From positions 1 to 64,000 of the forward strand of contig NZ_BDGT01000015.1 of assembly GCF_001748285.1 (NCBI RefSeq): a stretch of 64,000 bases of DNA, in the 5' to 3' direction. The notes beneath the pieces are model-generated. The model did not search any database and was not told the DNA's origin. It saw only the letters and a program-made list of their open reading frames with translations. Shown piece by piece: positions 1 to 64,000 of the stretch. Numbering within the stretch: the stretch's first letter is position 1; each line of letters opens with the position of its first letter. A program made the position numbers and the translations under genes. The DNA is from Thermogemmatispora onikobensis (GTDB taxonomy: Bacteria; Chloroflexota; Ktedonobacteria; Ktedonobacterales; Ktedonobacteraceae).

Positions 1-246
1 GAGAATGGTTGTCCCTGGGCGAATGGCTATCTGGCCGTTCTTGGCGCGACGTGGCTCGCCCCAGTAGCGCCGAATCTCCTCCGGGTTGTCTAGATGGAGA
101 ATCTCGACGTTTGCATCGCCCTGAAAGTACCACTCACCCAGACGGCAATCATAGGAATTGGTTCCGAGCTGGCGCTCATCAAAAGGTTCGATAACGATGT
201 TGCCACGTGCAAGCTCCTCTTTGATCCGCTTATCCGATAGCAGCAT
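1..246 (-). CDS. dcd: dCTP deaminase/dUTPase-like protein (partial, C-terminus outside window)
   Basis: Reading the minus strand from the ATG at 246 gives 82 codons open to the left edge. The protein begins MLLSDKRIKEELARGNIVI and continues with PFDERQLGTNSYDCRLGEW, which matches the conserved N-terminus of dCTP deaminases (an LSD...I...I...G...I.PF motif followed by the SYD.RLG strand). Enzymes of this family deaminate dCTP, or hydrolyse dUTP, to supply dUMP for thymidylate synthesis. The catalytic Glu and the nucleotide-binding C-terminal part lie outside the window, so deaminase and dUTPase cannot be told apart. The insertion around residues 45-75 (EEIRRYWGEPRRAKNGQ) suggests a divergent member. 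No operon partner is visible because the next gene (360-2465) also reads leftward after a 113-base gap. Confidence 0.75.
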   Translation of the reverse strand, partial: MLLSDKRIKEELARGNIVIEPFDERQLGTNSYDCRLGEWYFQGDANVEILHLDNPEEIRRYWGEPRRAKNGQIAIRPGTTIL

Positions 247-359
247 AGATGATCATTTCCTCCGCGCTGGATGAACTGGCTCTACGAACCACCGCCATGA
301 GCTGGCTCCTGAACTGGACTAGTCAGGAGCTGGCAGGAAGGAGAGCGACGATGTGGCTG

Positions 360-2465
360 CTATGGTATCACATCTGAGCCATTTTGTCTGCACGCCTGGC
401 CGTCTGGTCCCGGCTCATCCGGCTGGGACAGCGGAGCAGGCCCTCGCTGCTGGGCGCAGAGCGCTTGCCAGATGCCTGCCATCAGCTGCTCTCGGGCTGG
501 CCTCTCCGCCAGGGCCTGAGCAGTAAAAGGGAAGAAAGCGCGGTCCCGGCTATGGCGCTTGAGCCAGCGACTGATGATCATAATCTGGTCGATCTCTGCC
601 TGTCCCACTGTAGCGGGCGGAGTTGGTAGAGTGGCGGCCCTGGTCAGCAACCTGTCCAGTACCTGGCGTGTGGCCTGCTCCTCGTGAGGGACTCGTTGGA
701 GTTCAAGCAGTCGACCGTGACGGATCAGAAAGATCTCGTTGTGGCCCTCCCAGGCCGAAGGGTAGGCGATGAGCAGGTTATTGCTGGTAACGGCGCTGCT
801 GATCAGGCGTTGGCTGATCAGCACCTCCTCTGCGCTCTGGAGCATATCGCGCAGGAGGGCGGCCCGCTCGTAGTGGAGGGCCTGGGCGGCCTCCTCCATC
901 TGGCGACGCACGTGGACCAGCAGCTCGGGGCGTTCCCCCGCTAGAAAGGCGCAAACCTCCTCGATCAGTGGCTGGTAACGGGCTGGATCGAGCTGGCCAG
1001 TGCAGGGAGCCAGGCAGCGCCCCAAATGGTAACGGAGACAGGGCGCGCTGGGCGTTCCTTCGGGCGGTAAGGGGCGATTGCAGGTTGCCAGCGGAAAAAG
1101 GCGCTGAAGCAACTCAAGTGTCAGAGTCAGGCTGCGTTCGCTACGGAAAGGGCCGAGGTAGCGGGCCCCCTCGGCCCCTGGGGCGTGGGTAATGGCAAGG
1201 CGTGGGAAAGGATGCTGCACGTCGATCTGTAAGAAAGGATAGTGTTCGTAATCGCGCAGCTGAATGTTGTAGGGGGGCTGCAGCTCTTTGATCAGCTGGG
1301 ACTCAACGAGCAGCGCCTCCAGCTCAGAGCCGAGAGGGCGCGTCTCGATGACCTGCACCTGCTGGAGCAGGCTATCGATTCTGGGCCTGACGCCTGGTCG
1401 ATGGTGATAGTAGGAGGCCAGACGAGTCTTTAAGCAGCGGGCCTTGCCCACGTAGAGCACCTGGCCCGCGCCATCTTTCATCAGGTAGACGCCAGGCTGG
1501 GCAGGAAAAGTACGGCGCCAGGCAGGGTTGAGCCAGAGCCCCCCAGAAAGGGACTTCCGGGCAATGGCAGATCGCTCTGGCCGGCTCAGCTGCCTGGCCT
1601 GCTCTGGGCTGCGTTCTTCCTGCCAACTGAGAGTAGGCCATAGAGATCGCTGTAGCTCTCCGTAGGTCGTTATGCCCTCCTGGCGGGCCAACTGCAGCAG
1701 CTTGACAAAGATCAGGGCGGTCGCCTTGGCGTCTGCCAGCGCCCGATGGGGAGTCGTCAGGGGGACATGCAGCCGACGGGCGAGGGCCACTAAGCTAAAA
1801 TGGCGCTGGTCAGGTAAGAGACGGCGAGCCAGCGTCAGGACATCGATCCCTTCGAGGGGCAGGCGTACCTTGAGCGGGGCCGCCTCGTAGGCGAGAAAAT
1901 GCAGGTCGAAGTCCAGGTTGTGCCCGACGGGAATCGCTCCAGCGCAGAAGCGCAGCAGCTCAGGCAACACTACCTCGATCGGCGGCGCCTCCGCCAGAGC
2001 CTGCTCATCGATCCCAGTCAAGCGTACAATAGCTGCTGGCACTGGCCGCCCGGGATTCACCAGGCTGTGGAATTGCCCGCGGAGCTGCTCACCTTGCAAG
2101 CGCCAGGCTCCAAGCTCAATAATGCGGTCTCGCCCGGCTCTCAGTCCAGTGGTCTCGCTATCCAGGACGACAAAGTCAAGTTGCTGCAGCTCGCGTTGCC
2201 AGAGACTCCAGATGGCGGGCTGCCAGCGTCCGGCAGGATCGCGCTCAAAGAGATCGGAGCTTGCCAGCAGCTGAGCGAGCGACTGGCGTGAGGGAATCTC
2301 GCAAGCCAGCTCCTCCCTCTCCTGGAGACCTTGAATGAGCCTCTCCTCACTCAGCGGCTCGCTTGCCGCCTGGAGCACGGCATAGATCTCTCGCAAGATG
2401 TGGCCAGAGCTGGCTACCGGCTCTGGCTCCTCGGCATATTCCAACGATGGCCTCGACTTTGACAT
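360..2465 (-). CDS. DEDDh exonuclease fused to UvrC-like GIY-YIG nuclease
   Basis: This 701-residue protein has three parts. An N-terminal region of about 95 residues is followed by a DnaQ-type 3'-5' exonuclease domain (about 97-270) with the DEDDh motifs FVVLDSETTG, HNLDFDLHFL and HRALADAKAT. A UvrC N-terminal-like GIY-YIG endonuclease domain starts near residue 322 (PGVYLMKDG...LYVGKARCLKTRL) and is followed by a UvrC-like Cys/UvrB-binding region (APCLRYHLGRCLAPCTG; HYERAALLRDML). The order exonuclease then UvrC-like matches the fused nucleases known in actinobacteria and related to Cho. Such proteins are expected to act in nucleotide excision repair or damage processing, but the exact substrate is not established. 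The C-terminal RNase H-like and helix-hairpin-helix part of full UvrC is not evident, so it is not a full UvrC replacement. The start is ATG 2465. Confidence 0.88.
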   Translation of the reverse strand: MSKSRPSLEYAEEPEPVASSGHILREIYAVLQAASEPLSEERLIQGLQEREELACEIPSRQSLAQLLASSDLFERDPAGRWQPAIWSLWQRELQQLDFVVLDSETTGLRAGRDRIIELGAWRLQGEQLRGQFHSLVNPGRPVPAAIVRLTGIDEQALAEAPPIEVVLPELLRFCAGAIPVGHNLDFDLHFLAYEAAPLKVRLPLEGIDVLTLARRLLPDQRHFSLVALARRLHVPLTTPHRALADAKATALIFVKLLQLARQEGITTYGELQRSLWPTLSWQEERSPEQARQLSRPERSAIARKSLSGGLWLNPAWRRTFPAQPGVYLMKDGAGQVLYVGKARCLKTRLASYYHHRPGVRPRIDSLLQQVQVIETRPLGSELEALLVESQLIKELQPPYNIQLRDYEHYPFLQIDVQHPFPRLAITHAPGAEGARYLGPFRSERSLTLTLELLQRLFPLATCNRPLPPEGTPSAPCLRYHLGRCLAPCTGQLDPARYQPLIEEVCAFLAGERPELLVHVRRQMEEAAQALHYERAALLRDMLQSAEEVLISQRLISSAVTSNNLLIAYPSAWEGHNEIFLIRHGRLLELQRVPHEEQATRQVLDRLLTRAATLPTPPATVGQAEIDQIMIISRWLKRHSRDRAFFPFTAQALAERPAREQLMAGIWQALCAQQRGPAPLSQPDEPGPDGQACRQNGSDVIP

Positions 2466-2880
2466 GGGGCGCTGCCTGTGGTGATCAACTGCTCTTCAGG
2501 CGGCCCTGAGAGCAGCGCGGCGGATCACTACCCTACCTGTCACACCCCGCCGGTACCAGAGAGGATAGCACGAGGTACGTAAGTTGACAAGGGGACGGAC
2601 GAGCTGCCTCCAGATCCCACTGGGGGAGTTGCGGCCTCTCCCCGGTTCTCTGGGCGCCTGGACAATCGCGCTCTGCCCCCCAAAAGACGATCCGGGAGAG
2701 CCAGTCGGCGAGATGATATACTGATCCTATACTGCCTGGCCAGGCATGCGCCTTCCCGTCTATCCTATCAGGAAGCGCCTGGAGACGCCTGCTTTGGAGC
2801 TGGGCGATGCCCGGACCCCAGCACAGCAAGCAAGAAGAGCATTATTATCGTCATTATAATATTTTAAAATAGAAAGAGAA
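2466..2880. other. Intergenic region between divergent genes
   Basis: No convincing gene is present. It contains a 12-base perfect palindrome (GCCTGGCCAGGC) at 2734-2745 and an AT-rich stretch at 2840-2872 just upstream of the threonine dehydratase-like gene. A minus-strand open frame at 2533-2829 has no ribosome site or recognisable protein character. Confidence 0.5.
2855..2860 (+). promoter_or_regulatory. Probable -10 element of the threonine dehydratase-like gene
   Basis: A consensus TATAAT lies in an AT-rich patch 24 bases before the ATG at 2884. The spacing would give a short leader of about 17 bases. No good -35 hexamer is visible at the usual distance. Confidence 0.4.
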
Positions 2881-2883
2881 GTG

Positions 2884-3858
2884 ATGGAAAATATGCAGAT
2901 TCCAACGTTTCAAGATGTGTTGCGGGCCAGACAACAAATTGCGCCCTATTTGCCGCGCACACCCCTCTACAGCTACCCGGCGCTCAACGAGCTGCTCGCG
3001 GCCCAGGTCTATGTCAAACATGAGAACTATCAACCGGTGGGCGCCTTCAAAGTACGTGGGGGTGTCAACCTGATCGCGCGCCTTACGCCCGAGGAGCGGG
3101 ACCGTGGGGTAATCGCGGCCTCCACTGGCAACCACGGCCAATCGGTGGCCTATGCAGCCCGTCTCTTCGGGGTCAAAGCGCGCATTGTCGTCCCCGAGGG
3201 AGCGAATCCGGGCAAAGTAGCGGCCATGCGTGGCATGGGAGCAGACGTCATCTTTCATGGTCCGACCTATGATGAAGCCAAGGCCCACTGCGAAGAGCTG
3301 GCCCGGCAGCAGGGCTACCGTTACATTCACTCGGGCGACGAGCCTTTGCTGATTGCAGGAGTAGCGACCCTGACGCTGGAGATCCTGGAGGACTGTCCTG
3401 ACCTGGAGGTGCTCATTGTTCCCATCGGCGGCGGCAGCGGTGCCGCAGGGGCCTGTCTGGTAGCTCACACCATCAGCCCTGGCCTGCGCGTCATAGGCGT
3501 CCAATCCGAGGAAGCGCCGGCGGCCTACGAATCCTGGCGCCAGCGACGGCTGGTGACCGCCCCGAATCGCACTCTGGCCGAAGGGCTGGCAACCGGGGTC
3601 TCTTTCGCCTTACCGCAGCAGATCCTGCAGGAGAAGCTGCGCGAATTCCTCCTGGTCTCCGATGAGGAAATCCTGCGCGCAATCGCCTGGATGGCTGAAC
3701 TGGCCCACACGCTGGCCGAGGGGGCGGGTGCGGCGGCCCTGGCTGCAGCCTATCGCCTGCGCGACGAGCTACGGGGCAAAAAAGTTGCCCTCGTCTGCTC
3801 GGGTGGCAACGTCTCCCTAGAGCAATTACAGCGTGCCCTCGCTCTCCGCTTTCAGTAG
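2884..3858 (+). CDS. PLP-dependent threonine dehydratase / serine racemase-like enzyme
   Basis: This is a fold-type II PLP enzyme of 324 residues. The Schiff-base lysine lies in the motif VGAFKVRGG near residue 57, the substrate loop reads AASTGNHGQS, and the glycine-rich phosphate-binding loop is VPIGGGSGAAGA. C-terminal features (CSGGNVSLEQL) also fit. The length matches catabolic threonine dehydratases and serine racemases; there is no C-terminal ACT regulatory domain, so feedback inhibition by isoleucine is unlikely. The expected reaction is deamination of L-threonine to 2-oxobutanoate and ammonia, or the serine equivalent. ATG 2884 is chosen because an AAAGAG ribosome site lies 5 bases upstream; GTG 2881 and ATG 2893 are alternatives. 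It is transcribed alone, 117 bases before a GNAT gene on the same strand. Confidence 0.85.
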   Translation: MENMQIPTFQDVLRARQQIAPYLPRTPLYSYPALNELLAAQVYVKHENYQPVGAFKVRGGVNLIARLTPEERDRGVIAASTGNHGQSVAYAARLFGVKARIVVPEGANPGKVAAMRGMGADVIFHGPTYDEAKAHCEELARQQGYRYIHSGDEPLLIAGVATLTLEILEDCPDLEVLIVPIGGGSGAAGACLVAHTISPGLRVIGVQSEEAPAAYESWRQRRLVTAPNRTLAEGLATGVSFALPQQILQEKLREFLLVSDEEILRAIAWMAELAHTLAEGAGAAALAAAYRLRDELRGKKVALVCSGGNVSLEQLQRALALRFQ

Positions 3859-3975
3859 AGCGTGTCTGAGTGCTCCGAAGGCTCCGAGCACCCCGAGCGC
3901 CGACAGCGGGGACGAGGCAGGACCAGGAGTCACAAGGGCTGAGAGCCTTCTCAGCGACAAGAGGGAACAAGCGAG

Positions 3976-4494
3976 ATGAGCGCTACCGTTCATATTCGAG
4001 AAATCACGCTAGGCGATGCAGAGAAGTTTCTGACGCTTTGCCACCGTCTCGACCAGGAGACACACTTTATGCTACTGGAGCCTGACGAGCGCACCCTCAC
4101 TCCGGACGAGCAGCGACAAGCGCTAAGAAGCCTGCTGGCCGGTGGGCGCTCGACCATTTTTGTGGCGGAAGATGGGGAAAGAGGCGAACTGGTCGGCTAC
4201 CTGGCCATCGAAGGAGGAACCTATCGGCGCGAACGTCAGAGAGCCACGCTAGTCATCGGCGTCCTGCAGTCCTATACAGGCCAGGGAATCGGCAGCCGCC
4301 TCTTCCAGGAAATGGAGCGCTGGGCCCGTCAACGAGGCTTTCGTCGTCTCGAACTGACCGTCATGGTCCATAATCAGCGGGCGCTGGCCCTCTATCTGCG
4401 GCAAGGCTTTATGATCGAGGGCCTGCGCCGTCAGGCTCTGTTCGTCGACGGGCGCTATGTCGATGAATACTACATGGCAAAACTGCTGGAATAA
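3976..4494 (+). CDS. GNAT-family N-acetyltransferase
   Basis: A 172-residue protein with the GNAT fold. Strand beta4 and the acetyl-CoA pyrophosphate loop are seen as LVIGVLQSYTGQGIGSRLF (the Q/R-x-x-G-x-G/A signature is QGIGSR), followed by EMERWARQRGFRRLELTV and HNQRALALYLRQGF, the usual N..A..LY...GF motif. The C-terminus (FVDGRYVDEYYMAKLL) resembles the RimJ/RimL- and PhnO-like acetyltransferases. The substrate cannot be predicted from sequence. It starts at ATG 3976, preceded by a weak AAGCGAG site. It lies between the threonine dehydratase-like gene and prfB on the same strand, but gaps of around 100 bases argue against a tight operon. Confidence 0.85.
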   Translation: MSATVHIREITLGDAEKFLTLCHRLDQETHFMLLEPDERTLTPDEQRQALRSLLAGGRSTIFVAEDGERGELVGYLAIEGGTYRRERQRATLVIGVLQSYTGQGIGSRLFQEMERWARQRGFRRLELTVMVHNQRALALYLRQGFMIEGLRRQALFVDGRYVDEYYMAKLLE

Positions 4495-4591
4495 GCACTG
4501 TCCCTCAGCTCCGATGGAAAAGCGGCTCCAGCCGGTCCGTTGAACGGAACAGCTCTTTCGTCGGGGCCACAAACATGCTACAATAACAACC

Positions 4592-5711
4592 ATGAGTGAG
4601 CTGACCTCGCGTATCGAACGCCTACAATGGCGAGTCCACGAAACGATGGTGCGCCTTTGACCTGGCGCACAAACGAGAGCACATTGCAGCTTTAGAGGCG
4701 GAGACGCTCCAAGCCGATTTCTGGTCCGACAATCGCCGGGCTCAGGCTCACATGCAGCGCCTGACGGCATTGCGTGAAGAAGTGGAGACCTGGGAGAGGC
4801 TGGAGAACCAGCTTCGGGATCTGCATGAGTTAGCGCAATTGCTAGAAGAGGAGCCAGATGCCGATCTCGAGGCTGAGGTCACGCGCTCGCTGAACGCCGC
4901 GGAGCAAGAGGTAGAACAGCTTGAGCTGGCCCTGCTCTTCAGCGGCGAGCATGACGAACGCGATGCCATTCTCAGCATCCACGCCGGCAGCGGTGGCGTC
5001 GATGCCCAGGATTGGGCTGAGATGCTGCTGCGCATGTACCTGCGCTGGGCCGAGCGGCATCGCTTCCGCACTCAGATCTATGAATACAATGAGGGCGAAG
5101 AGGCAGGAATCAAAAGCGTCACGGTCGAGATCGCGGGGCGCTACGCCTATGGCCACCTGCGCTCCGAGATTGGTACGCATCGCCTCATTCGTCTCTCGCC
5201 CTTTGATGCCGCCCATCGCCGCCATACCTCTTTTGCCCGAGTCGAGGCCATCCCCGATATTGAGGATGCCATCGAGGTGACCATTCGCCCGGAAGACCTC
5301 GATATCGACACCTATCGCTCGACCGGGGCTGGTGGCCAGCACGTCAACAAGACCGACTCGGCGGTGCGCATCCGCCATATTCCGACGGGGATTGTGGTCA
5401 CCTGTCAAAATGAGCGCTCGCAGATTCAGAACCGTGAGGTGGCCATGCGCATCCTGCGGGCGCGTCTCTACGAGCTGGAGCGCCGCAAGCGTGAAGAGGA
5501 AATGGCGCGCCTAAAGGGTGAATATGTCCAGGCTGACTTTGGGACCCAGATCCGTACGGTCACCCTGCATCCGTATACGATTGTCAAGGACCATCGCACC
5601 GGCTATGAGACCAGCGATACACAGGGGTACCTGGCCGGCGATCTTGACCCTTTTATTCGCGCGTACCTCCAGATGCAAGCGCATCAGGCGGCGGCAGGGG
5701 TTCAGCCATAA
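4592..5711 (+). CDS. prfB: Peptide chain release factor 2 with programmed +1 frameshift
   Basis: Release factor 2 recognises UAA and UGA and triggers peptide release. The N-terminal piece starts at ATG 4592 and runs 22 codons to an in-frame TGA at 4658-4660 in the context CTT-TGA-C, the classic autoregulatory frameshift site. Slipping forward one base (skipping T4658) continues into the long frame with D-L-A-H-K. The joined product is about 372 residues, normal for RF2. The codon-recognition tripeptide SPF is in RLIRLSPFDAAHRR, and the catalytic GGQ is in STGAGGQHVNKTDS. Only a weak Shine-Dalgarno-like GGTG precedes the shift site. A TACAAT element at 4579-4584 lies only 8 bases before the ATG, so the message may be nearly leaderless. 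Annotation from ATG 4752 alone would miss the N-terminus. Confidence 0.92.
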
Positions 5712-5825
5712 CCTGGCCTTGGCGGACACCTGCAGGCTTGGCGCAGGAGGAGAGATGGGCCGAGCCTGCCAGCGGTGGCCTTCTCTGCCGCCGCTGGACG
5801 GCTCGCCAGCCTCCTCTCCCTCTCT

Positions 5826-6911
5826 TCAAAGTGACGCAAATTCGCGCAGGCCGTAGTAGCGCTCGGGATAGCGCAGCTTGCGTAGCGCTTTCACCTCGAT
5901 CTGGCGAATGCGCTCGCGCGTCAGTTTGAAGCGGGCGCTTACCTCGTCCAACGAGTGCGAACAGCCATCTTGCAGACCATAGCGCATCTCAAGAATAGTG
6001 CGCTCGCGGGGATTAAGAATCTCCATCGCCTGTTGCAGATGATCGTGTAACCGCTGGCGCGCTTCGCTGTCCTCGGGGGCCATCATACTGGGGTCCTCCA
6101 GCGTATCGGCCAGATGATACTGTTCATCGTCGGCCACCGGAGCATCGAGAGAGACTGGCTGCTCCGAGATATTGAGAAGCTCGACAATGCGCTCCTTGGG
6201 GAGGCCGACTTCGGCAGCCAACTCTTCGGGCAGCGGCTCAACGCCCTGTTCCTGATAGATGCGTCTGGCCACGCGCTTAATGCGGTAAATGAGTTCTACA
6301 ACGTGCACTGGGATATGAATCGTGCGCGAATGCTCAGCGATGGCCCGACTGATGGCCTGACGAATCCACCAGGTGGCATAGGTGCTGAAGCGAAACCCGC
6401 GGCGATAGTCGAACTTCTGCGCTGCCCGCATGAGGCCGATATTCCCCTCCTGAATCATGTCGAGCAGGGGCAGCCCCTGGTTCGTGTAGCGCTTGGCAAT
6501 GCTGACAACCAGGCGAAGATTCGACTCGATGAGGCGTTGGCGGGCGCGAAGATCGCCTTGGGCCACGCGCTCGGCGAGCATTAACTCCTGCTCTGCGGTC
6601 AGCAGCGGATAGGAGCCGATTTCTTTCAAGTAGAGCTTGACCGTGTCGTCGATAGCACTGCGCTCTGATGGCTCCTCGCCATCTTCGTCCTCTTCCTCCT
6701 CTTCTCCCAGCTCAGCGAGAACGGCCTCTTCGCTTTCCAGGTCGAGATCAGAAGGGCCAGATTCATCGAAAGGAGCGGCGGCCTGGTGGCTCCGTTTGCC
6801 GGAGCGCCTGGCTTGTCCTGCTCTCTTCTTTGGGTGCTGAGCCACGACAGACATATCATCCACCTCAAGCAGACCAAGATGCGTCTCTGCCTTATTTCCT
6901 CGCACTCCCAT
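5826..6911 (-). CDS. rpoD: Primary RNA polymerase sigma factor (sigma-70 family)
   Basis: This 361-residue protein has sigma-70 regions 1.2 to 4.2 in order. Region 1.2 reads [20 protein letters not shown]. Region 2 has the core-binding and -10 melting helices ([39 protein letters not shown]). Region 3 begins [16 protein letters not shown] and region 4.2 ends with [18 protein letters not shown]. Region 1.1 is replaced by a short acidic stretch (residues 60-85, rich in E and D). The near-consensus region 2.4 and 4.2 motifs indicate the housekeeping factor or a close group 2 paralogue. The start at ATG 6911 is supported by AAGGAG eight bases upstream. It is convergent with prfB. Confidence 0.92.
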
Positions 6912-7817
6912 TACTCAAGCTCCTTATGGCGCAGATGAGGTCGCGTTGATCACGCTGCTCATGCAACCGATGCCAGTGGATTGAAAGGGCCGCCCTGAAG
7001 CGCATGACCAGGGACGGCGCAGGGTTTGCGCTCCCACACTTCTCTGGATTCGCAAAAAGCGTGCCAAAGGGTAAGGAAGGGTCGTGGAAAAAGGTGAGGA
7101 GACTATGCGTCTGCCTGCGCGCGGCCTGCCCGGCCTGGTCTTCGGGCGGAGAGATCGGAGAGCAGAGTGCCCGGCAGGTTAAGAGGTCCAGAGGCCTCCG
7201 CCAGGAGTCTGCCAGAGGGTGAAGAGATTTCCACCTCTGGGGAATTTTCCTCACTCGGACGGCCAGATCGGCAGTAGAGCGGGCTACAGCCCCCTGGCTC
7301 AAGGTGCCAGGCCAGGTCAGGCCGGGGCTTGCCTCTCCCTGGTATGCTAATGTGTAGAGTGAGCAAACAGGCGGCGGAGTGGAGCAGGAGGCCAAGCACA
7401 AGAGAAGGATGCTGGTGAGGGCAAGCACGGGTGAAACGCTCAAGGCAACCCCTCCTCCTGGCCTCAGACGAGGCTGACGGTCTTTGCCCCACGCTTGCTT
7501 CTTGCTTGCCATTTCGGCAGAAACAATTGTGTGTGACGAATAGATATGTTATAATCGTGTGGTATCGAAGAGATACACGCGCGAGCGGTTGGGATTGGCC
7601 GTTCCCAGCAAAACCGACCCCTCATAGGGAAAGAGGGTGTCACACAAGAGACAATCTGTGGTATGATAGCGGCGGCATGGACTATGTATGACTGCTGTGG
7701 GGACGCGGATGCAGAGGCGGAGGCTCCCCCTCGGCTTACTTCTTCGCCCAGCCTCGCCTGGTCTCGTGGTTAGGCAGGCGAATACAATCCTCCAGAGAGA
7801 AGGAAGGAGGCGATTTC
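6912..7817. other. Long intergenic region upstream of rpoD and of a small zinc-ribbon gene
   Basis: No convincing protein gene is seen. A minus-strand frame (7512-6892) has a lipobox-like start (LASC) but overlaps the rpoD start and then loses protein character. The right half holds a good plus-strand promoter (7527-7555). Downstream of it is GC-rich, potentially structured leader sequence before the zinc-ribbon gene, including TGGGA/TCCCA and CCCTC/GAGGG pairings around 7590-7640. Confidence 0.45.
7527..7555 (+). promoter_or_regulatory. Sigma-70 promoter upstream of the zinc-ribbon gene
   Basis: The -35 hexamer TTGTGT (7527-7532) and the -10 hexamer TATAAT (7550-7555) are separated by exactly 17 bases. 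Transcription would start near 7562, giving a leader of about 255 bases before the GTG at 7818. That is long enough to hold a regulatory RNA element or a separate small RNA. Confidence 0.6.
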
Positions 7818-8033
7818 GTGGAATTCTCGTTTCCTCGGTGTCGCAAATGTAGTGAAGGTGATCTGGTTCCGCTTTCGGACTTCGGCAGCCAGGGAGCTTC
7901 TATCGAGTACAAGGCCTGGGTCTGTACCAATCCCTCTTGCCTGTACAACATCAAGATCAGAAATGGAGATATCATCATTAATGAACCCATTAGTGATGGC
8001 TCTCTCCATCAGTACCGTGGCAGCCGCTCGTGA
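7818..8033 (+). CDS. Small zinc-ribbon protein of unknown function
   Basis: The protein has 71 residues and starts at GTG 7818. A full consensus ribosome site AAGGAGG lies seven bases upstream, which is the strongest evidence that it is real. Two cysteine pairs are visible, CRKC near residues 8-11 and a CTNPSC motif near 36-41, with about 24 residues between them. This is the layout of a single treble-clef or ribbon zinc site. The rest is a short beta-rich segment with a polar tail. No enzymatic motif is present. Such proteins often bind nucleic acid or act as accessory subunits, but no function can be assigned. It stands alone between rpoD and ftsY and is followed by a hairpin at 8181-8231. 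Confidence 0.7.
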   Translation: MEFSFPRCRKCSEGDLVPLSDFGSQGASIEYKAWVCTNPSCLYNIKIRNGDIIINEPISDGSLHQYRGSRS

Positions 8034-8807
8034 ACCGGCCTCCAGTCGCTAAAATCCCTTTCGTAGAGCAATCGACACAGTACCTGGATGGTCACGGTGG
8101 TGGGCAACAGGGATACCCGCCGCTGCCCTGCCCCCGATCCGGTTCTGTCGCGTGCAACGGGTCTCTTTGTCTGTTGAGCTGCTGAAAAGGTGCTGGCACG
8201 ACGCTCTTGCTCTGCCTGATGCCTTTTCAGCGCGCGCTTGTAAAGCGAGGGCGTTCTCACCTGCCGCACGGCTCCGTCCCAGGTGAGCAGGCCCTCACTT
8301 ACAAGTTCGCTCCATTCACTCGTTTCGTCCGCTGCGTCCTATCTCGATTAGCCCCGGCTTTTGGCCCTGACGGGGGCCGTTAGGGGAGACGGTGCACATC
8401 GTGCGCTCGCGCTGTTCCTGTTCCTGCCTGTTGCTCTCTGCAATTGCTTGTTGATCTGTTCGCCGCCCCGGCTGCTGGTGCCTGTGAGCTGGACCTCCCT
8501 TTACTTCTCAGCCGGGAATCGTCTACAATGAAAGCTGATGGCTGGGACCGGCATGGGGCGAGTGAAGCCTGTCAGCCTGCTGGTCTGGCCCCTTCTTGTC
8601 GTCTGCCTGGCGTTGGGCCGCCCGCCGACAGTAAGCGCCTGATCCCCGTGCTCTTCCTGGTTGCCGGGGCGGTGATCGCGGGCGCGGTGATCGCACAGGT
8701 GGGCCTTCGGCCAACCTGGCGAGGCAGCGGACAAAAGAAGAGCACAGTACGCTGTTTGCGAACGATGGAGCTGAAGCATCTGATCGCCTGAAGGAGTCGA
8801 AATCACG
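8034..8807. other. Intergenic region before ftsY
   Basis: No supported gene. The plus-strand frame 8444-8791 contains one hydrophobic stretch (LIPVLFLVAGAVIAGAVI) encoded by a near-duplicated GCGGTGATCGC unit, but its start has no ribosome site. A strong hairpin lies at 8181-8231. No SRP RNA or RNase P RNA signature was found. Confidence 0.4.
8181..8231 (+). terminator. Long hairpin, possible terminator or structured RNA
   Basis: GCTGAAAAGG (8181-8190) pairs perfectly with CCTTTTCAGC (8222-8231). Inside, GGCA and TGCC can extend the stem after a symmetric internal loop. It lies 150 bases after the zinc-ribbon gene. There is no clear U-run on either strand, so an RNA element is as likely as a terminator. 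Confidence 0.45.
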
Positions 8808-9830
8808 GTGCTTAATAGATTTTTTGGTCGTAAACCAAAAGAGGAAGAAGAAGCTGCCAAGCGCGAAGAAAGCGTTGGAGGGCAGGAGCGGAAAGGGGCG
8901 GACCCGGCGTTCGAACAGCGGCTGAGCTTCCTCAAGGCGAGCTTGAGTCGTACGCGCCGGCTCTTCGGGCGGGTCCAGGAGAGTTTCCGGCAGGATGAGC
9001 CGGTAACTGACAGCTTCTGGGATGAGCTTGAGGAGTCCCTCATTGAGGCCGACGTCGGAGCTAGCACGACAACCTGGTTGCTTGATCGCCTGCGCGAGCG
9101 GGCTGAGCAAGAGCGTTTGCGCACCACCTCACAGGTGCGACAGGCCCTGCGCGAAGAGCTGCTGGCTCTGCTCGGCAAGGCGGCACCCTTGCGCTTTGCC
9201 GCTCAGGGACCCCTGACCGTCATGCTCATCATCGGCGTCAATGGCTCGGGTAAGACCACCACGGTGGCCAAACTTGCTTACCGGCTCAAGCAGGAAGGCC
9301 ATCGGGTTATCCTGGCGGCTGCCGATACCTTCCGCGCTGGAGCGATCGAGCAGCTGAAAGCCTGGGGTGAGCGCATCGATGTGCCAGTGATCAGCCAAAA
9401 CCCCGGTTCTGACCCGGGGGCGGTAGTCTATGATGCCATTCAGGCCGGCCTCTCGCGCGGTCACGATGTCTTGCTGGTTGATACCGCGGGGCGCTTGCAT
9501 ACGAAGTTGAACCTGATGGAGGAGCTGAAGAAAATTGGCAAGGTGGTGCAGAAGTTCCTGCCCGAGGGACCCCAGGAGCTGCTGATTGTGATCGATGCAA
9601 CCACGGGCCAGAATGCGCTGCTGCAGGCGCGCAAGTTCGCTGAAGATGTTGGTCCGACAGGCGTCATCATTACCAAGATGGATAGTACAGCCAAGGGTGG
9701 CTTTGCCTTTGCTGTGGCCGACGACCTGGGTGTGCCTATCAAGTTCCTTGGTACCGGTGAGAAGGTCACTGATTTAACGCCATTTGATCCTGAGAGCTTT
9801 GTAGAAGCACTGCTGGCCCAGGATGAATAA
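8808..9830 (+). CDS. ftsY: Signal recognition particle receptor FtsY
   Basis: FtsY is the membrane-associated GTPase that receives ribosome-nascent chain complexes from Ffh (SRP). The 340-residue protein has a short charged N-terminal A-region ([14 protein letters not shown]), the helical N domain (about 45-130) and the G domain. G-domain motifs are [14 protein letters not shown] (P-loop), [13 protein letters not shown] (G2), DTAGRLHTK (G3) and [10 protein letters not shown] (G4). The start is GTG 8808, with AAGGAG 11 bases upstream. The accD gene follows after 75 bases on the same strand, so co-transcription is possible. Confidence 0.95.
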
Positions 9831-9905
9831 GGAAATCAAACTGCAGCTACAGAGAAAGGCAATATAAACGACGCATCGCAACGTCACACACACGAGGGTA
9901 CTGTT

Positions 9906-10892
9906 ATGGCGAAGGAAGCGGCGGGCTCTTCCGGTGGGCCGCAGCCTGAGCAGCGCTCAGGGCCGGGGGTTGCTCCCGATAATTTGATGGTCAAATGCCC
10001 CAGATGTAAGGAGATCCTCTATAGCCGAGACTGGGAGAAGAATTTAAAGGTCTGCTCCCGCTGTAACTATCACTTCCGTTTGACGGCCCATGAGCGGATC
10101 AACCTCCTGCTTGATCCCGGCAGTTTCGTGGAGCTAGATGCCGCGATGGTGTCGGTCGATCCTCTAAACTTCGTGAGCCGCTCGCAGTCCTATGCCGAGA
10201 AGCTGCAAGAAGAGCGGGCCAAGGTCGGCCTTAATGAGGGAGCGATCCGCGGCTACGGGACGATCGAGGGGCTGCCGCTCTCGTTGGCAGTGATGGATTT
10301 CCGCTTCATCGGCGGAAGCATGGGCTCGGTGGTAGGTGAAAAGGTGACGCGCGCTATCGAACTGGGCCTGGAGCGCCGTTGGCCGGTGCTGGTTGTTTCC
10401 ACCTCGGGTGGGGCACGCATGCAGGAGGGTTTCTATTCACTGCTGCAGATGGCCAAGACGGTCGCCGCTCTGGCGCGTCTGGGCGAGGCTCGCATTCCTT
10501 ATTTCAGCCTGATTACTGATCCGACCACAGGCGGCGTGACAGCTAGCTTTGCCATGCTCGGCGATGTGATTCTGGCCGAGCCGGGGGCCCTGATCGCCTT
10601 TGCCGGGCCGCGTGTCATCGAGCAATTTATGCATGTGAAGTTGCCCGAGGGCACAGTCAATTCCGAGTTTGTACTCCAGCATGGGATGATCGATGCTGTG
10701 GTCCATCGGCGCGAGTTGCGCGCCACGCTGGCCCGCCTGCTGCGCCTCTATAAGGTCCCAGAGGCTGCTCGGGCGCAGCAGCCGGCTTCCGCTGCGGCGC
10801 AGTCCCAGGTCGAGGCGGCGACCCTGTTGTCCCGACAGTCCTCGCAGTCGCGGGCCGAGATTGGAGGAGGTCAGGATGGTCTACGATCTTGA
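9906..10892 (+). CDS. accD: Acetyl-CoA carboxylase carboxyltransferase subunit beta
   Basis: AccD and AccA together transfer CO2 from carboxybiotin to acetyl-CoA to make malonyl-CoA for fatty acid synthesis. The 328-residue protein has the N-terminal four-cysteine zinc ribbon (CPRCKEILY...CSRCNYHF, residues about 35-60). The crotonase-fold carboxyltransferase domain follows, with MDFRFIGGSMGSVVGEK and the oxyanion segment STSGGARMQEG. A low-complexity Ala/Gln/Ser tail of about 40 residues follows the catalytic core. The gene ends 17 bases inside accA, which implies translational coupling of the two subunits. Confidence 0.95.
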   Translation: MAKEAAGSSGGPQPEQRSGPGVAPDNLMVKCPRCKEILYSRDWEKNLKVCSRCNYHFRLTAHERINLLLDPGSFVELDAAMVSVDPLNFVSRSQSYAEKLQEERAKVGLNEGAIRGYGTIEGLPLSLAVMDFRFIGGSMGSVVGEKVTRAIELGLERRWPVLVVSTSGGARMQEGFYSLLQMAKTVAALARLGEARIPYFSLITDPTTGGVTASFAMLGDVILAEPGALIAFAGPRVIEQFMHVKLPEGTVNSEFVLQHGMIDAVVHRRELRATLARLLRLYKVPEAARAQQPASAAAQSQVEAATLLSRQSSQSRAEIGGGQDGLRS

Positions 10893-11835
10893 GTTTGAGA
10901 AGCCCCTGGCGGAGCTAGAGAAGCGCGTTGCCTCCCTGCAGCGTAAGGGGGAGCGCCTTCGCCCGGAGGAGCATGTCCAGTTGCAGGAGTACGAGCGCGA
11001 GCTGCGCCGCCGCACAGAGGAGATCTATCGCAGTCTGACGGCCTGGCAGACGGTTCAGGTAGCGCGTCACAAGGATCGTCCCTATACCGCTGATTTCATC
11101 CACCTGATGTGCGAGGAGTTCTTCGAGCTGCATGGCGATCGCCGCGTGGGTGATGATCACGCCATCATCGGTGGCCCGGCCCTCTTCAACGGGGAAACAG
11201 TGATGATCATCGGCCACGAGAAGGGGCGCGGCATGCGCGAGAAGATGCATCATAACAACGGCATGCCTCACCCAGAGGGCTACCATAAGGCCATTCGCCT
11301 CATGGAGCAGGCCGAGAAATTCGGCTATCCGGTCATCTGCCTGGTCGATACTCAGGGGGCCTTCCCTGGCCTGGAGGATGAAGAGCGGGGCCAGGGCAGC
11401 GCTATTGCGGCCAGCCTCTATGCGATGGCTCGCCTGCGCGTACCCATCATTGCGGCAGTAATTGGTGAGGGAGGAAGCGGCGGCGCTCTAGCCATCAGTG
11501 TGGCTGACCGCCTGCTGATGCTGGAATATAGTATTTATACAGTGGCCGCTCCCGAGGCCGCCGCTTCGATTATCTGGCGCGATAAGGTCTATGCCCCCCA
11601 GGCGGCAGAGGCCATGCGCATCAGCGCGCGCGAGCTGTACGCTTTGGGGCTGATCGATGAGCTGGTCCCTGAGCCCCTGGGCGGCGCTCACCATAACCAT
11701 CGTCTGGCGGCGGAGAATCTCAAGACGACCCTTGTCCGTCATTTACAGGAACTGAAGCAGATTCCTATCGATCGGCTGGTGCAGATGCGCTACGAGAAGT
11801 ATCGCGCTGTCGGGCCATTTGGTTTTGCCTCGTGA
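10876..11835 (+). CDS. accA: Acetyl-CoA carboxylase carboxyltransferase subunit alpha
   Basis: This partner of AccD has 319 residues, the usual length. The N-terminal helical arm (DLEFEKPLAELEKRVASL) and core motifs are typical: GDRRVGDDHAIIGGPA, IGHEKGRGMREKM, MPHPEGYHKAIRLM and the oxyanion segment GEGGSGGALAISVADRL. The start at ATG 10876 is chosen because GGAGGAGG precedes it and the protein matches the family from this point. A longer frame upstream only re-reads accD. The accDA overlap of 17 bases suggests stoichiometric translation. A hairpin overlaps its stop codon. Confidence 0.95.
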   Translation: MVYDLEFEKPLAELEKRVASLQRKGERLRPEEHVQLQEYERELRRRTEEIYRSLTAWQTVQVARHKDRPYTADFIHLMCEEFFELHGDRRVGDDHAIIGGPALFNGETVMIIGHEKGRGMREKMHHNNGMPHPEGYHKAIRLMEQAEKFGYPVICLVDTQGAFPGLEDEERGQGSAIAASLYAMARLRVPIIAAVIGEGGSGGALAISVADRLLMLEYSIYTVAAPEAAASIIWRDKVYAPQAAEAMRISARELYALGLIDELVPEPLGGAHHNHRLAAENLKTTLVRHLQELKQIPIDRLVQMRYEKYRAVGPFGFAS

Positions 11836-11878
11836 GCACCAGAGGAGCCTGGAACAGGCGGTTTTCTCCTGGCTCACG
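11831..11878 (+). terminator. Hairpin overlapping the accA stop codon
   Basis: CGTGAG at 11831 pairs with CTCACG at 11873-11878, followed inward by CCA/TGG and GGAG/CTCC, with a nested GCCTG-GAA-CAGGC hairpin. TTTT follows the nested hairpin. It is likely to end or attenuate the ftsY-accDA transcript just before the tRNA promoter. Confidence 0.45.
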
Positions 11879-11884
11879 CGGGGC

Positions 11885-11913
11885 TTGACGCCAGCGGTAG
11901 ACTTTTGTATACT
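11885..11913 (+). promoter_or_regulatory. Sigma-70 promoter of tRNA-Leu
   Basis: TTGACG (11885-11890) and TATACT (11908-11913) are spaced by 17 bases, close to consensus. The tRNA begins about 100 bases downstream, leaving a 5' leader to be removed by RNase P. Confidence 0.7.
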
Positions 11914-12013
11914 GAAAGCTGTCAGACCGCAGAAGGGATATCCTCGCGAGCGGGCTGGCAGCTTTCCTGAGTCTGGGCAGCTACCTCTGGCTGGTGTTGC
12001 TGCTGGCTCCAGA

Positions 12014-12094
12014 GCCGGTGTGGCGGAACGGTATACGCGCCTGTCTCAAAAACAGGTCCCGCAAGGGTTGTGAGTTCGAGTCTCACCACCGGCA
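12014..12094 (+). tRNA. tRNA-Leu (CAA anticodon)
   Basis: The acceptor arms GCCGGTG (12014-12020) and CACCGGC (12087-12093) pair fully, with discriminator A at 12094. The anticodon stem CCTGT/ACAGG encloses the loop CTCAAAA, giving anticodon CAA. The long variable arm (TCCCGCAAGGGTTG region) is of the class II type typical of leucine tRNAs. The T arm is GTGAG-TTCGAGT-CTCAC. The terminal CCA is not fully encoded. Confidence 0.95.
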
Positions 12095-12138
12095 CCTCCC
12101 TAAAGACATACCGCTCTTGCTCCCCTGGATTCAGCCCG

Positions 12139-12156
12139 GGGAGGGAGCTCCCTCCC
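12139..12156. repeat. Perfect 18-base palindrome downstream of tRNA-Leu
   Basis: GGGAGGGAGCTCCCTCCC is perfectly self-complementary, with flanking CC/GG extending it. It lies 45 bases after the tRNA. It has no U-run, so it may be a processing or folding signal, not a classic terminator. Confidence 0.4.
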
Positions 12157-12391
12157 GGCGATTGACCTCGCAGTCCCTCCCATGGTATCGCGTTCCTCGT
12201 GAAGCCAAAGGCCCTGGCTGGAAGGTCAGCAACGGCTTCGCCTCACTCCACGGGGGGACGGGCCAACCCATGTCGCAGTGCTCTCCTGTCCTGCGGGGTT
12301 GTGGGCTGCTGTCGACCAGCCCAGAAGCAGCATGGGCTGACGAGGCGGCGGGCCGGCCCCTGCGTGAGCCGGGGGGCGTTGACAGCAGAGA

Positions 12392-12448
12392 GGAAGAGAG
12401 CGGGATGATGCTCGACTTGTGTAGAGACTTATCCCGCTCTCCTCTTTT
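12392..12448. terminator. Probable bidirectional terminator between tRNA-Leu and yeiH-like gene
   Basis: AGAGCGGGAT (12397-12406) pairs with ATCCCGCTCT (12431-12440), followed on the plus strand by CCTCTTTTC. It lies 30 bases after the stop of the minus-strand transporter gene and can serve both convergent transcripts. The 12095-12477 region otherwise holds no supported gene. Confidence 0.6.
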
Positions 12449-12477
12449 CGATTCTGGTCTGGCTGAGACCCGGCTCC

Positions 12478-13605
12478 CTAACTATGGAAGGCGAAGACGC
12501 CGAAGATGAGAGTGGCGAGTAACAGGGCGAAGAGCGTATTAAAGAGGGTGGCCAGGCCGTAGACCAGTACTGGGCGTAGTCCAGCCTCTCTGAAGCCCTC
12601 TAGCCGGAAGCCCAGACCGATGCTCACGAAGGCCAGCGTAAAGAACCAGGTCCGCAGCGCGTTAAGATCGTTGATGATCGCCTGACTGGACTGCAGCAGA
12701 TGTAGATTGATCAGGACCGTCATGACCAGCGAGGCGAGAATGAAGCCGATGACGAACTTGGGGAAGCGCGTGAAGATCTCGCTCCAGCGCGGTCGCTCGC
12801 GCCCGCTGTCCCGTTCGACGCGCGTAATCCAGTAGAGGGTAAGCAGGAAGGCGATCAGGCCGATGAGTGCATTCTGCGAGAGCTTGACAACGGTGGCGTA
12901 CTGCAAGGCGACCTGCCCAGCGATAGCGCCGCTCGCAGTGACGGCAGCGGTGGTATCGATGTTACCCCCGATCCAGGCCCCAGCTACTGCCTGACTAAGG
13001 TGTAGCCAGTGGGCGATGAGTGGCTGCAGGAAGATGAGTGGCAGGGAGAAGACAATTACCAGGCTGGCAACATAGCCCAACTGCTCGCGCTTGGCCTGTA
13101 CCGCCGCCGCGGCAGCGATGGCCGCGCTGACGCCGCAGATCGAAACGGAGGCGGCGATCAGCGCGCGCAGATGGCGCTCTAACTTGAAGGCCCCTCCAAG
13201 GAACCAGGCCGTCAAGAAGACCGAGCTGATCAGCAGGACGGCCTGAATGATGCCCCCAACGCCAATTTTGAGCAAGTCAAAGAGGTTCAGGCCAGCCCCC
13301 AGGAGAATGACGCCTGTTTTCAGGAACAACTCGGTGCGAAAGGCCGCTGCCAGCCGCTCGCGCCAGCCCAACAGTGTCAGAATGCCATTGGCCAGAAGAC
13401 CCAGGGCAATGGCATAAACGGGAAATTCAATGCTGCTGAGTGTGCGCCGGACGTTCCCACTGAAAAAGGTGGGCAGGACCTTGGTTAGCCACCACACGGC
13501 CACACTCAGCGCGAAGACGATCACCAGGGAGCCAAGCAGGGTAAGCCAGAAGGCTCCTGGCCTGCGCTCGTCTGAGGCGGAAATAACTGATGTGCTTGTG
13601 CTCAC
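12478..13605 (-). CDS. YeiH/UPF0324-family membrane transporter (putative sulfate exporter family)
   Basis: The protein has 375 residues with about ten hydrophobic segments. Family hallmarks are visible: KTGVILLGAGLNLFDL, the Ser-Ile-Cys-Gly motif in SVSICGVSAAIAAAAAV, and GGNIDTTAAVTASGA. The family is widely annotated as putative sulfate exporter, but the substrate is not firmly established. The start is placed at GTG 13605 because AGGAGAGGAGGAGC lies just upstream. A longer frame to 13689 would translate a purine-rich repeat (RKGKERKGEEER) unlike the family. A small membrane protein is encoded directly upstream at 13718-13939 and probably belongs with it. Confidence 0.85.
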   Translation of the reverse strand: MSTSTSVISASDERRPGAFWLTLLGSLVIVFALSVAVWWLTKVLPTFFSGNVRRTLSSIEFPVYAIALGLLANGILTLLGWRERLAAAFRTELFLKTGVILLGAGLNLFDLLKIGVGGIIQAVLLISSVFLTAWFLGGAFKLERHLRALIAASVSICGVSAAIAAAAAVQAKREQLGYVASLVIVFSLPLIFLQPLIAHWLHLSQAVAGAWIGGNIDTTAAVTASGAIAGQVALQYATVVKLSQNALIGLIAFLLTLYWITRVERDSGRERPRWSEIFTRFPKFVIGFILASLVMTVLINLHLLQSSQAIINDLNALRTWFFTLAFVSIGLGFRLEGFREAGLRPVLVYGLATLFNTLFALLLATLIFGVFAFHS

Positions 13606-13620
13606 GTCTCGCTCCTCCTC

Positions 13621-13644
13621 TCCTTTCCTTTCCTTTCCTTTCCT
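13621..13644 (-). repeat. Pentanucleotide tandem repeat in the yeiH-like leader
   Basis: On the plus strand four TCCTT units plus TCCT run without interruption; on the message this is AGGAA repeated. It lies 16-39 bases before the proposed GTG start, overlapping the purine-rich ribosome-binding region. Confidence 0.8.
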
Positions 13645-13717
13645 GGGCCTGTGGTCCAGCTCAACAGAGTAAGCCAGGAACCAGGTCAACCGGATGAACT
13701 GATGTCTGTCTTACCAG

Positions 13718-13939
13718 TTACGGGATGGAATGCAGGATGCGGGCGATGATCAGAACGACCAGGGCCAGACCCAGAATGAGGGCCCACCAGTCTTCGTTCA
13801 GCAGACGATACCAGGGGCGGATAGCGGTGCTGCCGCTGGCGCTCCTAACTGGACCCTGGCCAATCCCGCCAGCGGGTACCCCCTCTGGGGACTGATCAAC
13901 TTCGTTGCTCGACAATGGCAGGTTTTCCTCTGTAGCCAT
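13718..13939 (-). CDS. Small membrane protein upstream of the yeiH-like transporter
   Basis: The 73-residue protein has a polar N-terminal half (residues 1-45, rich in S, G, E and P) and one C-terminal membrane helix (WWALILGLALVVLIIARIL). Its ATG at 13939 has a strong AAGGAGG site eight bases upstream. The segment LLNEDWWALILGLALVVL resembles the N-terminal start of some longer YeiH-family proteins, where a similar EDW..L..G helix is fused to the transporter. This suggests a split arrangement, with this gene supplying the first helix or an assembly partner. That link is inference from context and resemblance. The gap to the transporter start is 112 bases. Confidence 0.7.
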   Translation of the reverse strand: MATEENLPLSSNEVDQSPEGVPAGGIGQGPVRSASGSTAIRPWYRLLNEDWWALILGLALVVLIIARILHSIP

Positions 13940-14445
13940 CGCTTTTTCCTCCTTCTCTCTTACTTGCTTGTACTTGACCCAGCGTTAGACTGGAGCGGCC
14001 CAAGACGCTCTAAATGCTGGGAGTAGAGCGGTCTGCGCCTATAAACTGGGCCTTCCTGACAGGTCTGTGACTGCTTCCTTCGGAGGGCTAACCCTCCGGC
14101 CCTCTAATGTTGATATTGTTGATTAATTTAGTAATGAAAGTGTGCCATAGCAAGAGGCTTGCTGTCAAGGTCCCGATGGGAAAGTTGGTTTTCCGGTAGA
14201 GAGAGCGAGCGAAGAGAGACAGGCGAGGGTCACTCTTGGTAGGTTGCTCTATACTAGGGGAGGAGAAAAGTGCTGTGCCTGGTGCATGATTTCTGACGAA
14301 GCAAAGGGGCTTTTCAGCTCTTTGCGTGAAGTATGGGGGGCAGTCTAACCAGCAGACAGGCTAGTTAGACTGCCCTCTCCTTGATCTGGTTCTGAGCCAG
14401 CCAAGCGGAGCGAGATATCCTCTACTGTGGCTCGACCTGTTCTGC
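13940..14445. other. Intergenic region between lanM and the small membrane protein gene
   Basis: No gene is supported. It holds a 7-base-pair hairpin CGGAGGG-CTAA-CCCTCCG (14081-14098), an AT-rich stretch at 14105-14145 and the hairpin at 14338-14375 that follows lanM. Confidence 0.5.
14338..14375 (-). terminator. Hairpin downstream of lanM
   Basis: GGGCAGTCTAAC (14338-14349) pairs perfectly over 12 bases with GTTAGACTGCCC (14364-14375), with a 14-base loop. It begins about 70 bases after the lanM stop. No long U-run follows on the minus strand, but the stem is strong enough to end or protect the transcript. Confidence 0.55.
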
Positions 14446-17400
14446 TCACGAGGTTGTTGTGGGGGATAGTGTTGGCGGTGCCAGCAGCAGCACTGAAGGG
14501 ACGCGCTCGGGAGAGGCCAGGCGCAGGAGCGCAAAGCCGGCTCCGGCCAGTCCTGTCATCAGTCCGGGTGTCTCCACACCGAACGGCACGCCGCAGACCC
14601 AGCCCTGGCGCTCCATATTTTCCAGCAAGGCGGCGGCAATGCGTGGGATATGCTCGGCGAAAGTCTCGCCCGGCAGCAAACGCGCGGCGGAGATCAAGAT
14701 ATCCAGGTTCCCCAGGTCGCCGTGACAAAGGGAGTGGTTCAGGCCAAAACCCTGGGTCAGGGTTGTGCGCAGGCCGGCCTTGATCTCCTCCCTGATCGCC
14801 TGGTCATCGAGCAGCGGGAGCAGAGCCAGACGCGACAGAGCGACGCCGGGAGCGCCATGACACCAGGCCACCATATATTTCTCGCCCGTCGGCTGCCCGG
14901 CGCTGGAAGAAGGTGGACGCTGGCGCAGATCCAGCCAGTTCTGGCGTGAGGGCGAGAAAACCGTACGTTCGTAGGCCAGCGCTGCGCGGGCTGCCTCCAC
15001 AAAGCGTGGCTCTCCACTGGCCTGGGCTAACTGCATCAGATACAAGGCGATCCCGGCGTTCCCGTGAGCGAAACCGGCCAGTGCGACCGGCTGACGTGCC
15101 GTTGGCCAGCCGCAGCCGCCGCGGGCTTGGGGCTGGGCGTGGGCGAGCAGATGCTCGCCGCAGCGGACGGCAGCCGCCAGTGTTTCGGGCGAGGGAGAGA
15201 CACGCTGCAGGCAGAGCAAGGTCGCAATGGCGCCCGCCGCTCCGCCGATCACATCGTAGACCTGATCCTGCTCGATCTTCTCCACGAGCAGAGGGACCAG
15301 CTCCTCCGCCTGGCGATAGAGGGCTGGCTCGTGCCAGAGAGCGCCCAGGTGGCAGAAGAGATAGATTAACGAGCCGAGGCCGTTGAAGGCCCCTATTCCG
15401 TAAGCACGGGGGAAATACTGGCGGCGCATGATCTGCTGCTGGATCGTACGCAGGGCCATCCGTGCCAGCTCCGTATGGCGCTGCTCGCCTGTCAGATAGC
15501 CCAGATAAGCCAGAAAGAGGGCGATGCCGGCCAGGCCATTGTAGAGATCGCCATCGGCGGGCAGTAAGTGCCACTCGCGATCATTCACCGGTGTCACGCC
15601 CAGCCAGCCCACATACTCCCCCTGGTAGAGAGCAAACTGGCGCAGGCGGTTGCCGATCGCCGAGGCGGCGGCCAGCAGCCGCTCCAGGGTAGGGGAAGTG
15701 TGAGCGGGATGCAGCTCCAGGCGTGTATAGCTCTGGGGAGTAGTGGCGTCGATCATGCTCGTGAAAGAAGCGCGAATAATCCACAGCTGCTTCTCCAGAT
15801 CCAGCTCGCTCAACTCGGCCAGACGTCGGCGCACCACTTCCAGGCCAGGCTCGCTGAAGAAAGCCGGCAGGCGCTCGCCCTCTGACGTGAAGAGGTCGGT
15901 CGAGGCTGCCGTGGTGGTAAAAACGGGAATGTCCCCGCGCCACAGGTCGCGCCGCTCAGCGGGGATCAGCGGCACCAAATAGGGGAGGCGCTCCGTGGTG
16001 GCCCACAGCCGGTCAAAGAGGCGATCGCGGTCCAGGGCGTCGCGCAGCACATTAGGATGGAGGCTATCGACCAGCAGCTGCGTATAAATCCGGGTTGGAC
16101 GCAGCACGCAGCGGACCTCGGCCTCGGCAAAGCGCGGAAGATAGCTCTCGAGCAGCTCCGAACGCTGGGCCATGAGAAGACGGTAGGCGCGAGTGAAGCC
16201 CTCGATGAGGCACTGGCTATAATCCAGCACATTGATATCCTGATCATTGAGGCGCGGGCGATTCTCTTTCACAGGCAGTTCGACCCGCTCGTTAGCCAGG
16301 CGCATCTCATCGGTGCCTGCGCCCTTCCACCTGGGGACGGGGCGCGGCGAGAGCTGGCCGGGCTGACCTCCGAGGCCGCTCATATCGATCCCCTCGCCTT
16401 CCTGGTTCGACCAGAGGCGCTGTGGCAACAAGCCCACGCGCAGCACCGAATGGCCAATGGCCTCCAGACCCGGTGCGCCCTGGGCCTGCAGCACCTCGGG
16501 ATTGATCTGGGGTAAGAAGAGCGTCTCCAGATCGATCAGCATGGGATACTCGCCGGCAGCGATAATGTTCTCCGCATGGAAGTCTGAGGCCTCCAGTGCA
16601 TAGAGCAAGGCCAGGTATGCCCCCTGGCGCTGATAGAAGCGCTCGATCTCCTCGCGAGAAGAGCAGTGGCGAGCCTGGACAAACTCCACCCAACCATAGT
16701 GACCCCGGTCAAGGACCGTCAACGCACGCAGCGGTGGGCTGAAACCCCGTTCGTTCATCCAGGCGAGCAGCTCCTGAAAATGGCGATCGATAGCCAGCGA
16801 GCGCGGCTTGTAGACCAGGCGGAAACCGGAGTCCCAACGCAGCAAGATCACGCTCTGCCCGTTGCGGTGCAGGTCGCCGGCCCCCTGGTGGACCTCGCAT
16901 AGCGAGCCGGCCTCTTCGCTGGTGCGGAAAGTAGAGCAGATCAGTGGCCAATCATCGCTGAGGCGCTCAAGCAGCTCCAGCGAGCGGCAAACCCAGCGCT
17001 CCAGCGTCTCTGTCACCAGACGAGCCAGTACCACGTATTCTTGTAGAAAATCGAGTGTCGCCTCATACTTGCTCAGCTGCTCCAGAAAATAGTGAAAGCG
17101 CTCCTCTGAAGTGGCCCCCTGTAAGCGACCCTGAACCCGAGCGACATGAAGCTCCAGGACGATCGCGCGCGAAATAGAGGGCAGCAACAGCCCGGGAATA
17201 TTGCGCGCCAGGAGATCAAGGACCCTCTCAGGGTCGAACGAGAAGGCGAGAGAGCGCTGGGCCAGCTCCCGCAAGCCTGCAGCCAGCTTTTGTCTGGCGT
17301 GCCTGATCAGAGGCAGGAAAGGATGGAGGAATGAGCGCGTATGGCTCCCTTCCTCCAGACCCGGCAGAGGAGAAGGCCAGGCCGGCCCACGCTCTTCCTC

Positions 17401-17796
17401 CTTGCCGGTCGGGCTGGCGTGGGGAGTTGAGAAGGCCTCACTGAGAGTCAGCAGCCAGGCGGGAGGGGTAGGGCAGCGTGCACGCAGGGCTTCGGCAGGT
17501 TCACCCAACAGGAGCAGCAGCTCCTCCTCTCCTAATCCATCGAGTGCCAGGCGGGCAGCAAAGCGACCCTCTTCCTCGCTCAAGGCTGGCAGCTCTTTCC
17601 AGCGCTGCAGGCGCTGCTGGGCCCGGGCCTGGGCCTCCGCGTCAAGCGAGTCCAGGCCGGGAGAAAATGGGGCTGTGTGCAACAAGGCCAGGCGCTCGTT
17701 CAAGGTCAGAGCGCGGTACCAGCCGGCCTCTTGCCAGCGACCCTGCAGGTAGGAAGAAACGGAAGCGGTGAAAGTCTCGCTTGTGGTCTCGCTCAT
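14446..17796 (-). CDS. lanM: Type II lanthipeptide synthetase LanM
   Basis: LanM enzymes dehydrate Ser/Thr in a precursor peptide and then cyclise them with Cys to form (methyl)lanthionine rings. This protein has about 1116 residues, normal for the class. The N-terminal two thirds are the DUF4135 dehydratase (kinase-like; motifs such as SVILLRWDSGFRLVYKPRSL and DFHAENIIAAGEYPMLIDLE). The C-terminal LanC-like cyclase has the zinc ligands, seen as WCHGAPG and SLCHGDLGN (Cys about 979 and Cys-His about 1024-1025). Glycine-rich LanC motifs such as GLAGIALFLAYLGYL also fit. ATG 17796 is preferred; TTG 17829 is possible, and neither has a good ribosome site. It lies downstream of the precursor gene on the same strand, with a 523-base gap containing a hairpin, so it may be expressed at a lower level than the precursor. 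Confidence 0.93.
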   Translation of the reverse strand: MSETTSETFTASVSSYLQGRWQEAGWYRALTLNERLALLHTAPFSPGLDSLDAEAQARAQQRLQRWKELPALSEEEGRFAARLALDGLGEEELLLLLGEPAEALRARCPTPPAWLLTLSEAFSTPHASPTGKEEERGPAWPSPLPGLEEGSHTRSFLHPFLPLIRHARQKLAAGLRELAQRSLAFSFDPERVLDLLARNIPGLLLPSISRAIVLELHVARVQGRLQGATSEERFHYFLEQLSKYEATLDFLQEYVVLARLVTETLERWVCRSLELLERLSDDWPLICSTFRTSEEAGSLCEVHQGAGDLHRNGQSVILLRWDSGFRLVYKPRSLAIDRHFQELLAWMNERGFSPPLRALTVLDRGHYGWVEFVQARHCSSREEIERFYQRQGAYLALLYALEASDFHAENIIAAGEYPMLIDLETLFLPQINPEVLQAQGAPGLEAIGHSVLRVGLLPQRLWSNQEGEGIDMSGLGGQPGQLSPRPVPRWKGAGTDEMRLANERVELPVKENRPRLNDQDINVLDYSQCLIEGFTRAYRLLMAQRSELLESYLPRFAEAEVRCVLRPTRIYTQLLVDSLHPNVLRDALDRDRLFDRLWATTERLPYLVPLIPAERRDLWRGDIPVFTTTAASTDLFTSEGERLPAFFSEPGLEVVRRRLAELSELDLEKQLWIIRASFTSMIDATTPQSYTRLELHPAHTSPTLERLLAAASAIGNRLRQFALYQGEYVGWLGVTPVNDREWHLLPADGDLYNGLAGIALFLAYLGYLTGEQRHTELARMALRTIQQQIMRRQYFPRAYGIGAFNGLGSLIYLFCHLGALWHEPALYRQAEELVPLLVEKIEQDQVYDVIGGAAGAIATLLCLQRVSPSPETLAAAVRCGEHLLAHAQPQARGGCGWPTARQPVALAGFAHGNAGIALYLMQLAQASGEPRFVEAARAALAYERTVFSPSRQNWLDLRQRPPSSSAGQPTGEKYMVAWCHGAPGVALSRLALLPLLDDQAIREEIKAGLRTTLTQGFGLNHSLCHGDLGNLDILISAARLLPGETFAEHIPRIAAALLENMERQGWVCGVPFGVETPGLMTGLAGAGFALLRLASPERVPSVLLLAPPTLSPTTTS

Positions 17797-18319
17797 GGAA
17801 TCACGTGCTGAGATGCTGCGCAGGGGCAAGCGATCCTGCCGCTGTGGTCAGCGGTAAGGATACTGAGGCTGCGCCGTATCTCCTTTCTTTCTTCTTCATT
17901 GCTCGGTCGTTACCGATGGGATGCTGCAGCACTTGTGGCCTGCTGCTCATGTGGCTTGTCAACATGGAAGAATAGAGGTGAGCGGTGCGAAAAGACCTGC
18001 AACCGCTGGAAGGTAAGGAGCGCGGTGGTGGCTGAACTCAATTGTCTTGCAGACTACGAGTCGTGCAACAGTTGACTCGATCATCTACCATTCCCGAAGG
18101 CTTGGAGCAAGCGCTGACAGATAAAGGGCTGGTGGTAGGATTCCCGGATGTCATGGTGCCACAGGCGCCTGCTCATCTCCCATCCTGGATAGGTGAACGA
18201 GCGCCAGGAGGCTGAGCCTCAACTGGCGCGAACAGAGGGTCGGGACGGAGTCAGGCATCCCAACCCTCTGTGTATCCTGATCAGGCCATACCGAGACCCC
18301 TGGCGTGGGGCGACGACTG
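17797..18319. other. Intergenic region between lanthipeptide precursor and lanM
   Basis: No second precursor peptide was found on either strand. The region contains the composite hairpin at 18201-18229 and otherwise no recognisable feature. The length is unusual for a precursor-synthetase pair and leaves room for an internal promoter. Confidence 0.5.
18201..18229 (-). terminator. Composite hairpin after the lanthipeptide precursor gene
   Basis: GCGCCAG (18201-18207) pairs with CTGGCGC (18223-18229), and the inner GAGGC-TGA-GCCTC extends the stem. It lies 90 bases downstream of the precursor stop in the direction of lanM. There is no strong U-run, so partial termination or RNA stabilisation is more likely than full termination. 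Confidence 0.55.
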
Positions 18320-18568
18320 CTAGAGACAGCCGCCAGCGGCGTTGGTATTGCAGAGGCCGAGGAGCACAGCCAGGGACTGCAGACAGAGCACGGCAACCGT
18401 GTTATTGCACTCGTCGGTGTTGCCGTGGCCGCCCTGGACGGCCTCCAGATCTGCATCAGTCAGCTCGACCTCACCGATGGGGCTCTCAGGCAGCAGGCTG
18501 AGCTCCTCCTCGCTGAGGCTCTGGCGATAGGCTTCATCTTTCCATGCGCGAACGATGTCGAACTTCAT
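18320..18568 (-). CDS. lanA: Lanthipeptide precursor peptide (mersacidin/lichenicidin-type leader)
   Basis: The 82-residue product is a 47-residue leader plus a 35-residue core. The leader has the type II pattern VRAWKDEAYRQSLSEEE, then PIGEVELTDADLEAVQGG, ending in a double glycine cut by C39 proteases. In the core (numbered after GG) the modifiable residues alternate: Thr4, Cys7, Thr10, Cys15, Ser18, Cys26, Thr28, Cys34. There are four Ser/Thr and four Cys, each Cys lying C-terminal to one Ser/Thr, so four rings with no unused dehydrated residue are possible. Between the rings the core is hydrophobic (VAVL, LAVLLGL). The start is ATG 18568, with AAAGGAAA upstream; the frame is open further upstream, but without leader character. 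lanM lies downstream and lanT about 640 bases upstream, all on the minus strand. Confidence 0.92.
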   Translation of the reverse strand: MKFDIVRAWKDEAYRQSLSEEELSLLPESPIGEVELTDADLEAVQGGHGNTDECNNTVAVLCLQSLAVLLGLCNTNAAGGCL

Positions 18569-18720
18569 GTGCGTGCGTTTCCTTTCTTGTACCTTTGGTG
18601 TTGTTGTGGTGTCGTGCGTTCGGGCACCCCGTCTACGCTTTGGAATAACGCTGCCCAGACAGGTGACTTCCTGACGTCCCCAAGGTGGCCCTCCGACATC
18701 CGGCTCACCCTGCCTGAACA

Positions 18721-18741
18721 AAATACGTTCAAAGCGTATTT
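18721..18741. promoter_or_regulatory. Inverted repeat upstream of lanA, operator candidate
   Basis: AAATACG and CGTATTT are perfect 7-base arms separated by 7 bases, about 155 bases upstream of the precursor start. The geometry fits a dimeric helix-turn-helix regulator. No regulator gene is present in the cluster. Confidence 0.4.
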
Positions 18742-18758
18742 GTTACCCGAACGCCTAA

Positions 18759-18769
18759 GTACATTGTAC
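18759..18769. promoter_or_regulatory. Short palindrome upstream of lanA
   Basis: GTACATTGTAC is a palindrome with 5-base arms around one central base. It borders the AT-rich block that probably holds the promoter. A similar GTACA-TCT-TGTAC occurs at 48134-48146 between the TIR and glycerophosphodiesterase genes. Confidence 0.35.
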
Positions 18770-19203
18770 GGATAAAGCCAAATATATAAGTTTCAATATA
18801 TCATTTTTAAGGGAAGAAGAAAGAAAGGACGTAGGTCCGAAAGGGGAAAGCAGTGGAGGGGAAGAGGGCGACATTGCTGGTGAGCGATCTCCCACTTCAG
18901 CAGGGAGGTGCTCGTAGCTTTCTTGACCCAGACTTCGGAGCTGACTGGCTGAAGGCAGTCTCCTGTTACGCAGCGCACAGCTGCCAGGCATGCTGCGGTG
19001 GGATGATCCCGGCCCCGGCGATGTGAGGAGGTGGTGCCATTGCTGCTGAGAGCCTTGTTTGGGCCTCACGAGTGGCAAGACCGCATCGGAGGAGCTGAGT
19101 GATCAGTCCCATTGCATTGCTGCTAGAAGGAACAGCCGTGCCCCCTGGAGGGGGTCAGAGGTTCCCGGGGCCTTCTTTCTGGAGCCAGGCTCGAGTTTGC
19201 GCC

Positions 19204-21795
19204 TTAGTAGGCGCCAGCGCGAGCCTGGCGTTCCTCCTGTTCAAGTTGCTGTCGCATAAGCTGGGCGTAGTAGCCATGCTGCTGGAGCAACTGCTCGTGG
19301 GTTCCCTGTTCGATGATCATGCCATCGTGCATCACCAGGATCAGATCGGCGTCGCGGATGGTGCTCAGGCGATGAGCGATAATAATCTGCGTGCACGGAT
19401 AGGCGCGCAGATTCTCGGAGACGCGCTGTTCAGTAAGCACATCCAGATGGCTTGTGGCCTCGTCGAGGAGCAGAATGGCCGGCTCATTGACCAGGGCCCG
19501 TGCCAGGCAGAGGCGCTGCCGCTGGCCACCCGAGAGGGCGCTGCCGCCCTCGGCCACGGGGGTATCGTAGCCCAGCGGCATCCGCATGATGTCCTCGTGG
19601 ATAGCCGCAGCGGTCGCCGCTTTCACAATCCGCTCGTAAGGAACATTGGGATCGTTGAGGGTAATATTCTGCAAGATGGAGCCACTGAAGATCTGGCTGT
19701 CCTGTAGGACGACACCGAATTGACGCCGCACCTCCTGGTAGTTGAGCTGGCTCAGCGGCAGCCCATCGTAGTAGATCTCCCCTTCGGTCGGTGTGTAGAG
19801 GGCCAGCAAGAGCTTGCCCAGGGTGCTCTTGCCTGAGCCGGTGCGCCCGACAATGGCGACTTTCTGGCCTGGCTCAATACGAATATTGATCTCCTTAAGC
19901 ACCCGCGGGGCATCTGGTCCATATTGGAAACTCACATTCTGCACGTGAATGCGTCCGCTAAGTCGGGGAGGCAACTGCGCTTTCTCGATGTCCTGTTCCG
20001 GCTCTGCCGTCGTGACGTCAGTCAAGCGTTCCAGATGGGCGTAGAGGATCTGGAACTGTTGCCCGCTACTGACGAGCGAGGCAACAGGAGTCAGAAATGC
20101 GCTGGCCAGTGTATTGAGAGCCAGCATGGTACCGACGCTGAGATGGCCATTGAGGACCTGATAGGCACCAATCCACAGCAAGGCGATCGGCGAGAAGATC
20201 CGGAGAATCGTCATGGCCGTATTAATGCCGGCCTGCAAGTAGCTGAGGCGCAGGGTGATATTCAGCCGCTCGTAGAAGAGATTCGACCAGCGTTCGAGCG
20301 CGCGCTGCTCGGCGCCGGCGGCCTTGAGGGTGGCCATGCCAGCCAGGGTCTCGGCCAAGTAGCCCTGAGCTTTCCCCTGGGCCGCCAGATCGCGGCTAGC
20401 CAGGTCCAGCACGATGCGATGGGTGCCCAAAAGGACCAGAACCTGGAGCAGTCCCAGGCCGAGGGTCAGGAGTGCAAAGATCGGCGATTGCCAGAGCAGA
20501 ATGAAGAGGTAAGCGATGACTGTGCCGCTATCCAGCAGGGTTGAGATGAGCTGGTTGCTCAGCGTGTCGCGGATAATCGTGTTGCTGCCCAGGCGTTGCA
20601 GCAGGTCGCCGCTGGAGCGCTGTTGAAAGAAGCTGAAGGGCAGAGTGAGCAGATGCTCGAAGAAGCCGAGCACCAGCTGAATGTCGACGCGGGCTCGCAG
20701 GTAGACCAGCAACCACTCGCGGAGGATGGTTGTAGTGGCCTGGGCCGCCAGGAGGAGGAGCAGGCCAAGGCCCAGGATGCTCATGATATCGGCCATGTGA
20801 GCTGGCAGGATCTGGTCGATGACGATCTTGGTGAGCAGGGGCAGGAGCAGGCCGAAGAGCTGCAGGAAGAGAGAGGCTCCCAGCACCTGGAGCAGGGTGC
20901 CGCGCGTTTGACGGGCAAACTGCTTGACCTGCATCCAGAGAGTGACACGGTGAGCGCTGCCTTCGGTACTGAAGTGTACCCCTGGCTCGAAGAGGATCAC
21001 AATGCCGGTGAAGCCGGCGTCGAACTCTTCGGGCGTGAGCCGCTTACGTCCCCAGGCGGGGTCGATGACCTCGATCCAGCGAGGGGTCCAGCGCTCGACG
21101 ACGATGAAGTGCTTGAATTCCCAGTGGACTACTGCCGGAAGTGGAACGGCGCGGAAATCCTCAGTGCGCTGCAGCGAGATAGCTCGTGTGCGCAGCCCGT
21201 AGCTACGCGCGGCTTTCACTATGCTCAATGCTGAGAGGCCGTCGCGTCCCAGGCCGTGCCGCATGCGCAGTTCGGAGACCGAGGTAGGACGTCCGTAGTA
21301 GTTGAGGATCATGGCCAGACAGGCATAGCCACACTCGACGACGTTCATTTGAGTCAGGGGACGGACACGTCGCCGTCGCCAGCCTCGACTGCCTCGGCCA
21401 AACCAGGACTGCTTTCTGGGACGCTTGCCGTCCTTGCCTGCTGTCACCCCTGGGCTGACCTGACCCTGTTGCTCAGTGGGCCGGGCCTCCGCTGAGACAG
21501 GTAGCTGCTGGTCGTCTGCCTGCCTGCAATGCACAGCGGCGACTGGGGCTGCTGGCATTGGCACAGGGGTGGTTGCTGGCGCTGACTTCTGCTTGGCTGG
21601 CAGGCGCAAATGAGGGCGGATAGCTGGATAGTCTCCTTCCTGCTGAAGCACAATCGGACGAATACGCCGTCTCTTGAGCGGTCGACGTGCAGTGATATAT
21701 TCTTGTGGATCGAAGATGTCTACATAGTCACGATCCTGGGTGACTTCCTGTCCATACTGTCTATACTGTCTATACTGCCCATAGTCGTGCATCAT
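19204..21795 (-). CDS. lanT: Lanthipeptide exporter with C39 leader protease (LanT)
   Basis: This bifunctional ABC exporter cleaves the leader after the double glycine and exports the product. The 863 residues comprise an unusual N-terminal extension (1-145, Tyr/Gln repeats then basic and Pro-rich), a C39 peptidase domain (about 146-275; catalytic Cys155 in NVVECGYACLAMI, His in HWEFKHFIVV, Asp in VIDPAWG), six membrane helices (about 305-580) and an ATPase domain. The ATPase motifs are GRTGSGKSTLGK (Walker A), ALSGGQRQRL (signature), AILLLDEATSHLD (Walker B) and IIAHRLS (H-loop). ATG 21795 has GGGAG nine bases upstream. Its start overlaps the stop of the HlyD-like gene by four bases (ATGA), so the two are translationally coupled. 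Confidence 0.93.
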   Translation of the reverse strand: MMHDYGQYRQYRQYGQEVTQDRDYVDIFDPQEYITARRPLKRRRIRPIVLQQEGDYPAIRPHLRLPAKQKSAPATTPVPMPAAPVAAVHCRQADDQQLPVSAEARPTEQQGQVSPGVTAGKDGKRPRKQSWFGRGSRGWRRRRVRPLTQMNVVECGYACLAMILNYYGRPTSVSELRMRHGLGRDGLSALSIVKAARSYGLRTRAISLQRTEDFRAVPLPAVVHWEFKHFIVVERWTPRWIEVIDPAWGRKRLTPEEFDAGFTGIVILFEPGVHFSTEGSAHRVTLWMQVKQFARQTRGTLLQVLGASLFLQLFGLLLPLLTKIVIDQILPAHMADIMSILGLGLLLLLAAQATTTILREWLLVYLRARVDIQLVLGFFEHLLTLPFSFFQQRSSGDLLQRLGSNTIIRDTLSNQLISTLLDSGTVIAYLFILLWQSPIFALLTLGLGLLQVLVLLGTHRIVLDLASRDLAAQGKAQGYLAETLAGMATLKAAGAEQRALERWSNLFYERLNITLRLSYLQAGINTAMTILRIFSPIALLWIGAYQVLNGHLSVGTMLALNTLASAFLTPVASLVSSGQQFQILYAHLERLTDVTTAEPEQDIEKAQLPPRLSGRIHVQNVSFQYGPDAPRVLKEINIRIEPGQKVAIVGRTGSGKSTLGKLLLALYTPTEGEIYYDGLPLSQLNYQEVRRQFGVVLQDSQIFSGSILQNITLNDPNVPYERIVKAATAAAIHEDIMRMPLGYDTPVAEGGSALSGGQRQRLCLARALVNEPAILLLDEATSHLDVLTEQRVSENLRAYPCTQIIIAHRLSTIRDADLILVMHDGMIIEQGTHEQLLQQHGYYAQLMRQQLEQEERQARAGAY
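21751..21786 (-). repeat. Nine-base tandem repeat in the lanT 5' coding region
   Basis: Units tccatactg, tctatactg, tctatactg and a diverged cccatagtc run in tandem. In the message they encode repeated Tyr-Arg-Gln / Tyr-Gly-Gln tripeptides at residues 4-15. Gain or loss of a unit keeps the frame. Confidence 0.7.
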
Positions 21796-22403
21796 AACGC
21801 TCCCTGGCCTCCCAACAACTTCCCGACCCCTGGCAGCAAGTTCAAAAGGCGTGTGAAACCAGTCTGTACCTGCGCCGTCAGACTCGCCCCAGCATAGATG
21901 TTGACTGAGAGCTGTTGACCAAGGGGAACCAGCGCGGCTACTGAGGGGCGCGTGACCGGTGAAGCCGCCTGCTGCGTGTTAGCCGTACGGTAGTAGCTGC
22001 AGCTGGTTGCAGGGCTGATAACGCCTGGCAAAATACGCGCTATCTGGCTGTTCAGCGTAAGATTGGCGGCTGGTAGCGTAATTTGCACAGGTTCCCCTGG
22101 CCGCAGTCTCTGCCGTGCTTCCCAGGGGAGGAAAACCACTGCAAAGGCCCCTTGCCGCTCCTGTGGCAACTGGAAGCGCTCGCTTAATGCTTGCCCGTCT
22201 AGTACCAGGCCCGGGCCAGCAGTGTAGGTCGGGATCTCCGTTGTCCAGGCGAGCGCTGCAGCTGCGAAGAGGAGCCCGAAGAGGAACCAGAGCAGCACAG
22301 GTACGGGTAGAGCCATGAAATGCGGAAGAATATCTTTTTCTCGCCCATAGAGATGATGGTGCAGTGCACGCTGACGAAAGATAGGACGTTGATGTACTTG
22401 CAT
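21792..22403 (-). CDS. Short HlyD-like membrane-fusion protein coupled to LanT
   Basis: The protein has 203 residues with one N-terminal membrane helix (about 34-54, LPVPVLLWFLFGLLFAAAAL). A beta-rich region follows: AVVFLPWEARQRLRPGEPVQITLP resembles the beta-barrel strand of HlyD-type adaptors, and SQIARILPGVISP matches the segment that follows it. The long coiled-coil hairpin and lipoyl domain of full-length adaptors are missing, as is half of the usual length (about 400). Because Ktedonobacteria lack a typical outer membrane, a shortened adaptor could be a specialised LanT partner. The stop overlaps the lanT start (ATGA). A GAAGAAG ribosome site precedes ATG 22403. The assignment rests on short motifs plus context. 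Confidence 0.65.
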   Translation of the reverse strand: MQVHQRPIFRQRALHHHLYGREKDILPHFMALPVPVLLWFLFGLLFAAAALAWTTEIPTYTAGPGLVLDGQALSERFQLPQERQGAFAVVFLPWEARQRLRPGEPVQITLPAANLTLNSQIARILPGVISPATSCSYYRTANTQQAASPVTRPSVAALVPLGQQLSVNIYAGASLTAQVQTGFTRLLNLLPGVGKLLGGQGAL

Positions 22404-22507
22404 CGATCTTCTTCTGCCTTGCTACCAGAAGGAATAGAGAAAGAGCCTCTAATTGCATTATATGAAGTGGACCAATTGGGCAAGAGGAAGGAATGATAAG
22501 AAAGGGG

Positions 22508-22532
22508 AGAGAGGCAGCCTGGCTGCCTCTCT
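22508..22532 (-). terminator. Hairpin terminator after the DUF2630 gene
   Basis: AGAGAGGCAG-CCTGG-CTGCCTCTCT is a perfect 10-base-pair stem with a 5-base loop. On the minus strand it is followed by CCCCTTTCTT. It separates the DUF2630 gene from the lanT operon. Confidence 0.65.
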
Positions 22533-22559
22533 GGGGATAGGCAGAGCTGGGTAGTGCGG

Positions 22560-22802
22560 TTATTGCAGGTAATGCTCAACGGTACGAGGATCGCGCGGCT
22601 GAGCCTCGTCGGGGTTAAGGCGAGCCTGGCGGCGGGCTCGCCGCTGGCGCAGCAGGTCCCAACACTGGTCAAGCCGAACCTCTAGCTCTTTCATGCGCGC
22701 CCGCTCCTCGTCCGTAATGCCTTCTTCTTCAGCCTTCTTGAGTAACTGGTGTTCCTCATCCACCAATGCTCCGATACGCTGCAGAATTTCCACGTCATCC
22801 AT
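22560..22802 (-). CDS. DUF2630-family protein
   Basis: The 80-residue, highly charged protein is probably all helical. The pattern ILQRIGALVDEEHQLL, then DEERARMKELEVRLDQCWD, then LLRQRRARRQARLNPDEA matches the DUF2630 family found in actinobacteria and Chloroflexota. The function of the family is unknown; the heptad spacing suggests a two-helix coiled coil. The start is ATG 22802, with GGAGGTAAGCGC upstream. It sits between pqqE and the lanthipeptide transport genes on the same strand but has its own terminator. No functional link to either pathway is shown. Confidence 0.85.
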   Translation of the reverse strand: MDDVEILQRIGALVDEEHQLLKKAEEEGITDEERARMKELEVRLDQCWDLLRQRRARRQARLNPDEAQPRDPRTVEHYLQ

Positions 22803-22914
22803 CGCTAGCGCTTACCTCCTCTCTTGAACAATCACACAGCGGACTTACCTGCCATGCTTCCTGGCCGATTCTCTCCAGCCACAGCATAAGAATAAACCTC
22901 GGAAAGGTCCCTGC

Positions 22915-24153
22915 TTATTCCCCCTGGCTGGGTTTAGGGTTCGTGCGGAAGCGGATGGGTAGCAGGGGCCGGCCATCTGGGGCGAAAGGGTTAGGAAAAC
23001 TGGGCGAGGAGCCTGACTGCTGCTCAGCCTCAGCGAGGATAGCGAGCAGGCGGGCGCGGTGAGGAGAAAGGTGACAGGCGGGGTCGGTGTTGGCGGCGTC
23101 CCCTGTCAGCAGGAAGGCCTGGCAGCGGCAGCCGCCGAAGTCCTGTTCGCGCAGCGGGCAGCTGCGGCAAGGCTCGGGCATCCACTGACTACCGCGGAAA
23201 CGCTCAAAGGCTGCTGATTGCTGCCAGATCCAGGCCAGGGGGTGCTGGCGCACATTCTCAAAATGCAGGTTGGGGATGACACGAGCGGTCTGGCAGGGCA
23301 GGACTGCGCCGTCGGGGGTGACGGTCAGATAGCGGCGGCCCCAGCCATACAAGCAAGGCTTGGGGCGTTCGGCGTAATAATCGGGCCAGATGTAGATGAT
23401 TTCCATACGTCCGCGCAGGCGCTCCTGGGCTGCGCGGGCAATCCTTTCGGCCTGCTGCACCTGAGCTTTTGTTGGCAGCAGCGCGGCTTTGTTGGAGAAT
23501 GCCCAGCCCAGGTACTGTGTATTGGCCAGCTCCAGGCGCTGGGCCCCCAGCTGCTCTGCCAGGGCTATCATCGCCGGGAGGCGCTCGATGTTGCCGCGAT
23601 GGAGGACCATATTGAGCGTCAAGGGCAGGCCGCAGGCGTTAACCAGGCGAACAGCCTCTAGCTTGCGCTCGTGAGCGCCTGGGCAGCCGGCAATGCCATC
23701 GGCCAGAGCAGCTTCATCAGCCTGGATGCTGATCTGAATGCTATCAAGTCCAGCTTCCTGCAGTTCCTGGAGGCGACGTCGTGTCAAGCCGAGAGCGCTG
23801 GTGATCAGATTGGTATAAAGGCCGGCAGCGCGAGCGCTGGCCACCAGGACAGGCAAATCGCGCCGCAGCAGCGGCTCACCGCCTGAAAAGAGCAGATGCA
23901 AGACCCCGAGAGCGGCGGCCTCACTGATGACCCGCTGCCACTCGGCTGTTGTCAGCTCGGGCTGGCGCTGATCTGGGAAAAGCTGCGTTGGATTCGAACA
24001 GTAAGGACAATGCAGCGGACAGCGATAGGTTAACTCCGCTAGTAGACCGAACGGTCGTAGCATATGGCCCGGGGCGGTCTGGGAGCCATCGCCCGCCGGC
24101 TGGTGGGTTCTGGACGAGGGGGGCAGTCTCATCTGCTGCTCGTCAAGCCTCAT
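22915..24153 (-). CDS. pqqE: PQQ biosynthesis radical SAM enzyme PqqE
   Basis: PqqE uses S-adenosylmethionine radical chemistry to join the Glu and Tyr side chains of PqqA while PqqD holds the peptide. The 412-residue protein has the radical SAM motif CPLHCPYC (CxxxCxxC, about residues 43-50), SAM-binding FSGGEPLLR, and a C-terminal SPASM region. Its cysteines occur in VLPCQTARVI, PCRSCPLREQDFGGCRCQAF and DPACHLSPHR, ligands for auxiliary iron-sulfur clusters. The WMPEPCRSCPLRE segment is typical of PqqE. It is the last gene of pqqABCDE, with a 99-base gap after pqqD. Confidence 0.93.
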   Translation of the reverse strand: MRLDEQQMRLPPSSRTHQPAGDGSQTAPGHMLRPFGLLAELTYRCPLHCPYCSNPTQLFPDQRQPELTTAEWQRVISEAAALGVLHLLFSGGEPLLRRDLPVLVASARAAGLYTNLITSALGLTRRRLQELQEAGLDSIQISIQADEAALADGIAGCPGAHERKLEAVRLVNACGLPLTLNMVLHRGNIERLPAMIALAEQLGAQRLELANTQYLGWAFSNKAALLPTKAQVQQAERIARAAQERLRGRMEIIYIWPDYYAERPKPCLYGWGRRYLTVTPDGAVLPCQTARVIPNLHFENVRQHPLAWIWQQSAAFERFRGSQWMPEPCRSCPLREQDFGGCRCQAFLLTGDAANTDPACHLSPHRARLLAILAEAEQQSGSSPSFPNPFAPDGRPLLPIRFRTNPKPSQGE

Positions 24154-24252
24154 AATGGTCGTCCTCTCTGGCGGTAAAGCCTGGCAGATGACCTGGCCTG
24201 CCTTGGAGTGAGCAGGGAGTCAGGGCGAGGGAGAGAGCGGGCAAGCTCTGGT

Positions 24253-24564
24253 CTACTCTAGCCAGGCGATGAGATTGTGGTCTCGCAGCGAACAGAGATA
24301 CTCATAAACGTCGCGCTGCAGCTGCTCAGGACTGGCCTCGTAACGGCTCGCCAGCTCTCGCAGGATGTCGGCCAGCGTGTGCTCGCCGTTGCAGAGCTGC
24401 AAGATAGCAGCTGCGGTCTCATTGAGCATCATTACGCCCTCGGGATAAAGCAGAACAGGCTGCTGGCTCAGGCGATCGATTTCCAGCCGTGCTCTGGGAA
24501 GCAGGCGGGGACGCAGCGCCTGCGCAGATGGAGGGAGGTGGCTGCCTTCGCTGGACATGCTCAT
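24253..24564 (-). CDS. pqqD: PQQ biosynthesis peptide chaperone PqqD
   Basis: PqqD is the small RiPP recognition protein that binds PqqA and presents it to PqqE. The 103-residue product contains the family motifs QPVLLYPEGVMMLNETAAAIL and GEHTLADILRELASRY, then the helical C-terminus (DVYEYLCSLRDHNLI). The N-terminal 20 residues are a variable extension. Its start overlaps the pqqC stop by four bases (ATGA), so translation is coupled. The same fold occurs in RiPP precursor recognition elements generally. Confidence 0.92.
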   Translation of the reverse strand: MSMSSEGSHLPPSAQALRPRLLPRARLEIDRLSQQPVLLYPEGVMMLNETAAAILQLCNGEHTLADILRELASRYEASPEQLQRDVYEYLCSLRDHNLIAWLE

Positions 24565-25337
24565 CGACGACCTTCCTGCGGGGCGGGAATAGTGGCGCTG
24601 GAACTGGTCGCCGTCAGTGCCAGCTCATTGGGCTGGGGGCCGTAGGCGAACTGCAGGGCGTCGAGCATGCTCCAGAGTACGTCGCATTTGAAAGCCAGTG
24701 CCTGGATGGCGCCCTCCTGCAGCTGGCGCGTTGTACAGTAGCGCACAGTCAGCTCTAGTGCTTGAGCGGCGTCGCGTGGTGCCTGCTGCAAACGCGCCCG
24801 GAAATAGGCCAGTCCCTCCGGGCGAATCCAGGTGTAATAGCGCTCAAAGGCTGTCAGACGCTCGCTCATCAGGTCGGGAGAAAACAACTCGGTCAGCGAG
24901 GAAGCCACGGCCAACGGCCACGGCTGCTGACGGGCGAAGGTTACATAAGCTTCGACGGCGAAGCGTACCCCAGGGAGCACCTGCCGTCCACTCAGGACCT
25001 CCTCGCGAGAGAGGCCGCTTGCTTCGGCCAGCTTGAGCCAGGCCGCGATGCCGCCCTCGCCCTCGCGCTCCCCATCGTGATCGCTGATGCGATGAAGCCA
25101 GAGCCGGCGAACCTCTGGAAGAGGACAATTGGCAAGAATGGCGGCGTCTTTCATAGGAATGTGCTGTTGATAATAGAAGCGGTTCATGATCCAGGCGCGG
25201 ATCTGCTCAGGGGTAAGGGTGCCCTGGTTCATGGCCTGATGAAAGGGGTGGAGATGGTGGTAGCGAGTCATGCCAATAGCCTGGAGTTGGGCCACGAAGG
25301 TCTCGCGGTCCCAGGGCTCAAGCTCTACTGTGCTCAT
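24561..25337 (-). CDS. pqqC: Pyrroloquinoline-quinone synthase PqqC
   Basis: PqqC is a cofactorless oxidase that closes the last ring and performs the final eight-electron oxidation to PQQ. The 258-residue protein fits the family: YHHLHPFHQAMNQGTLTPEQ, then NRFYYQQHIPMKDAAILANC (conserved active-site Tyr/His/Lys residues), RRLWLHRISDHDGE, and AYVTFARQQPW and SSLTELFSPD in the middle. The start is ATG 25337, with GAGAGGAGC upstream. It lies 87 bases after pqqB and overlaps pqqD. Confidence 0.94.
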   Translation of the reverse strand: MSTVELEPWDRETFVAQLQAIGMTRYHHLHPFHQAMNQGTLTPEQIRAWIMNRFYYQQHIPMKDAAILANCPLPEVRRLWLHRISDHDGEREGEGGIAAWLKLAEASGLSREEVLSGRQVLPGVRFAVEAYVTFARQQPWPLAVASSLTELFSPDLMSERLTAFERYYTWIRPEGLAYFRARLQQAPRDAAQALELTVRYCTTRQLQEGAIQALAFKCDVLWSMLDALQFAYGPQPNELALTATSSSATIPAPQEGRR

Positions 25338-25424
25338 AGTAGCTCCTCTCTTCGCTCTTGCTTACTCAAGCTACCCTGCTTCCCCTGGTCGGCTTCAGGC
25401 GAGGAGGAGGCGAGGGTGCGCGGA

Positions 25425-26351
25425 TCAAAGCCGCAGTTCTAGCCCATCCCAGCCAATAATCAGCCCGGCAGCGCACACGGCGGCGTGCTGAGGGGAGTCT
25501 TCAACCAGGACGGGGTTAGTATTATTGATATGGGTATAAATGCGATAGGGAATAGGAAGATGGCTGAGCCAGGCCAGGCTGCCCTGTGGCCCATCGATTG
25601 GAAGATGACCCATGCTGCTCGCGGTAGCCTGGACGAGTCCCTGCGTCTGCAGCTCATCTTCGCTCCAGAAGGTTCCGTCGACGAGCATGGCATCGCAAGC
25701 CTGCAGGTAGGACTGCAGTAGCTCCTCTCTCCGGGCCAGTCCTGGCAGGAAGAGCAGACGTCCGCCAGTCTGCACATCTGTGAGATAATAGCCAACGCGG
25801 AAAGAGGAGGGGGTGGCAAGCGCACTGGCCTCTGCCAGGTAACGCGGGGACTTGCCGGTCAGCGGGATAGCCTGATAGAGCAGGCCGCTCGCCTGGCCCA
25901 CGGCAGTAGGCAGCGGGGCCAGCTCTTCGGAAGGTTCGCGCCACTCAACGCTGCAGTAATGAGCAAGCAACTGCGGCAGGGCCAGCCCCTGGCGCAAGGC
26001 GTGCTGGACCGCCGCAGGTGCATAGATAGTCAGAGCCGAGCGCTCCCGAAGGAGTAGGAGGCCCAGGGTATGGTCAAGCTCGGCGTCGGTCAGCAGAATG
26101 GCCTCAATAGGCGTGCCACGCCTGCAAGAGCCGGGGGGCCAGAGGGGTGGAAAACCTTCGAGCTGAGTGCGCAGATCAGGGGAGGCATTGAGTAGAAACC
26201 AGCGCTCGCCATCGGCGCTCACTGCCACACAGGACTGAGTACGCGCCCTTGCTTTGAGCTGCCCCGCGCGTAGGCCCCGGCAGTTCACACAATTGCAGTT
26301 CCACTGAGGGAAGCCGCCCCCTGCTGCTGTGCCAAGCAGACGCACCAACAT
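25425..26351 (-). CDS. pqqB: PQQ biosynthesis metallohydrolase PqqB
   Basis: PqqB is a metallo-beta-lactamase-fold protein thought to hydroxylate the Tyr part of the cross-linked PqqA product. The 308-residue protein starts MLVRLLGTAAGGGFPQWNC and has the zinc-binding cysteines in WNCNCVNCRG. The metal motif is the PqqB variant (LLTDAELDHTLGLLLLR) in place of HxHxDH. C-terminal motifs are MGHLPIDG and YTHINNTNPVL. It lies 214 bases downstream of pqqA, and two hairpins occupy that gap. Confidence 0.94.
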   Translation of the reverse strand: MLVRLLGTAAGGGFPQWNCNCVNCRGLRAGQLKARARTQSCVAVSADGERWFLLNASPDLRTQLEGFPPLWPPGSCRRGTPIEAILLTDAELDHTLGLLLLRERSALTIYAPAAVQHALRQGLALPQLLAHYCSVEWREPSEELAPLPTAVGQASGLLYQAIPLTGKSPRYLAEASALATPSSFRVGYYLTDVQTGGRLLFLPGLARREELLQSYLQACDAMLVDGTFWSEDELQTQGLVQATASSMGHLPIDGPQGSLAWLSHLPIPYRIYTHINNTNPVLVEDSPQHAAVCAAGLIIGWDGLELRL

Positions 26352-26465
26352 AGCCTTTATCCCTGAAACGGCTGTCTCTGCCTTCTATTCCAATTTCTTG
26401 TCTTGCAGCCCAAGCCAACAATGCCAAACCAGACCAGGCATCGACCAGGCCAGACGGGGAGCGAG

Positions 26466-26499
26466 GAGGAGACAGGACCTGCTCAGTCACTGCCTCCTC
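26466..26499 (-). other. Hairpin in the pqqA-pqqB gap
   Basis: GAGGAGACAG (26466-26475) pairs with CTGCCTCCTC (26490-26499) over ten positions, one of them a G-U wobble in the minus-strand RNA. No U-run follows, so it is more likely to stabilise the pqqA message or slow polymerase than to terminate fully. Confidence 0.5.
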
Positions 26500-26520
26500 C
26501 TTCTGTGGCTCACCCTCCCT

Positions 26521-26559
26521 CTGTTAGCGCCCTCTGCCTGCTCTCTCCCCGACTAACAG
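26521..26559 (-). other. Hairpin immediately after pqqA
   Basis: CTGTTAG (26521-26527) and CTAACAG (26553-26559) are perfect 7-base arms around a GC-rich 25-base loop. It begins seven bases after the pqqA stop codon. A 3' stem here would protect a short, abundant pqqA transcript. Confidence 0.5.
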
Positions 26560-26565
26560 GCTGTA

Positions 26566-26679
26566 CTACTGTTTAGATGGAGATTCAAACAACAGGAGCA
26601 CACCTGCATAGGCAGTACACTCAAGACTCACAGCAATAACTTCAAAGGACGGCTTGACCCACCGGGACTTCTCTTGCAT
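26566..26679 (-). CDS. pqqA: PQQ precursor peptide PqqA
   Basis: This 37-residue peptide is the ribosomal substrate for PQQ. It begins MQEKSRWVKPSFEVIAVSL and continues with ECTAY. The W.KP.FE.I..S segment is the recognition region bound by PqqD. The Glu and Tyr that become PQQ are Glu20 and Tyr24, with the required three-residue spacing (E-x-x-x-Y). The tail after Tyr24 (AGVLLLFESPSKQ) is longer and more hydrophobic than in most proteobacterial PqqA. The ATG at 26679 has AAAGGAG four bases upstream. It is the first gene of pqqABCDE. It is shorter than common gene-calling limits, and a longer frame on the same strand (26642-26854) overlaps it out of frame. Confidence 0.93.
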   Translation of the reverse strand: MQEKSRWVKPSFEVIAVSLECTAYAGVLLLFESPSKQ

Positions 26680-27001
26680 GTTGCTCCTTTCCCTTTTCAG
26701 GCTGCTCAGAGTTCCAGCGCAGTACGCCGTTCAGGCCCGCCTCTGCGGAAGGTCCCCTGGCTATACTTGGCCGTAGCCCCCCGCTCCTTCCTGACCCCGT
26801 CTCTCCGCTTGCCAGTCCATCCGTCATAGTAACTGCTGACGAACTGGTCGACAACTCGTCAGCCAGTGCCTCACTCTCTTCGGCCTTGCTTCGCTTGTGC
26901 GCTGGGCAAAGCTACACCTCCATTATAACCGACGCCAATAAATAATAAATGTATATCTATCTATGTAATAGGGTAAGGAGCGACAAGAGGACTATCGGTG
27001 T
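26680..27001. other. Intergenic region upstream of pqqA
   Basis: No gene is supported. The 26925-26990 stretch is AT-rich and holds a minus-strand TATAAT. The acetoacetyl-CoA synthetase gene ends at its right edge. Confidence 0.5.
26922..26927 (-). promoter_or_regulatory. Possible -10 element for the pqq operon
   Basis: The minus strand reads TATAAT here, in an AT-rich context with a weak TTTAT-type -35 about 17 bases upstream. It is 243 bases before pqqA, so the leader would be long. Confidence 0.4.
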
Positions 27002-29005
27002 CTAGGGCATGCTGCCCGAGCGAGCCTGGAGTTGGCGGGCAAAGTCGACGAAGAACTGGATCGCCTGGGGATTGCTCATCGCATCGGGGCTGGCCGCTTT
27101 CTCCAGGGGCATACCCAGGAGCAATTTCTTGACTGGCACCTCCATTTTCTTCCCACTCAGTGTGCGGGGCACCTCGGGAATGGCAATGATCTCATCGGGC
27201 ACGTGATGGGGCGAGATCTGGCGGCGCAGGGCCTCCTTCAAGCGGCGCTGGAGATCTTCATCAAGGTGAACTCCCTCGCGCAGCACCACAAACAGAGGCA
27301 AGTAATAGCTGCCGCCGGGGCGCTCCACCCCGACGATCAGACTGTCGAGCACCTCGGGAAAGCTCTCGACGACGCGATAGATCTCGCTGCTCCCCATGCG
27401 AATCCCCTGACGATTGATCGTCGAGTCCGAGCGACCATAGATGATGGCGCCCCCGCGTGGGGTGATCTTGATCCAGTCTCCGTGGCGCCAGAGGCCCGGA
27501 TACATTTCGAAGTAGCTTTCGCGGTAGCGACGATGATCGGGATCGTTCCAGAAGAAGAGCGGCATTGAGGGCATTGGCGCTGTGACTACCAGTTCGCCGA
27601 CCTCATCGATCAAAGAGCGTCCCTCTTCGTCGAAGGCTTCGACGCGGGCGCCGAGTGCCCGGCACTGGATTTCACCCGCATAGACGGGGAGCAGGACGCA
27701 GCCGCCGACGAAGGCCGAGCAGACATCGGTGCCGCCGCTGACCGAGGCCAGCCAGACATCGTGCTTGACGTGCTCATAGATCCAGCGGAAGCCTTCTGGT
27801 GGCAGGGGTGAGCCAGTGGAGCCAATGCAGCGGAGCTGGCTCAGATCGAATTCCTTTCCTGGCTCGATACCAGCCTTCATGCAGCTGGAAATGTAAGCGG
27901 CGCTGGTCCCGAAAAGGTTCATACCGCTATCCTGAGCAAAGCGCCAGAGGGTATTCATATCGGGATAGCCGGGGGCGCCATCGTAGAGTAAGATTGTGGC
28001 CCCAACCAGCAGGCCACTCACCAGAAAATTCCACATCATCCAGCCTGTGGAGGTAAACCAGAAGAAGCGATCGCCGGGTTTCAGATTGCTCTCCAGGGAG
28101 AGCACTTTGAGATGCTCCAGCAGGATGCCGCCCTGACCCTGCACGATGGCCTTGGGAAGTCCGGTGGTTCCCGAGGAATAGAGCACCCAGAGTGGATGCT
28201 CAAAGGGAACCTGCTCGAAGGTGAGGGGAGCTGGTTGAGCGAGCATGCTGCTCCAGGGAATGACCTTGCTGAGGCCGGCGCTGGCTTCCTCGGGGGACGG
28301 GTTCAGGTAGGGGATGATCACGGTGTGTTCGAGCGTGGGCAAGGCGGCCTGAAGCTCGGCCAGCACTCCGCGCCGATCGAAGGGACGCCCATTGTATTGG
28401 TAGCCATCAACGGCAAAGAGCACCCGTGGCTCAATCTGCTTGAAACGGTCAACTACGCTGCTGGTGCCAAAGTCGGGCGAGCAACTGGACCAGATAGCGC
28501 CGAGACTGGCGCAGGCGAGAAAGGCAATGACGGTCTCCGGGATATTGGGCAAATAGGCCACGACCCGGTCGCCGCGCTTGATGCCGAGCTGGCGCAGGGC
28601 CTGGGCCACGGCTCCCACTGCCTGCTCTAGATCGCTCCAGGAGAGTGTGCGCCACGGCTCGCGTTCGGAGCGGAAGATAATGGCTGGGTGCTGTGCGCTG
28701 ACATTGCGGAAAACATGCTGAGCGTAATTGAGCTCGGCGCCTGGAAACCACCTGGCGCCAGGCATGCTGCGACTGGCCAGCACCTGGGTATAGGGCTGAC
28801 TGGCCTGGATCTGAAAGTAGTCCCAGAGCGAGGACCAGAAGCCTTCGAGGTCGGTGACCGACCACTCCCAAAGTTCCTGACGGCTGGTGAATTGTTTGCC
28901 TCGCTGCTCGGCAAGCCAGCGCAGATAGTGCGTGAGATTGGCTTGCTCTTTCAGTTCCTCTGAAGGCTCCCAAAGAGGCTGTTCGGCGTTGAACGAGGTA
29001 CTCAT
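27002..29005 (-). CDS. aacS: Acetoacetate-CoA ligase (acetoacetyl-CoA synthetase)
   Basis: This enzyme activates acetoacetate to acetoacetyl-CoA using ATP, feeding lipid or polyhydroxyalkanoate metabolism. The 667-residue protein is an adenylate-forming ligase. The N-terminal family region includes GARWFPGAELNYAQHVFRN, and the P-loop-like motif is LYSSGTTGLPKAIVQGQGG. GTSAAYISSCMKAGIEP and SVSGGTDVCSAFVG are typical of AacS, as opposed to acetyl-CoA synthetase. The hinge is YGRSDSTINRQGIRMG and the catalytic Lys is in PRTLSGKKMEVPVK. AAAGGAGC precedes ATG 29005. It is transcribed alone. Confidence 0.92.
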   Translation of the reverse strand: MSTSFNAEQPLWEPSEELKEQANLTHYLRWLAEQRGKQFTSRQELWEWSVTDLEGFWSSLWDYFQIQASQPYTQVLASRSMPGARWFPGAELNYAQHVFRNVSAQHPAIIFRSEREPWRTLSWSDLEQAVGAVAQALRQLGIKRGDRVVAYLPNIPETVIAFLACASLGAIWSSCSPDFGTSSVVDRFKQIEPRVLFAVDGYQYNGRPFDRRGVLAELQAALPTLEHTVIIPYLNPSPEEASAGLSKVIPWSSMLAQPAPLTFEQVPFEHPLWVLYSSGTTGLPKAIVQGQGGILLEHLKVLSLESNLKPGDRFFWFTSTGWMMWNFLVSGLLVGATILLYDGAPGYPDMNTLWRFAQDSGMNLFGTSAAYISSCMKAGIEPGKEFDLSQLRCIGSTGSPLPPEGFRWIYEHVKHDVWLASVSGGTDVCSAFVGGCVLLPVYAGEIQCRALGARVEAFDEEGRSLIDEVGELVVTAPMPSMPLFFWNDPDHRRYRESYFEMYPGLWRHGDWIKITPRGGAIIYGRSDSTINRQGIRMGSSEIYRVVESFPEVLDSLIVGVERPGGSYYLPLFVVLREGVHLDEDLQRRLKEALRRQISPHHVPDEIIAIPEVPRTLSGKKMEVPVKKLLLGMPLEKAASPDAMSNPQAIQFFVDFARQLQARSGSMP

Positions 29006-29134
29006 CGACTCGTGCTCCTTTCCAACAGATGGGCTTCGGGGCCCTTGACCTTCGAGGCAGGGAGAGAGGTCGGCCCGCGCTGGTGGTTATTCTTGTGCTG
29101 CTGTAAGTAAGTCTATGCCGCCTGTAGAGACAAG

Positions 29135-30235
29135 TCAATATAGATGGCGATCGCTATCCAGGAGTGGCTGCAGACCTGCGCGACCAGACAGGCGCCAGCG
29201 CTCGTTCCAGTCCTTGCCTTGCCCATCCAGGGGCATCAGGAAGCGACTGACCGCCCGCCCTTGCTCACGAAGTTGGGTGCTGAGGCGGACTGTGGCTTCG
29301 CGTCCTCCCTCATCGCCATCGAGGGCCAGCAGAACACGGTGGACATGAGCCGGAAGCCAGTTCAGAGGGAGCGCGGTCCCCGCCAGGGCGACAACTTCCT
29401 CCCCTCGCAGGCCAGCCGCCATCAAGGCCAGACGATCGAAGGGGCCTTCGACTATGATAAGCTGAGGCGCAAGCTGCTCTCGGGGAAGGCTGAAGCAGCC
29501 AGCAGGATTGGTCTTGATCCAGCGTTGTGGACGACCGGGATGCTCTAATAGCTGCTTGTGCTCGTTTTCGTCCATGCCGGGCTGCCACCCTGCAAGTGTG
29601 CGCCCAATGTAGCCTCTTGTGCTTTCTGACTGAAGAGGAAAGATCAGCCGCTCACTCCAGCGCTGCAGGAGGCGTCGCTGCCTGGCCCGCGGCAGACGGG
29701 TAATAAGTGCCGGCGTCAGGAGACCAACGCCGCTGGCGAGAGCAGTCTCTAGGGGAATGGCCCGCTGGCACAGGTAGGCCCGCCCCTGGCTGCTGGACTG
29801 CAAGGCCTCTTGCATGATGGGTTCCAGGGTCTGCAAGAGGCTCCTCTCTTCTTCTTGCCAGTGGCGGAGAACGCTGTTGGCCCTGGGCTGTGCTGCTGGC
29901 TGACTTCGCCAGTGAACGTCAGAAAGAGAAACGGCCCGGCTCCCTGTTGGCCCCTCTGGACCGACTGGCTGCTCCCGACTCAGGCTGAAATCGGTCCCCA
30001 GGAGATGGTGGGCTGCACTCGGATTCCATTCCGCAATCAGCACTCTGGCCTGACAGGCAGCGTTGAAGCAGTAGCCCCAGCCGCTGGCTGGATCGATCGA
30101 GAGCGAACGCTGATGATCGCTGCCGTGAATCGGGCAGAAGGCCCGCACCCGGCCACCTGTCAGACGCGGATGGGGTAGCTCACTCTCTGAAAGGATCGCG
30201 ATCTGTTTGCCTCGGCGGGTGAAGATGGTAATCAT
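29135..30235 (-). CDS. Primase-like protein with CHC2-type zinc finger and Toprim domain
   Basis: The protein has 366 residues. Near the N-terminus FCPIHGSDHQRSLSIDP and YCFNAAC form a zinc finger of CHC2 type (CxxH...Cx4C), as in DnaG-like primases. A middle helical region resembles the primase core (YLCQRAIPLETALASGVG). The C-terminal Toprim domain has IIVEGPFDRLALMAAG (catalytic Glu) and LLALDGDEGGREAT (DxD). The DnaG RNA polymerase N-subdomain and helicase-binding domain are not complete, so this is not the housekeeping primase. Such stand-alone proteins occur on plasmids and phages, but no other mobile-element gene is nearby. The start is set at ATG 30235, with AGAGGA eight bases upstream; 30244 and 30286 are alternatives. 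Confidence 0.72.
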   Translation of the reverse strand: MITIFTRRGKQIAILSESELPHPRLTGGRVRAFCPIHGSDHQRSLSIDPASGWGYCFNAACQARVLIAEWNPSAAHHLLGTDFSLSREQPVGPEGPTGSRAVSLSDVHWRSQPAAQPRANSVLRHWQEEERSLLQTLEPIMQEALQSSSQGRAYLCQRAIPLETALASGVGLLTPALITRLPRARQRRLLQRWSERLIFPLQSESTRGYIGRTLAGWQPGMDENEHKQLLEHPGRPQRWIKTNPAGCFSLPREQLAPQLIIVEGPFDRLALMAAGLRGEEVVALAGTALPLNWLPAHVHRVLLALDGDEGGREATVRLSTQLREQGRAVSRFLMPLDGQGKDWNERWRLSGRAGLQPLLDSDRHLY

Positions 30236-30634
30236 ATTGGCCATCCTCTGCTCTCTTTGGCGACTCTCCCCTCCTTCCATCCTCACCAGCGCTGCTCTCT
30301 TCCTATGGAAGATTATAGAATATTTGTTCTGATCTGTCGAAGCTCAGGGGAACGAAAGGCAACGCCAGGCTGGACTTGCTCCGACCTTCTTTGCTGGCCT
30401 GAACTCTTGCGCAGGGAGAGGTACAAACAAGCGAGTCCTTGGAGCTATGCAACCGGCCAGCGTTCTCCTATTTATGAGGAAGGGCGCGCTTCGTTTCCTT
30501 GACAGCGATAGCTATCTGTTATACTCTGTCTTTGAGAGAATGGCGCAATGATGATCAGAAGCTGCAGGAAAAGGGCGCACTTGCATAGAAGTACCGCCTT
30601 TCGTGCGCTTGTTGAGAGATAGAGAGGATCGACA
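30236..30634. other. Intergenic region with divergent start sites
   Basis: No gene is supported. It separates the primase-like gene (minus) from the membrane protein gene (plus) and contains the promoter at 30499-30525. Confidence 0.45.
30499..30525 (+). promoter_or_regulatory. Promoter with palindrome in the spacer
   Basis: TTGACA (30499-30504) and TATACT (30520-30525) are separated by only 15 bases. The spacer holds the perfect palindrome GATAGCTATC (30507-30516). Short spacing plus an embedded palindrome suggests a regulated promoter for the membrane protein gene at 30635. Confidence 0.5.
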
Positions 30635-31111
30635 ATGTACCGACGAAACCATTTTGGGCGCCACCGGGGATGGTTTTTCTGGTGGTTTATTCCCCTGTTT
30701 TTTCTGGGGCCGGCTCATTGGTGGTGGGGGTGGGGCAGTGCGATGTTTGGCATTATGCTAAGCATCTTCTTCATTGCCTTACTGGCCTGGGCTCTGTCGG
30801 CGCTCTTTGCAGAGCAGGGGCCGGGGGCGGGGCGCAGCTGGCCGATGGGCGGTAGCATGTGGCAATGGCAGCAGCCGCCGCAGGCGCCACCAGGACCAAT
30901 GGAGACCTACCAGAACTCTGGCCCAGGCGAGCAATCAGGAATGCCTGAGCAGCGCTATCACCAGGGCTATCGGGCCCAGACGGGTCCACGTCCTGAGCAG
31001 GCTGCTGGACCACAGCCCCAGCAAGCTCAGCCGGCGATGGGGCGCCCTCAGCCGCAGTACGAAGAGCCGCAGGTTGAGTATCCGCGTGAAGAGCCGCCGC
31101 TCGTCCAGTAG
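30635..31111 (+). CDS. Small membrane protein with Pro/Gln-rich tail
   Basis: The product has 158 residues. Two hydrophobic aromatic-rich segments (about 12-33, GWFFWWFIPLFFLGPAHWWW, and 35-60, SAMFGIMLSIFFIALLAWAL) are followed by a hydrophilic tail rich in Pro, Gln and Gly, which probably lies outside or inside the membrane as a flexible arm. GAGAGG precedes ATG 30635 at good distance. No known domain is recognised. The next gene, a membrane-anchored C39-like protein, lies 209 bases downstream on the same strand with a possible promoter of its own. Confidence 0.6.
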   Translation: MYRRNHFGRHRGWFFWWFIPLFFLGPAHWWWGWGSAMFGIMLSIFFIALLAWALSALFAEQGPGAGRSWPMGGSMWQWQQPPQAPPGPMETYQNSGPGEQSGMPEQRYHQGYRAQTGPRPEQAAGPQPQQAQPAMGRPQPQYEEPQVEYPREEPPLVQ

Positions 31112-31236
31112 CCATCTTGACCTCTGCGCGGCCAGGCTTCTCGGGCAACGGCGGCGCCGACCCGCCTGGCTGGTCAGGCTGCTACCCTTGCCAGTCTGTG
31201 CCACTATGCTCCATATGGTACCATTGTGGGATTGAT

Positions 31237-31266
31237 TTGACGAAAGCCCTCAACTCCCGGGATACT
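31237..31266 (+). promoter_or_regulatory. Possible promoter of the C39-like gene
   Basis: TTGACG (31237-31242) and GATACT (31261-31266) have an 18-base spacer and lie 55 bases before the GTG start. The -10 is weak. Confidence 0.35.
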
Positions 31267-31320
31267 TCTGGTAAATGATGTTGATGTGCTTATGGACATG
31301 AAGAACCGGGAGGTTGCTCT

Positions 31321-32229
31321 GTGGTCCCTGTTGTGCTGCTGGCTACTGCGGTGCTGTTGCTCGTGCTGGGATTGGGTCTTGTGCGTCGCGGCAGCTGGCT
31401 TCAGCGCTGGTTGCGGCGTGAGGGGCTAACCAGCGCGCTCCTCGTCTCCTCTGCGGGTGAGCAAACGAGTCTGTCCTCTCCCGCGGCCCGTCTGCTGCAG
31501 CGGGCTGAAAGCGGCCAGGAAGAGAAGCCCTGGTTCGTTCTGATGTTCCCTGCGACCTGGTATCGACGCTGGCGTATCATCCTCTCGCTGGTGCTGCTCG
31601 TGATGGTTCTTCTGGCGCTCTCGATGACCAGCGCTCTGGCTGATGGGGGACAGCTGACACTGAGCGCGGCGCTCACCTTTTTCCGAAACAATCATAGCCA
31701 GACGCTTGATCTCCAGACGCTGCCTCATGGTTTCAATGCCTCACGCAGCCTTGTGCGCATCTCGCAGCTAGATCCTGCTCAGTATTCTTCTTCTGAAGAA
31801 TATGACACCTGGGCCTATTCCGCATGTTCAGCGGCGTCCATGACGGAGGTCTTCAACGCCTATGGCCGGCACTATCGCATCAGCGATGTGCTGCACGTCG
31901 AGGCGGCTCTCGGACAAATCACACCCGAGCTCGGTCTGGTCTCGCCGGAGGGCATTGCTATCACCGCGGCCCACTTCGGCTTTCGCACCGAGTGGGGCGA
32001 GCACTGGTCGCTGGAGCAGCTTCTGGCTGTGGCCAACAGTGGGGCCCCTGTGATCGTGAGCTTCCCACCGGATCGCTATGCTGGCGGCCATTTACTCGTC
32101 GTGCTCGGTGGTGACGCCACCTCTGTCTATCTGGCCGACTCCTCAGCCTGGAATCGCCGTGTGCTCAGTCGGGAGCAGTTTCTTGCCTGGTGGGGGGGCT
32201 ATGCAGCTGTGGTAACTCCTCTGCAATAA
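31321..32229 (+). CDS. Membrane-anchored C39-like cysteine peptidase family protein
   Basis: The protein has 302 residues with two N-terminal hydrophobic helices (about 1-20 and 80-102). A C-terminal papain-like C39 family domain follows: the catalytic Cys is in AYSACSAASMTEVFNAYG, the His in AGGHLLVVLGGD, and Asp/Asn in VYLADSSAWN. Unlike LanT it has no ABC transporter. Family members cut peptides or act as catalytically poor binding proteins at the cell surface. A good ribosome site (GGGAGG, seven bases) supports the GTG start at 31321. Context with a membrane protein and a cupin gives no specific role. A link to the lanthipeptide locus 10 kb away is conceivable but unsupported. Confidence 0.75.
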   Translation: MVPVVLLATAVLLLVLGLGLVRRGSWLQRWLRREGLTSALLVSSAGEQTSLSSPAARLLQRAESGQEEKPWFVLMFPATWYRRWRIILSLVLLVMVLLALSMTSALADGGQLTLSAALTFFRNNHSQTLDLQTLPHGFNASRSLVRISQLDPAQYSSSEEYDTWAYSACSAASMTEVFNAYGRHYRISDVLHVEAALGQITPELGLVSPEGIAITAAHFGFRTEWGEHWSLEQLLAVANSGAPVIVSFPPDRYAGGHLLVVLGGDATSVYLADSSAWNRRVLSREQFLAWWGGYAAVVTPLQ

Positions 32230-32322
32230 GGATGGTCTGGGAAGGCTCCCCTTGACGCTGGAACTGCCCTGGTGCTAGAATCGAGCGCTTTGCAATACGA
32301 GCAAGTCAAGGGGGTCGACCTT

Positions 32323-32793
32323 ATGGGAGAGCAAAAACAGGATCAAGGGAGGCCGCAGCAGCAGCAGCAGCAGGTTCCCAGCCCATTCAATGGCGTGCGT
32401 GTCGTTAAGCCGCAGCAGTTCGATCCCAATACAGCGCAGACCCCGGGCATGAGGCGCCTGGCAGCGGTCTCGCGTGAGCTGGCAGGCGCGCGTGGGCTGT
32501 GGGCAGGTCTCACGCTGGTTGCACCTCATGTAGCCAGTGGCAAGCATCATCATGGCGAGCTGGAGACCGTCATCTACGTTGTCTCAGGACGGGCGCGCAT
32601 TCGCTGGGGGGAGCGTCTGGAATATGAGCAGGATGTCGAACCCGGCGACTTTATCTATGTCCCTCCTTTTGTCCCCCATCAAGAGATCAATCCCTCCGAT
32701 GAGGAATCGTGCTGGGTCATCGTACGCAATGCTCAGGAGCCGGTGGTTGTCAACCTGGATGCGCCTGGCGACCAAGAGCAGGCGCCCCGCTAG
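32323..32793 (+). CDS. Cupin-domain protein
   Basis: The 156-residue protein has a Gln-rich N-terminal stretch (residues 5-17) and a single cupin barrel. Cupin motif 1 is HHHGELETVIYVVSGRARI, with metal-type His residues and Glu. Motif 2 is PGDFIYVPPFVPHQEIN, with the final His. The ending (ESCWVIVRNAQEPVVVNLD) resembles the uncharacterised cupins annotated as RmlC-like. A metal-dependent dioxygenase, isomerase or binding role is possible; the substrate is unknown. ATG 32323 has AAGGGG upstream. The gap to the C39-like gene is 93 bases. Confidence 0.85.
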   Translation: MGEQKQDQGRPQQQQQQVPSPFNGVRVVKPQQFDPNTAQTPGMRRLAAVSRELAGARGLWAGLTLVAPHVASGKHHHGELETVIYVVSGRARIRWGERLEYEQDVEPGDFIYVPPFVPHQEINPSDEESCWVIVRNAQEPVVVNLDAPGDQEQAPR

Positions 32794-32952
32794 AGATGGG
32801 TCAAAGCCGGCAGGCAAGCAGCGGTAGAGGCGCGTTCGCCCCTTCTTTCTTCGACGGCCTCTCCGCTGCTGCTATGAGCAGCAGGTCTTTCTACACTTCC
32901 TCGCATTCGCTCTGCTCTCCACCTCTCTTCCCTAGATACGGCTGTTCGCTGG

Positions 32953-32977
32953 CCGGGAAGATTCTCCGGCTTCCCGG
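32953..32977 (+). terminator. Hairpin, probable terminator of the cupin transcript
   Basis: CCGGGAAG (32953-32960) pairs with CTTCCCGG (32970-32977), followed by TGGTTATTAT. It lies 160 bases after the cupin stop. Confidence 0.45.
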
Positions 32978-32981
32978 TGGT

Positions 32982-33004
32982 TATTATCAGTGGATTGGAT
33001 AATA
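32982..33004. promoter_or_regulatory. AT-rich inverted repeat, operator candidate
   Basis: TATTATC and GATAATA are perfect 7-base arms separated by 9 bases. A third related element, CTATTAT, follows at 33016-33022 next to TATAAAAT. The cluster may be an operator and promoter for the BldC-like gene, 290 bases downstream. Confidence 0.4.
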
Positions 33005-33294
33005 GATCGGAAATGTGCTATTATAAAATCGGAGAAGTGAAAAGTCTCAATTTCCCGGCCCAAAGCGGGGAAGCTGCTGAGGTTCGGTCTCTTCCTTTTC
33101 GGGCAAAGTGAGCCGCTTCCCTGGCGGGACGGGCAGATCGAGAGTTCCAAATTCTCAGCGAAATTTCAGCTAATTCACAGTTCCTCTTAATAGAGGAGTG
33201 TTTTACTCATATTAGCTGGAAATGATAGAAAGCTCCAGGCAAACTGCCTGGGACTGCAATCCAATCGAGTTCAGTAGAGAGGAGAGGGAAACCT

Positions 33295-33543
33295 ATGGCT
33301 CGTCGGGAAAGTGCAGTTGTGGATCACGAGCGCGATTCTCGTGAGGAGCATACAACTGAGCTACTCACTGTCAGCGAGGTAGCGAAGCGCCTTCGCGTTG
33401 ATGACACGACAGTGCGCCGCTGGATCAAGACCGGTGCGCTGCAGGCCATTACCTTGCCGCATAAGGGCAAGCGCGAGGTCTATCGTGTCAAGAAGAATAC
33501 GCTGGACGAGTTGCTCAACACCCCCGCGACTGCCGCGTCGTGA
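33295..33543 (+). CDS. BldC/excisionase-type MerR-like DNA-binding protein
   Basis: The 82-residue protein consists of a polar N-terminus (1-22) and one winged helix-turn-helix of the HTH_17 type: ELLTVSEVAKRLRVDDTTVRRW, then IKTGALQAITLPHKGKREVYRV and an ending helix (KKNTLDELLNT). Family members include BldC, a developmental regulator in Streptomyces, and phage excisionases. With no integrase nearby and several copies common in Ktedonobacteria-like genomes, a regulator is more likely. AGAGGAGAGGG lies ahead of ATG 33295. It has a strong terminator at 33601. Confidence 0.85.
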   Translation: MARRESAVVDHERDSREEHTTELLTVSEVAKRLRVDDTTVRRWIKTGALQAITLPHKGKREVYRVKKNTLDELLNTPATAAS

Positions 33544-33600
33544 AGCGGATTGTCTGAGCGGTGGCAGCTGGGTGGTGAGGTGACTGCCAGAAAGAAGTGG

Positions 33601-33625
33601 GACCCGAGGGAATCTCCCTCGGGTC
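33601..33625 (+). terminator. Rho-independent terminator after the BldC-like gene
   Basis: GACCCGAGGGA-ATC-TCCCTCGGGTC is a perfect 11-base-pair stem followed by CTTTG. It lies 58 bases after the stop codon and can also serve the convergent Rieske gene. Confidence 0.75.
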
Positions 33626-33646
33626 CTTTGCCATCTTGTTGCCTGA

Positions 33647-34555
33647 TCAGTGCCCATCGAGGCGGCGTAGCTCAACCTGGCCATTGCGGACGCGGACCGC
33701 ATAACGCGGGGCTGACACGGTCGCCGGGCCAGTCAATACGCGCCCATCGCGCAGGCAGAAACGCGAGCCATGCCAGGGACATTCCACAACATCCCCTGTG
33801 AGCGTTCCCTCATCCAGTGGTCCCCCGGCATGGGAGCAGGTTGCTGAAATCGCATAGTACTGCTCGCCGCGACGGAGCAGCACCACGGGCACGCCGGCCA
33901 CCGTCACGCGATAAAGGCGCCCCTCTTCCACACTATTGGCAGATAGGACAGGCTCGAAATCCTCGCCTGCTGGCTCCCAGGCGGTGTGATTCACATTAGT
34001 GCCTTTCACAAAGACCATATCTCCGCCCAGATAGCCAGCCACCAGAATAGCCACGAAGCCGATGAAGCTGAGCACGGCGGCGGCGGTGCTTTCGTTCAGA
34101 GGAGAGAGCAGGCGCAGGATAAATGAGACCAGGTAGAGGAGAAAGGCCGCCGTGTTGAGCAGGCCGTGATAGAAGCCCACCGTTCGCTCAGCGCCGTAGG
34201 TATCGCTCCAGTCGGCCAGGCCGGTAAAGAGCGCGCCCAGGGCAGCGATCAGCCCGACGATACTACCAACCAGTGCCCCGCGCGCGGCCCAACTGTTGCT
34301 AGTCGGCGCTACCAGCCAGATAATGTCGAGAATAGCGGTCAGGGTCCAGGCGCCGATGGGGATATCGGTAATGGCTGGATGCAGTGGGTGACCTCCAAAG
34401 GTGCCGCTGAGTAAGCTCTTCAGTAAGCGTGGTGGCTTCTGGGTGCCTCCGGTAAGCACCCGAGCCAGGGCCTGCAGACGGTCGCCGAAGCGATCGGCAA
34501 AGGATTGCCAAACGTTGGCCGTTGATGGGACCGGCGCATTCGTCGAGTCGCTCAT
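33647..34555 (-). CDS. DUF2231 membrane protein fused to Rieske [2Fe-2S] domain
   Basis: The protein has 302 residues. The first two thirds carry four membrane helices of DUF2231 type (GHPLHPAITDIPIGAWTLT, then LVGSIVGLIAALGALFTGLADW). A C-terminal Rieske domain has cluster ligands in CSHAGGPL and CPWHGSRF (CxH...CxxH). The protein is expected to sit in the cytoplasmic membrane with a soluble redox domain and may pass electrons in a respiratory or oxygenase-like reaction; partners are unknown. AAGGAG six bases upstream supports ATG 34555. A minus-strand terminator-like hairpin lies 310 bases upstream in its possible leader. Confidence 0.9.
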   Translation of the reverse strand: MSDSTNAPVPSTANVWQSFADRFGDRLQALARVLTGGTQKPPRLLKSLLSGTFGGHPLHPAITDIPIGAWTLTAILDIIWLVAPTSNSWAARGALVGSIVGLIAALGALFTGLADWSDTYGAERTVGFYHGLLNTAAFLLYLVSFILRLLSPLNESTAAAVLSFIGFVAILVAGYLGGDMVFVKGTNVNHTAWEPAGEDFEPVLSANSVEEGRLYRVTVAGVPVVLLRRGEQYYAISATCSHAGGPLDEGTLTGDVVECPWHGSRFCLRDGRVLTGPATVSAPRYAVRVRNGQVELRRLDGH

Positions 34556-34865
34556 GGTGCTCTCCTTCGTCTCTTCACATGGGCCGATAACCTGCCTGCG
34601 CTCCACCTCTTGCCAGGAAAGCGGCCTTTCCCTTCTTCTCGCTGCACGCTGTCAGTCCGTACGGGCTTCGTCTCTGCGCACAGAAAGACAGGGGCAATGG
34701 CTGGCCAGACCCCACACCGTGGGCCTTGGCCACGTCAGCGCGGTGCACTGCCCTGGCCTCCACCGGCTGGCGTTGCTCGCCATTGCCCCTCCATCTCTGG
34801 TGAGCCGCTTCTGCAGTACAGGAAGCAAGCAGGTATCAGCAGCTAGCAGGCTGTTGTGCTTTGGC

Positions 34866-34904
34866 TAAAAAGCCTGCCCGATTGCCCATTGGTACATCGG
34901 GCAG
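34866..34904 (-). terminator. Orphan rho-independent terminator on the minus strand
   Basis: CTGCCCGAT (34874-34882) pairs with ATCGGGCAG (34896-34904). Reading leftward the stem is followed by GGCTTTTTAG, giving a U5 tract. It precedes, not follows, the only minus-strand gene here, so it either attenuates the Rieske gene leader or ends a short unannotated transcript. Confidence 0.6.
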
Positions 34905-34950
34905 CCTTCAGGACTCTCTCCCTCTTTCTGATATACCATACTCGCCGAGG

Positions 34951-35004
34951 AAAGTCAAGAAAGTCAAGAAATTTATTGACATAAAGCAAGCCCTCTGCTA
35001 CACT
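34951..35004 (+). promoter_or_regulatory. Promoter of the SufR-like gene with upstream tandem repeat
   Basis: TTGACA (34976-34981) and TACACT (34999-35004) have a 17-base spacer, near consensus. Immediately upstream AAAGTCAAG is repeated exactly in tandem (34951-34959 and 34960-34968), ending seven bases before the -35. The repeat may be an operator, possibly for autoregulation. Confidence 0.75.
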
Positions 35005-35060
35005 GGAGCAGAGCAAGCGTTACGTTAGGTCTTCTCTCTCGATCAGGAAGTGCGACACCG

Positions 35061-35735
35061 ATGGCTGGAGATCAGGCGCATCGACGCTTTTTCCGGAGCA
35101 CGCGCGGGCGCATTGTGGCGTTACTCTCTCGCCAGGGGGCCACAGTTGAGGAGTTGGCCCAGGAGCTGGGGCTGACCGATAATGCGGTGCGTGCCCATCT
35201 GGCGGCGCTGGAGCGAGATGGCTTTGTTGTTCAACGGGGGCAGCGGCGTGGTGTTCAAGGGAAGCCAGCTTATCTTTATGAGCTGGCGCCAGCGGCTGAT
35301 CGCCTCTTCCCGCGTGCCTACCTACCGGCCTTTGATGCGCTCCTGGAGTTACTGACCGAGGAGCTCCCGGCTGAGGAGCTAGAGCGGCTGTTGCGCGCTC
35401 TGGGTCAACGCCTGGCGCAGCGCTGGTCGTCTGGGGGGCAAGGTGGGCCGATCGAGCCGCTGAGTCGTGTGCGTTGGGCTGTGGCGGTGCTCAACGAGCT
35501 GGGAGCTTTGGCTGAGCTGGAGGAACCGGGTGAGCTTCCTGGTCACCCGGGCGGGCAGGCGCGGCTACGCGCTGCTAGCTGTCCGTTGGCTGCTCTCACT
35601 CCCTCTCATCCCCGTCTCTGTTTGCTGATTGAGGCAATGATAGCTGAGTTGACGGCCTTGCCCGTGCGAGCCTGTTGCCGCTGCACCGAGCGTGCGCAGT
35701 GCTGTTTTGAAATCGACCTTGCCCCTGAGCGCTAG
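35061..35735 (+). CDS. SufR/ArsR-like transcriptional regulator with C-terminal cysteines
   Basis: The 224-residue protein starts with a winged helix-turn-helix (about 12-75: RIVALLSRQGATVEELAQEL, then NAVRAHLAALERDGFVVQRG). A helical middle region follows. The C-terminal part holds cysteines in SCPLAALTPSHPRLC (C-x12-C) and VRACCRCTERAQCCFEI. The C-x12-C spacing and the terminal Cys motif resemble SufR, a repressor that senses iron-sulfur clusters, and related regulators. Iron-sulfur or metal sensing is therefore likely, but no suf genes are in the window. It has its own strong promoter. The next gene, a hydroxyacid oxidase, has a separate promoter. Confidence 0.82.
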   Translation: MAGDQAHRRFFRSTRGRIVALLSRQGATVEELAQELGLTDNAVRAHLAALERDGFVVQRGQRRGVQGKPAYLYELAPAADRLFPRAYLPAFDALLELLTEELPAEELERLLRALGQRLAQRWSSGGQGGPIEPLSRVRWAVAVLNELGALAELEEPGELPGHPGGQARLRAASCPLAALTPSHPRLCLLIEAMIAELTALPVRACCRCTERAQCCFEIDLAPER

Positions 35736-35829
35736 GTCTCGGCCTGCACTTGGCTGTCTCAAGCTGCTGGTTGAGGCCAGGCCGCAGGATGCTCCTTTCA
35801 GTGCTCTCTTGTTCGTCCTCTTTGCCGCT

Positions 35830-35858
35830 TTCAACAGCAGAGTCTGTCATGGTACAAT
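35830..35858 (+). promoter_or_regulatory. Promoter of the 2-hydroxyacid oxidase gene
   Basis: TTCAAC (35830-35835) and TACAAT (35853-35858) are separated by 17 bases. It lies 54 bases before ATG 35912 and supports that start over longer frames. Confidence 0.5.
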
Positions 35859-35911
35859 GGAGAGGAAACGGCCTTGCAGCAATCCCCAGGGAAGGAAAGG
35901 ACAGAGTCGCG

Positions 35912-37117
35912 ATGTCAGAGACTCCCCATGAGGGCGGGCATGTCTCGCCGCCCTATGGCAGCGAACGCCAGTTTCAAATCTACATGGCGGGGCTACAGGG
36001 ACAGCTTCCGGCCTTACCTCTGGATGCGCAGGAGCTGGAACGGCGTGCCAAAGAGCGCCTGAGTCCCGAGGCCTATGACTATGTTGCTGGAGGCGCTGGC
36101 GCTGAAGATACGATGCAGGCTAACCTGGCGGCCTTTCAGCGCTGGTCGATCGTCCCTCGTATGCTGCGCAATGTGGCACAGCGTGATCTCAGCGTCGAGC
36201 TGCTGGGACTACGCCTACCAGCGCCTTTGTTGCTTGCCCCGATCGGTGTGCAGTCGATCATCCACCCTGAAGCCGAGCTGGCAGTGGCGCGAGCCGCGGC
36301 TTCGCTGGGCGTTCCCTTTATCTTGAGCACGGTTTCCTCCTATACGCTGGAGGAGGTGGCTCAGGCTGCAGGCGATGGAGCACGTTGGTTCCAGCTCTAT
36401 TGGCCTGCCGATGCCGAGTTCTGTGCAAGCCTTGTTCAACGGGCTGAGCGGGCCGGCTACGGCGCAATCGTGGTGACGCTCGATACACGTTTGATCGGCT
36501 GGCGTCCGCGTGATCTGCAGCGGGCCTATCTGCCATTCCTGCAGGCACAAGGATTGGCCAACTACTTGAGCGATCCTGTCTTCCGCCGGGATTTGCCCCA
36601 GCCTCCCGAAGAAAATCCCTTCCCCGCTATTCAGAAGTATGTCTCCAGTTTTGGTCACCTGACGCTCCAGTGGGAAGATCTCGCTTTTCTGCGTCAACAT
36701 ACACGATTGCCCGTCATCCTCAAAGGGATTCTGCATCCTGATGATGCGAGTCGGGCAGTAGAGTGTGGGGTTGATGGCCTGATCGTCTCCAATCACGGTG
36801 GGCGCCAGGTAGCGGGGGCCATTGCGGCGCTAGAGGCGTTGCCGGGGGTAGTGGAGGCCGTCGCTGGGCAGATTCCTGTGCTGTTCGATAGCGGTATTCG
36901 GCAGGGAGCCGATGTTGTCAAGGCGCTGGCGCTGGGGGCGCGAGCCGTCTTGCTGGGGCGCCCCTATATCTGGGGGCTGGCTCTGGGTGGAGAGGCTGGC
37001 GTGCGCGAGGTGTTGCAGAACATGCTGGCCGATCTGGACCTCACCCTGGCCCTGAGTGGTTTCGTCTCCGTCAGCTCGCTAGATCGTTCAGCCCTCGCCA
37101 AAGCGGAAAGGGCGTGA
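35912..37117 (+). CDS. FMN-dependent alpha-hydroxy acid oxidase (lactate 2-monooxygenase-like)
   Basis: This TIM-barrel flavoprotein of 401 residues oxidises L-lactate or a similar 2-hydroxy acid. FMN and active-site motifs are visible: YDYVAGGAGAEDT near the N-terminus, PLLLAPIGVQSIIHPE, WFQLYWP (Tyr), VVTLDTRLIGWRPRDL, LPVILKGILHPDDA (catalytic Lys) and IVSNHGGRQVAGA (catalytic His and Arg), then DSGIRQGADVVKALALGA and LLGRPYIWGLAL. The insertion around YLSDPVFRRDLP is typical of lactate 2-monooxygenase rather than glycolate oxidase. The product would be acetate, CO2 and water, or pyruvate and peroxide. AAGGAAAGG lies before ATG 35912, at a longer than usual distance. Confidence 0.88.
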   Translation: MSETPHEGGHVSPPYGSERQFQIYMAGLQGQLPALPLDAQELERRAKERLSPEAYDYVAGGAGAEDTMQANLAAFQRWSIVPRMLRNVAQRDLSVELLGLRLPAPLLLAPIGVQSIIHPEAELAVARAAASLGVPFILSTVSSYTLEEVAQAAGDGARWFQLYWPADAEFCASLVQRAERAGYGAIVVTLDTRLIGWRPRDLQRAYLPFLQAQGLANYLSDPVFRRDLPQPPEENPFPAIQKYVSSFGHLTLQWEDLAFLRQHTRLPVILKGILHPDDASRAVECGVDGLIVSNHGGRQVAGAIAALEALPGVVEAVAGQIPVLFDSGIRQGADVVKALALGARAVLLGRPYIWGLALGGEAGVREVLQNMLADLDLTLALSGFVSVSSLDRSALAKAERA

Positions 37118-37616
37118 TAAGATAAAGAAGAACAGCGAGGAGCGCCGCCTCTATCTGTGCATGAGGAAGGCAGCCGGATAGGCATCTCGCTGGCAAAACA
37201 GCTGGTCGTGGCAAGCGTGTCCTGCAAGAAGCCTGGTCTAGCGGCAGCGACAGAACGTTTGGATTGGTTCCCACTTCCCCTCTCTGGCCACGAAAGGGGC
37301 AGTGTGTGCCAGAGAAGGGGGAGCGAGTCGTTAGCTGGCTAACTGAGGCTTCGGGCAGATGCGCCGGCCTGGTGGGGCGGCGCGCCCACTCAAGCAAGAT
37401 CGCTGGGAGGTTGCCAGGAAAGAGGTTTGTGGCGGTGCTGGCTCCTGCCTTTCGGGGAAGGAGACGCCCCATAACAAGCCTTAAGAAGGAACAGAAGAGC
37501 ATTCAGCAGAGGGTTCAGAGAAGAAGTGCATCGCCTGCGAGAGGATGAGTAGTCTTGTCTGCCGCTGGGGGAGAGAGTACTCCTGCAGACTGGAAGCTCA
37601 GAGGAGATGACAGGCG
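37118..37616. other. Intergenic region with no recognised feature
   Basis: Several short frames on both strands were read; none has a ribosome site plus protein-like sequence. No clear promoter hexamer pair or strong hairpin was seen. Confidence 0.4.
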
Positions 37617-38087
37617 ATGAGAAAAGTCAGAGATGTGATGACCACACGGGTTGTGACGGTTCATGAGGACCAGACGCGACAGCAGGCCGCAGCTTTGATG
37701 GCACGCCATCGAGTCAGTGGGTTGCCTGTGGTCAATGAAGAGGGGATGATCACAGGCCTTGTCACTGAGCACGATGTCCTGGCGCGTCAGGGCCGCTTTG
37801 TGCGAGAGATTATGACCCGTGGTCTGATCAGCGTCACTGAGGAGACCGACCTGGAGGATGTGGCCCAGCTGCTCGTCAATCGGCGTATTCGACGCTTGCC
37901 GGTGCTTCGTGAGGGGCGGCTGGTGGGCATTGTGAGCCGCGCTGACCTGGTCAGGGAGGTGGCGACACGCTGGACCTGTCCCGTCTGTGGTGAGGTGGCC
38001 CCTGGCGAGAAACCGCCAGAGTGCTGTCCTCGCTGTGCAGCGCCACAAATGCTGGCGTCAGCCGAGCCGGCTCCTCCTGGTTTCTAG
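37617..38087 (+). CDS. CBS-domain pair fused to a rubredoxin-like zinc ribbon
   Basis: The 156-residue protein has two CBS motifs, which bind adenine nucleotides: VRDVMTTRVVTVHEDQT...MARHRVSGLPVVNEEGM, then VREIMTRGLISVTEETDLED...RRIRRLPVLREGRLVGIVSRADL. The C-terminal WTCPVCGEVAPGEKPPECCP.C motif has two CPxC-type knuckles, as in rubredoxin or a zinc ribbon. The combination suggests an energy- or redox-sensing regulator. GAGGAG precedes ATG 37617. It is just upstream of the pyruvate dehydrogenase operon (163-base gap), which makes a role in controlling central carbon flow possible but unproven. Confidence 0.85.
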   Translation: MRKVRDVMTTRVVTVHEDQTRQQAAALMARHRVSGLPVVNEEGMITGLVTEHDVLARQGRFVREIMTRGLISVTEETDLEDVAQLLVNRRIRRLPVLREGRLVGIVSRADLVREVATRWTCPVCGEVAPGEKPPECCPRCAAPQMLASAEPAPPGF

Positions 38088-38250
38088 TTGCCTGCTTGTC
38101 TGGTAAAGACGACGCCCAGGCTGGCGGCGCGGTGTTGGCTCTGTGCCCGCTCTTCCTTGTTCCGGCTCATTAGGACGACCGGATCAATAACGATCAAGCT
38201 CATCTTGTTGATGCAGTGTCGATTAGCCAGAAAGAAGAAGTAGTATACCT

Positions 38251-39303
38251 ATGGAGACCAGACAGCAACGGAAGGCAGCCGCGCAGGGGGCCGGACCGGG
38301 TGACCCCCGCTCCCCTGCTTCGCTGCTCGAAGGAACGGACCGCGAAACGCTGCTCAATTACTATTACCAGATGGTCCTTATTCGCTATTTTGAGGAGAAG
38401 GCCGGTGAAATGTACACCCGTGCACGCATCGGCGGCTACTGTCACCTCAATCTTGGCGAAGAGGCCACTGTCGTCGGCTTCTGTGCCGGCCTGGAAGCCG
38501 ATGATTACGTGTATACCAACTACCGTGAGCATGGCTATGCCATCTGCCGCGGCATCTCGCCTGCCGTTGTCATGGCCGAGCTGTTCGGCAAAAAGACCGG
38601 CTGCTCCAGTGGTCGTGGAGGGTCGATGCATCTTTTTGACCTGAAACGCCGCTTCATGGGGGGCTATGGCATTGTCGGGGGGCAGTTACCGCTGGCGGTG
38701 GGGGCGGCCTTTGCCCTGGCCTATCGGGGCGCGCGTGAGATTGTGGCCTGCCAGATGGGCGATGGTACCACTAATGGCGGCCCTTTCCACGAGTCGCTCA
38801 ACCTGGCCAAGCTCTATCGGCTGCCGGTGGTCTTCCTCATTGTCAATAATCAGTACGGCATGGGCACGCGCGTCGACCAAGGCTCGGCGGTCCCCGACCT
38901 CTATCGCAAGGCCTGTGCCTATGACATACGCAGCGAGCGCGTTGACGGGACCGATCTTCTGGCGGTCTTAGAGGCCGTGCGTACGGCGGCTCGTATTGCG
39001 CGTGAGGAGCGTGAGCCAAGCCTGATTGAGGCGGTCAGCTATCGCTTCCGTGGCCACTCGGTGGTTGATCCTGATCGCTATCGCCCCGAAGACGAGGTAC
39101 GGCGCTGGCGCGAGCGTGATCCCATCCTGCTCTACGCGACCCGGCTCAAGGAGGCAGGCTTGATGGATGAGTCCACCCGCCAGGAGTTGGAGGCGCGGGC
39201 TCAGCATGAGGTCGAGGAGGCGGTGCGTTTTGCCGAGGAGAGCGAGTTTCCCTCGGTTGAGGAACTCTACGACTTTGTCTATGCCGGTGAGGGAGGGCGC
39301 TGA
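38251..39303 (+). CDS. pdhA: Pyruvate dehydrogenase E1 component subunit alpha
   Basis: E1 alpha with E1 beta decarboxylates pyruvate using thiamine diphosphate (ThDP). The 350-residue protein has LLNYYYQMVLIRYFEEKAGEM near residue 30, GYCHLNLGEEATVVG, and SSGRGGSMHLFD. The ThDP-magnesium motif begins MGDGTTNGGPFHESLNLAKL and ends FLIVNNQYGMGT (GDG...NN). The RYRPEDEVRRW region near the C-terminus contains the family's usual phosphorylation-loop neighbourhood (YRFRGHSVVDPD). The N-terminal 25 residues are a variable extension. It is the first gene of pdhABC and is followed after two bases by pdhB. Confidence 0.93.
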   Translation: METRQQRKAAAQGAGPGDPRSPASLLEGTDRETLLNYYYQMVLIRYFEEKAGEMYTRARIGGYCHLNLGEEATVVGFCAGLEADDYVYTNYREHGYAICRGISPAVVMAELFGKKTGCSSGRGGSMHLFDLKRRFMGGYGIVGGQLPLAVGAAFALAYRGAREIVACQMGDGTTNGGPFHESLNLAKLYRLPVVFLIVNNQYGMGTRVDQGSAVPDLYRKACAYDIRSERVDGTDLLAVLEAVRTAARIAREEREPSLIEAVSYRFRGHSVVDPDRYRPEDEVRRWRERDPILLYATRLKEAGLMDESTRQELEARAQHEVEEAVRFAEESEFPSVEELYDFVYAGEGGR

Positions 39304-39305
39304 GT

Positions 39306-40307
39306 ATGGCCGAGATGACCTATCGCCAGGCGCTGCACGATACGCTGCGTGAGGAGCTGCAGCGCGATGAGAATGTCTTTCTGATCGGCGAGGAGATTGG
39401 GCGCTTCGAGGGGTCCTATAAGATTACCGCTGGCCTCCTGCAGGAGTTTGGTCCAAAGCGTGTGGTTGATACGCCGATCTGTGAGAACGGTTTTGTGGGG
39501 CTGGCGATCGGGGCCGCTATGCTTGGGTTGCGCCCTATTGTGGAAATCATGACGATCAACTTCATTGCGCTGGCGATGGATGAGATCGTTAACCATGCGG
39601 CCAAGATCTACTATATGTTCGGCGGTCAATGCCCGGTTCCTCTGGTGATCCGCACTCCGGGCGGTGGTGGTCAGCAGCTCTCGGCGACCCATTCGCAGAA
39701 CCTGGAGGTCTGGTTTGCTCATGTCCCTGGCCTCAAGGTGGTCGCGCCATCCACGCCGGCAGATGCCCGAGGTCTGTTGCGGACCGCTGTGCGTGACGAC
39801 AACCCGGTACTCTTCCTGGAGAATCTGGCGCTCTACAATACACGTGGCGAGGTGCCTGAAGGAGATTACACGATCCCCATAGGTAAGGCTCAGGTCATGA
39901 AGGAGGGCCATGATCTGACCATCATCAGCTACTCGCGTATGGCGGTGGTGGCTCTCGATGTCGCTCGTCGGCTGGAGCAGGAGCGTCAGCTCAGTATCGA
40001 GGTGGTTGACGTGCGCTCCTTGCGTCCGCTTGACCATGAGACGGTGGTCAATTCGGTCAAGAAGACTAACCGGGCTATCATTTTTGAGGAAGATTGGCGC
40101 TCTTATGGGGTCGGGGCTGAGCTGGCGGCCACTCTTCAGGAGGAAGCCTTTGATTATCTAGATGCGCCCATTCAGCGCGTTGCTGGTGCGGAGGTGCCGC
40201 TCCCTTATTCGAAGCCGCTCGAACAGGCGGCTTTGCCAAGTGCGCGGCAGCTGGTGGAGGCGGTCGATCGCCTGGCCATTCGCAAGAGGAGGGTCGTCTA
40301 TGCCTGA
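39306..40307 (+). CDS. pdhB: Pyruvate dehydrogenase E1 component subunit beta
   Basis: The partner of PdhA has 333 residues. Motifs include TYRQALHDTLREELQRDENVF, GEEIGRFEGSYKITAGL, and the ThDP-contacting DTPICENGFVGLAIGAAM. GQCPVPLVIRTPGGGGQQ, ATHSQNLEVWFAHVPGLKVV and DNPVLFLENLALY follow. The transketolase C-terminal domain reads IEVVDVRSLRPLDHETVV. The start at ATG 39306 lies two bases after the pdhA stop, and pdhC starts eight bases before its end, so all three are translated together. Confidence 0.94.
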   Translation: MAEMTYRQALHDTLREELQRDENVFLIGEEIGRFEGSYKITAGLLQEFGPKRVVDTPICENGFVGLAIGAAMLGLRPIVEIMTINFIALAMDEIVNHAAKIYYMFGGQCPVPLVIRTPGGGGQQLSATHSQNLEVWFAHVPGLKVVAPSTPADARGLLRTAVRDDNPVLFLENLALYNTRGEVPEGDYTIPIGKAQVMKEGHDLTIISYSRMAVVALDVARRLEQERQLSIEVVDVRSLRPLDHETVVNSVKKTNRAIIFEEDWRSYGVGAELAATLQEEAFDYLDAPIQRVAGAEVPLPYSKPLEQAALPSARQLVEAVDRLAIRKRRVVYA

Positions 40308-41658
40308 GGTGACTATGCCCCGGCTCAGCGATACGATGCAGGAAGGGACGATTGCTCGCTGGTTAAAGAAACCAGGCGATCGTGTTGAGCGGGGGGATGT
40401 GCTCGCTGAGATCGAGACCGATAAGGCGACGATGGAGCTGCAGGCCTACGAGAGCGGGGTCTTGGAAAAGATCCTGGTCCAGGAAGGGGAGAGTGCCCCG
40501 ATCGGTCAGGTGATTGCGCTGATTGGAAGTGGGGCAGGTGTTGCTGACCAGGGAGGGGCGAGCGCAGCGCACCCAGCTCCGCAAACGACAACTGCTTCCT
40601 CTGTGACTGGTGGCGGGGCTGCCGGAAGTGGTGGCTCCGGCCTGGGAACGCCTCAAGAGGCGTCGCCGCGTCCGCGAGCCACGGCGCCGGTTGAGGTGCC
40701 CCGCCCGGCTGCACCGGTTGGTCAAGAGAATGGGGATCGCGTGATCAAAGCCTCGCCGTTAGCCCGTCGCCTGGCTGAGGAGCATAATATTGACCTGCGT
40801 CAGATCCGTGGCTCTGGCCCTGGTGGGCGTATCGTGCGCGATGATATCGAGGCTTTCCTTGAAAGCCGTCGGGCGGCAGCTGTGACTGCTCCGGCGGAGG
40901 CCGGGGTAGGGGCCGCTCCAGCACCTCCAGTCGCTGCGCCCGCTGCCACCGCTGAGGTTGGTGCGGCTCCTGCTGAGGAGCTGGTGCCGCTCTCGCGCAT
41001 GCAGGCCACTATTGCTCGGCGCCTGACTGAGTCGAAGCAGACGATCCCGCATTTCTATGTCAGCACTGAGATTGACATGACCGAGGCTCTGGCGCTGCGT
41101 CGGCAGCTCAACGAGAGTGTAGGTGAAGGGGGCGTCAAAGTCTCGATCAACGATCTCATTATCAAAGCCTGCGCCCTGGCCCTGGAGAAGTTCCCCGAGG
41201 TCAACAGCTCCTATCGCGATGGCCAGTTCGTGCGTCACCAGGCGATCAATGTCGGGATCGCCGTCGATATTCCTCATGGCCTGGTGGTGCCGGTGATCCG
41301 CGATGCCAATCTCAAAGGAGTGCGCACCATTGCGCGTGAGGCCCGTGCTTTGATTGAGAAGGCCCACGCTGGGAAGTTGACGCCAGCTGATCTTTCGGGT
41401 GGTACCTTCTCAATTTCCAATATGGGCATGCTTGATGTCAGTGAGTTCATCGCTGTGATCAATCCGCCCGAGGCAGCCATTATGGCGGTGGCTTCGGTGA
41501 GGCGCACCTTTGTGCCTATCGATGATCAGCCGGTGCTGCGCGATATGATGCATGTTACGGTCTCTGCGGACCATCGTATCCTCTATGGGGCGACAGTGGC
41601 TCGCTTCCTGCAGGAAGTTAAGCGTTTGCTGCAGAATCCGTTTAGCCTGCTGGGCTAA
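40300..41658 (+). CDS. pdhC: Dihydrolipoamide acetyltransferase (E2) of pyruvate dehydrogenase
   Basis: E2 passes the acetyl group from E1 to CoA through a swinging lipoyl arm. The 452-residue protein has one lipoyl domain (1-75; lipoylated Lys in EIETDKATMEL), an Ala/Pro/Gly-rich linker, a peripheral subunit-binding domain (ASPLARRLAEEHNIDLRQI, then GSGPGGRIVRDDIEAF), a second linker, and the catalytic domain. Its active-site His is in SADHRILYGATVARFL. Most E2 enzymes have Asp where this has Tyr (DHRxxDG); a Tyr there is known in chloroplast and cyanobacterial E2. ATG 40300 has AAGAGGAGGG upstream. No E3 gene follows, so dihydrolipoamide dehydrogenase must be encoded elsewhere. Confidence 0.94.
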   Translation: MPEVTMPRLSDTMQEGTIARWLKKPGDRVERGDVLAEIETDKATMELQAYESGVLEKILVQEGESAPIGQVIALIGSGAGVADQGGASAAHPAPQTTTASSVTGGGAAGSGGSGLGTPQEASPRPRATAPVEVPRPAAPVGQENGDRVIKASPLARRLAEEHNIDLRQIRGSGPGGRIVRDDIEAFLESRRAAAVTAPAEAGVGAAPAPPVAAPAATAEVGAAPAEELVPLSRMQATIARRLTESKQTIPHFYVSTEIDMTEALALRRQLNESVGEGGVKVSINDLIIKACALALEKFPEVNSSYRDGQFVRHQAINVGIAVDIPHGLVVPVIRDANLKGVRTIAREARALIEKAHAGKLTPADLSGGTFSISNMGMLDVSEFIAVINPPEAAIMAVASVRRTFVPIDDQPVLRDMMHVTVSADHRILYGATVARFLQEVKRLLQNPFSLLG

Positions 41659-41730
41659 GGCCGCGACAGACCTCAGCGATAGACAACACAGGTGGGCGCC
41701 CGCCCTATCTTGGGCGCTGCAAGGAAACCG

Positions 41731-41771
41731 AGGAGGCTCTTCTGCTACCGTTAGAAGAGCCTCCTTGTTTT
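41731..41771 (+). terminator. Rho-independent terminator of the pdhABC operon
   Basis: AGGAGGCTCTTCT (41731-41743) pairs with AGAAGAGCCTCCT (41753-41765), followed by TGTTTT. It lies 70 bases after the pdhC stop. Confidence 0.8.
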
Positions 41772-41841
41772 GGCGACAGAAAGAGCACTCCTAAATTTTC
41801 TTCTCCAAGCTGCATAATCCTCCCATTTTAGAGCACCTTTG

Positions 41842-41878
41842 TTCTGTCATTGACAGAAAATGAGGTCTATTATATAAA
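41842..41878 (+). promoter_or_regulatory. Promoter with operator palindrome for the MFS exporter gene
   Basis: TTGACA (41850-41855) and TATAAA (41873-41878) have a 17-base spacer. TTCTGTCA-T-TGACAGAA (41842-41858) is a perfect palindrome with 8-base arms that covers the -35 hexamer. A dimeric repressor bound here would block the polymerase. Confidence 0.75.
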
Positions 41879-41914
41879 ATATTTGCATCTATGAAATACA
41901 AAGAGGCAGATTTA

Positions 41915-43333
41915 ATGGCAAATCTTTCTGAGCCCTCTCGGCAGTCTGCGGCTAAGGCTTCTCGCTTTGGTGGGTGGCTATGGCGAAGTGGTCAGTTTGC
42001 TCGGCAGCTGACGCGGCGTTTCACCTTTGCGCGGGCCTTGGCCAGTCGTTCCTTTCGCTTACTCTGGTTGGGCCAGACGATTTCAAACCTGGGCAACAAT
42101 GTCTTCTCGCTGGCGCTGGCCTGGCAGGTCTTGCTGATGACGCACTCGGCCACGGCGATGGGTCTGATCCTGATGGCCAGGCTGGTTCCCAACCTTGCCT
42201 TTGTGCTGATCGGGGGCGTTGCTGCTGACCGGCTGCCGCGGCGCTCGATCGTGCTCTGGTCGGATGGCTTACGGGGCCTTGTCCTGCTCTCTGTGACAGT
42301 GCTCGGCGTTGCCGGTCTCCTTCAGCTCTGGCTGCTTGTAGTAGAGAGCCTTATCTTTGGGATCGTTGAAGGCTTTTTCAATCCTGCGCTGATGTCTCTT
42401 CCGCCCGAGCTGGTAGCGAAGGAGGAGCTGCCATCTGCTAATGCCTTGACTGCCCTGAGCCTCAATCTGGCGGGACTGGCGGGGCCGGTGCTCGGGGCTT
42501 TACTCATTGCCCTGGCAGGGCCGTTTTCAGCCTTTGCCCTGGATGCTGTGAGCTTTTTTATCTCGATGCTTCTGTTGTTCCCTGTTCCTATTGTTGAGCG
42601 CCACCGGCGCTCTGAACAAGAGCAACTCGGATCGTCAGCTCTGGCGCTGCGTGGGGATGCTGAAGGCGAGGAGGAGAATCTCGTGAGAGGGCGGCTGTGG
42701 GGGCTGAGGTCTGGCCTGCAGAAGGTGCTGCAGGACCTGGGTGAGGGTCTCGTCTATGTGCATCGCTCGCGCTGGATCTGGGTGACCTTGCTCAGTGCGA
42801 CTGTTGGGAATGTCTGTTTTATTGCCACTTTGGCGGTTTCTATGCCAAAGCTGGTGCAGGTTGTCTATGGGCAAGGGGCTGGCTTCCTTGGTCTTCTTGA
42901 AACAGCTGAGGCTATTGGCTCGCTGCTGAGCATCTTGCTTTTGGGGGTGGTCTTGCGTCTGGGGCGGCGCGGGTTGCTGGCCTATCTCTTTCTGATGCTG
43001 AGCGCGGCTGGTGTGCTTGCTTTTGGCTTGATTCCGGCGGCGTTGGCCCTCTGGTTAGCTCCGCTGGCGTCGATCCTGGTCGGCTTTGGTCTGACCTTTT
43101 TTAACACGGTCTATTTCACTATTTTGCAGGAGCAGGTACCTGGGGACAAGCTGGGGCGTGTCATCAGTCTGGATACCATCGGCTCCTTGGGTTTAGCGCC
43201 ACTGGGGCAGGTGCTGGGTGGGATTTTGACCGATCGAGTCGGAGCTGCGACTGTCTTTCTGCTCTTCGGGGCCCTCGCGCTGGGCAATTGTTTGTATCCG
43301 CTGCTTGTGAGAGAGGTACGGGAGACGCTCTAG
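41915..43333 (+). CDS. MFS transporter, drug/siderophore exporter type
   Basis: The protein has 472 residues with about twelve membrane helices. It begins with a basic cytosolic N-terminus. The first helix region reads SFRLLWLGQTISNLGNNVFSLAL, typical of the MFS_3/EntS-like exporters, with the loop motif GGVAADRLPRRSIVLWSDGLRG (motif A). The central loop (residues about 205-250) is acidic. QVLGGILTDRVGAATVFLL closes the C-half. Exporters of this kind remove drugs or siderophores. ATG 41915 is preferred over ATG 41891 because AGAGG lies ahead of it. It is transcribed alone from a promoter with a palindromic operator. Confidence 0.88.
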   Translation: MANLSEPSRQSAAKASRFGGWLWRSGQFARQLTRRFTFARALASRSFRLLWLGQTISNLGNNVFSLALAWQVLLMTHSATAMGLILMARLVPNLAFVLIGGVAADRLPRRSIVLWSDGLRGLVLLSVTVLGVAGLLQLWLLVVESLIFGIVEGFFNPALMSLPPELVAKEELPSANALTALSLNLAGLAGPVLGALLIALAGPFSAFALDAVSFFISMLLLFPVPIVERHRRSEQEQLGSSALALRGDAEGEEENLVRGRLWGLRSGLQKVLQDLGEGLVYVHRSRWIWVTLLSATVGNVCFIATLAVSMPKLVQVVYGQGAGFLGLLETAEAIGSLLSILLLGVVLRLGRRGLLAYLFLMLSAAGVLAFGLIPAALALWLAPLASILVGFGLTFFNTVYFTILQEQVPGDKLGRVISLDTIGSLGLAPLGQVLGGILTDRVGAATVFLLFGALALGNCLYPLLVREVRETL

Positions 43334-43727
43334 ACGGAGGTGGGTGTCTGAGGGCCAGAGTTAGAGCCATTGGTCGCTTGCTGTAGAGAGGAAGCGCTGC
43401 TCATGGTAGGGGGCATTCGCTTGGCGCAGCAGAGGCGGGAGCCCTGGCACGAGAAACCGGCCAGACATTCTGCCTCTCTCAGCCGTTTTCTTGGGGTGGT
43501 TGGTGGATATCTATGGTCCCGATGGATACGACCAGAATTGGACATTCAGTGGGGGCATCTTCTCAACTGCCTGGCTCTCTGGCAATATCTGGCCGTATGT
43601 GGACTCAGAAGGGTGGGGTAGTTGTGCTTGCTTCTCCAGGTCGACGGAGGCTTATCGCAGTGCTAGAGGCTTTTGCCCTTCTGCAAAGAATGGGGGCAGC
43701 TGCTTTCTGAGAAACAGGAGGAATACT
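43334..43727. other. Intergenic region, no supported gene
   Basis: Frames at 43370-43621 and 43491 onward show weak protein character and no ribosome site at their starts. Nothing else is recognised until the site at 43719. Confidence 0.4.
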
Positions 43728-44057
43728 GTGAACGAGGAACTCCGCAGAATCGTTGAGCAAGTCGAGCAGTTGGACTCGGCTGTACAGAAGGCTATTGTCC
43801 TTGCTGTCTTCTTTATCCTCCTTTCAGTATCCTCAAGCGGGTCGGGGCGGAGGCTCTCGACCTTTCTAGGGCTGCCAGGCGCTCGCGCAGTCTTGGGCGT
43901 GAGAGATTGCCTGGAGACCGCAGGGGTGAAGAAGGGGAGAGAACTGTCGACTAAACTGACACATGGGAGAGAAAAGAGGGCGAGGCCGCTTCTCAAGCGG
44001 CCTCGGAGTGGTGGAGATGGGGGAGAGTCGAACTCCCCGTCCAGGCAACCCTGTTAA
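43728..44057 (+). CDS. Possible small membrane protein overlapping the 3' end of ssrA
   Basis: GTG 43728 is preceded by a consensus AGGAGG six bases upstream. The first 45 residues look real: VNEELRRIVEQVEQLDSAVQ is a charged helix followed by one membrane segment (KAIVLAVFFILLSVSSSG). Further on, the sequence becomes basic and runs through the ssrA terminator and into the tmRNA 3' end on the opposite strand, up to residue 109. Either the gene is truncated or its true end was lost through a frameshift. No family is recognised. The overlap makes the downstream half doubtful. Confidence 0.35.
   Translation: MNEELRRIVEQVEQLDSAVQKAIVLAVFFILLSVSSSGSGRRLSTFLGLPGARAVLGVRDCLETAGVKKGRELSTKLTHGREKRARPLLKRPRSGGDGGESNSPSRQPC
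43965..44004 (-). terminator. Rho-independent terminator of ssrA
   Basis: GAGGCCGCTT (43982-43991) and AAGCGGCCTC (43995-44004) form a perfect 10-base-pair stem with a CTC loop. Reading leftward it is followed by GCCCTCTTTTCTCTC. It lies five bases from the tmRNA 3' end. Confidence 0.8.
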
Positions 44058-44375
44058 AGGATATCCTACAGGCTTAGTCGGTGTATTGCTATGCGCGGAG
44101 GACTCCCACCGACAGGATTCCTCAGCGCTGGCCCTCTGGTCTTAGATGCCGATTAGAGGGCGATCACCGGCACCGCAGCCCATGTCGTCGGCGCCCACAT
44201 CTGACCCCACAGGCAAAAGTCAGAGGGACGACGCTCGCCTAATTAAGCGGCGAGAGCGTAGGAGTAATTTGCCTTGTTGGCAGTTATTTTTTTGCCGGTT
44301 GTTTAACGAGAGAGCACACCGGCACCTCGACCTGCAATCCTTTCAACAGCTTGTCTGTCGAGACCCGTCATCCCC
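44009..44375 (-). ncRNA. ssrA: Transfer-messenger RNA (tmRNA)
   Basis: tmRNA rescues stalled ribosomes and tags their products for degradation. The 5' end GGGGATG (44375-44369) pairs with CATCTCC near the 3' end, followed by A and an encoded CCA at 44009. The T-arm-like GGGGAG-TTCGACT-CTCCCC is at the 3' side. The tag reading frame runs 44281-44243: resume codon GCC, then ANKANYSYALAA and stop TAA, ending in the usual ALAA degradation signal recognised by ClpXP. The 367-base length and GC-rich pseudoknot regions are normal. Confidence 0.95.
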
Positions 44376-44535
44376 ATGCTAGGGTCGATTGCGTAGGGTA
44401 GTGGCAACCAACCCCGATCACCATCGCCAGACAGGTCTGGCCAATTCAAGCAATCAAAGGCAGGGTCAGATAAGCTGCCACTCTCTTGTGGCCTTCTTAT
44501 CTTACCACACCATATAACGTCCAGCAAGGGGAGAA

Positions 44536-44913
44536 TTATTTCAGGCGCTCCAAAAAACGTTGGAGGTGGACAATAAAACGCTCGTGGATGCCTTCCCCGA
44601 TTTTCTTCTCCTCGTCATAAGCCTCGACCCTAAACACCAGGCGCCGACCATCCACCTCGACCAGCTCGGCGGTAGCACGCACCCGCTGGCCGATCGGCGT
44701 CGCCGCCAGATGCCGCACATCGACGCGCGTTCCCACAGAGACATACCCCGCCTCTAAAACATCGGCCACCGCTCGCCAGGCGGCGTTCTCCATCAAAGCG
44801 ATCATCATCGGGGTCGCAAAGACCTCGACACCTCCCGCCCCAACGGCGGCGGCTGTGTTCTCATAGACGACAGTCGTGCTTGCCTCTCCCTTTAGCCCTG
44901 GTTGCAAGCTCAT
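44536..44913 (-). CDS. Thioesterase-family protein (FlK-like hotdog fold)
   Basis: The 125-residue protein is a single hotdog domain. Its segments match the fluoroacetyl-CoA thioesterase-like group: VEVFATPMMIALMENAAWRAV, with Thr and the EN motif of the active helix, GTRVDVRHLAATPIGQRVRATAE with the catalytic-type His, and GEGIHERFIVHLQRF. It probably hydrolyses an acyl-CoA; the substrate is unknown. The start is ATG 44913, with GGGAG six bases upstream. Longer frames to 45000 add unrelated sequence. It follows the TIR gene on the same strand after 144 bases. Confidence 0.85.
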   Translation of the reverse strand: MSLQPGLKGEASTTVVYENTAAAVGAGGVEVFATPMMIALMENAAWRAVADVLEAGYVSVGTRVDVRHLAATPIGQRVRATAELVEVDGRRLVFRVEAYDEEKKIGEGIHERFIVHLQRFLERLK

Positions 44914-45057
44914 AACGCTCCCAGCCCTTTCTTGTAGTCTTCTAGTAGCTGGCCAGCAGCACATCTCTCCCATTCTGCCCACCTGACTGACACCTCCCAT
45001 TGCTCCCTGTCTGCTGCCCCTAGCACATATCTGGCCGTCCGCGGTTCTTCCCTCACC

Positions 45058-48003
45058 CTAGTGGGAAACAATCGCGCTCCCTGGACCCGCTCCCGCCCGG
45101 GCCTGTCCCATTGAAAGGCCCTGGACCTGCCGCGCCTGAATCTCCCGAGCGCGGGCACGCAGCTCAAGCGCTCGACTGACCTGACGTGTCTGCTGCAGTA
45201 ACAGAGCATAGTTCTCCAGAAAGCGCGCGTACGTCGGGTGGTTCTTACCGAAAGCCCGCTCACCAACCTCTAAGGCCCGCTTGAAGAGTGCCCGCGCTGG
45301 ACCATGCTTGTGCAGAGCGGTATACAGGGTTGCCAGATTATTGAGATTGATCGCTAGCGCCGGATGGTCAGCTCCTAACATCCTCTCACGGATCTGAAGA
45401 GCGCTCTGATAAAGCGACTCCGCCCGCTCATACTCACCGCGATCATGATAGAGCATCGCCAGATTTTCCAGACAGCTTGCAGTATAGGGATGCTCATCCC
45501 CAAGCAACTGCTGGTAGATCATCAGCGCTCGTTGATGGAGCAGCTCGGCCTGCCCATAACGCCCAGTCTCACGATAGAGCAGGGCCAGATTATTCAAAGT
45601 CGTCGCCAGATCCAACTGCTCAGCGAGAGGCAGGCTCTCATGAATCGCCAGGGCCTGCAGATAGCACTGCTCAGCTTGCTCATGGTGCCGCTGCGCGTGA
45701 TAGAGGCTGCCCAGCGCGCTCAGCGTCTGTGCCACAGCTGGATGTTCGCCCCCCAGCAGATGCTCGCGTATCAGCAGCGCTCGTCGATAGAGCAGCTCCG
45801 CCTGCTCATAGCGTCCCTGGACCCGGTAGAGCGTTGCTAACTCGTGATACAGTGTAGCGAGCAGCGGATGCTCAGGCGCCAGCTCTGGCTGCCAACTCTC
45901 CAGCACCTGCAGGAAGAGCGCTTCGGCCCGCTCGAAATCACGTCGGTCACGATAGAGCAGAGCCAGCCGATACAAGGCCCGCGCCAATCCCTGGCGATCG
46001 CTCCCCGCCTGCCGCTCTTCGATAGCGACCACTCTCTGATAGAGCGCCTCGGCCTCGGGCAATCGCCCCTGTTCCTCGTAGAAAAGCCCAAGATTGTAGA
46101 GGCTGGCACTCAATTCAGGATGCTCAGGCCCAAGCTGCTGCTCACGTATGGCCAGTGCACGACGTAAGAGCGGCTCAGCCTCACGGTAGGCCACACAACG
46201 TTGCAGATAGTACCCCGTCTGCTCCAGCAGCCGGGCAGCGTCAGGACTGACTAGCTGCCACTCTTCGATCCAACGAGCACAGGTAAGCAAGTGCGGCAGA
46301 TAGGCCCGATAAAGAGCAGTCGGGGCAGCGGCCTCACTCAAACAGGCGCTCTCTACCAGGCGGATAGTCTGCTCCGCCCACAGCAGACGCGATTCTCGGC
46401 TCAGACGCTGACGGACACAGGCGCTCACCGCCCGATGGAGGACCAGCGACCCTTGACTGTAGTCGGCCAGCGCAAAGCGGCGTAGCTCGTGGATCAGCCT
46501 GAGCAGCTCGAACTGCTCCAGCAAACACTGACCCAGGCTCTCCCCTAGCTCGCCGCCACCGCTAACCAGCATCTCAAGGGGAATACGATCGGGCTGCAGA
46601 AAGGAGCAGAGACGCAATAGCTCAGTGGCAACTGGACTGCTGCGCTCGGCTCGTGAGAGACTGATATGCAGAACGATGGCCAACGGCTCAGAGAGAGCGC
46701 TGATCAACTGGCTGGCCGACCAGGCCCTCCGCTGAAGCTCAACAGTAGCCTGCTTATAGAGGTTCAGATAACTGCTGAGGCTACATTGCTCTGTCTCGAT
46801 ATAGGCGCCAGCCAGAGTGAGCGCCAGAGGAGAAGCCCGCAGCAAAGCAACCACCTCGTCGGCCCGGCTGGCCTCAGACGGAGGAGCCTGCTCCAGCGTC
46901 GCCTCCACCGGGAGCAAGCCAGCGGCACGCAGCAAGAGAAGCGCGGCCTCCTCAGCCTCAAGCGCAGGCAGCTTCACATGCATAGCCTTGGGCAAGGTTA
47001 ATGGCTGACGAGCCAGCAGAATCAGATGACCGCGAGCCCCCATAGGCAGCAGATCACGAACCACCTCGCTATCCGCCACATTATCCAGGATCAGCAACCA
47101 GCCCGACCTCTTTTCTAGCCAGCGGCGCACCGCCAGAGCAACCAGATATTGATGAGGAAGCGTATGCTCCGGCAACCCCAACGCCTCAGCGATACGTGCC
47201 AACTCGTGGATGAGTAGCTGACGACTGGCGGCATTGACCCAGAGCACAGCCTCATACTCGTGGCCGTAGCGATAAGCATACTCAAGCGCCAGCTGTGTTT
47301 TCCCGCTGCCGGCTGGTCCACTCACCACTTGCGGCGGAGTGACCGCGCTGGCCTTGTTACTAATAGGCATGTCGTGCAGATAAGCCAACAGTGAGGCGCG
47401 ACCGGTGAAGAGCGGATTCCGACGATATGGTACCAACCAGAGCGGGGACAAAGGTGAAGAAGAGACTACCGCCGCTTTCTCTGCTGGCGAGGCCGGTGGT
47501 GGGGAAAGTGGCGGTAGCTGGATGGCCGCCGGGGGAACGATCGCATTTGTCGCAGCAGCGGCGGCGGAAAGCCAGGTCCCCAGCTCCACAGCCACCTGCT
47601 GCCAGGCCGCTTCACGGTCCTCCCAGGCGCTAATCGCCACACCGTTGGTCGGCAGAACCGCTAAATCGGCCAGCGGTGTATCATCGCGCTCCGTCGGACG
47701 CACAAGTATGGGAATCACACGCGCCAGGCCGGCTTTGTGACGCAGGAGGGCCACTTTCAGCTCCGCGCTGTAGCAGTAAGCAGAGTGCACAAAGTCGGGG
47801 CTGACCAACAGGAGAATGAGCTGCGCACGTTCCAGGGCAGGACTGATCTCACCGCTTCCTTGCCAGGAAAGACCCTGGGCCGTAGCACACTCCTCCCAAT
47901 CAGCAATGAGACCTTGCCAGCGGAGTTGATAGAGATGATTAATAAGTTCGTTACGCGCGGCTTCGTCTTTGAAGGTGTAGGCCAGGAAGACCTTCACTGC
48001 CAT
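45058..48003 (-). CDS. TIR / NB-ARC / TPR protein, NLR-like immune receptor candidate
   Basis: This 981-residue protein has three parts. An N-terminal TIR_2 domain (about 1-150) shows KVFLAYTFKDEAARNELINH, ILLLVSPDFVHSAYCYSAEL (the likely catalytic Glu of NAD-cleaving TIR domains) and PTNGVAISAWEDREAAW. An NB-ARC STAND ATPase follows (about 185-480): FTGR, GPAGSGKTQLALEYAYRY (Walker A), GWLLILDNV (Walker B). The C-terminal sensor region has about eight tetratricopeptide repeats of 42 residues (pattern A..LY.RAL.IRE..LG.EHP...L..LA.LY...G). This is the architecture of plant and bacterial NLR-type receptors, and TIR-STAND proteins are known antiphage systems that deplete NAD. AAGGAG seven bases upstream supports ATG 48003. 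Next to it are a thioesterase and tmRNA, with no other defence gene in sight. Confidence 0.9.
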   Translation of the reverse strand: MAVKVFLAYTFKDEAARNELINHLYQLRWQGLIADWEECATAQGLSWQGSGEISPALERAQLILLLVSPDFVHSAYCYSAELKVALLRHKAGLARVIPILVRPTERDDTPLADLAVLPTNGVAISAWEDREAAWQQVAVELGTWLSAAAAATNAIVPPAAIQLPPLSPPPASPAEKAAVVSSSPLSPLWLVPYRRNPLFTGRASLLAYLHDMPISNKASAVTPPQVVSGPAGSGKTQLALEYAYRYGHEYEAVLWVNAASRQLLIHELARIAEALGLPEHTLPHQYLVALAVRRWLEKRSGWLLILDNVADSEVVRDLLPMGARGHLILLARQPLTLPKAMHVKLPALEAEEAALLLLRAAGLLPVEATLEQAPPSEASRADEVVALLRASPLALTLAGAYIETEQCSLSSYLNLYKQATVELQRRAWSASQLISALSEPLAIVLHISLSRAERSSPVATELLRLCSFLQPDRIPLEMLVSGGGELGESLGQCLLEQFELLRLIHELRRFALADYSQGSLVLHRAVSACVRQRLSRESRLLWAEQTIRLVESACLSEAAAPTALYRAYLPHLLTCARWIEEWQLVSPDAARLLEQTGYYLQRCVAYREAEPLLRRALAIREQQLGPEHPELSASLYNLGLFYEEQGRLPEAEALYQRVVAIEERQAGSDRQGLARALYRLALLYRDRRDFERAEALFLQVLESWQPELAPEHPLLATLYHELATLYRVQGRYEQAELLYRRALLIREHLLGGEHPAVAQTLSALGSLYHAQRHHEQAEQCYLQALAIHESLPLAEQLDLATTLNNLALLYRETGRYGQAELLHQRALMIYQQLLGDEHPYTASCLENLAMLYHDRGEYERAESLYQSALQIRERMLGADHPALAINLNNLATLYTALHKHGPARALFKRALEVGERAFGKNHPTYARFLENYALLLQQTRQVSRALELRARAREIQARQVQGLSMGQARAGAGPGSAIVSH

Positions 48004-48313
48004 GTTCTGGCTCCTTGCGTATGAGTGAGACAAGGGCAGTTCCTTGCCCTACCGCCGGGAAGTACAAGGTTCTTCGCTGTCTGGCAAACGGCTAAAAAGG
48101 ATGAACGCCCTTCGAACAAAACACGAAGGTAACGTACATCTTGTACAGTGGCTACACATCTAGTATACACTCAGTGAGAGCGAGGCCGCAATAAATGAGG
48201 CGAGGAATCCGAAACGGCCCTTGCTCGCTATCGGCTTCAGAGCTGATACGGCCCATCTGCTTCACTAGAGAAATTTATTTAAGTAAAGTGTAACATTTTA
48301 TATGGAGTGATGT
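48004..48313. other. Divergent promoter region between TIR and glycerophosphodiesterase genes
   Basis: The region holds GTACA-TCT-TGTAC (48134-48146) and a possible plus-strand promoter at 48141-48169. An AT-rich stretch precedes the ribosome site of the next gene. No gene is supported. Confidence 0.45.
48141..48169 (+). promoter_or_regulatory. Possible promoter of the glycerophosphodiesterase gene
   Basis: TTGTAC (48141-48146) and TATACA (48164-48169) are spaced by 17 bases. The -35 overlaps the right arm of the GTACA-TCT-TGTAC repeat. Confidence 0.4.
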
Positions 48314-49081
48314 ATGGTAAGTGAAGTTCAACGTATTGCTCACCGTGGGGGAGCACAGCTGGCGCCCGAGAATACCCTGGCGGCCTTTCGTCAGGCCCTG
48401 GCCTTGCCGGTAGACGCCGTTGAGCTAGACGTGCAAATGAGTCGTGATGGCCATCTTATCGTCTTTCACGACGCCACTGTCGAGCGGCTTACCGATGGTC
48501 GGGGCAACATGCTTGATCTAGACTTTGCCTATCTGCGCAGTCTCAATGCCGCTGCTCATTTCCCCGGTGGTTGGCCGGAGCCGCAGCGTATTCCCACCCT
48601 ACGAGAAGTTCTCGACCTCATTGGAGGGCAACGGCGTGTCTGGATTGAGATCAAACCGAGTCGACGCGGCAGTGTCTACGGGCGCTACCCGGGCATTGTT
48701 GAAGCGGTTGTCGACGAGCTGCAGCGTGCAGACATGCTCGACCAGGCCGTCGTCATCTCCTTTGACTGGTATCTTTTACCAGAAGTGAAGCGACGGGCCC
48801 CGCAGCTAGAGACGGGTGCAATCCTCTCTGAGGACATCTGGGACCCCCAGGCTGGGCAGGCCCTGGATACCCTGGTAGAGCAGGTTCGTGAACTGGGCTG
48901 CGGCTGGCTGGATGTGGAAGAGGCTCTTTTCCTGCCGCACCTGCCTGCCCTCGTCCATAGTTATGGGCTCAAGCTGGGCGTCTGGACTGTGAACACTGCC
49001 GAACGCCTGCGTGAGTTAGCAGCGAGCGATGTTGATGCGTTGACCAGCGATCAGCCCACGCTCTTCACCGCTTTATTGTAG
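48314..49081 (+). CDS. Glycerophosphodiester phosphodiesterase
   Basis: GDPD enzymes hydrolyse deacylated phospholipids to glycerol 3-phosphate and an alcohol. The 255-residue protein has the signature motifs IAHRGGAQLAPENTLAAF (catalytic His-Arg, and Glu-Asn), VELDVQMSRDGHLIVFHDATVERLTDGRG (metal-binding Glu/Asp and second His), IPTLREVLDLI and WIEIKP. The C-terminal VWTVNTAERL also matches. No signal peptide is present, so it is cytosolic. GGAG lies six bases before ATG 48314. Confidence 0.93.
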   Translation: MVSEVQRIAHRGGAQLAPENTLAAFRQALALPVDAVELDVQMSRDGHLIVFHDATVERLTDGRGNMLDLDFAYLRSLNAAAHFPGGWPEPQRIPTLREVLDLIGGQRRVWIEIKPSRRGSVYGRYPGIVEAVVDELQRADMLDQAVVISFDWYLLPEVKRRAPQLETGAILSEDIWDPQAGQALDTLVEQVRELGCGWLDVEEALFLPHLPALVHSYGLKLGVWTVNTAERLRELAASDVDALTSDQPTLFTALL

Positions 49082-49242
49082 ACCCAGGCAGGCCCCGGGC
49101 TGTCGCACAGAGCCTGGCGGGCTGCCCTCAAGCCCTCCCTGGACGAGGCGTGTCCTTTCTTCACAGCCATTCGTTCTAGATCCAAAGAGATGGTTCTCAG
49201 ACACGTAAAGGTACCATCAGCTACTGTCAAGGAAGGACAGTA

Positions 49243-49251
49243 TGCTATAAT
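49243..49251 (+). promoter_or_regulatory. Extended -10 promoter element of the glycosyltransferase operon
   Basis: TGC-TATAAT is an extended -10 (TGn before the hexamer at 49246-49251). The -35 region is weak, as often seen with extended -10 promoters. It lies about 70 bases before the gene start. Confidence 0.5.
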
Positions 49252-49319
49252 AGGCCGGCGCACGGAGAGCAGGCATCAGCCTTCAGCCTAAACTCAGGGT
49301 TTTGTGGAGTCCCAAGAGT

Positions 49320-50357
49320 ATGCAGCAGATGGAAATGTCATCGCTAGCTATTCCCCAGCGAGCGGATACCGCCGTCACTGCCGTTGCTGACAAGGAAGAG
49401 AGGCAGGGCGTGGGGATCTCGGTCGTGATCCCGGTCATGAACGAGCAGGAGAATATTCGACTTCTCTTTGAGCGACTGATCGCCCAGCTAGAGCAGCTCG
49501 GTCAGTCCTATGAGGTGATCTTTGTCGATGATGGCAGCACCGATAATACTTTTGCTGAAGTGAAGGCCCTGCACGATGAGCATCCCGGTATCGTGCGTGT
49601 CATTCGCTTCCGCAAAAATTTTGGCAAGACGCCAGCCCTGGTGGCGGGCTTTAGCCGCTGTCGGGGAAAGATTGTCTTTACGATGGATGGCGATCTCCAG
49701 GATGATCCCGCCGAGATCCCGCGCTTCCTGGAGAAGCTTGAGGAGGGCTATGATCTGGTCTCCGGCTGGAAGTATCCGCGTCTCGACCCTATTACCAAAA
49801 CTTTCCCCTCGCGTGTCTTCAATGCGCTGGTCAGGACGCTGACCGGTGTCCCGCTGCACGATATCAATAATGGCTTTAAGGCCTATCGGCGCGAGGTCAT
49901 CGATGATGCCCACCTCAAGCTCTATGGCGAGTTCCATCGCTTTGTCCCGGTTATGGCCCAGTGGCGTGGCTACCGAGTGACCGAGATCAAGGTTCGCCAT
50001 CACCCTCGTCGCTTCGGGGTCTCCAAGTTTGGGGCCCGGCGCTTCGCTCGCGGGTTGATCGATCTGCTCAATGTGCTCTTCCTGACAACCTTTCTGCGTA
50101 CGCCTTTGCGCCTCTTCGGCCCCTTCGGCTTCTGGACGTTCCTGCTCGGGTTGCTGATCGATGCCTGGGTGGTGATTCGCAGCCGCCTGATCGACAACCA
50201 GCCTATTCATACGCAGCCAATGCTCTTTGTTGGCATTCTACTGATGATCTTCGGAGTTCAATTCGTCCTGGTGGGCCTGCAAAGCGAGATGATCCGCCAT
50301 TATGCCTTCCAGCCGGGGGAGGAGTATAGTATTAAGCAGGAAATCGATGTCCAATGA
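49320..50357 (+). CDS. Family 2 glycosyltransferase, dolichyl/polyprenyl-phosphate sugar synthase-like
   Basis: These enzymes load a sugar onto a polyprenyl phosphate carrier. The 345-residue protein has the GT-A motifs ISVVIPVMNEQENI, EVIFVDDGSTDNTF, RKNFGKTPALVAGF and FTMDGDLQDDPAEIP (DxD-like), then SGWKYPRLDP and DINNGFKAYRREV. Two C-terminal membrane helices (around WTFLLGLLIDAWVVI and PMLFVGILLMIFGVQFVLVGL) are as in GtrB/DPM1-type enzymes. ATG 49320 is one of several close starts (GTG 49302, ATG 49329); none has a clear ribosome site. Its stop overlaps the next start by four bases. Confidence 0.88.
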   Translation: MQQMEMSSLAIPQRADTAVTAVADKEERQGVGISVVIPVMNEQENIRLLFERLIAQLEQLGQSYEVIFVDDGSTDNTFAEVKALHDEHPGIVRVIRFRKNFGKTPALVAGFSRCRGKIVFTMDGDLQDDPAEIPRFLEKLEEGYDLVSGWKYPRLDPITKTFPSRVFNALVRTLTGVPLHDINNGFKAYRREVIDDAHLKLYGEFHRFVPVMAQWRGYRVTEIKVRHHPRRFGVSKFGARRFARGLIDLLNVLFLTTFLRTPLRLFGPFGFWTFLLGLLIDAWVVIRSRLIDNQPIHTQPMLFVGILLMIFGVQFVLVGLQSEMIRHYAFQPGEEYSIKQEIDVQ

Positions 50358-51529
50358 GCAGAGCGGTCCTTATACGCTGGGTCAAGGCCCTGGTGCGCTT
50401 CGGTCTGCCAGTGGTAGTGCTGGTCTTCTTCGCTCTCCAGGTGAAGAATAACTGGAGCGCCCTGGCCTCCCATCGCTTCGAGTGGAATCCGGTCCTGCTG
50501 GGTCTGGCTTTCCTGGGTTTTGTGCTGCAGGAGCTATCTTTCGGGCTGATCTGGAAAAATGTTCTAGCCCGTCTCGGCTACCAGTTGTCCCTGGGTGCCA
50601 GTCTGCGCATCTATCTGGCCTCGGAGTTTGTGCGCTATATCCCTGGTAACGTCTGGCATGTGCTGACGCGCATCCTCTGGGTCGGAAAATATGGCGTGCC
50701 CCGTTCGCTGGCATTCACCAGCATGGTGGTCGAGCTGGTGACGAAGCTGGCGACCGCTGCCTTCGTCTTCGCGCTCAGCCTCTTGTTCTGGCGCGACGTT
50801 CATGCGCTCGGCTCGACCCAGGGCATCTTCTTTCTGGCCTTCAGCGCTGTCGCTGTGCTGGCGGTGCTGATCGGGCTGCATCCGCGCATCCTGGGGGGCC
50901 TGCTCAACCTGGCTCTGCGTCTTCTCCGTCGGGAGCCGGTGAGGCTGGCTCTGCGCTATCGCGATATTTTGCTGGTTTCCTTCTTCTGGTGCCTGAGCTG
51001 GTTGATCGCTGGCCTGGCTTTCTATGTACTGGTATTGGCTTTGTGGCCAGAGACCCCTCTGCTGGCCCTGCCGATCTGCATCGGCATTTACGCGCTCGGT
51101 TGGGATATCGGCTTTATCTCGTTTATCACGCCGAGTGGTTTGGGTTTCCGCGAGGGGGCCATCGCTCTCCTCTTTGCTTTCTCGCTGCCCGCTTTGCCTG
51201 CGGCCCTCGGCTACGTCATGGCCTTGCTCTCGCGCCTGGTCTCGACGCTAGCCGAACTGCTCTGCGTCAGCGCGGCCTATCTCGGTGGCCTGCGTCAGGT
51301 ACGCCAGATTCGTGCGGAGCAGGCGGCAGAGCAGAGAGAGCAGCAAGGTGCTGGAACGTCGTCAGAGGCGCACTTGACTGCCCTAAAGGATGAAGAAAGG
51401 GCATCCCTGCCAGCAGCAAGCTCGATCGCCCAAGAAGTGCAGGCAGAGCAAGCAAGCCAGATCCCAGAGACCACAGTCTCAGAGGAGACGGTTGCTTCCC
51501 ACGAAGGAGGGAGGGGGTATGAAAACTAG
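50354..51529 (+). CDS. LPG-synthase-TM / UPF0104-family integral membrane protein
   Basis: The 391-residue protein has seven or eight membrane helices. Typical segments are ELSFGLIWKNVLARLGYQLSLG, FVRYIPGNVWHVLTRI and the ending FITPSGLGFREGAIALLFAF (the conserved P.G.G..E). The family covers flippase-like transmembrane parts of lysylphosphatidylglycerol synthase and AglD-like proteins of glycolipid pathways. A polar C-terminal tail of about 70 residues is rich in Glu, Ala and Gln. It starts with the ATGA overlap to the glycosyltransferase, and its end overlaps the DUF2079 gene by 11 bases. A role in moving the polyprenyl-linked sugar across the membrane is inferred. Confidence 0.85.
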   Translation: MSRAVLIRWVKALVRFGLPVVVLVFFALQVKNNWSALASHRFEWNPVLLGLAFLGFVLQELSFGLIWKNVLARLGYQLSLGASLRIYLASEFVRYIPGNVWHVLTRILWVGKYGVPRSLAFTSMVVELVTKLATAAFVFALSLLFWRDVHALGSTQGIFFLAFSAVAVLAVLIGLHPRILGGLLNLALRLLRREPVRLALRYRDILLVSFFWCLSWLIAGLAFYVLVLALWPETPLLALPICIGIYALGWDIGFISFITPSGLGFREGAIALLFAFSLPALPAALGYVMALLSRLVSTLAELLCVSAAYLGGLRQVRQIRAEQAAEQREQQGAGTSSEAHLTALKDEERASLPAASSIAQEVQAEQASQIPETTVSEETVASHEGGRGYEN

Positions 51530-53750
51530 CTCTGCTCTGCGTAAGTGGCTGGCTGTCTGCTGGAATCGCCTCTATCTCTATCCACCACCTGAGCCGTTAC
51601 CCCGCCGACGCTCCTTCTGGGCGGCGATGGTAGTGGTGGCTGGGGCGGCTCTTCTCTTTTCGGCCTTCTTTATCTGGTATTTGACGACACGCCAGGATGC
51701 TTTCCAGACCAATGCCGAAGACCTGGGGATTATGGATCAGGCGGTCTGGTCAATTCTGCATAGCGCGGTCCCCCATCAGACGATCTGCAATATTGTTGGC
51801 GATACCAATTGCTATAGTAGTAACGGGATTAGTCGCTTCGCGATCCACTTTGAGCCAATCCTCTTCCCTGTGGCCTTGCTCTATTTGCTTTGGGCGACGC
51901 CGAAGACGCTGCTCGTGCTTCAGACACTGGTGGTGGCTACAGGCGCCTTCCCCGCTTTCTGGCTGGCTCGCCTGCGCTTGCGCAACGAGTGGATCGCTGT
52001 AGGTTTTGCCTTTCTTTATCTGTTACATCCTCTCCAGAACCTGGCCTTGCTCAACGACTTCCACGCCGTCACCTTTACCTCTGCTCTCTTGCTCTTTGTC
52101 CTCTATTTTATGTATACGCGGCAGACGGCGTGGACCGTCGTCTTTGCGGTCCTGGCCATGGCCTGTAAGGAGGAAATTCCTGTCCTGGTGGCCCTCTTCG
52201 GTCTGTGGTCGCTCCTCTTCCAGCGCTGCTGGCGCGCCGGTCTCGGTCTCGTGCTGCTGGCTCTTGTCTGGGTCGGTCTGGAGCTAGTAATTACGCGCCT
52301 CTCCGGGGGGCCGCTGTTGGCCTCGCGCTATGCTCATCTTGGCAACGGGCCGCTCGATATTGCGAAGAACATCTTGCTCCATCCGCTCGCGATTCTGAAA
52401 CAGTATGTCTTTGAGCAGCAGCATTTCTTCTATCTGCGTCAGGTCCTCAGCCCCACGGGCTATTTGCCGCTGCTGGCTCCCTGGGTCCTGTTGCTGGCGG
52501 TGCCGACCCTGGCCCTCAATTTGCTCAGCTCGAAGCCCGATATGTACAGTGGCCTCTACCACTACAATGCCGAGATCGTCCCTGTGCTGATTTTCGCAAG
52601 CATTGAGGCGGTAGTGGTTATTGGCTGGGCAGCGCAGTGGCTGCTGCGTTGGGGGCGTGCCCTCTGGCAGAGAGCAACGGCAGCCTGGGAGAGCTGGCGC
52701 TCGCGTCTGGCCACTCATGGCGCGACAGACCTGCTGGGGCGCTCGTCGGGTGCTCTGAGCTGGGGACAGCTCATCTTGCTGACACTGCTCATGTGCTACT
52801 TGCTCGTCTCAGTGGGGCGGGCCGCTGAAGCTCATGGCACCGTGCCTTTTTCGCCAGGTTTCAAATGGCCAGCGATCACTGCCCATAACCGGCTCGCGGA
52901 GCACTTTATCGAGATGATCCCGCCCACGGCCTCTGTTTCGGCCCAGTCGGCTCTCGTCCCCCATATCAGTCATCGGCAGCGTATCTATCTCTTCCCTTAT
53001 CAAGATCAAGAGGCCGATTATATCTTTCTTGATGTCACGAGCGATATGTATCCGCTCTTCCTGAGCAGCTATACTGCTGAGGTCAAGAAGGTTCTCTTCA
53101 GTGGGCAATACGGTATCGTAGCCGCTCAAGATGGCTATCTCCTGCTGAAACGTGGCCTCCCAGCTCCGGGCATCTCGCCCCTCTCACCAGTGCAGAACGG
53201 GCCAGAGGCTTTGCCCGCTCTGCCCTCCGCTTTCTGCTCCTTCCAGTGGGTTACAGCCCAACAGGTGGAGCATCCGATCACAGCAACTTTTAGGAAGAGT
53301 GACAGCGCTCAACCGTTAGTCGATGTGGTAGGCTACAGTACGCCGACACCAGCGACGATCGATGGCGGAACCTATCTGCAGTATACATTCTATCTGCGCG
53401 CCAGAAGCGCCTCGCTACCCGCGCTCAATCTCCTGGTCTTGCTCAGGGATAGCGCCGGTCAGGAGCATCTGTTAGCGCAGGACTTCCCAGGCTTCGCTTT
53501 TTGCCCAACAACGACCTGGCAGCCTGGCCAGATCTACATGTTGAGGACCCTGGCTTTCAGCCTGGGGTCTGCCCATGTCGCTCCCGGGCTAGCCCATATT
53601 TCTATGGCGCTTGTACCTGCGAGCCATTCGGGCAGTACAATGATGGATGTGCAGGCCAGATTGCCTGTGCAGCTGCAGGGTGCATCTGGAGCAGTAAGGG
53701 CGCTACCGGATGCACGGGAGTTGCAGTTGACGAGCGTGATTGTTCGCTAA
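51519..53750 (+). CDS. DUF2079 membrane protein (GT-C-like)
   Basis: The 743-residue protein has a cytosolic start and about ten membrane helices, then a large extracytoplasmic C-terminal region (from about 470). The DUF2079 signature is visible: AEDLGIMDQAVWSILHS, then FAIHFEPILFPVALLYLLW, LNDFHAVTFTSALLLFVLYF and CKEEIPVLVALFGLW. The fold resembles GT-C glycosyltransferases that use polyprenyl-linked sugars, which fits the neighbouring genes. ATG 51519 is selected for its GGAGGGAGGGGG site; the frame upstream of it overlaps the previous gene. The C-terminal part has no known domain. Confidence 0.88.
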   Translation: MKTSSALRKWLAVCWNRLYLYPPPEPLPRRRSFWAAMVVVAGAALLFSAFFIWYLTTRQDAFQTNAEDLGIMDQAVWSILHSAVPHQTICNIVGDTNCYSSNGISRFAIHFEPILFPVALLYLLWATPKTLLVLQTLVVATGAFPAFWLARLRLRNEWIAVGFAFLYLLHPLQNLALLNDFHAVTFTSALLLFVLYFMYTRQTAWTVVFAVLAMACKEEIPVLVALFGLWSLLFQRCWRAGLGLVLLALVWVGLELVITRLSGGPLLASRYAHLGNGPLDIAKNILLHPLAILKQYVFEQQHFFYLRQVLSPTGYLPLLAPWVLLLAVPTLALNLLSSKPDMYSGLYHYNAEIVPVLIFASIEAVVVIGWAAQWLLRWGRALWQRATAAWESWRSRLATHGATDLLGRSSGALSWGQLILLTLLMCYLLVSVGRAAEAHGTVPFSPGFKWPAITAHNRLAEHFIEMIPPTASVSAQSALVPHISHRQRIYLFPYQDQEADYIFLDVTSDMYPLFLSSYTAEVKKVLFSGQYGIVAAQDGYLLLKRGLPAPGISPLSPVQNGPEALPALPSAFCSFQWVTAQQVEHPITATFRKSDSAQPLVDVVGYSTPTPATIDGGTYLQYTFYLRARSASLPALNLLVLLRDSAGQEHLLAQDFPGFAFCPTTTWQPGQIYMLRTLAFSLGSAHVAPGLAHISMALVPASHSGSTMMDVQARLPVQLQGASGAVRALPDARELQLTSVIVR

Positions 53751-53792
53751 CTACAGAGGCGCCGCTGAGTGCGCGTAGAAAGGGTTTGTGGC

Positions 53793-55058
53793 ATGGGAGT
53801 TTTGCTTGGTCAACTCCCGCTAGCAGAGCTGGGACGCTTGAAAGCCGAGCTGGCGGAGACCTTGATCGCTAACTTCTGCTACCCGCGATTTTACGATTAT
53901 CGAACCGAGTCTTTGCGCATGCGCCCGGTCGATAGTGCGAAGCGTAAGGAGGTCTGGCTCTACTTGAGCGCGGTCGACTTCACTGCCTGGAACCGTGTGG
54001 ATGTGATGTCGCCGGAGCTGCAGACCTATATTGAGCGCCTCTTTATCCATTTCGTCCAGCGCAATCGGGCGTTTTTTGGTAATCAGGGGCGCAAGCGCAT
54101 GGCCGACGTGCGCATGTTGATCACGACCTCTGCTCAGACAGTGGCCGAAGGACTCCGCGCCCACCTGGCCAGCCCTCAGAAGAAACGGTCAACCTTTGGC
54201 AGCCCGCGGCCAGTCCCTTCTTGGGCCACAACCCGCGCTACTCCTCTTCCTGAGTTGAGTTGGGAGCAGATTAGTCAATCGACCCTCTTGTTGCAGCAGC
54301 AGCTGCAGGAGCTGCGCGGCGAGGTGGGCAGCTATGAGGGCCGCCAGATAGGCGCTGGCTTGCCCTCGACGCCCGGTCCGGGAAGACCAGCCATGTCTCT
54401 GCCGGCAGCTTCGACCGCCGCGGGAGCAGTCGCTCCTGGCCGGACGCCGGCGTCCGCTGAGGAGCGTCCATCTGCCGCGGCCTCCGCCGCTCCTGCCTCT
54501 GCATCGCCGACGCGGCGTGTCCCCCCGATTCCTACGCGCGCGCTGCCTGGCTCTTCTCCCGCTCCTACGGGAACCGGCCCCCAGGCGGCACCCGTGCGTC
54601 GCCCTTCCGGGAAGCTCCCTCAGCCTGCGTCGACTCCTCCGCCGGCAGAAGCCTCGTCAGCCCAGGCTGCCGCCTCATCAACTGCTCCGGTGCCGGTCCA
54701 GCCTCGCTCGCCCGTAGGTCCCCAGGCGGGCGGTCGCGCTCCCACCCCCACACCGGCAGAAGGAACACCACTGCCGGCCAATGAGGATATGACCATCTTT
54801 GAGGAGATGCGCCAGCAGCTGGTGCTCTGGTTGCGCCTGGAGGCGGTGCGTTTGGGCCTGGATATTTCTGGACAAAGTCCTTCTCAGTTGATCGAATTGC
54901 TGCGGCGCCAGGATGGCTTTGAGCAGACGCGCCTGCAGATTATTTCTAGCTTGCTGAATTTGATCGCTCAGGTCCTCAAGAATGGCAAGGCCAGCCCGAT
55001 GGATTATAAGCAGGGATTGATGTTCTTTCTCATGCATACTCGTCAGCTGCGCCCTTAA
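53793..55058 (+). CDS. Two-domain protein with Pro/Ala-rich linker, function unknown
   Basis: The protein has 421 residues and is not recognised as a known family. An N-terminal domain of about 140 residues (AELAETLIANFCYPRFYDYR...QNRAFFGNQGRKRMADVRML) is mixed alpha/beta. A region of about 190 residues that is mostly Pro, Ala, Ser and Thr follows. The C-terminal helical domain has about 90 residues (FEEMRQQLVLWLRLEAVRLG, QSPSQLIELLRRQ, RLQIISSLLNLIAQVLK). The layout suggests a scaffold or adaptor with a flexible tether. ATG 53793 has AAAGGG upstream. It closely follows the DUF2079 gene and may be co-transcribed. Confidence 0.75.
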   Translation: MGVLLGQLPLAELGRLKAELAETLIANFCYPRFYDYRTESLRMRPVDSAKRKEVWLYLSAVDFTAWNRVDVMSPELQTYIERLFIHFVQRNRAFFGNQGRKRMADVRMLITTSAQTVAEGLRAHLASPQKKRSTFGSPRPVPSWATTRATPLPELSWEQISQSTLLLQQQLQELRGEVGSYEGRQIGAGLPSTPGPGRPAMSLPAASTAAGAVAPGRTPASAEERPSAAASAAPASASPTRRVPPIPTRALPGSSPAPTGTGPQAAPVRRPSGKLPQPASTPPPAEASSAQAAASSTAPVPVQPRSPVGPQAGGRAPTPTPAEGTPLPANEDMTIFEEMRQQLVLWLRLEAVRLGLDISGQSPSQLIELLRRQDGFEQTRLQIISSLLNLIAQVLKNGKASPMDYKQGLMFFLMHTRQLRP

Positions 55059-55440
55059 TGCCTCTACTGCCCTTACATTGCCTCTGGAGATCTCTCCCCC
55101 CTCTCCAGGGGCAATGCATCCTTCTGCTTGAGACTCAATTGCTACTGGAGTATGCTCTTTTTCCTTGTTTTGGGGAAAAGTGTGCCTCCTTCTGAAAACA
55201 GGGCCTCCATAAAAATTTCGTTAAAAATCTTCCCTACAGGAATATTTATGTTTTTTACACCTTCCCGCTCCCATGAGGCTATGGTATAACACGTATAGTA
55301 ATACGGGGATTTTTATGGCCTGGAGATACATCTTTTTGAGAGCGTAAGCTCTCTGATCACTGGCAAGAGGGACGAACGCTTCCTGAAATGGAGGCGGGTG
55401 GCTCTTGTTAGGAGGGACCCTGGAGGGAGTGTTATGCCTC
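55059..55440. other. Intergenic region before the DUF4388-like gene
   Basis: It begins with the hairpin at 55077-55115. An AT-rich stretch at 55195-55310 contains TATAAC and TATAGT -10-like elements. A four-codon upstream frame (ATG CCT CAT GGC TAA, 55435-55449) overlaps the next start codon. No other gene is supported. Confidence 0.45.
55077..55115 (+). terminator. Hairpin terminator after the glycosylation cluster
   Basis: ATTGCCTCTGGAG pairs with CTCCAGGGGCAAT over 13 positions, one of them a wobble. A moderately U-containing tail follows. Confidence 0.55.
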
Positions 55441-56058
55441 ATGGCTAAAGGTCGTGACAAGACTGCTGATAGTCTTTTACCTGTGCTGGAATTCTTCCGG
55501 GCGAGGCAGCAGACGGGGCTGCTCAGCGTGGAGCGCCTGCGCAATGGGCAGCTTGAAGAAGGGGAGATCTATTTGCGCGCCGGTCGTCCCGTCTATGCCG
55601 CCGCCGGTCAACTTGCTGGTCAGGATGCGCTCAATCTCCTGTTGACCTGGAGCCCTATTCGCTTCGCCTTTTTTGCGGATGCTCCTTATCCTATGCGCTC
55701 CGATAGCTCCTCTCTACCTGCGGCCCGTCTGACTCCTTTGCTGCCTGGGGTGACGCGCAGCGAGAGTGATCCGCAGCTCCCTCTGACGCCGGAGAAGGTG
55801 AACGACGATGCTGCTGGCTATATTGGCATATCCACATATGGGAGCAGCTATAAGCCCGGCCTTGAATGGCTGGTACCGCGGCGTCTGAGCAATGACCTGA
55901 GCGTCTTGTCGTTGCTGAGTCGGCGGCAGCGCTCGGTGTATCTGCTGGTCGATGGGCGGCGCACCGTGGCTGATCTTGCCCGTTGTACCAAGAAGAGCGT
56001 GCAGGAGATTGAACGCATCCTGATCGAGCTGCAAGAGCAAGGCCTGGTGGCTATCTGA
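55441..56058 (+). CDS. DUF4388/PATAN-like protein
   Basis: The 205-residue protein starts with a DUF4388-like domain: LLPVLEFFRARQQTGLLSVER, then EEGEIYLRAGRPVYAAAGQLAGQDALN and LLLTWSPIRFAFFAD. Such domains occur in signalling proteins of gliding and polarised bacteria. A linker follows, and a C-terminal winged-helix-like part (VYLLVDGRRTVADLARCTKK, then VQEIERILIELQEQGLVAI) resembles the tail of regulators of this type. ATG 55441 is 13 bases after GGAGGGAG; an overlapping four-codon frame just upstream (MPHG) may couple translation. The function is unknown. Confidence 0.72.
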   Translation: MAKGRDKTADSLLPVLEFFRARQQTGLLSVERLRNGQLEEGEIYLRAGRPVYAAAGQLAGQDALNLLLTWSPIRFAFFADAPYPMRSDSSSLPAARLTPLLPGVTRSESDPQLPLTPEKVNDDAAGYIGISTYGSSYKPGLEWLVPRRLSNDLSVLSLLSRRQRSVYLLVDGRRTVADLARCTKKSVQEIERILIELQEQGLVAI

Positions 56059-56077
56059 GTGAGCGGAGAGCGAGCAA

Positions 56078-56122
56078 GCCAACCCGCCTGAGAGGGAGCC
56101 GCCCGCCAGTTCCCTGGTTGGC
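56078..56122. terminator. Bidirectional terminator between DUF4388-like gene and mfd
   Basis: GCCAACC (56078-56084) pairs with GGTTGGC (56116-56122), and the inner AGGGA/TCCCT extends the stem. It lies between two convergent genes. Confidence 0.5.
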
Positions 56123-56139
56123 GAGGCGGTCAGATCCAT

Positions 56140-59100
56140 TCAGGCTGCTGTAGTCATCATTGGCAGCAACTCGCTCAGCTGCTGCAGCCAATTGGACCCC
56201 AGCAAGCGGCGTGGAATGCGGATAACACCCTGCTGGACGCGGGCCTCGTTACGGAAGCGATGGTAGAGGGCCACGCGGTTCGGAATCACCGAACGTCTGA
56301 CGGTAACCACCAGCTCATTATTTTTGAGCGAGATAGCTTCAATGCCCTGATGGGCTGCCTCGATTTTGAGCCGGATGAGCGTGAGCAAGTTCTGCACTGG
56401 GGGCGGTGGCGCTCCAAAGCGGTCGGTCAACTCAGCAGCGATGGTCTCCACCTGCTCATGGGTGGTGAGATTGGCCAGGCGCTGGTAGAAGTTGACCTTC
56501 AGGGTGCGATCCCCGATATACTCATCCGGCAGGTAGGCGTCCAATGGCAGGTCAATGGTGACCCCGGGCATGCCTGTCTCTTCTTTCTTGCCCTGCAGCT
56601 CCTGCACTGCCTCGGCCAGCAGTTTGCAATAGAGATCGAAGCCCACCGAGTTCATGAAGCCCGACTGTTCCGCCCCGAGCAGATTGCCCGCGCCGCGCAG
56701 CTCCAGATCTTTCATGGCGATGCGGAAGCCGGCCCCCAGCTCTGTGGCCTCGAAGATGGCGCGTAGCCGCTTCTCCTGCAGTGGTGTCAGGCGGGCCTCC
56801 TTGTTGTAGAGGAAGTAGGCATAGGCCTGCTGAGCTGAGCGACCCACGCGACCCCGCAGCTGGTAGAGCTGTGCCAGCCCGAAATGGGCGGCATTGTTCA
56901 CAATGATGGTGTTCGCATTGGGAATATCCAGCCCATTTTCGATGATGGTAGTAGAGACCAGCACGTCGTACTCGCCGTTGGCGAAGCCCAGCATGATCCG
57001 CTCCAGCTGCTCCTCGTTCATCTGTCCGTGAGCCACGGCAATCCGTGCTTCTGGTACCAGCTGTTGGAGCTTCTGGGCCAGCATCTGGATGCCAGCGACA
57101 CGGTTATGGACGAAGAAGACCTGTCCTCCGCGGTCAAGTTCGCGCAAGATCACCTCGCGGATCAGTCCTTCGTCATATTCACGGATGGCTGTCCGGATCG
57201 GCAGGCGCTCCTGGGGCGGTGTCTCGATGACGCTCATGTCGCGCAGATTGACCAGGGCCATGTGCAGCGTGCGGGGGATCGGCGTGGCCGTCATCGTCAG
57301 GACGTCGACCTCGGTGCGCAGCTGTTTGAGCCGCTCCTTGTGCATGACCCCAAAGCGCTGCTCCTCGTCGATGATGAGCAGTCCGAGCTGGAAGAAGACG
57401 ACATCCTTCTGCAGCAAGCGATGGGTGCCGATGATGATGTCGATCTTCCCCAGGGCGAGGTCTTCCAGAATCTGCTTCTGCTCCTTCTCGGAGCGGAAGC
57501 GGCTGAGCAGCTCGACCCGGACGGGATAGGGTTTGAGGCGCTCCTTGAAGGTGTTGTAGTGCTGGAGGGCCAGGACTGTGGTGGGGACAAGGACCGCCAC
57601 CTGGCGCTGATCCAGCACGGCCTTGAAGGCGGCGCGCAGAGCAACCTCGGTCTTGCCGTAGCCCACATCGCCGCACACCAGGCGATCCATCGGCCTGGGG
57701 CGCTCCATATCGGCCTTAACCTCTTCAATGGCGCGCGCCTGGTCCGGTGTCTCCTCGTAGGGGAAGGCGTCCTCCAGCTCTTGCAGCCACGGCTGCTCGG
57801 TGTCGGGTGGGAAGGCGTGGCCCTCGGTAGTCTCGCGCAAGCTGTAGAGCCGCAGCAGCTCGCGTGCGACGTCCTGAACGCTCTCTTTGACCCGCGCTTT
57901 GGCCCGCGTCCATTCGGTGCTGCCCAGCTTGCTGAGGGCCGGCACGGCCTCCCCCATACCGATATAGCGTGTCACCCGATCAAGCTGGTCCGTTGGGATG
58001 TAGAGCTTGTCGTTGCCGGCGTAGCGGATGAGCAGATACTCGCGCTCGACGCCGGTCAGGTTCATTCTGACCAGGCCCTCGAAGCGCCCGATGCCGTGCT
58101 CCTGATGGACGACGTAGTCGCCGGGATTGAGCTCGGTCAGGAACGAGGCCGGCGTGACTGGCCGGCGCCGCTGGGCCGGGCGGTGCTTGGACCAGCCAAA
58201 GATCTCCGCGTCAGAGTAGACGCTGAGACCCAGGGTTCGCGATTGCCAGCCCTCTGCCAGGTGCCCCTGAATGAGGGTGAGGCTGCCCTCGGCGGGCAGT
58301 TCTTTGATGCTGCTGCCGGGACTGGCGTGAATCGGTATCTCTTCTTCAGTGCTGACCTCGTCAGCGAAGACCTCGGCCAGGCGACGCGCCTGGGCTGTCA
58401 CAATTACAACTCGCTCGCGCCTGGCCAGCGCTTTGCGACAGTCATGGACGAAGGCCCGGATGCGTCCACCGTAGGAGTTGGCACTGCTGCACGTTGGCAG
58501 CAGCGGCTCTTGTGCGGGTGCAGAGGCGCCATCGGGATCGTGCTCTCCAGTGGAGGCGAGGATGCCGGCGAAATAGAGCTGTCGCCGCTGCTGCAGCCGT
58601 GGGCTGAGCTCCTCCCAGGAGAAGTGCGCCGGTCGCAGGTGGGCCGGGTTCTCGCGCTCCGCTTCCAGACGCGCCTTGATCTCCTGGGCCTGGGCATCCA
58701 GGTCGCGAATGCGGTTCTGGATATGCTCAGGCTCGTCCAGGATCACAAGGGCGTCCTTGGGAAGGTAATCGAGCAGCGTCACCGGCTCGTGTAAGTAGGG
58801 CAGATAGAGAGCGATGTCCTCGAAAGAACGACCCTGGCGCAGCAGTTCGAGATCGCGGCGCCAGCGCTCCTCGGCGTCACGGTGGAGGATGCGCAGGTCG
58901 AGCTTCTCTAGCTCACGTGCCGCCTGGACTCCTCGCGTTGGGAGGGCCTCGCGCGCTGGCCCAATCAGACAGCTTGTGAGCGGATTGAGCGAGCGCTGGG
59001 TCTCCGGGTCGAAAGTTCGCAGCGACTCAACTTGATCGCCAAAGAACTCTACACGCACCGGGCGGCTCAACGTCGGGGGAAAAAGGTCAACAATCCCCCC

Positions 59101-59643
59101 GCGATGACTGAATTGACCTGGTTCCTCAACCTCGGCTACTGGTTCGTAGCCGAGATTGTAGAGGTGCTCCAGCAGCAGCGAGAGGTCCAGCTCCTCGCCC
59201 TGCTGCAGCTCATAGAGCGTGCGACTCAGCTCATGAGACGGCATCAGCGGTTGTGTCAAGGCCCTCGCCGCGCAGACAAGCAGCAGCTGTGGCTCATATC
59301 GCGCCAGGCGGATGAGGACCTGCATGCGCTTCTGAATCGTCTCGGCATCGCTCAGGAGCCGCTCATATGGCAGGGCGGTGCGCCCCGGAAAGTAGAGGAC
59401 CTGCCTGCCCTCCGGAGCGAACGCGGCCAGGCTCTCCGCCATCTGCCGCGCCCCTTCTTCTTCGTCAGTGACGATAAGCAACGGCTGCTCGTATGCCGCC
59501 GCCAGTGCCGCGATAACGAAAGGACGAGCCGGTTCTGTGATGGCGTCAAGAACCGGCAGCCCTTCGGCAGCGCGCAGCCGTCTAAGTAGTCGTTTGAAAT
59601 CGCTTCTTTGGGTCAGTAGTGATAATAAGCCTTGGAGTGTCAA
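56140..59643 (-). CDS. mfd: Transcription-repair coupling factor Mfd
   Basis: Mfd pushes stalled RNA polymerase off DNA and recruits UvrA. The protein has about 1167 residues, similar to other Mfd proteins. The UvrB-homology region at the N-terminus includes FPGRTALPYERLLSDAETIQKR and FSHRGGIVDLFPP. The RNA polymerase interacting domain begins near LNPGDYVVHQEHGIGRFEGL. The RecG-like helicase has DRLVCGDVGYGKTEVALRAA (Walker A), IIDEEQRFGVMHKE (Walker B, DEEQ), TATPIPRTLHMAL and VSTTIIENGLDIPNAN. The TRCF C-terminal domain ends the protein. The start is placed at TTG 59643 (GTGAGG upstream), because the open frame up to 60078 adds 145 residues unlike any Mfd. Confidence 0.92.
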   Translation of the reverse strand: MTLQGLLSLLTQRSDFKRLLRRLRAAEGLPVLDAITEPARPFVIAALAAAYEQPLLIVTDEEEGARQMAESLAAFAPEGRQVLYFPGRTALPYERLLSDAETIQKRMQVLIRLARYEPQLLLVCAARALTQPLMPSHELSRTLYELQQGEELDLSLLLEHLYNLGYEPVAEVEEPGQFSHRGGIVDLFPPTLSRPVRVEFFGDQVESLRTFDPETQRSLNPLTSCLIGPAREALPTRGVQAARELEKLDLRILHRDAEERWRRDLELLRQGRSFEDIALYLPYLHEPVTLLDYLPKDALVILDEPEHIQNRIRDLDAQAQEIKARLEAERENPAHLRPAHFSWEELSPRLQQRRQLYFAGILASTGEHDPDGASAPAQEPLLPTCSSANSYGGRIRAFVHDCRKALARRERVVIVTAQARRLAEVFADEVSTEEEIPIHASPGSSIKELPAEGSLTLIQGHLAEGWQSRTLGLSVYSDAEIFGWSKHRPAQRRRPVTPASFLTELNPGDYVVHQEHGIGRFEGLVRMNLTGVEREYLLIRYAGNDKLYIPTDQLDRVTRYIGMGEAVPALSKLGSTEWTRAKARVKESVQDVARELLRLYSLRETTEGHAFPPDTEQPWLQELEDAFPYEETPDQARAIEEVKADMERPRPMDRLVCGDVGYGKTEVALRAAFKAVLDQRQVAVLVPTTVLALQHYNTFKERLKPYPVRVELLSRFRSEKEQKQILEDLALGKIDIIIGTHRLLQKDVVFFQLGLLIIDEEQRFGVMHKERLKQLRTEVDVLTMTATPIPRTLHMALVNLRDMSVIETPPQERLPIRTAIREYDEGLIREVILRELDRGGQVFFVHNRVAGIQMLAQKLQQLVPEARIAVAHGQMNEEQLERIMLGFANGEYDVLVSTTIIENGLDIPNANTIIVNNAAHFGLAQLYQLRGRVGRSAQQAYAYFLYNKEARLTPLQEKRLRAIFEATELGAGFRIAMKDLELRGAGNLLGAEQSGFMNSVGFDLYCKLLAEAVQELQGKKEETGMPGVTIDLPLDAYLPDEYIGDRTLKVNFYQRLANLTTHEQVETIAAELTDRFGAPPPPVQNLLTLIRLKIEAAHQGIEAISLKNNELVVTVRRSVIPNRVALYHRFRNEARVQQGVIRIPRRLLGSNWLQQLSELLPMMTTAA

Positions 59644-60167
59644 TCTTGCCTCACAACACCAGCTAAGGTTTTCTTCTGCCAGGCCGTTGATGCTATTGTC
59701 GCGCTCTATCAGATTTATTTGTTCGTTCGTTCGCTCGCTCGCTCGCTGAATACTTAGCTCAGCAGGTGCGCTGCACAGAGGTGGCCCGCTCCTCCGGCCC
59801 TGACTGGTGAGGTGAGGGGAGCAGGCCCGTGTGGCGATCCTCAGTCTAGCACAGCGGTCTTGTCCTGTCGAGAGAGCCAGTCTTCCCACCGGGGACGGCT
59901 GATCTGGCAGAGGAAGATGGTGACTCCACTCTCCCCCAGGTTCCGGCCTGATCCGCCCGATCGCTGACAGTCGGACCTCTTCCCTCCCCGATAACCACGG
60001 TGGACCCAGCGGCCTCGGCCCGACGCTGGCTCTGCTCTGAGGGCTGATCTCAATCATGCCTTTCTTATAGTTTATCACAGGCGGCCTGGACTTGCCAGAG
60101 AAGGGAGCGCGTGCCCGGCTGGTTCTCTCTCGCTCGGCTGATCAGACAGGAGCAGAAGCGCTGCTCA
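59644..60167. other. Intergenic region between mfd and pth
   Basis: The mfd reading frame stays open here but encodes no Mfd-like sequence. It contains the tetranucleotide repeat at 59722-59745. No other feature is supported. Confidence 0.5.
59722..59745. repeat. Tetranucleotide repeat upstream of mfd
   Basis: Three TTCG units are followed by three CTCG units without a break. It lies about 80 bases upstream of the proposed mfd start. Changes in unit number would alter the leader and, if a longer start were used, the frame. Confidence 0.75.
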
Positions 60168-61655
60168 TTAAGCCCTGGGCGCCTCTAGTTGGCGGCTGCG
60201 CACGCGGGCATAGGCCCGCCCGATAGCGGAGCGCAGCCGCTGGGCCGAAGCTCGTAGCGCCTCATCGCTATCGCGGCCAAAGCCACCGGAGCGAGGAGTC
60301 CCTCCGATTTCCAGGATAGCAGGGCCGGCAAAGCCGCGTGCGAGCAGCTCTTCGCAGTAGCCCTCAATATCCAGGGTTCCCAGGCCCAGGGGCAGGTGAT
60401 AATTCAATTGCGGCAGTGGCGTATCTGAAACGTGGATCAAGATCATCCGTGGAGCCAGCGCCAGGTAGGCGGGCAGAGCTTCAGGAAGGGTATGATTGAC
60501 GTCCCAGACAAAGCCCAGCGTGGGCACTTGTTCCAGCAACCAGGCGCAGCGGTCAGGTTGAGCAAAGAGGCCAGCCTCGGGCTCATTCTGCTCGATCCCC
60601 AGCAAGAAAGCTGGAGTCTGGGAGGCTGCAAAGGTCTGAGCCTCCTGCAGGGCGGAGACAAGGCGCTCTTCCAATGTCCGCAGGGCGTCAGGGCTGCGGA
60701 GAGAGGTCGTGAGATGAAAATGCACGCGACTACAGGGTAAACGACGGATCGCTGTCAGGTTGGCGCGTAGCACTGTGGCCAGGGTCGCCCCGTTTGCCGT
60801 GGTTCCCGCAGCAGTGAGAGGAAGCGCGATCTCCAGAGCGCAAGACAGGCCAGCCTCCTGCAGAGCCGCTGAGACTGTCTCAAAGGAATCTCCCAGCGTC
60901 TGCTCACTGAGTCCTGTCTCTGAGCCACGGAGCTGCAGCCACTGGAAGCCACAGGAGCGAGCAAAGGCAATCTCCTCGCGCAGTGGGCGCCAGTGGGAAC
61001 GAAAAAGGCGGGCCACCATACCGATCTGGATTGGGGGGCGGCGGGCTTGTTGGCGCTGGCGTTGTGCTTCTGCGCGGCGTCGAGCCTCTGGATCGCTGTT
61101 CACCACACTCATGGCCGCCTCCAGGCCGCGTGTGAGCACCAGCTCGATGGCCGCCACCGCCTCGTCTTCAGCCTGCTCAAGCTGACTGCGCTCAGCAGCG
61201 GGAGGGGCCCCCAGCACGTAATCGATCACGCTCATACGTGAGTTGCTCGGGCGCCCGACGCCAACGCGCAGGCGCGGGAACTGGTCGCTGTGCAGGTGAT
61301 GAACGATGCTCTCCAGCCCATTGTGACCGCCGGTGCTCCCGCGGGCACGCAGGCGCAAACGTCCGACGGGAAGGTCGAGGTCATCGCAGACAACCAGGAT
61401 ATCCTGGGGAGCAAGCCGGTACCAGCGAGCGAGAGCGCCCACGGCTTCGCCGCTGAGATTCATATAGGTCAGGGGCTTCACCAGGACGACCTTTTCACCC
61501 CCGAGCATACCACTGGCCAACAAGGCCCGGCTGCGCTCTTCGCTCCAGCGCCAGCCGAGCTTCTGAGCCAGTTTCTCAACGACGCGGAAGCCGACGTTGT
61601 GGCGCGTCGGCGCATATTGAGGGCCAGGGTTGCCCAATCCTACAATCAACTTCAT
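60168..61655 (-). CDS. pth: Peptidyl-tRNA hydrolase fused to a TIM-barrel (AP endonuclease 2-like) domain
   Basis: The N-terminal domain (1-190) is a full bacterial Pth, which recycles peptidyl-tRNA released from ribosomes. It has LIVGLGNPGPQYAPTRHNVGF (catalytic His19), KPLTYMNLSGEAV, VVCDDLDLPVGRLRLR and GSTGGHNGLESIV. After a basic linker (about 195-207, RRRAEAQRQRQQARR) comes a second domain (about 208-480). It is of the xylose isomerase-like TIM-barrel type, as in sugar phosphate isomerases and AP endonuclease 2: IQIGMVARLF, FARSCGFQWLQLRGSE, FLLGIEQNEPEAGLF, LGFVWDVNHTLPEALPA and MILIHVSDTPLPQLNYHLPLG (metal-site Glu, Asp and His). The fused form is about 495 residues compared with 190 for normal Pth. 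Codon use and frame are continuous, so this is a real fusion. Confidence 0.9.
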   Translation of the reverse strand: MKLIVGLGNPGPQYAPTRHNVGFRVVEKLAQKLGWRWSEERSRALLASGMLGGEKVVLVKPLTYMNLSGEAVGALARWYRLAPQDILVVCDDLDLPVGRLRLRARGSTGGHNGLESIVHHLHSDQFPRLRVGVGRPSNSRMSVIDYVLGAPPAAERSQLEQAEDEAVAAIELVLTRGLEAAMSVVNSDPEARRRAEAQRQRQQARRPPIQIGMVARLFRSHWRPLREEIAFARSCGFQWLQLRGSETGLSEQTLGDSFETVSAALQEAGLSCALEIALPLTAAGTTANGATLATVLRANLTAIRRLPCSRVHFHLTTSLRSPDALRTLEERLVSALQEAQTFAASQTPAFLLGIEQNEPEAGLFAQPDRCAWLLEQVPTLGFVWDVNHTLPEALPAYLALAPRMILIHVSDTPLPQLNYHLPLGLGTLDIEGYCEELLARGFAGPAILEIGGTPRSGGFGRDSDEALRASAQRLRSAIGRAYARVRSRQLEAPRA

Positions 61656-61728
61656 CTATTGCTAGTTCAGACACCTGTCATCTATTTTTTGGAGGAAAAG
61701 ACGAAAAGAGAGCCGGACTATGGTCAGG

Positions 61729-62907
61729 TTAGCGACCGTAGGCCAGGCGCACGGCCAGGTACTGGGGCAGGCCAGCCTTAATGATTTTCTCCTGTGTCTT
61801 CTTAATATCGTAGGGCACGCGGTAGAACTCGAAGCCGGCTTCTGTATCGTAGATCATAAAAGCAGCACGTGGATCGCCATCGCGTGGCTGCCCCACTCCG
61901 CCGGGATTGATGATCGCCCGATAGCCAGCGGGCGGGTTCCAATGCCCTTCTGGTGGGGTAAGCATCTCATTCGTGACCTTGATCATGCTCTGACTGAGGC
62001 CGAGCAAAGCCAGCAACTCCTCAATCTCGCTGTTGAGGCGGTCCTCAGCGTTCAGAATCTCCTCCTCGGAAGTTCGCGATTCGATCGCCTCAAGCGCTGC
62101 CACAATATCGGCATACTCGCCCTCCTGCGGGTCCGACTCGGTTCCAGGCGTCTTTTCGTCTGTGGGAGCATGATCAGCATCGGTTGCCTCTCTGGTTGTC
62201 GCTGGAGCCGCCGTCTTTGTAGCAGTTCCCTGGACTTCCTCGACAGTTCCTTCCTCTGTCAGCTCTCGCCTCTCATCCTCGCCCAGACCGGTGGAAGGGG
62301 ACGGCTCTGAGCCTGAAGCACGGGCGCGGCTCTCATCAGCCTCGGCGCCGGTCTCAGCAGAAGCCGTTTCCTGCGCGCGCTCCTCGGAAGCCTCGGCGCT
62401 GCCGGCCTGGTTAGCAGCCAGCGGCTGCTGGAAGATCACTGGAATATGGGTATGGCCCACAAAGCAAAAGCGGCTGCTAAAATGCTGGAAGCTACGCTCG
62501 GCAAGCACCTCGGAGGTAAGGTACTCCCAGAGGGGGCCGTAAGGGCTCCCATGCACGAGCGTAACATCGCCGATATCGAGGCGCTCCGGCAGGTTAGCCA
62601 GAAACTCGCGGTGCTCTTCTGTCAACTGCTGAGCGGTCCACTCGGCGGAGATGCGCGCGGCGGCGCTAAAGTCGTCAAGATCGATCTTGTTCACCGCCGC
62701 CCAGTCGTGGTTGCCCGCGATGATCACATCAGTACGCTCGCGCAGCAAAGAGATACAGGCGTTGGGGTCGGGGCCATAGCCAACCAGGTCCCCCAAGAAC
62801 CAGATCTGATCGATGGGTTTCTCTTTAGAGATTTCATCGATCTTGGCCAGCACTGCTTCCAGTGCTTCCAGGTTCGCGTGTATATCGCTGAAAACGGCGT
62901 AACGCAT
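61729..62907 (-). CDS. Metallophosphoesterase with long acidic insertion
   Basis: The 392-residue protein is of the YfcE/MJ0936-like calcineurin fold. Metal motifs are VFSDIHANLEAL (DxH), WFLGDLVGYGPDPNAC (GDxxGYGP), IIAGNHDWAA (GNHD), LVHGSPYGPLWEYL and FVGHTHIPVIF (GHTH). Between residues about 175 and 310 there is a low-complexity insert of Glu, Ala, Ser and Thr. The fold then resumes with NPPAGYRAIINPGGVGQPRDGDPRA. The usual family length is about 250, so the insert accounts for the extra residues. ATG 62907 has AAAGGA upstream. The gap to pth is 73 bases on the same strand. Confidence 0.9.
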   Translation of the reverse strand: MRYAVFSDIHANLEALEAVLAKIDEISKEKPIDQIWFLGDLVGYGPDPNACISLLRERTDVIIAGNHDWAAVNKIDLDDFSAAARISAEWTAQQLTEEHREFLANLPERLDIGDVTLVHGSPYGPLWEYLTSEVLAERSFQHFSSRFCFVGHTHIPVIFQQPLAANQAGSAEASEERAQETASAETGAEADESRARASGSEPSPSTGLGEDERRELTEEGTVEEVQGTATKTAAPATTREATDADHAPTDEKTPGTESDPQEGEYADIVAALEAIESRTSEEEILNAEDRLNSEIEELLALLGLSQSMIKVTNEMLTPPEGHWNPPAGYRAIINPGGVGQPRDGDPRAAFMIYDTEAGFEFYRVPYDIKKTQEKIIKAGLPQYLAVRLAYGR

Positions 62908-63114
62908 TGCTGTCCTTTGTGCCAAAGGTTAGTGCGAGCATGGTCAGGTCGTAAAGCTTATTCTATCATGTTTGCGTCCACCTGACCAGTACGTCTTGCC
63001 AGCAAGATAGGCCAGAATCTCGCCGCGCACAGCGGACCTAGCAAAGCGGCAAGACGAGAGAGCACGTGATCTGCCAGGAGTGGCTCCCCCTCGCCTCCTG
63101 CCTGGGTTCTGCGG

Positions 63115-64000
63115 CTAGATTGAGGGCGGAGACGAAGGACCTGGAGGCGCGACGGGCAGTGAGAAACCCCAGTCGAGCAGGCGGCGAGCATCCTGAAAGC
63201 GGGCCTGGGAGGTGGGAGTATCCAGCACAACGCCGATCAGGTGATGGCCGTTGTGGGTCGCCGAAAAGACCAGGCAGTAGCCGGCCTCGCCGGTAAAGCC
63301 CGTCTTGATGCCTGTAGCACCTGGGTAGGTGCCTAGCAGCTCGTTCGTCGAGGTCCAGACGTGGGCCTGATGCGTAGCGGTTGCCGGCACCGAATAGTGG
63401 CGGGTGCCCACAATCTGGGCGAAGAGCGGAATACTCATCGCATAGCGGGCCAGGCGCACCAGGTCGAAAGCCGTAGTGTAGTGGTCTGGCGCCGGTAGGC
63501 CATCCGGGTTTGCATAATGCGTCTGGAACAGGTGCAGCCGCAGGGCATAGAGGTTCATGAGGGAGACAAACTTCTCCGTCGAGCCGGACAGGCCATCGGC
63601 AATCACGATGGCTGCGTCATCGCCCGAGGGCAGCAGCAGGGCATAGAGCAGATCACGCAGCTTAAACTTTTCTCCTACCTGTAAGCTAGCGTTGCTTCCA
63701 TCATTATCGCGGGCCTCTTTTACCGCGTCGGCGCCGACAGTAATCTCCTGATCGAGGTCGCCGATTTGCAGAGCGATGACCGCCGTCATAATCTTAGTCG
63801 TACTGGCCATCGGACGCGGCGCCTCGCCATTGATATCGGCCAGAATACGATTGCTATCGGTGTCGAGCAGCATCGCCTCAGCGGCTGTCAGAGAGGGAGG
63901 CGAGCCGCGAGGAGTCAGCACGGGGGCCAGGGTTGGCCGTGGGGTTGGCGAGAGCGAAGACGCCCCCACCGTGGGGGTCGTCGTTGTACTGGGACCGCCC
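63115..64000 (-). CDS. dacA: D-alanyl-D-alanine carboxypeptidase (partial, N-terminus outside window)
   Basis: This is a penicillin-binding protein of the S11 class that trims the peptidoglycan stem peptide. The reading frame is open to the right edge through a Thr/Pro/Ser-rich stretch, so the signal peptide is outside the window. Catalytic motifs are ASTTKIM (SxxK), SGDDAA (the SxN position is SGD) and KTGFTGEAGYC (KTG). The early segment EAMLLDTDSNRILADINGE is typical. The C-terminus ends soon after LDWGF without a PBP5-like membrane anchor helix. Confidence 0.9.
   Translation of the reverse strand, partial: GGPSTTTTPTVGASSLSPTPRPTLAPVLTPRGSPPSLTAAEAMLLDTDSNRILADINGEAPRPMASTTKIMTAVIALQIGDLDQEITVGADAVKEARDNDGSNASLQVGEKFKLRDLLYALLLPSGDDAAIVIADGLSGSTEKFVSLMNLYALRLHLFQTHYANPDGLPAPDHYTTAFDLVRLARYAMSIPLFAQIVGTRHYSVPATATHQAHVWTSTNELLGTYPGATGIKTGFTGEAGYCLVFSATHNGHHLIGVVLDTPTSQARFQDARRLLDWGFSLPVAPPGPSSPPSI

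Follow-up and report, generated by a model that had tools for sequence, protein, structure and literature searches.

On the minus strand of the 64,000-nucleotide stretch of the Thermogemmatispora onikobensis (class Ktedonobacteria) genome analyzed here (hereafter, the window), an open reading frame starting with ATG and read from position 48003 to 45058 (45058..48003) encodes a protein of 981 aa in which a TIR domain, an NB-ARC ATPase, a DUF7779 domain, and an array of TPRs follow one another. A good ribosome-binding site, AAGGAG (48011..48016, minus strand; read from the sequence), precedes the start codon by 7 nt. The TIR domain (residues 1-140; 47584..48003, minus) was detected by Pfam TIR_2 (residues 5-115, 33 bits against a cut-off of 28), the PADLOC ThsB TIR profile, a profile search, and a structural model, and is joined to the rest of the protein by a variable linker rich in Pro, Ala, and Ser (residues 141-193; 47425..47583, minus), which in the ortholog alignment is 66% identical on average, with gaps of at most 5 residues. 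The NB-ARC STAND ATPase (residues 194-425; 46729..47424, minus) was delineated with Pfam NB-ARC (residues 227-418, 33 bits against a cut-off of 23.5) and a family alignment (A1). DUF7779 (46231..46728, minus; Pfam match over the cut-off at residues 452-538, and alignment A1) occupies the winged-helix position, and TPR_12/TPR_10 matches, also over the cut-off, extend across residues ~600-960. The effector, the NOD, and the superstructure repeats, that is, the tripartite chain of NLRs, are all in one protein, and the P-loop, the Walker B motif, and an NB-ARC core followed by what, judging from its position, is probably a winged-helix-type domain are features of the STAND/AP-ATPases. With all four domains over their Pfam cut-offs and in this order, the NLR-like architecture noticed in a preliminary description of this DNA is confirmed: this is a genuine NLR-like TIR-STAND-TPR protein, belonging to a known protein class.

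The candidate catalytic glutamate of the TIR head, E81 (47761..47763, minus), lies within the motif YCYSAEL (residues 76-82). This residue is invariant in two alignments (A2 and A5) and, along with the surrounding YCYSxEL, in the six Thermogemmatispora orthologs, among which the TIR domain is 93% identical on average. The profile made from the window TIR and its relatives matched the solved NADases Cat1 and AbTIR, the archaeal TIR 7uxr, and plant and animal TIRs, and the PADLOC ThsB TIR profile scored 116 bits against the domain. In the alignment with 7uxr, WTEYEL of the archaeal protein pairs with CYSAEL of the window TIR, which places E81 in the position of the catalytic Glu of TIR NADases. 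An AlphaFold2 model of the TIR domain alone was built from nine sequences, the alignment having been deepened with a few TIR loci from viral contigs that were found by closer alignment and a DNA pattern in the viral-contig scan; it reached a pLDDT of 90.4 and a pTM of 0.86, with E81 at the N-terminus of helix 80-90 and with residues 44-49 of the BB-loop as its uncertain part (pLDDT <50). The best matches in a fold search with this model were TIR domains, with modest TM-scores of ~0.5. The earlier identification of a TIR domain with a likely catalytic Glu thus withstood the alignments, the Pfam cut-off, and the modeling.

Several features would nevertheless suit a pseudo-enzyme scaffold, that is, a TIR domain that does not cleave NAD+ and mediates only TIR-TIR contacts with the other TIR proteins of the cell. 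The BB-loop region is divergent, with WEERATGQG and a two-residue insert in Thermogemmatispora vs WHDRxIxxG in the relatives; the branch leading to Thermogemmatispora in the NB-ARC-DUF7779 tree is long (0.86); the nearest sister clade in the tree (L088/L129) has Gln in the E81 column, although Glu is kept in most TIR-headed relatives within Ktedonobacteria; and ten TIR_2 matches were found in the genome that contains the window (G000, with the window on contig C15). Against such a loss of catalysis stand the invariance of E81 and YCYSxEL in six species, the high identity of the TIR domain, and its low dN/dS (0.096), and we consider the scaffold unlikely.

The NB-ARC switch retains both nucleotide-binding motifs, as had been claimed for a STAND ATPase from the letters of the sequence. 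Walker A, GPAGSGKT (residues 229-236; 47296..47319, minus), is invariant in the six orthologs, and its G229, G234, K235, and T236 are invariant across the family alignment; Walker B, LLILDN (residues 303-308; 47080..47097, minus), is likewise invariant in the orthologs, and its D307 is invariant in the family. In Walker B, the Asp is single and the next residue is Asn, as in most relatives. In the DUF7779 part of the family alignment, the HR(L/A)V motif conserved at ~523 could be MHD-like. A comparison of the NB-ARC region with solved structures gave no match, and the full-length AlphaFold2 model computed with six close orthologs had a mean pLDDT of 57, such that residues 1-347 were unusable and the TPRs alone were trusted.

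Nine TPR units of 42 residues each (residues 592-969; 45097..46230, minus) were delimited by autocorrelation, unit listing, and the model. The self-identity of the protein is 0.35 at a lag of 42, whereas no other lag between 30 and 55 exceeds 0.17, bearing out the regular 42-residue C-terminal repeats of the preliminary description, and Pfam TPR_NPHP3 matches the repeats with 222 bits (cut-off 100). The same description had called the repeats highly regular, which holds for the unit length in the protein and fails for the DNA: the mean identity between units is 34% in protein and ~47% in DNA, and no array was reported in the TPR region by Tandem Repeats Finder. At a mean DNA identity of 47%, the repeats are too different for slippage, and the proposed variation in repeat number is not supported: the number is identical in 6/6 Thermogemmatispora species, with no gap in the TPR region.

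Full-length syntenic copies of the protein, 84-92% identical, were found by protein search only in Thermogemmatispora, namely, in T. carboxidivorans, T. aurantia, T. tikiterensis, and two MAGs, besides the window genome, with exactly one such copy in each of the six genomes searched. In all six, the TIR gene is flanked by a GDPD gene and an FlK-like thioesterase gene, and the order of the further neighbors (glycosyltransferase, DUF2079 membrane protein, pyruvate dehydrogenase genes, and MFS transporter) is preserved as far as the contigs reach; in the window, the immediate neighbors are FlK, GDPD, MFS, and GT2. The FlK-like gene (44536..44913, minus; Pfam FlK, 137 bits; synteny) lies downstream of the TIR gene after a 144-nt gap and is the next gene on the same strand in 6/6 species. 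The notion of a self-contained receptor is plausible: no constant partner gene was found among relatives in other genera, near which transposases are often present, although within the genus the FlK gene always follows. Recent horizontal acquisition of the TIR gene was considered and is not supported because its GC (0.60) and GC3 (0.65) are those of the neighbors and the synteny extends across the genus.

Pairwise dN/dS values among the six genomes (Nei-Gojobori method) tell of strong constraint. For the whole TIR gene, dN/dS is 0.094, close to the values for its neighbors (GDPD, 0.070; GT2, 0.044; FlK, 0.029), and by part it is 0.096 for TIR, 0.084 for NB-ARC, 0.131 for DUF7779, 0.051 for the TPRs, and 0.289 for the linker. 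The gene is under purifying selection, which is strongest in the TPRs, and combined with the synteny, these values form the pattern of a conserved core gene, with no sign of an arms race. Antiphage defense systems are expected to be patchily distributed, but this gene is present, in synteny, in 6/6 genomes; it is a long-established, slowly evolving component of the genus, not a fast-evolving anti-virus gene. Such conservation argues against a rapidly diversifying receptor and yet is compatible with immunity, because conservation is seen as well in guards and in sensors whose ligands are invariant.

Core status, synteny, strong purifying selection, and the same-strand FlK thioesterase partner in 6/6 species would also fit an endogenous switch for development, starvation, or stress in these filamentous bacteria, where the TPRs would sense some protein or peptide of the cell itself and the TIR domain would make a nucleotide second messenger, with no killing involved; the HTH heads found elsewhere on this body, a layout known from STAND transcription regulators, point in this direction, too. 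However, relatives outside Thermogemmatispora were not found to be paired with FlK, no operon with developmental genes was seen, and bacterial TIR domains are mainly known from defense. On balance, an endogenous switch of this kind appears possible, if doubtful.

With regard to defense, the neighborhood is equivocal. The window neighbors of the TIR gene are metabolic and housekeeping genes; the PADLOC matches among 36 of them look like housekeeping cross-matches (DEDDh exonuclease, helicases, and radical SAM), the one stronger match being MzaA, which was not tied to a gene. At a strict threshold, PADLOC returned none for nine of the larger window neighbors, and ThsA was not found beside the TIR gene. 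On the link to defense islands that had been raised, the findings diverge: no island was recognized in the window, but three sister species have a type I-D CRISPR-Cas locus or a CRISPR array immediately downstream, and AbiE or restriction genes adjoin 2 of the 4 plasmid relatives examined. The position concerned, 43927..43928, is empty in the window, as defined by blastn breakpoints and by the arrays and cas genes of the sister species, and its flanks match T. aurantia at 95-96% (blastn). In T. carboxidivorans (L093/L064) and T. tikiterensis (L095:1401-15008), a type I-D CRISPR-Cas locus accompanied by CRISPR arrays lies directly downstream of TIR-FlK, with the T. tikiterensis genes named by NCBIfam as Csc3, Csc2, Csc1, Cas3', Cas6, and Cas1d; T. 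aurantia (L097:1172-3009) has at this site a 25-repeat array without cas genes. The Csc3 match of the window's genome is on another contig (C59), and that of T. aurantia is on C2. CRISPR loci are thus either drawn to the site beside the TIR gene or have been lost from it, whereas the TIR gene itself persists. Elsewhere in the window, we noted a probable lanthipeptide cluster (14446-21795), with a LanM-type lanthipeptide synthetase (DUF4135 and LANC_like) and a C39-peptidase ABC transporter, and a row of pqqB/C/D/E-like genes for PQQ cofactor synthesis (22915-26351, minus), judged from translations alone.

Beyond the genus, the protein belongs to a wider family, with matches at E <1e-100 in 27 of the 47 Ktedonobacteria genomes. 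In this class of bacteria, the NB-ARC-DUF7779-TPR body carries in some cases a TIR head and in many others an HTH_XRE head (Pfam-confirmed in L075), and the HTH-headed proteins look like transcription regulators. A tree of 61 NB-ARC-DUF7779 regions implies ~5-7 head changes, of which at least two are forced by well-supported branches, a count that is approximate because the heads were classed by simple profiles and the tree backbone is weakly resolved. Given how often this body is found with an HTH head, its ancestral output was possibly transcription. That the gene is core, syntenic in 6/6 genomes, strongly conserved, flanked by housekeeping genes, and built on a body common to HTH-headed proteins leaves its designation as a defense receptor in the preliminary description a hypothesis.

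The body has relatives on 172 plasmid records; none was found in 50,697 phage records, and five weak relatives were detected in IMG/VR contigs. A predicted viral IMG/VR contig (L098:5524-7464) encodes the NB-ARC-DUF7779-TPR body with a different head, HNH-like by eye and without a Pfam match. Four further loci (L026:979-2655, L037, L030, and L029) encode proteins of 560-600 aa in which the TIR domain leads directly into DUF7779-TPR, without NB-ARC, apparently a switch-less version of the same receptor. TIR domains also appear in other combinations. In 5/6 Thermogemmatispora genomes (L140:4565-8239, on contig C53 of the window's genome, and L028, L031, L032, and L035), a ~1225-aa fusion protein combines an N-terminal TIR domain, which keeps the motif YCYGVEM, with a type ISP restriction-modification enzyme (ISP_coupler and N6_Mtase), and a 384-aa protein on contig C24 of the window's genome (L042:1477-2628), with homologs in the other Thermogemmatispora genomes, is a trypsin-like protease with a C-terminal TIR domain.

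The automatic name of the protein calls for separate consideration. NF040586 (FxSxx_TPR) matches it with 337 bits vs a cut-off of 300, so that NCBIfam would name it FxsT, and TIR-AP-ATPase-TPR proteins have indeed been reported downstream of FxSxx peptide systems in multicellular bacteria, as part of VMAP ternary conflict systems (PMC7159879). Were the name to reflect function, the protein would be the effector of an FxSxx-COOH peptide/VMAP system. However, no FxsB radical-SAM protein over the cut-off was found in the window's genome, the best TIGR04269 match, on another contig, having 73 bits vs 370; VMAP-C had no match in this genome, with the control genomes equally silent; and the neighbors are housekeeping genes and FlK. 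Strict membership in an FxSxx-COOH system was rejected for want of FxsB, the FxSxx partner not being found, and the name FxsT, therefore, is not to be taken as function; we deem such a role highly improbable. Three plasmid genes named fxsT (NC_011061.1, NZ_AP026079.1, and NZ_CP102510.1) likewise have no annotated FxsA/FxsB nearby, and two of the three adjoin restriction or AbiE genes, which suggests that NF040586 names many stand-alone NB-ARC-TPR proteins. The automatic name spreads well past the true FxSxx systems.

What, then, might this protein do? With roughly even chances, in our estimate, it is a single-protein, NLR-type switch whose output is a TIR NADase and which probably serves dormancy or death triggered by infection or damage. 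At rest, the NB-ARC/DUF7779 core would be held closed, probably by the TPR superhelix. Binding of a protein ligand by the TPRs would allow the core to exchange nucleotide and oligomerize, bringing together the TIR heads, which, once assembled, would cleave NAD+ through E81; the drop in NAD+, or else a cADPR-type signal, would then stop or kill the infected or damaged cell. The absence of diversification in the sensor repeats suggests that the ligand in Thermogemmatispora is probably a conserved one, either a host protein or process that is disturbed by infection or stress and is guarded, or an invariant phage component. More tentatively, and on the whole doubtfully, one could go further and propose that a single NB-ARC-DUF7779-TPR body in Ktedonobacteria takes a TIR NADase head or an HTH head interchangeably, so that one type of sensor could lead either to cell death or to transcription, and that the Thermogemmatispora copy, instead of being a phage receptor in an arms race, is a core, slow-evolving guard of a conserved cellular component, in parallel to the conserved plant TNPs. 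No bacterial proteins resemble plant TIR receptors more closely in layout than those of the TIR-NB-ARC-TPR type, and our literature searches found no experimental characterization of any of them. A single-copy gene conserved across a genus is well suited to studies of what is sensed by a receptor of this type and of whether host components can be guarded by bacterial NLRs, and an exchange of TIR and HTH heads within one class would allow the shared sensor-switch to be studied by an easy transcription read-out.

Among known systems, the defense TIR NADases Thoeris ThsB and Cat1 have the same broad kind of TIR domain, Cat1 being the best solved-structure match by sequence, but the window TIR is fused to its own sensor switch, and neither ThsA nor a type III CRISPR cOA receptor was seen next to it. 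For the Avs/bNACHT antiphage STAND proteins, ligand-triggered oligomerization is an established mechanism. The window protein shares with them a STAND ATPase, an N-terminal effector, and a C-terminal sensor, whereas its core is Pfam NB-ARC and DUF7779, with no NACHT match, and the effectors and sensors are different. The NPHP3/DUF4062-STAND-TPR proteins (PMC13174449) likewise combine a TIR-like head with STAND and repeats, and TPR_NPHP3 recognizes the window TPRs, but the head here is TIR_2, not DUF4062. TIR/AP-ATPase/TPR proteins have already been predicted to be effectors of NTP-dependent conflict systems (PMC7159879). The FxsT/AP-ATPase effectors of FxSxx-COOH peptide and VMAP ternary systems (PMC7159879; NF040586) have the same TIR-AP-ATPase-TPR layout, and the window protein scores over their NCBIfam cut-off; it differs in having no FxsB over the cut-off and in its housekeeping neighborhood. 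Bacterial TIR-NB-TPR proteins have been described as architectural counterparts of plant TNPs (TIR-NBARC-TPR), with similarity confined to the NB domain, not TIR or TPR, and with bacterial TIRs grouping apart (PMC9806590); the resemblance need not, therefore, reflect orthology, and the plant function is only partly known. Still, the maize TNP requires both the TIR Glu and the P-loop for cell death (PMC9806590), and the Thermogemmatispora protein has the same domain order, an intact P-loop and TIR Glu, and, like the plant TNPs, is conserved, low in copy number, and widespread in its lineage rather than expanded.
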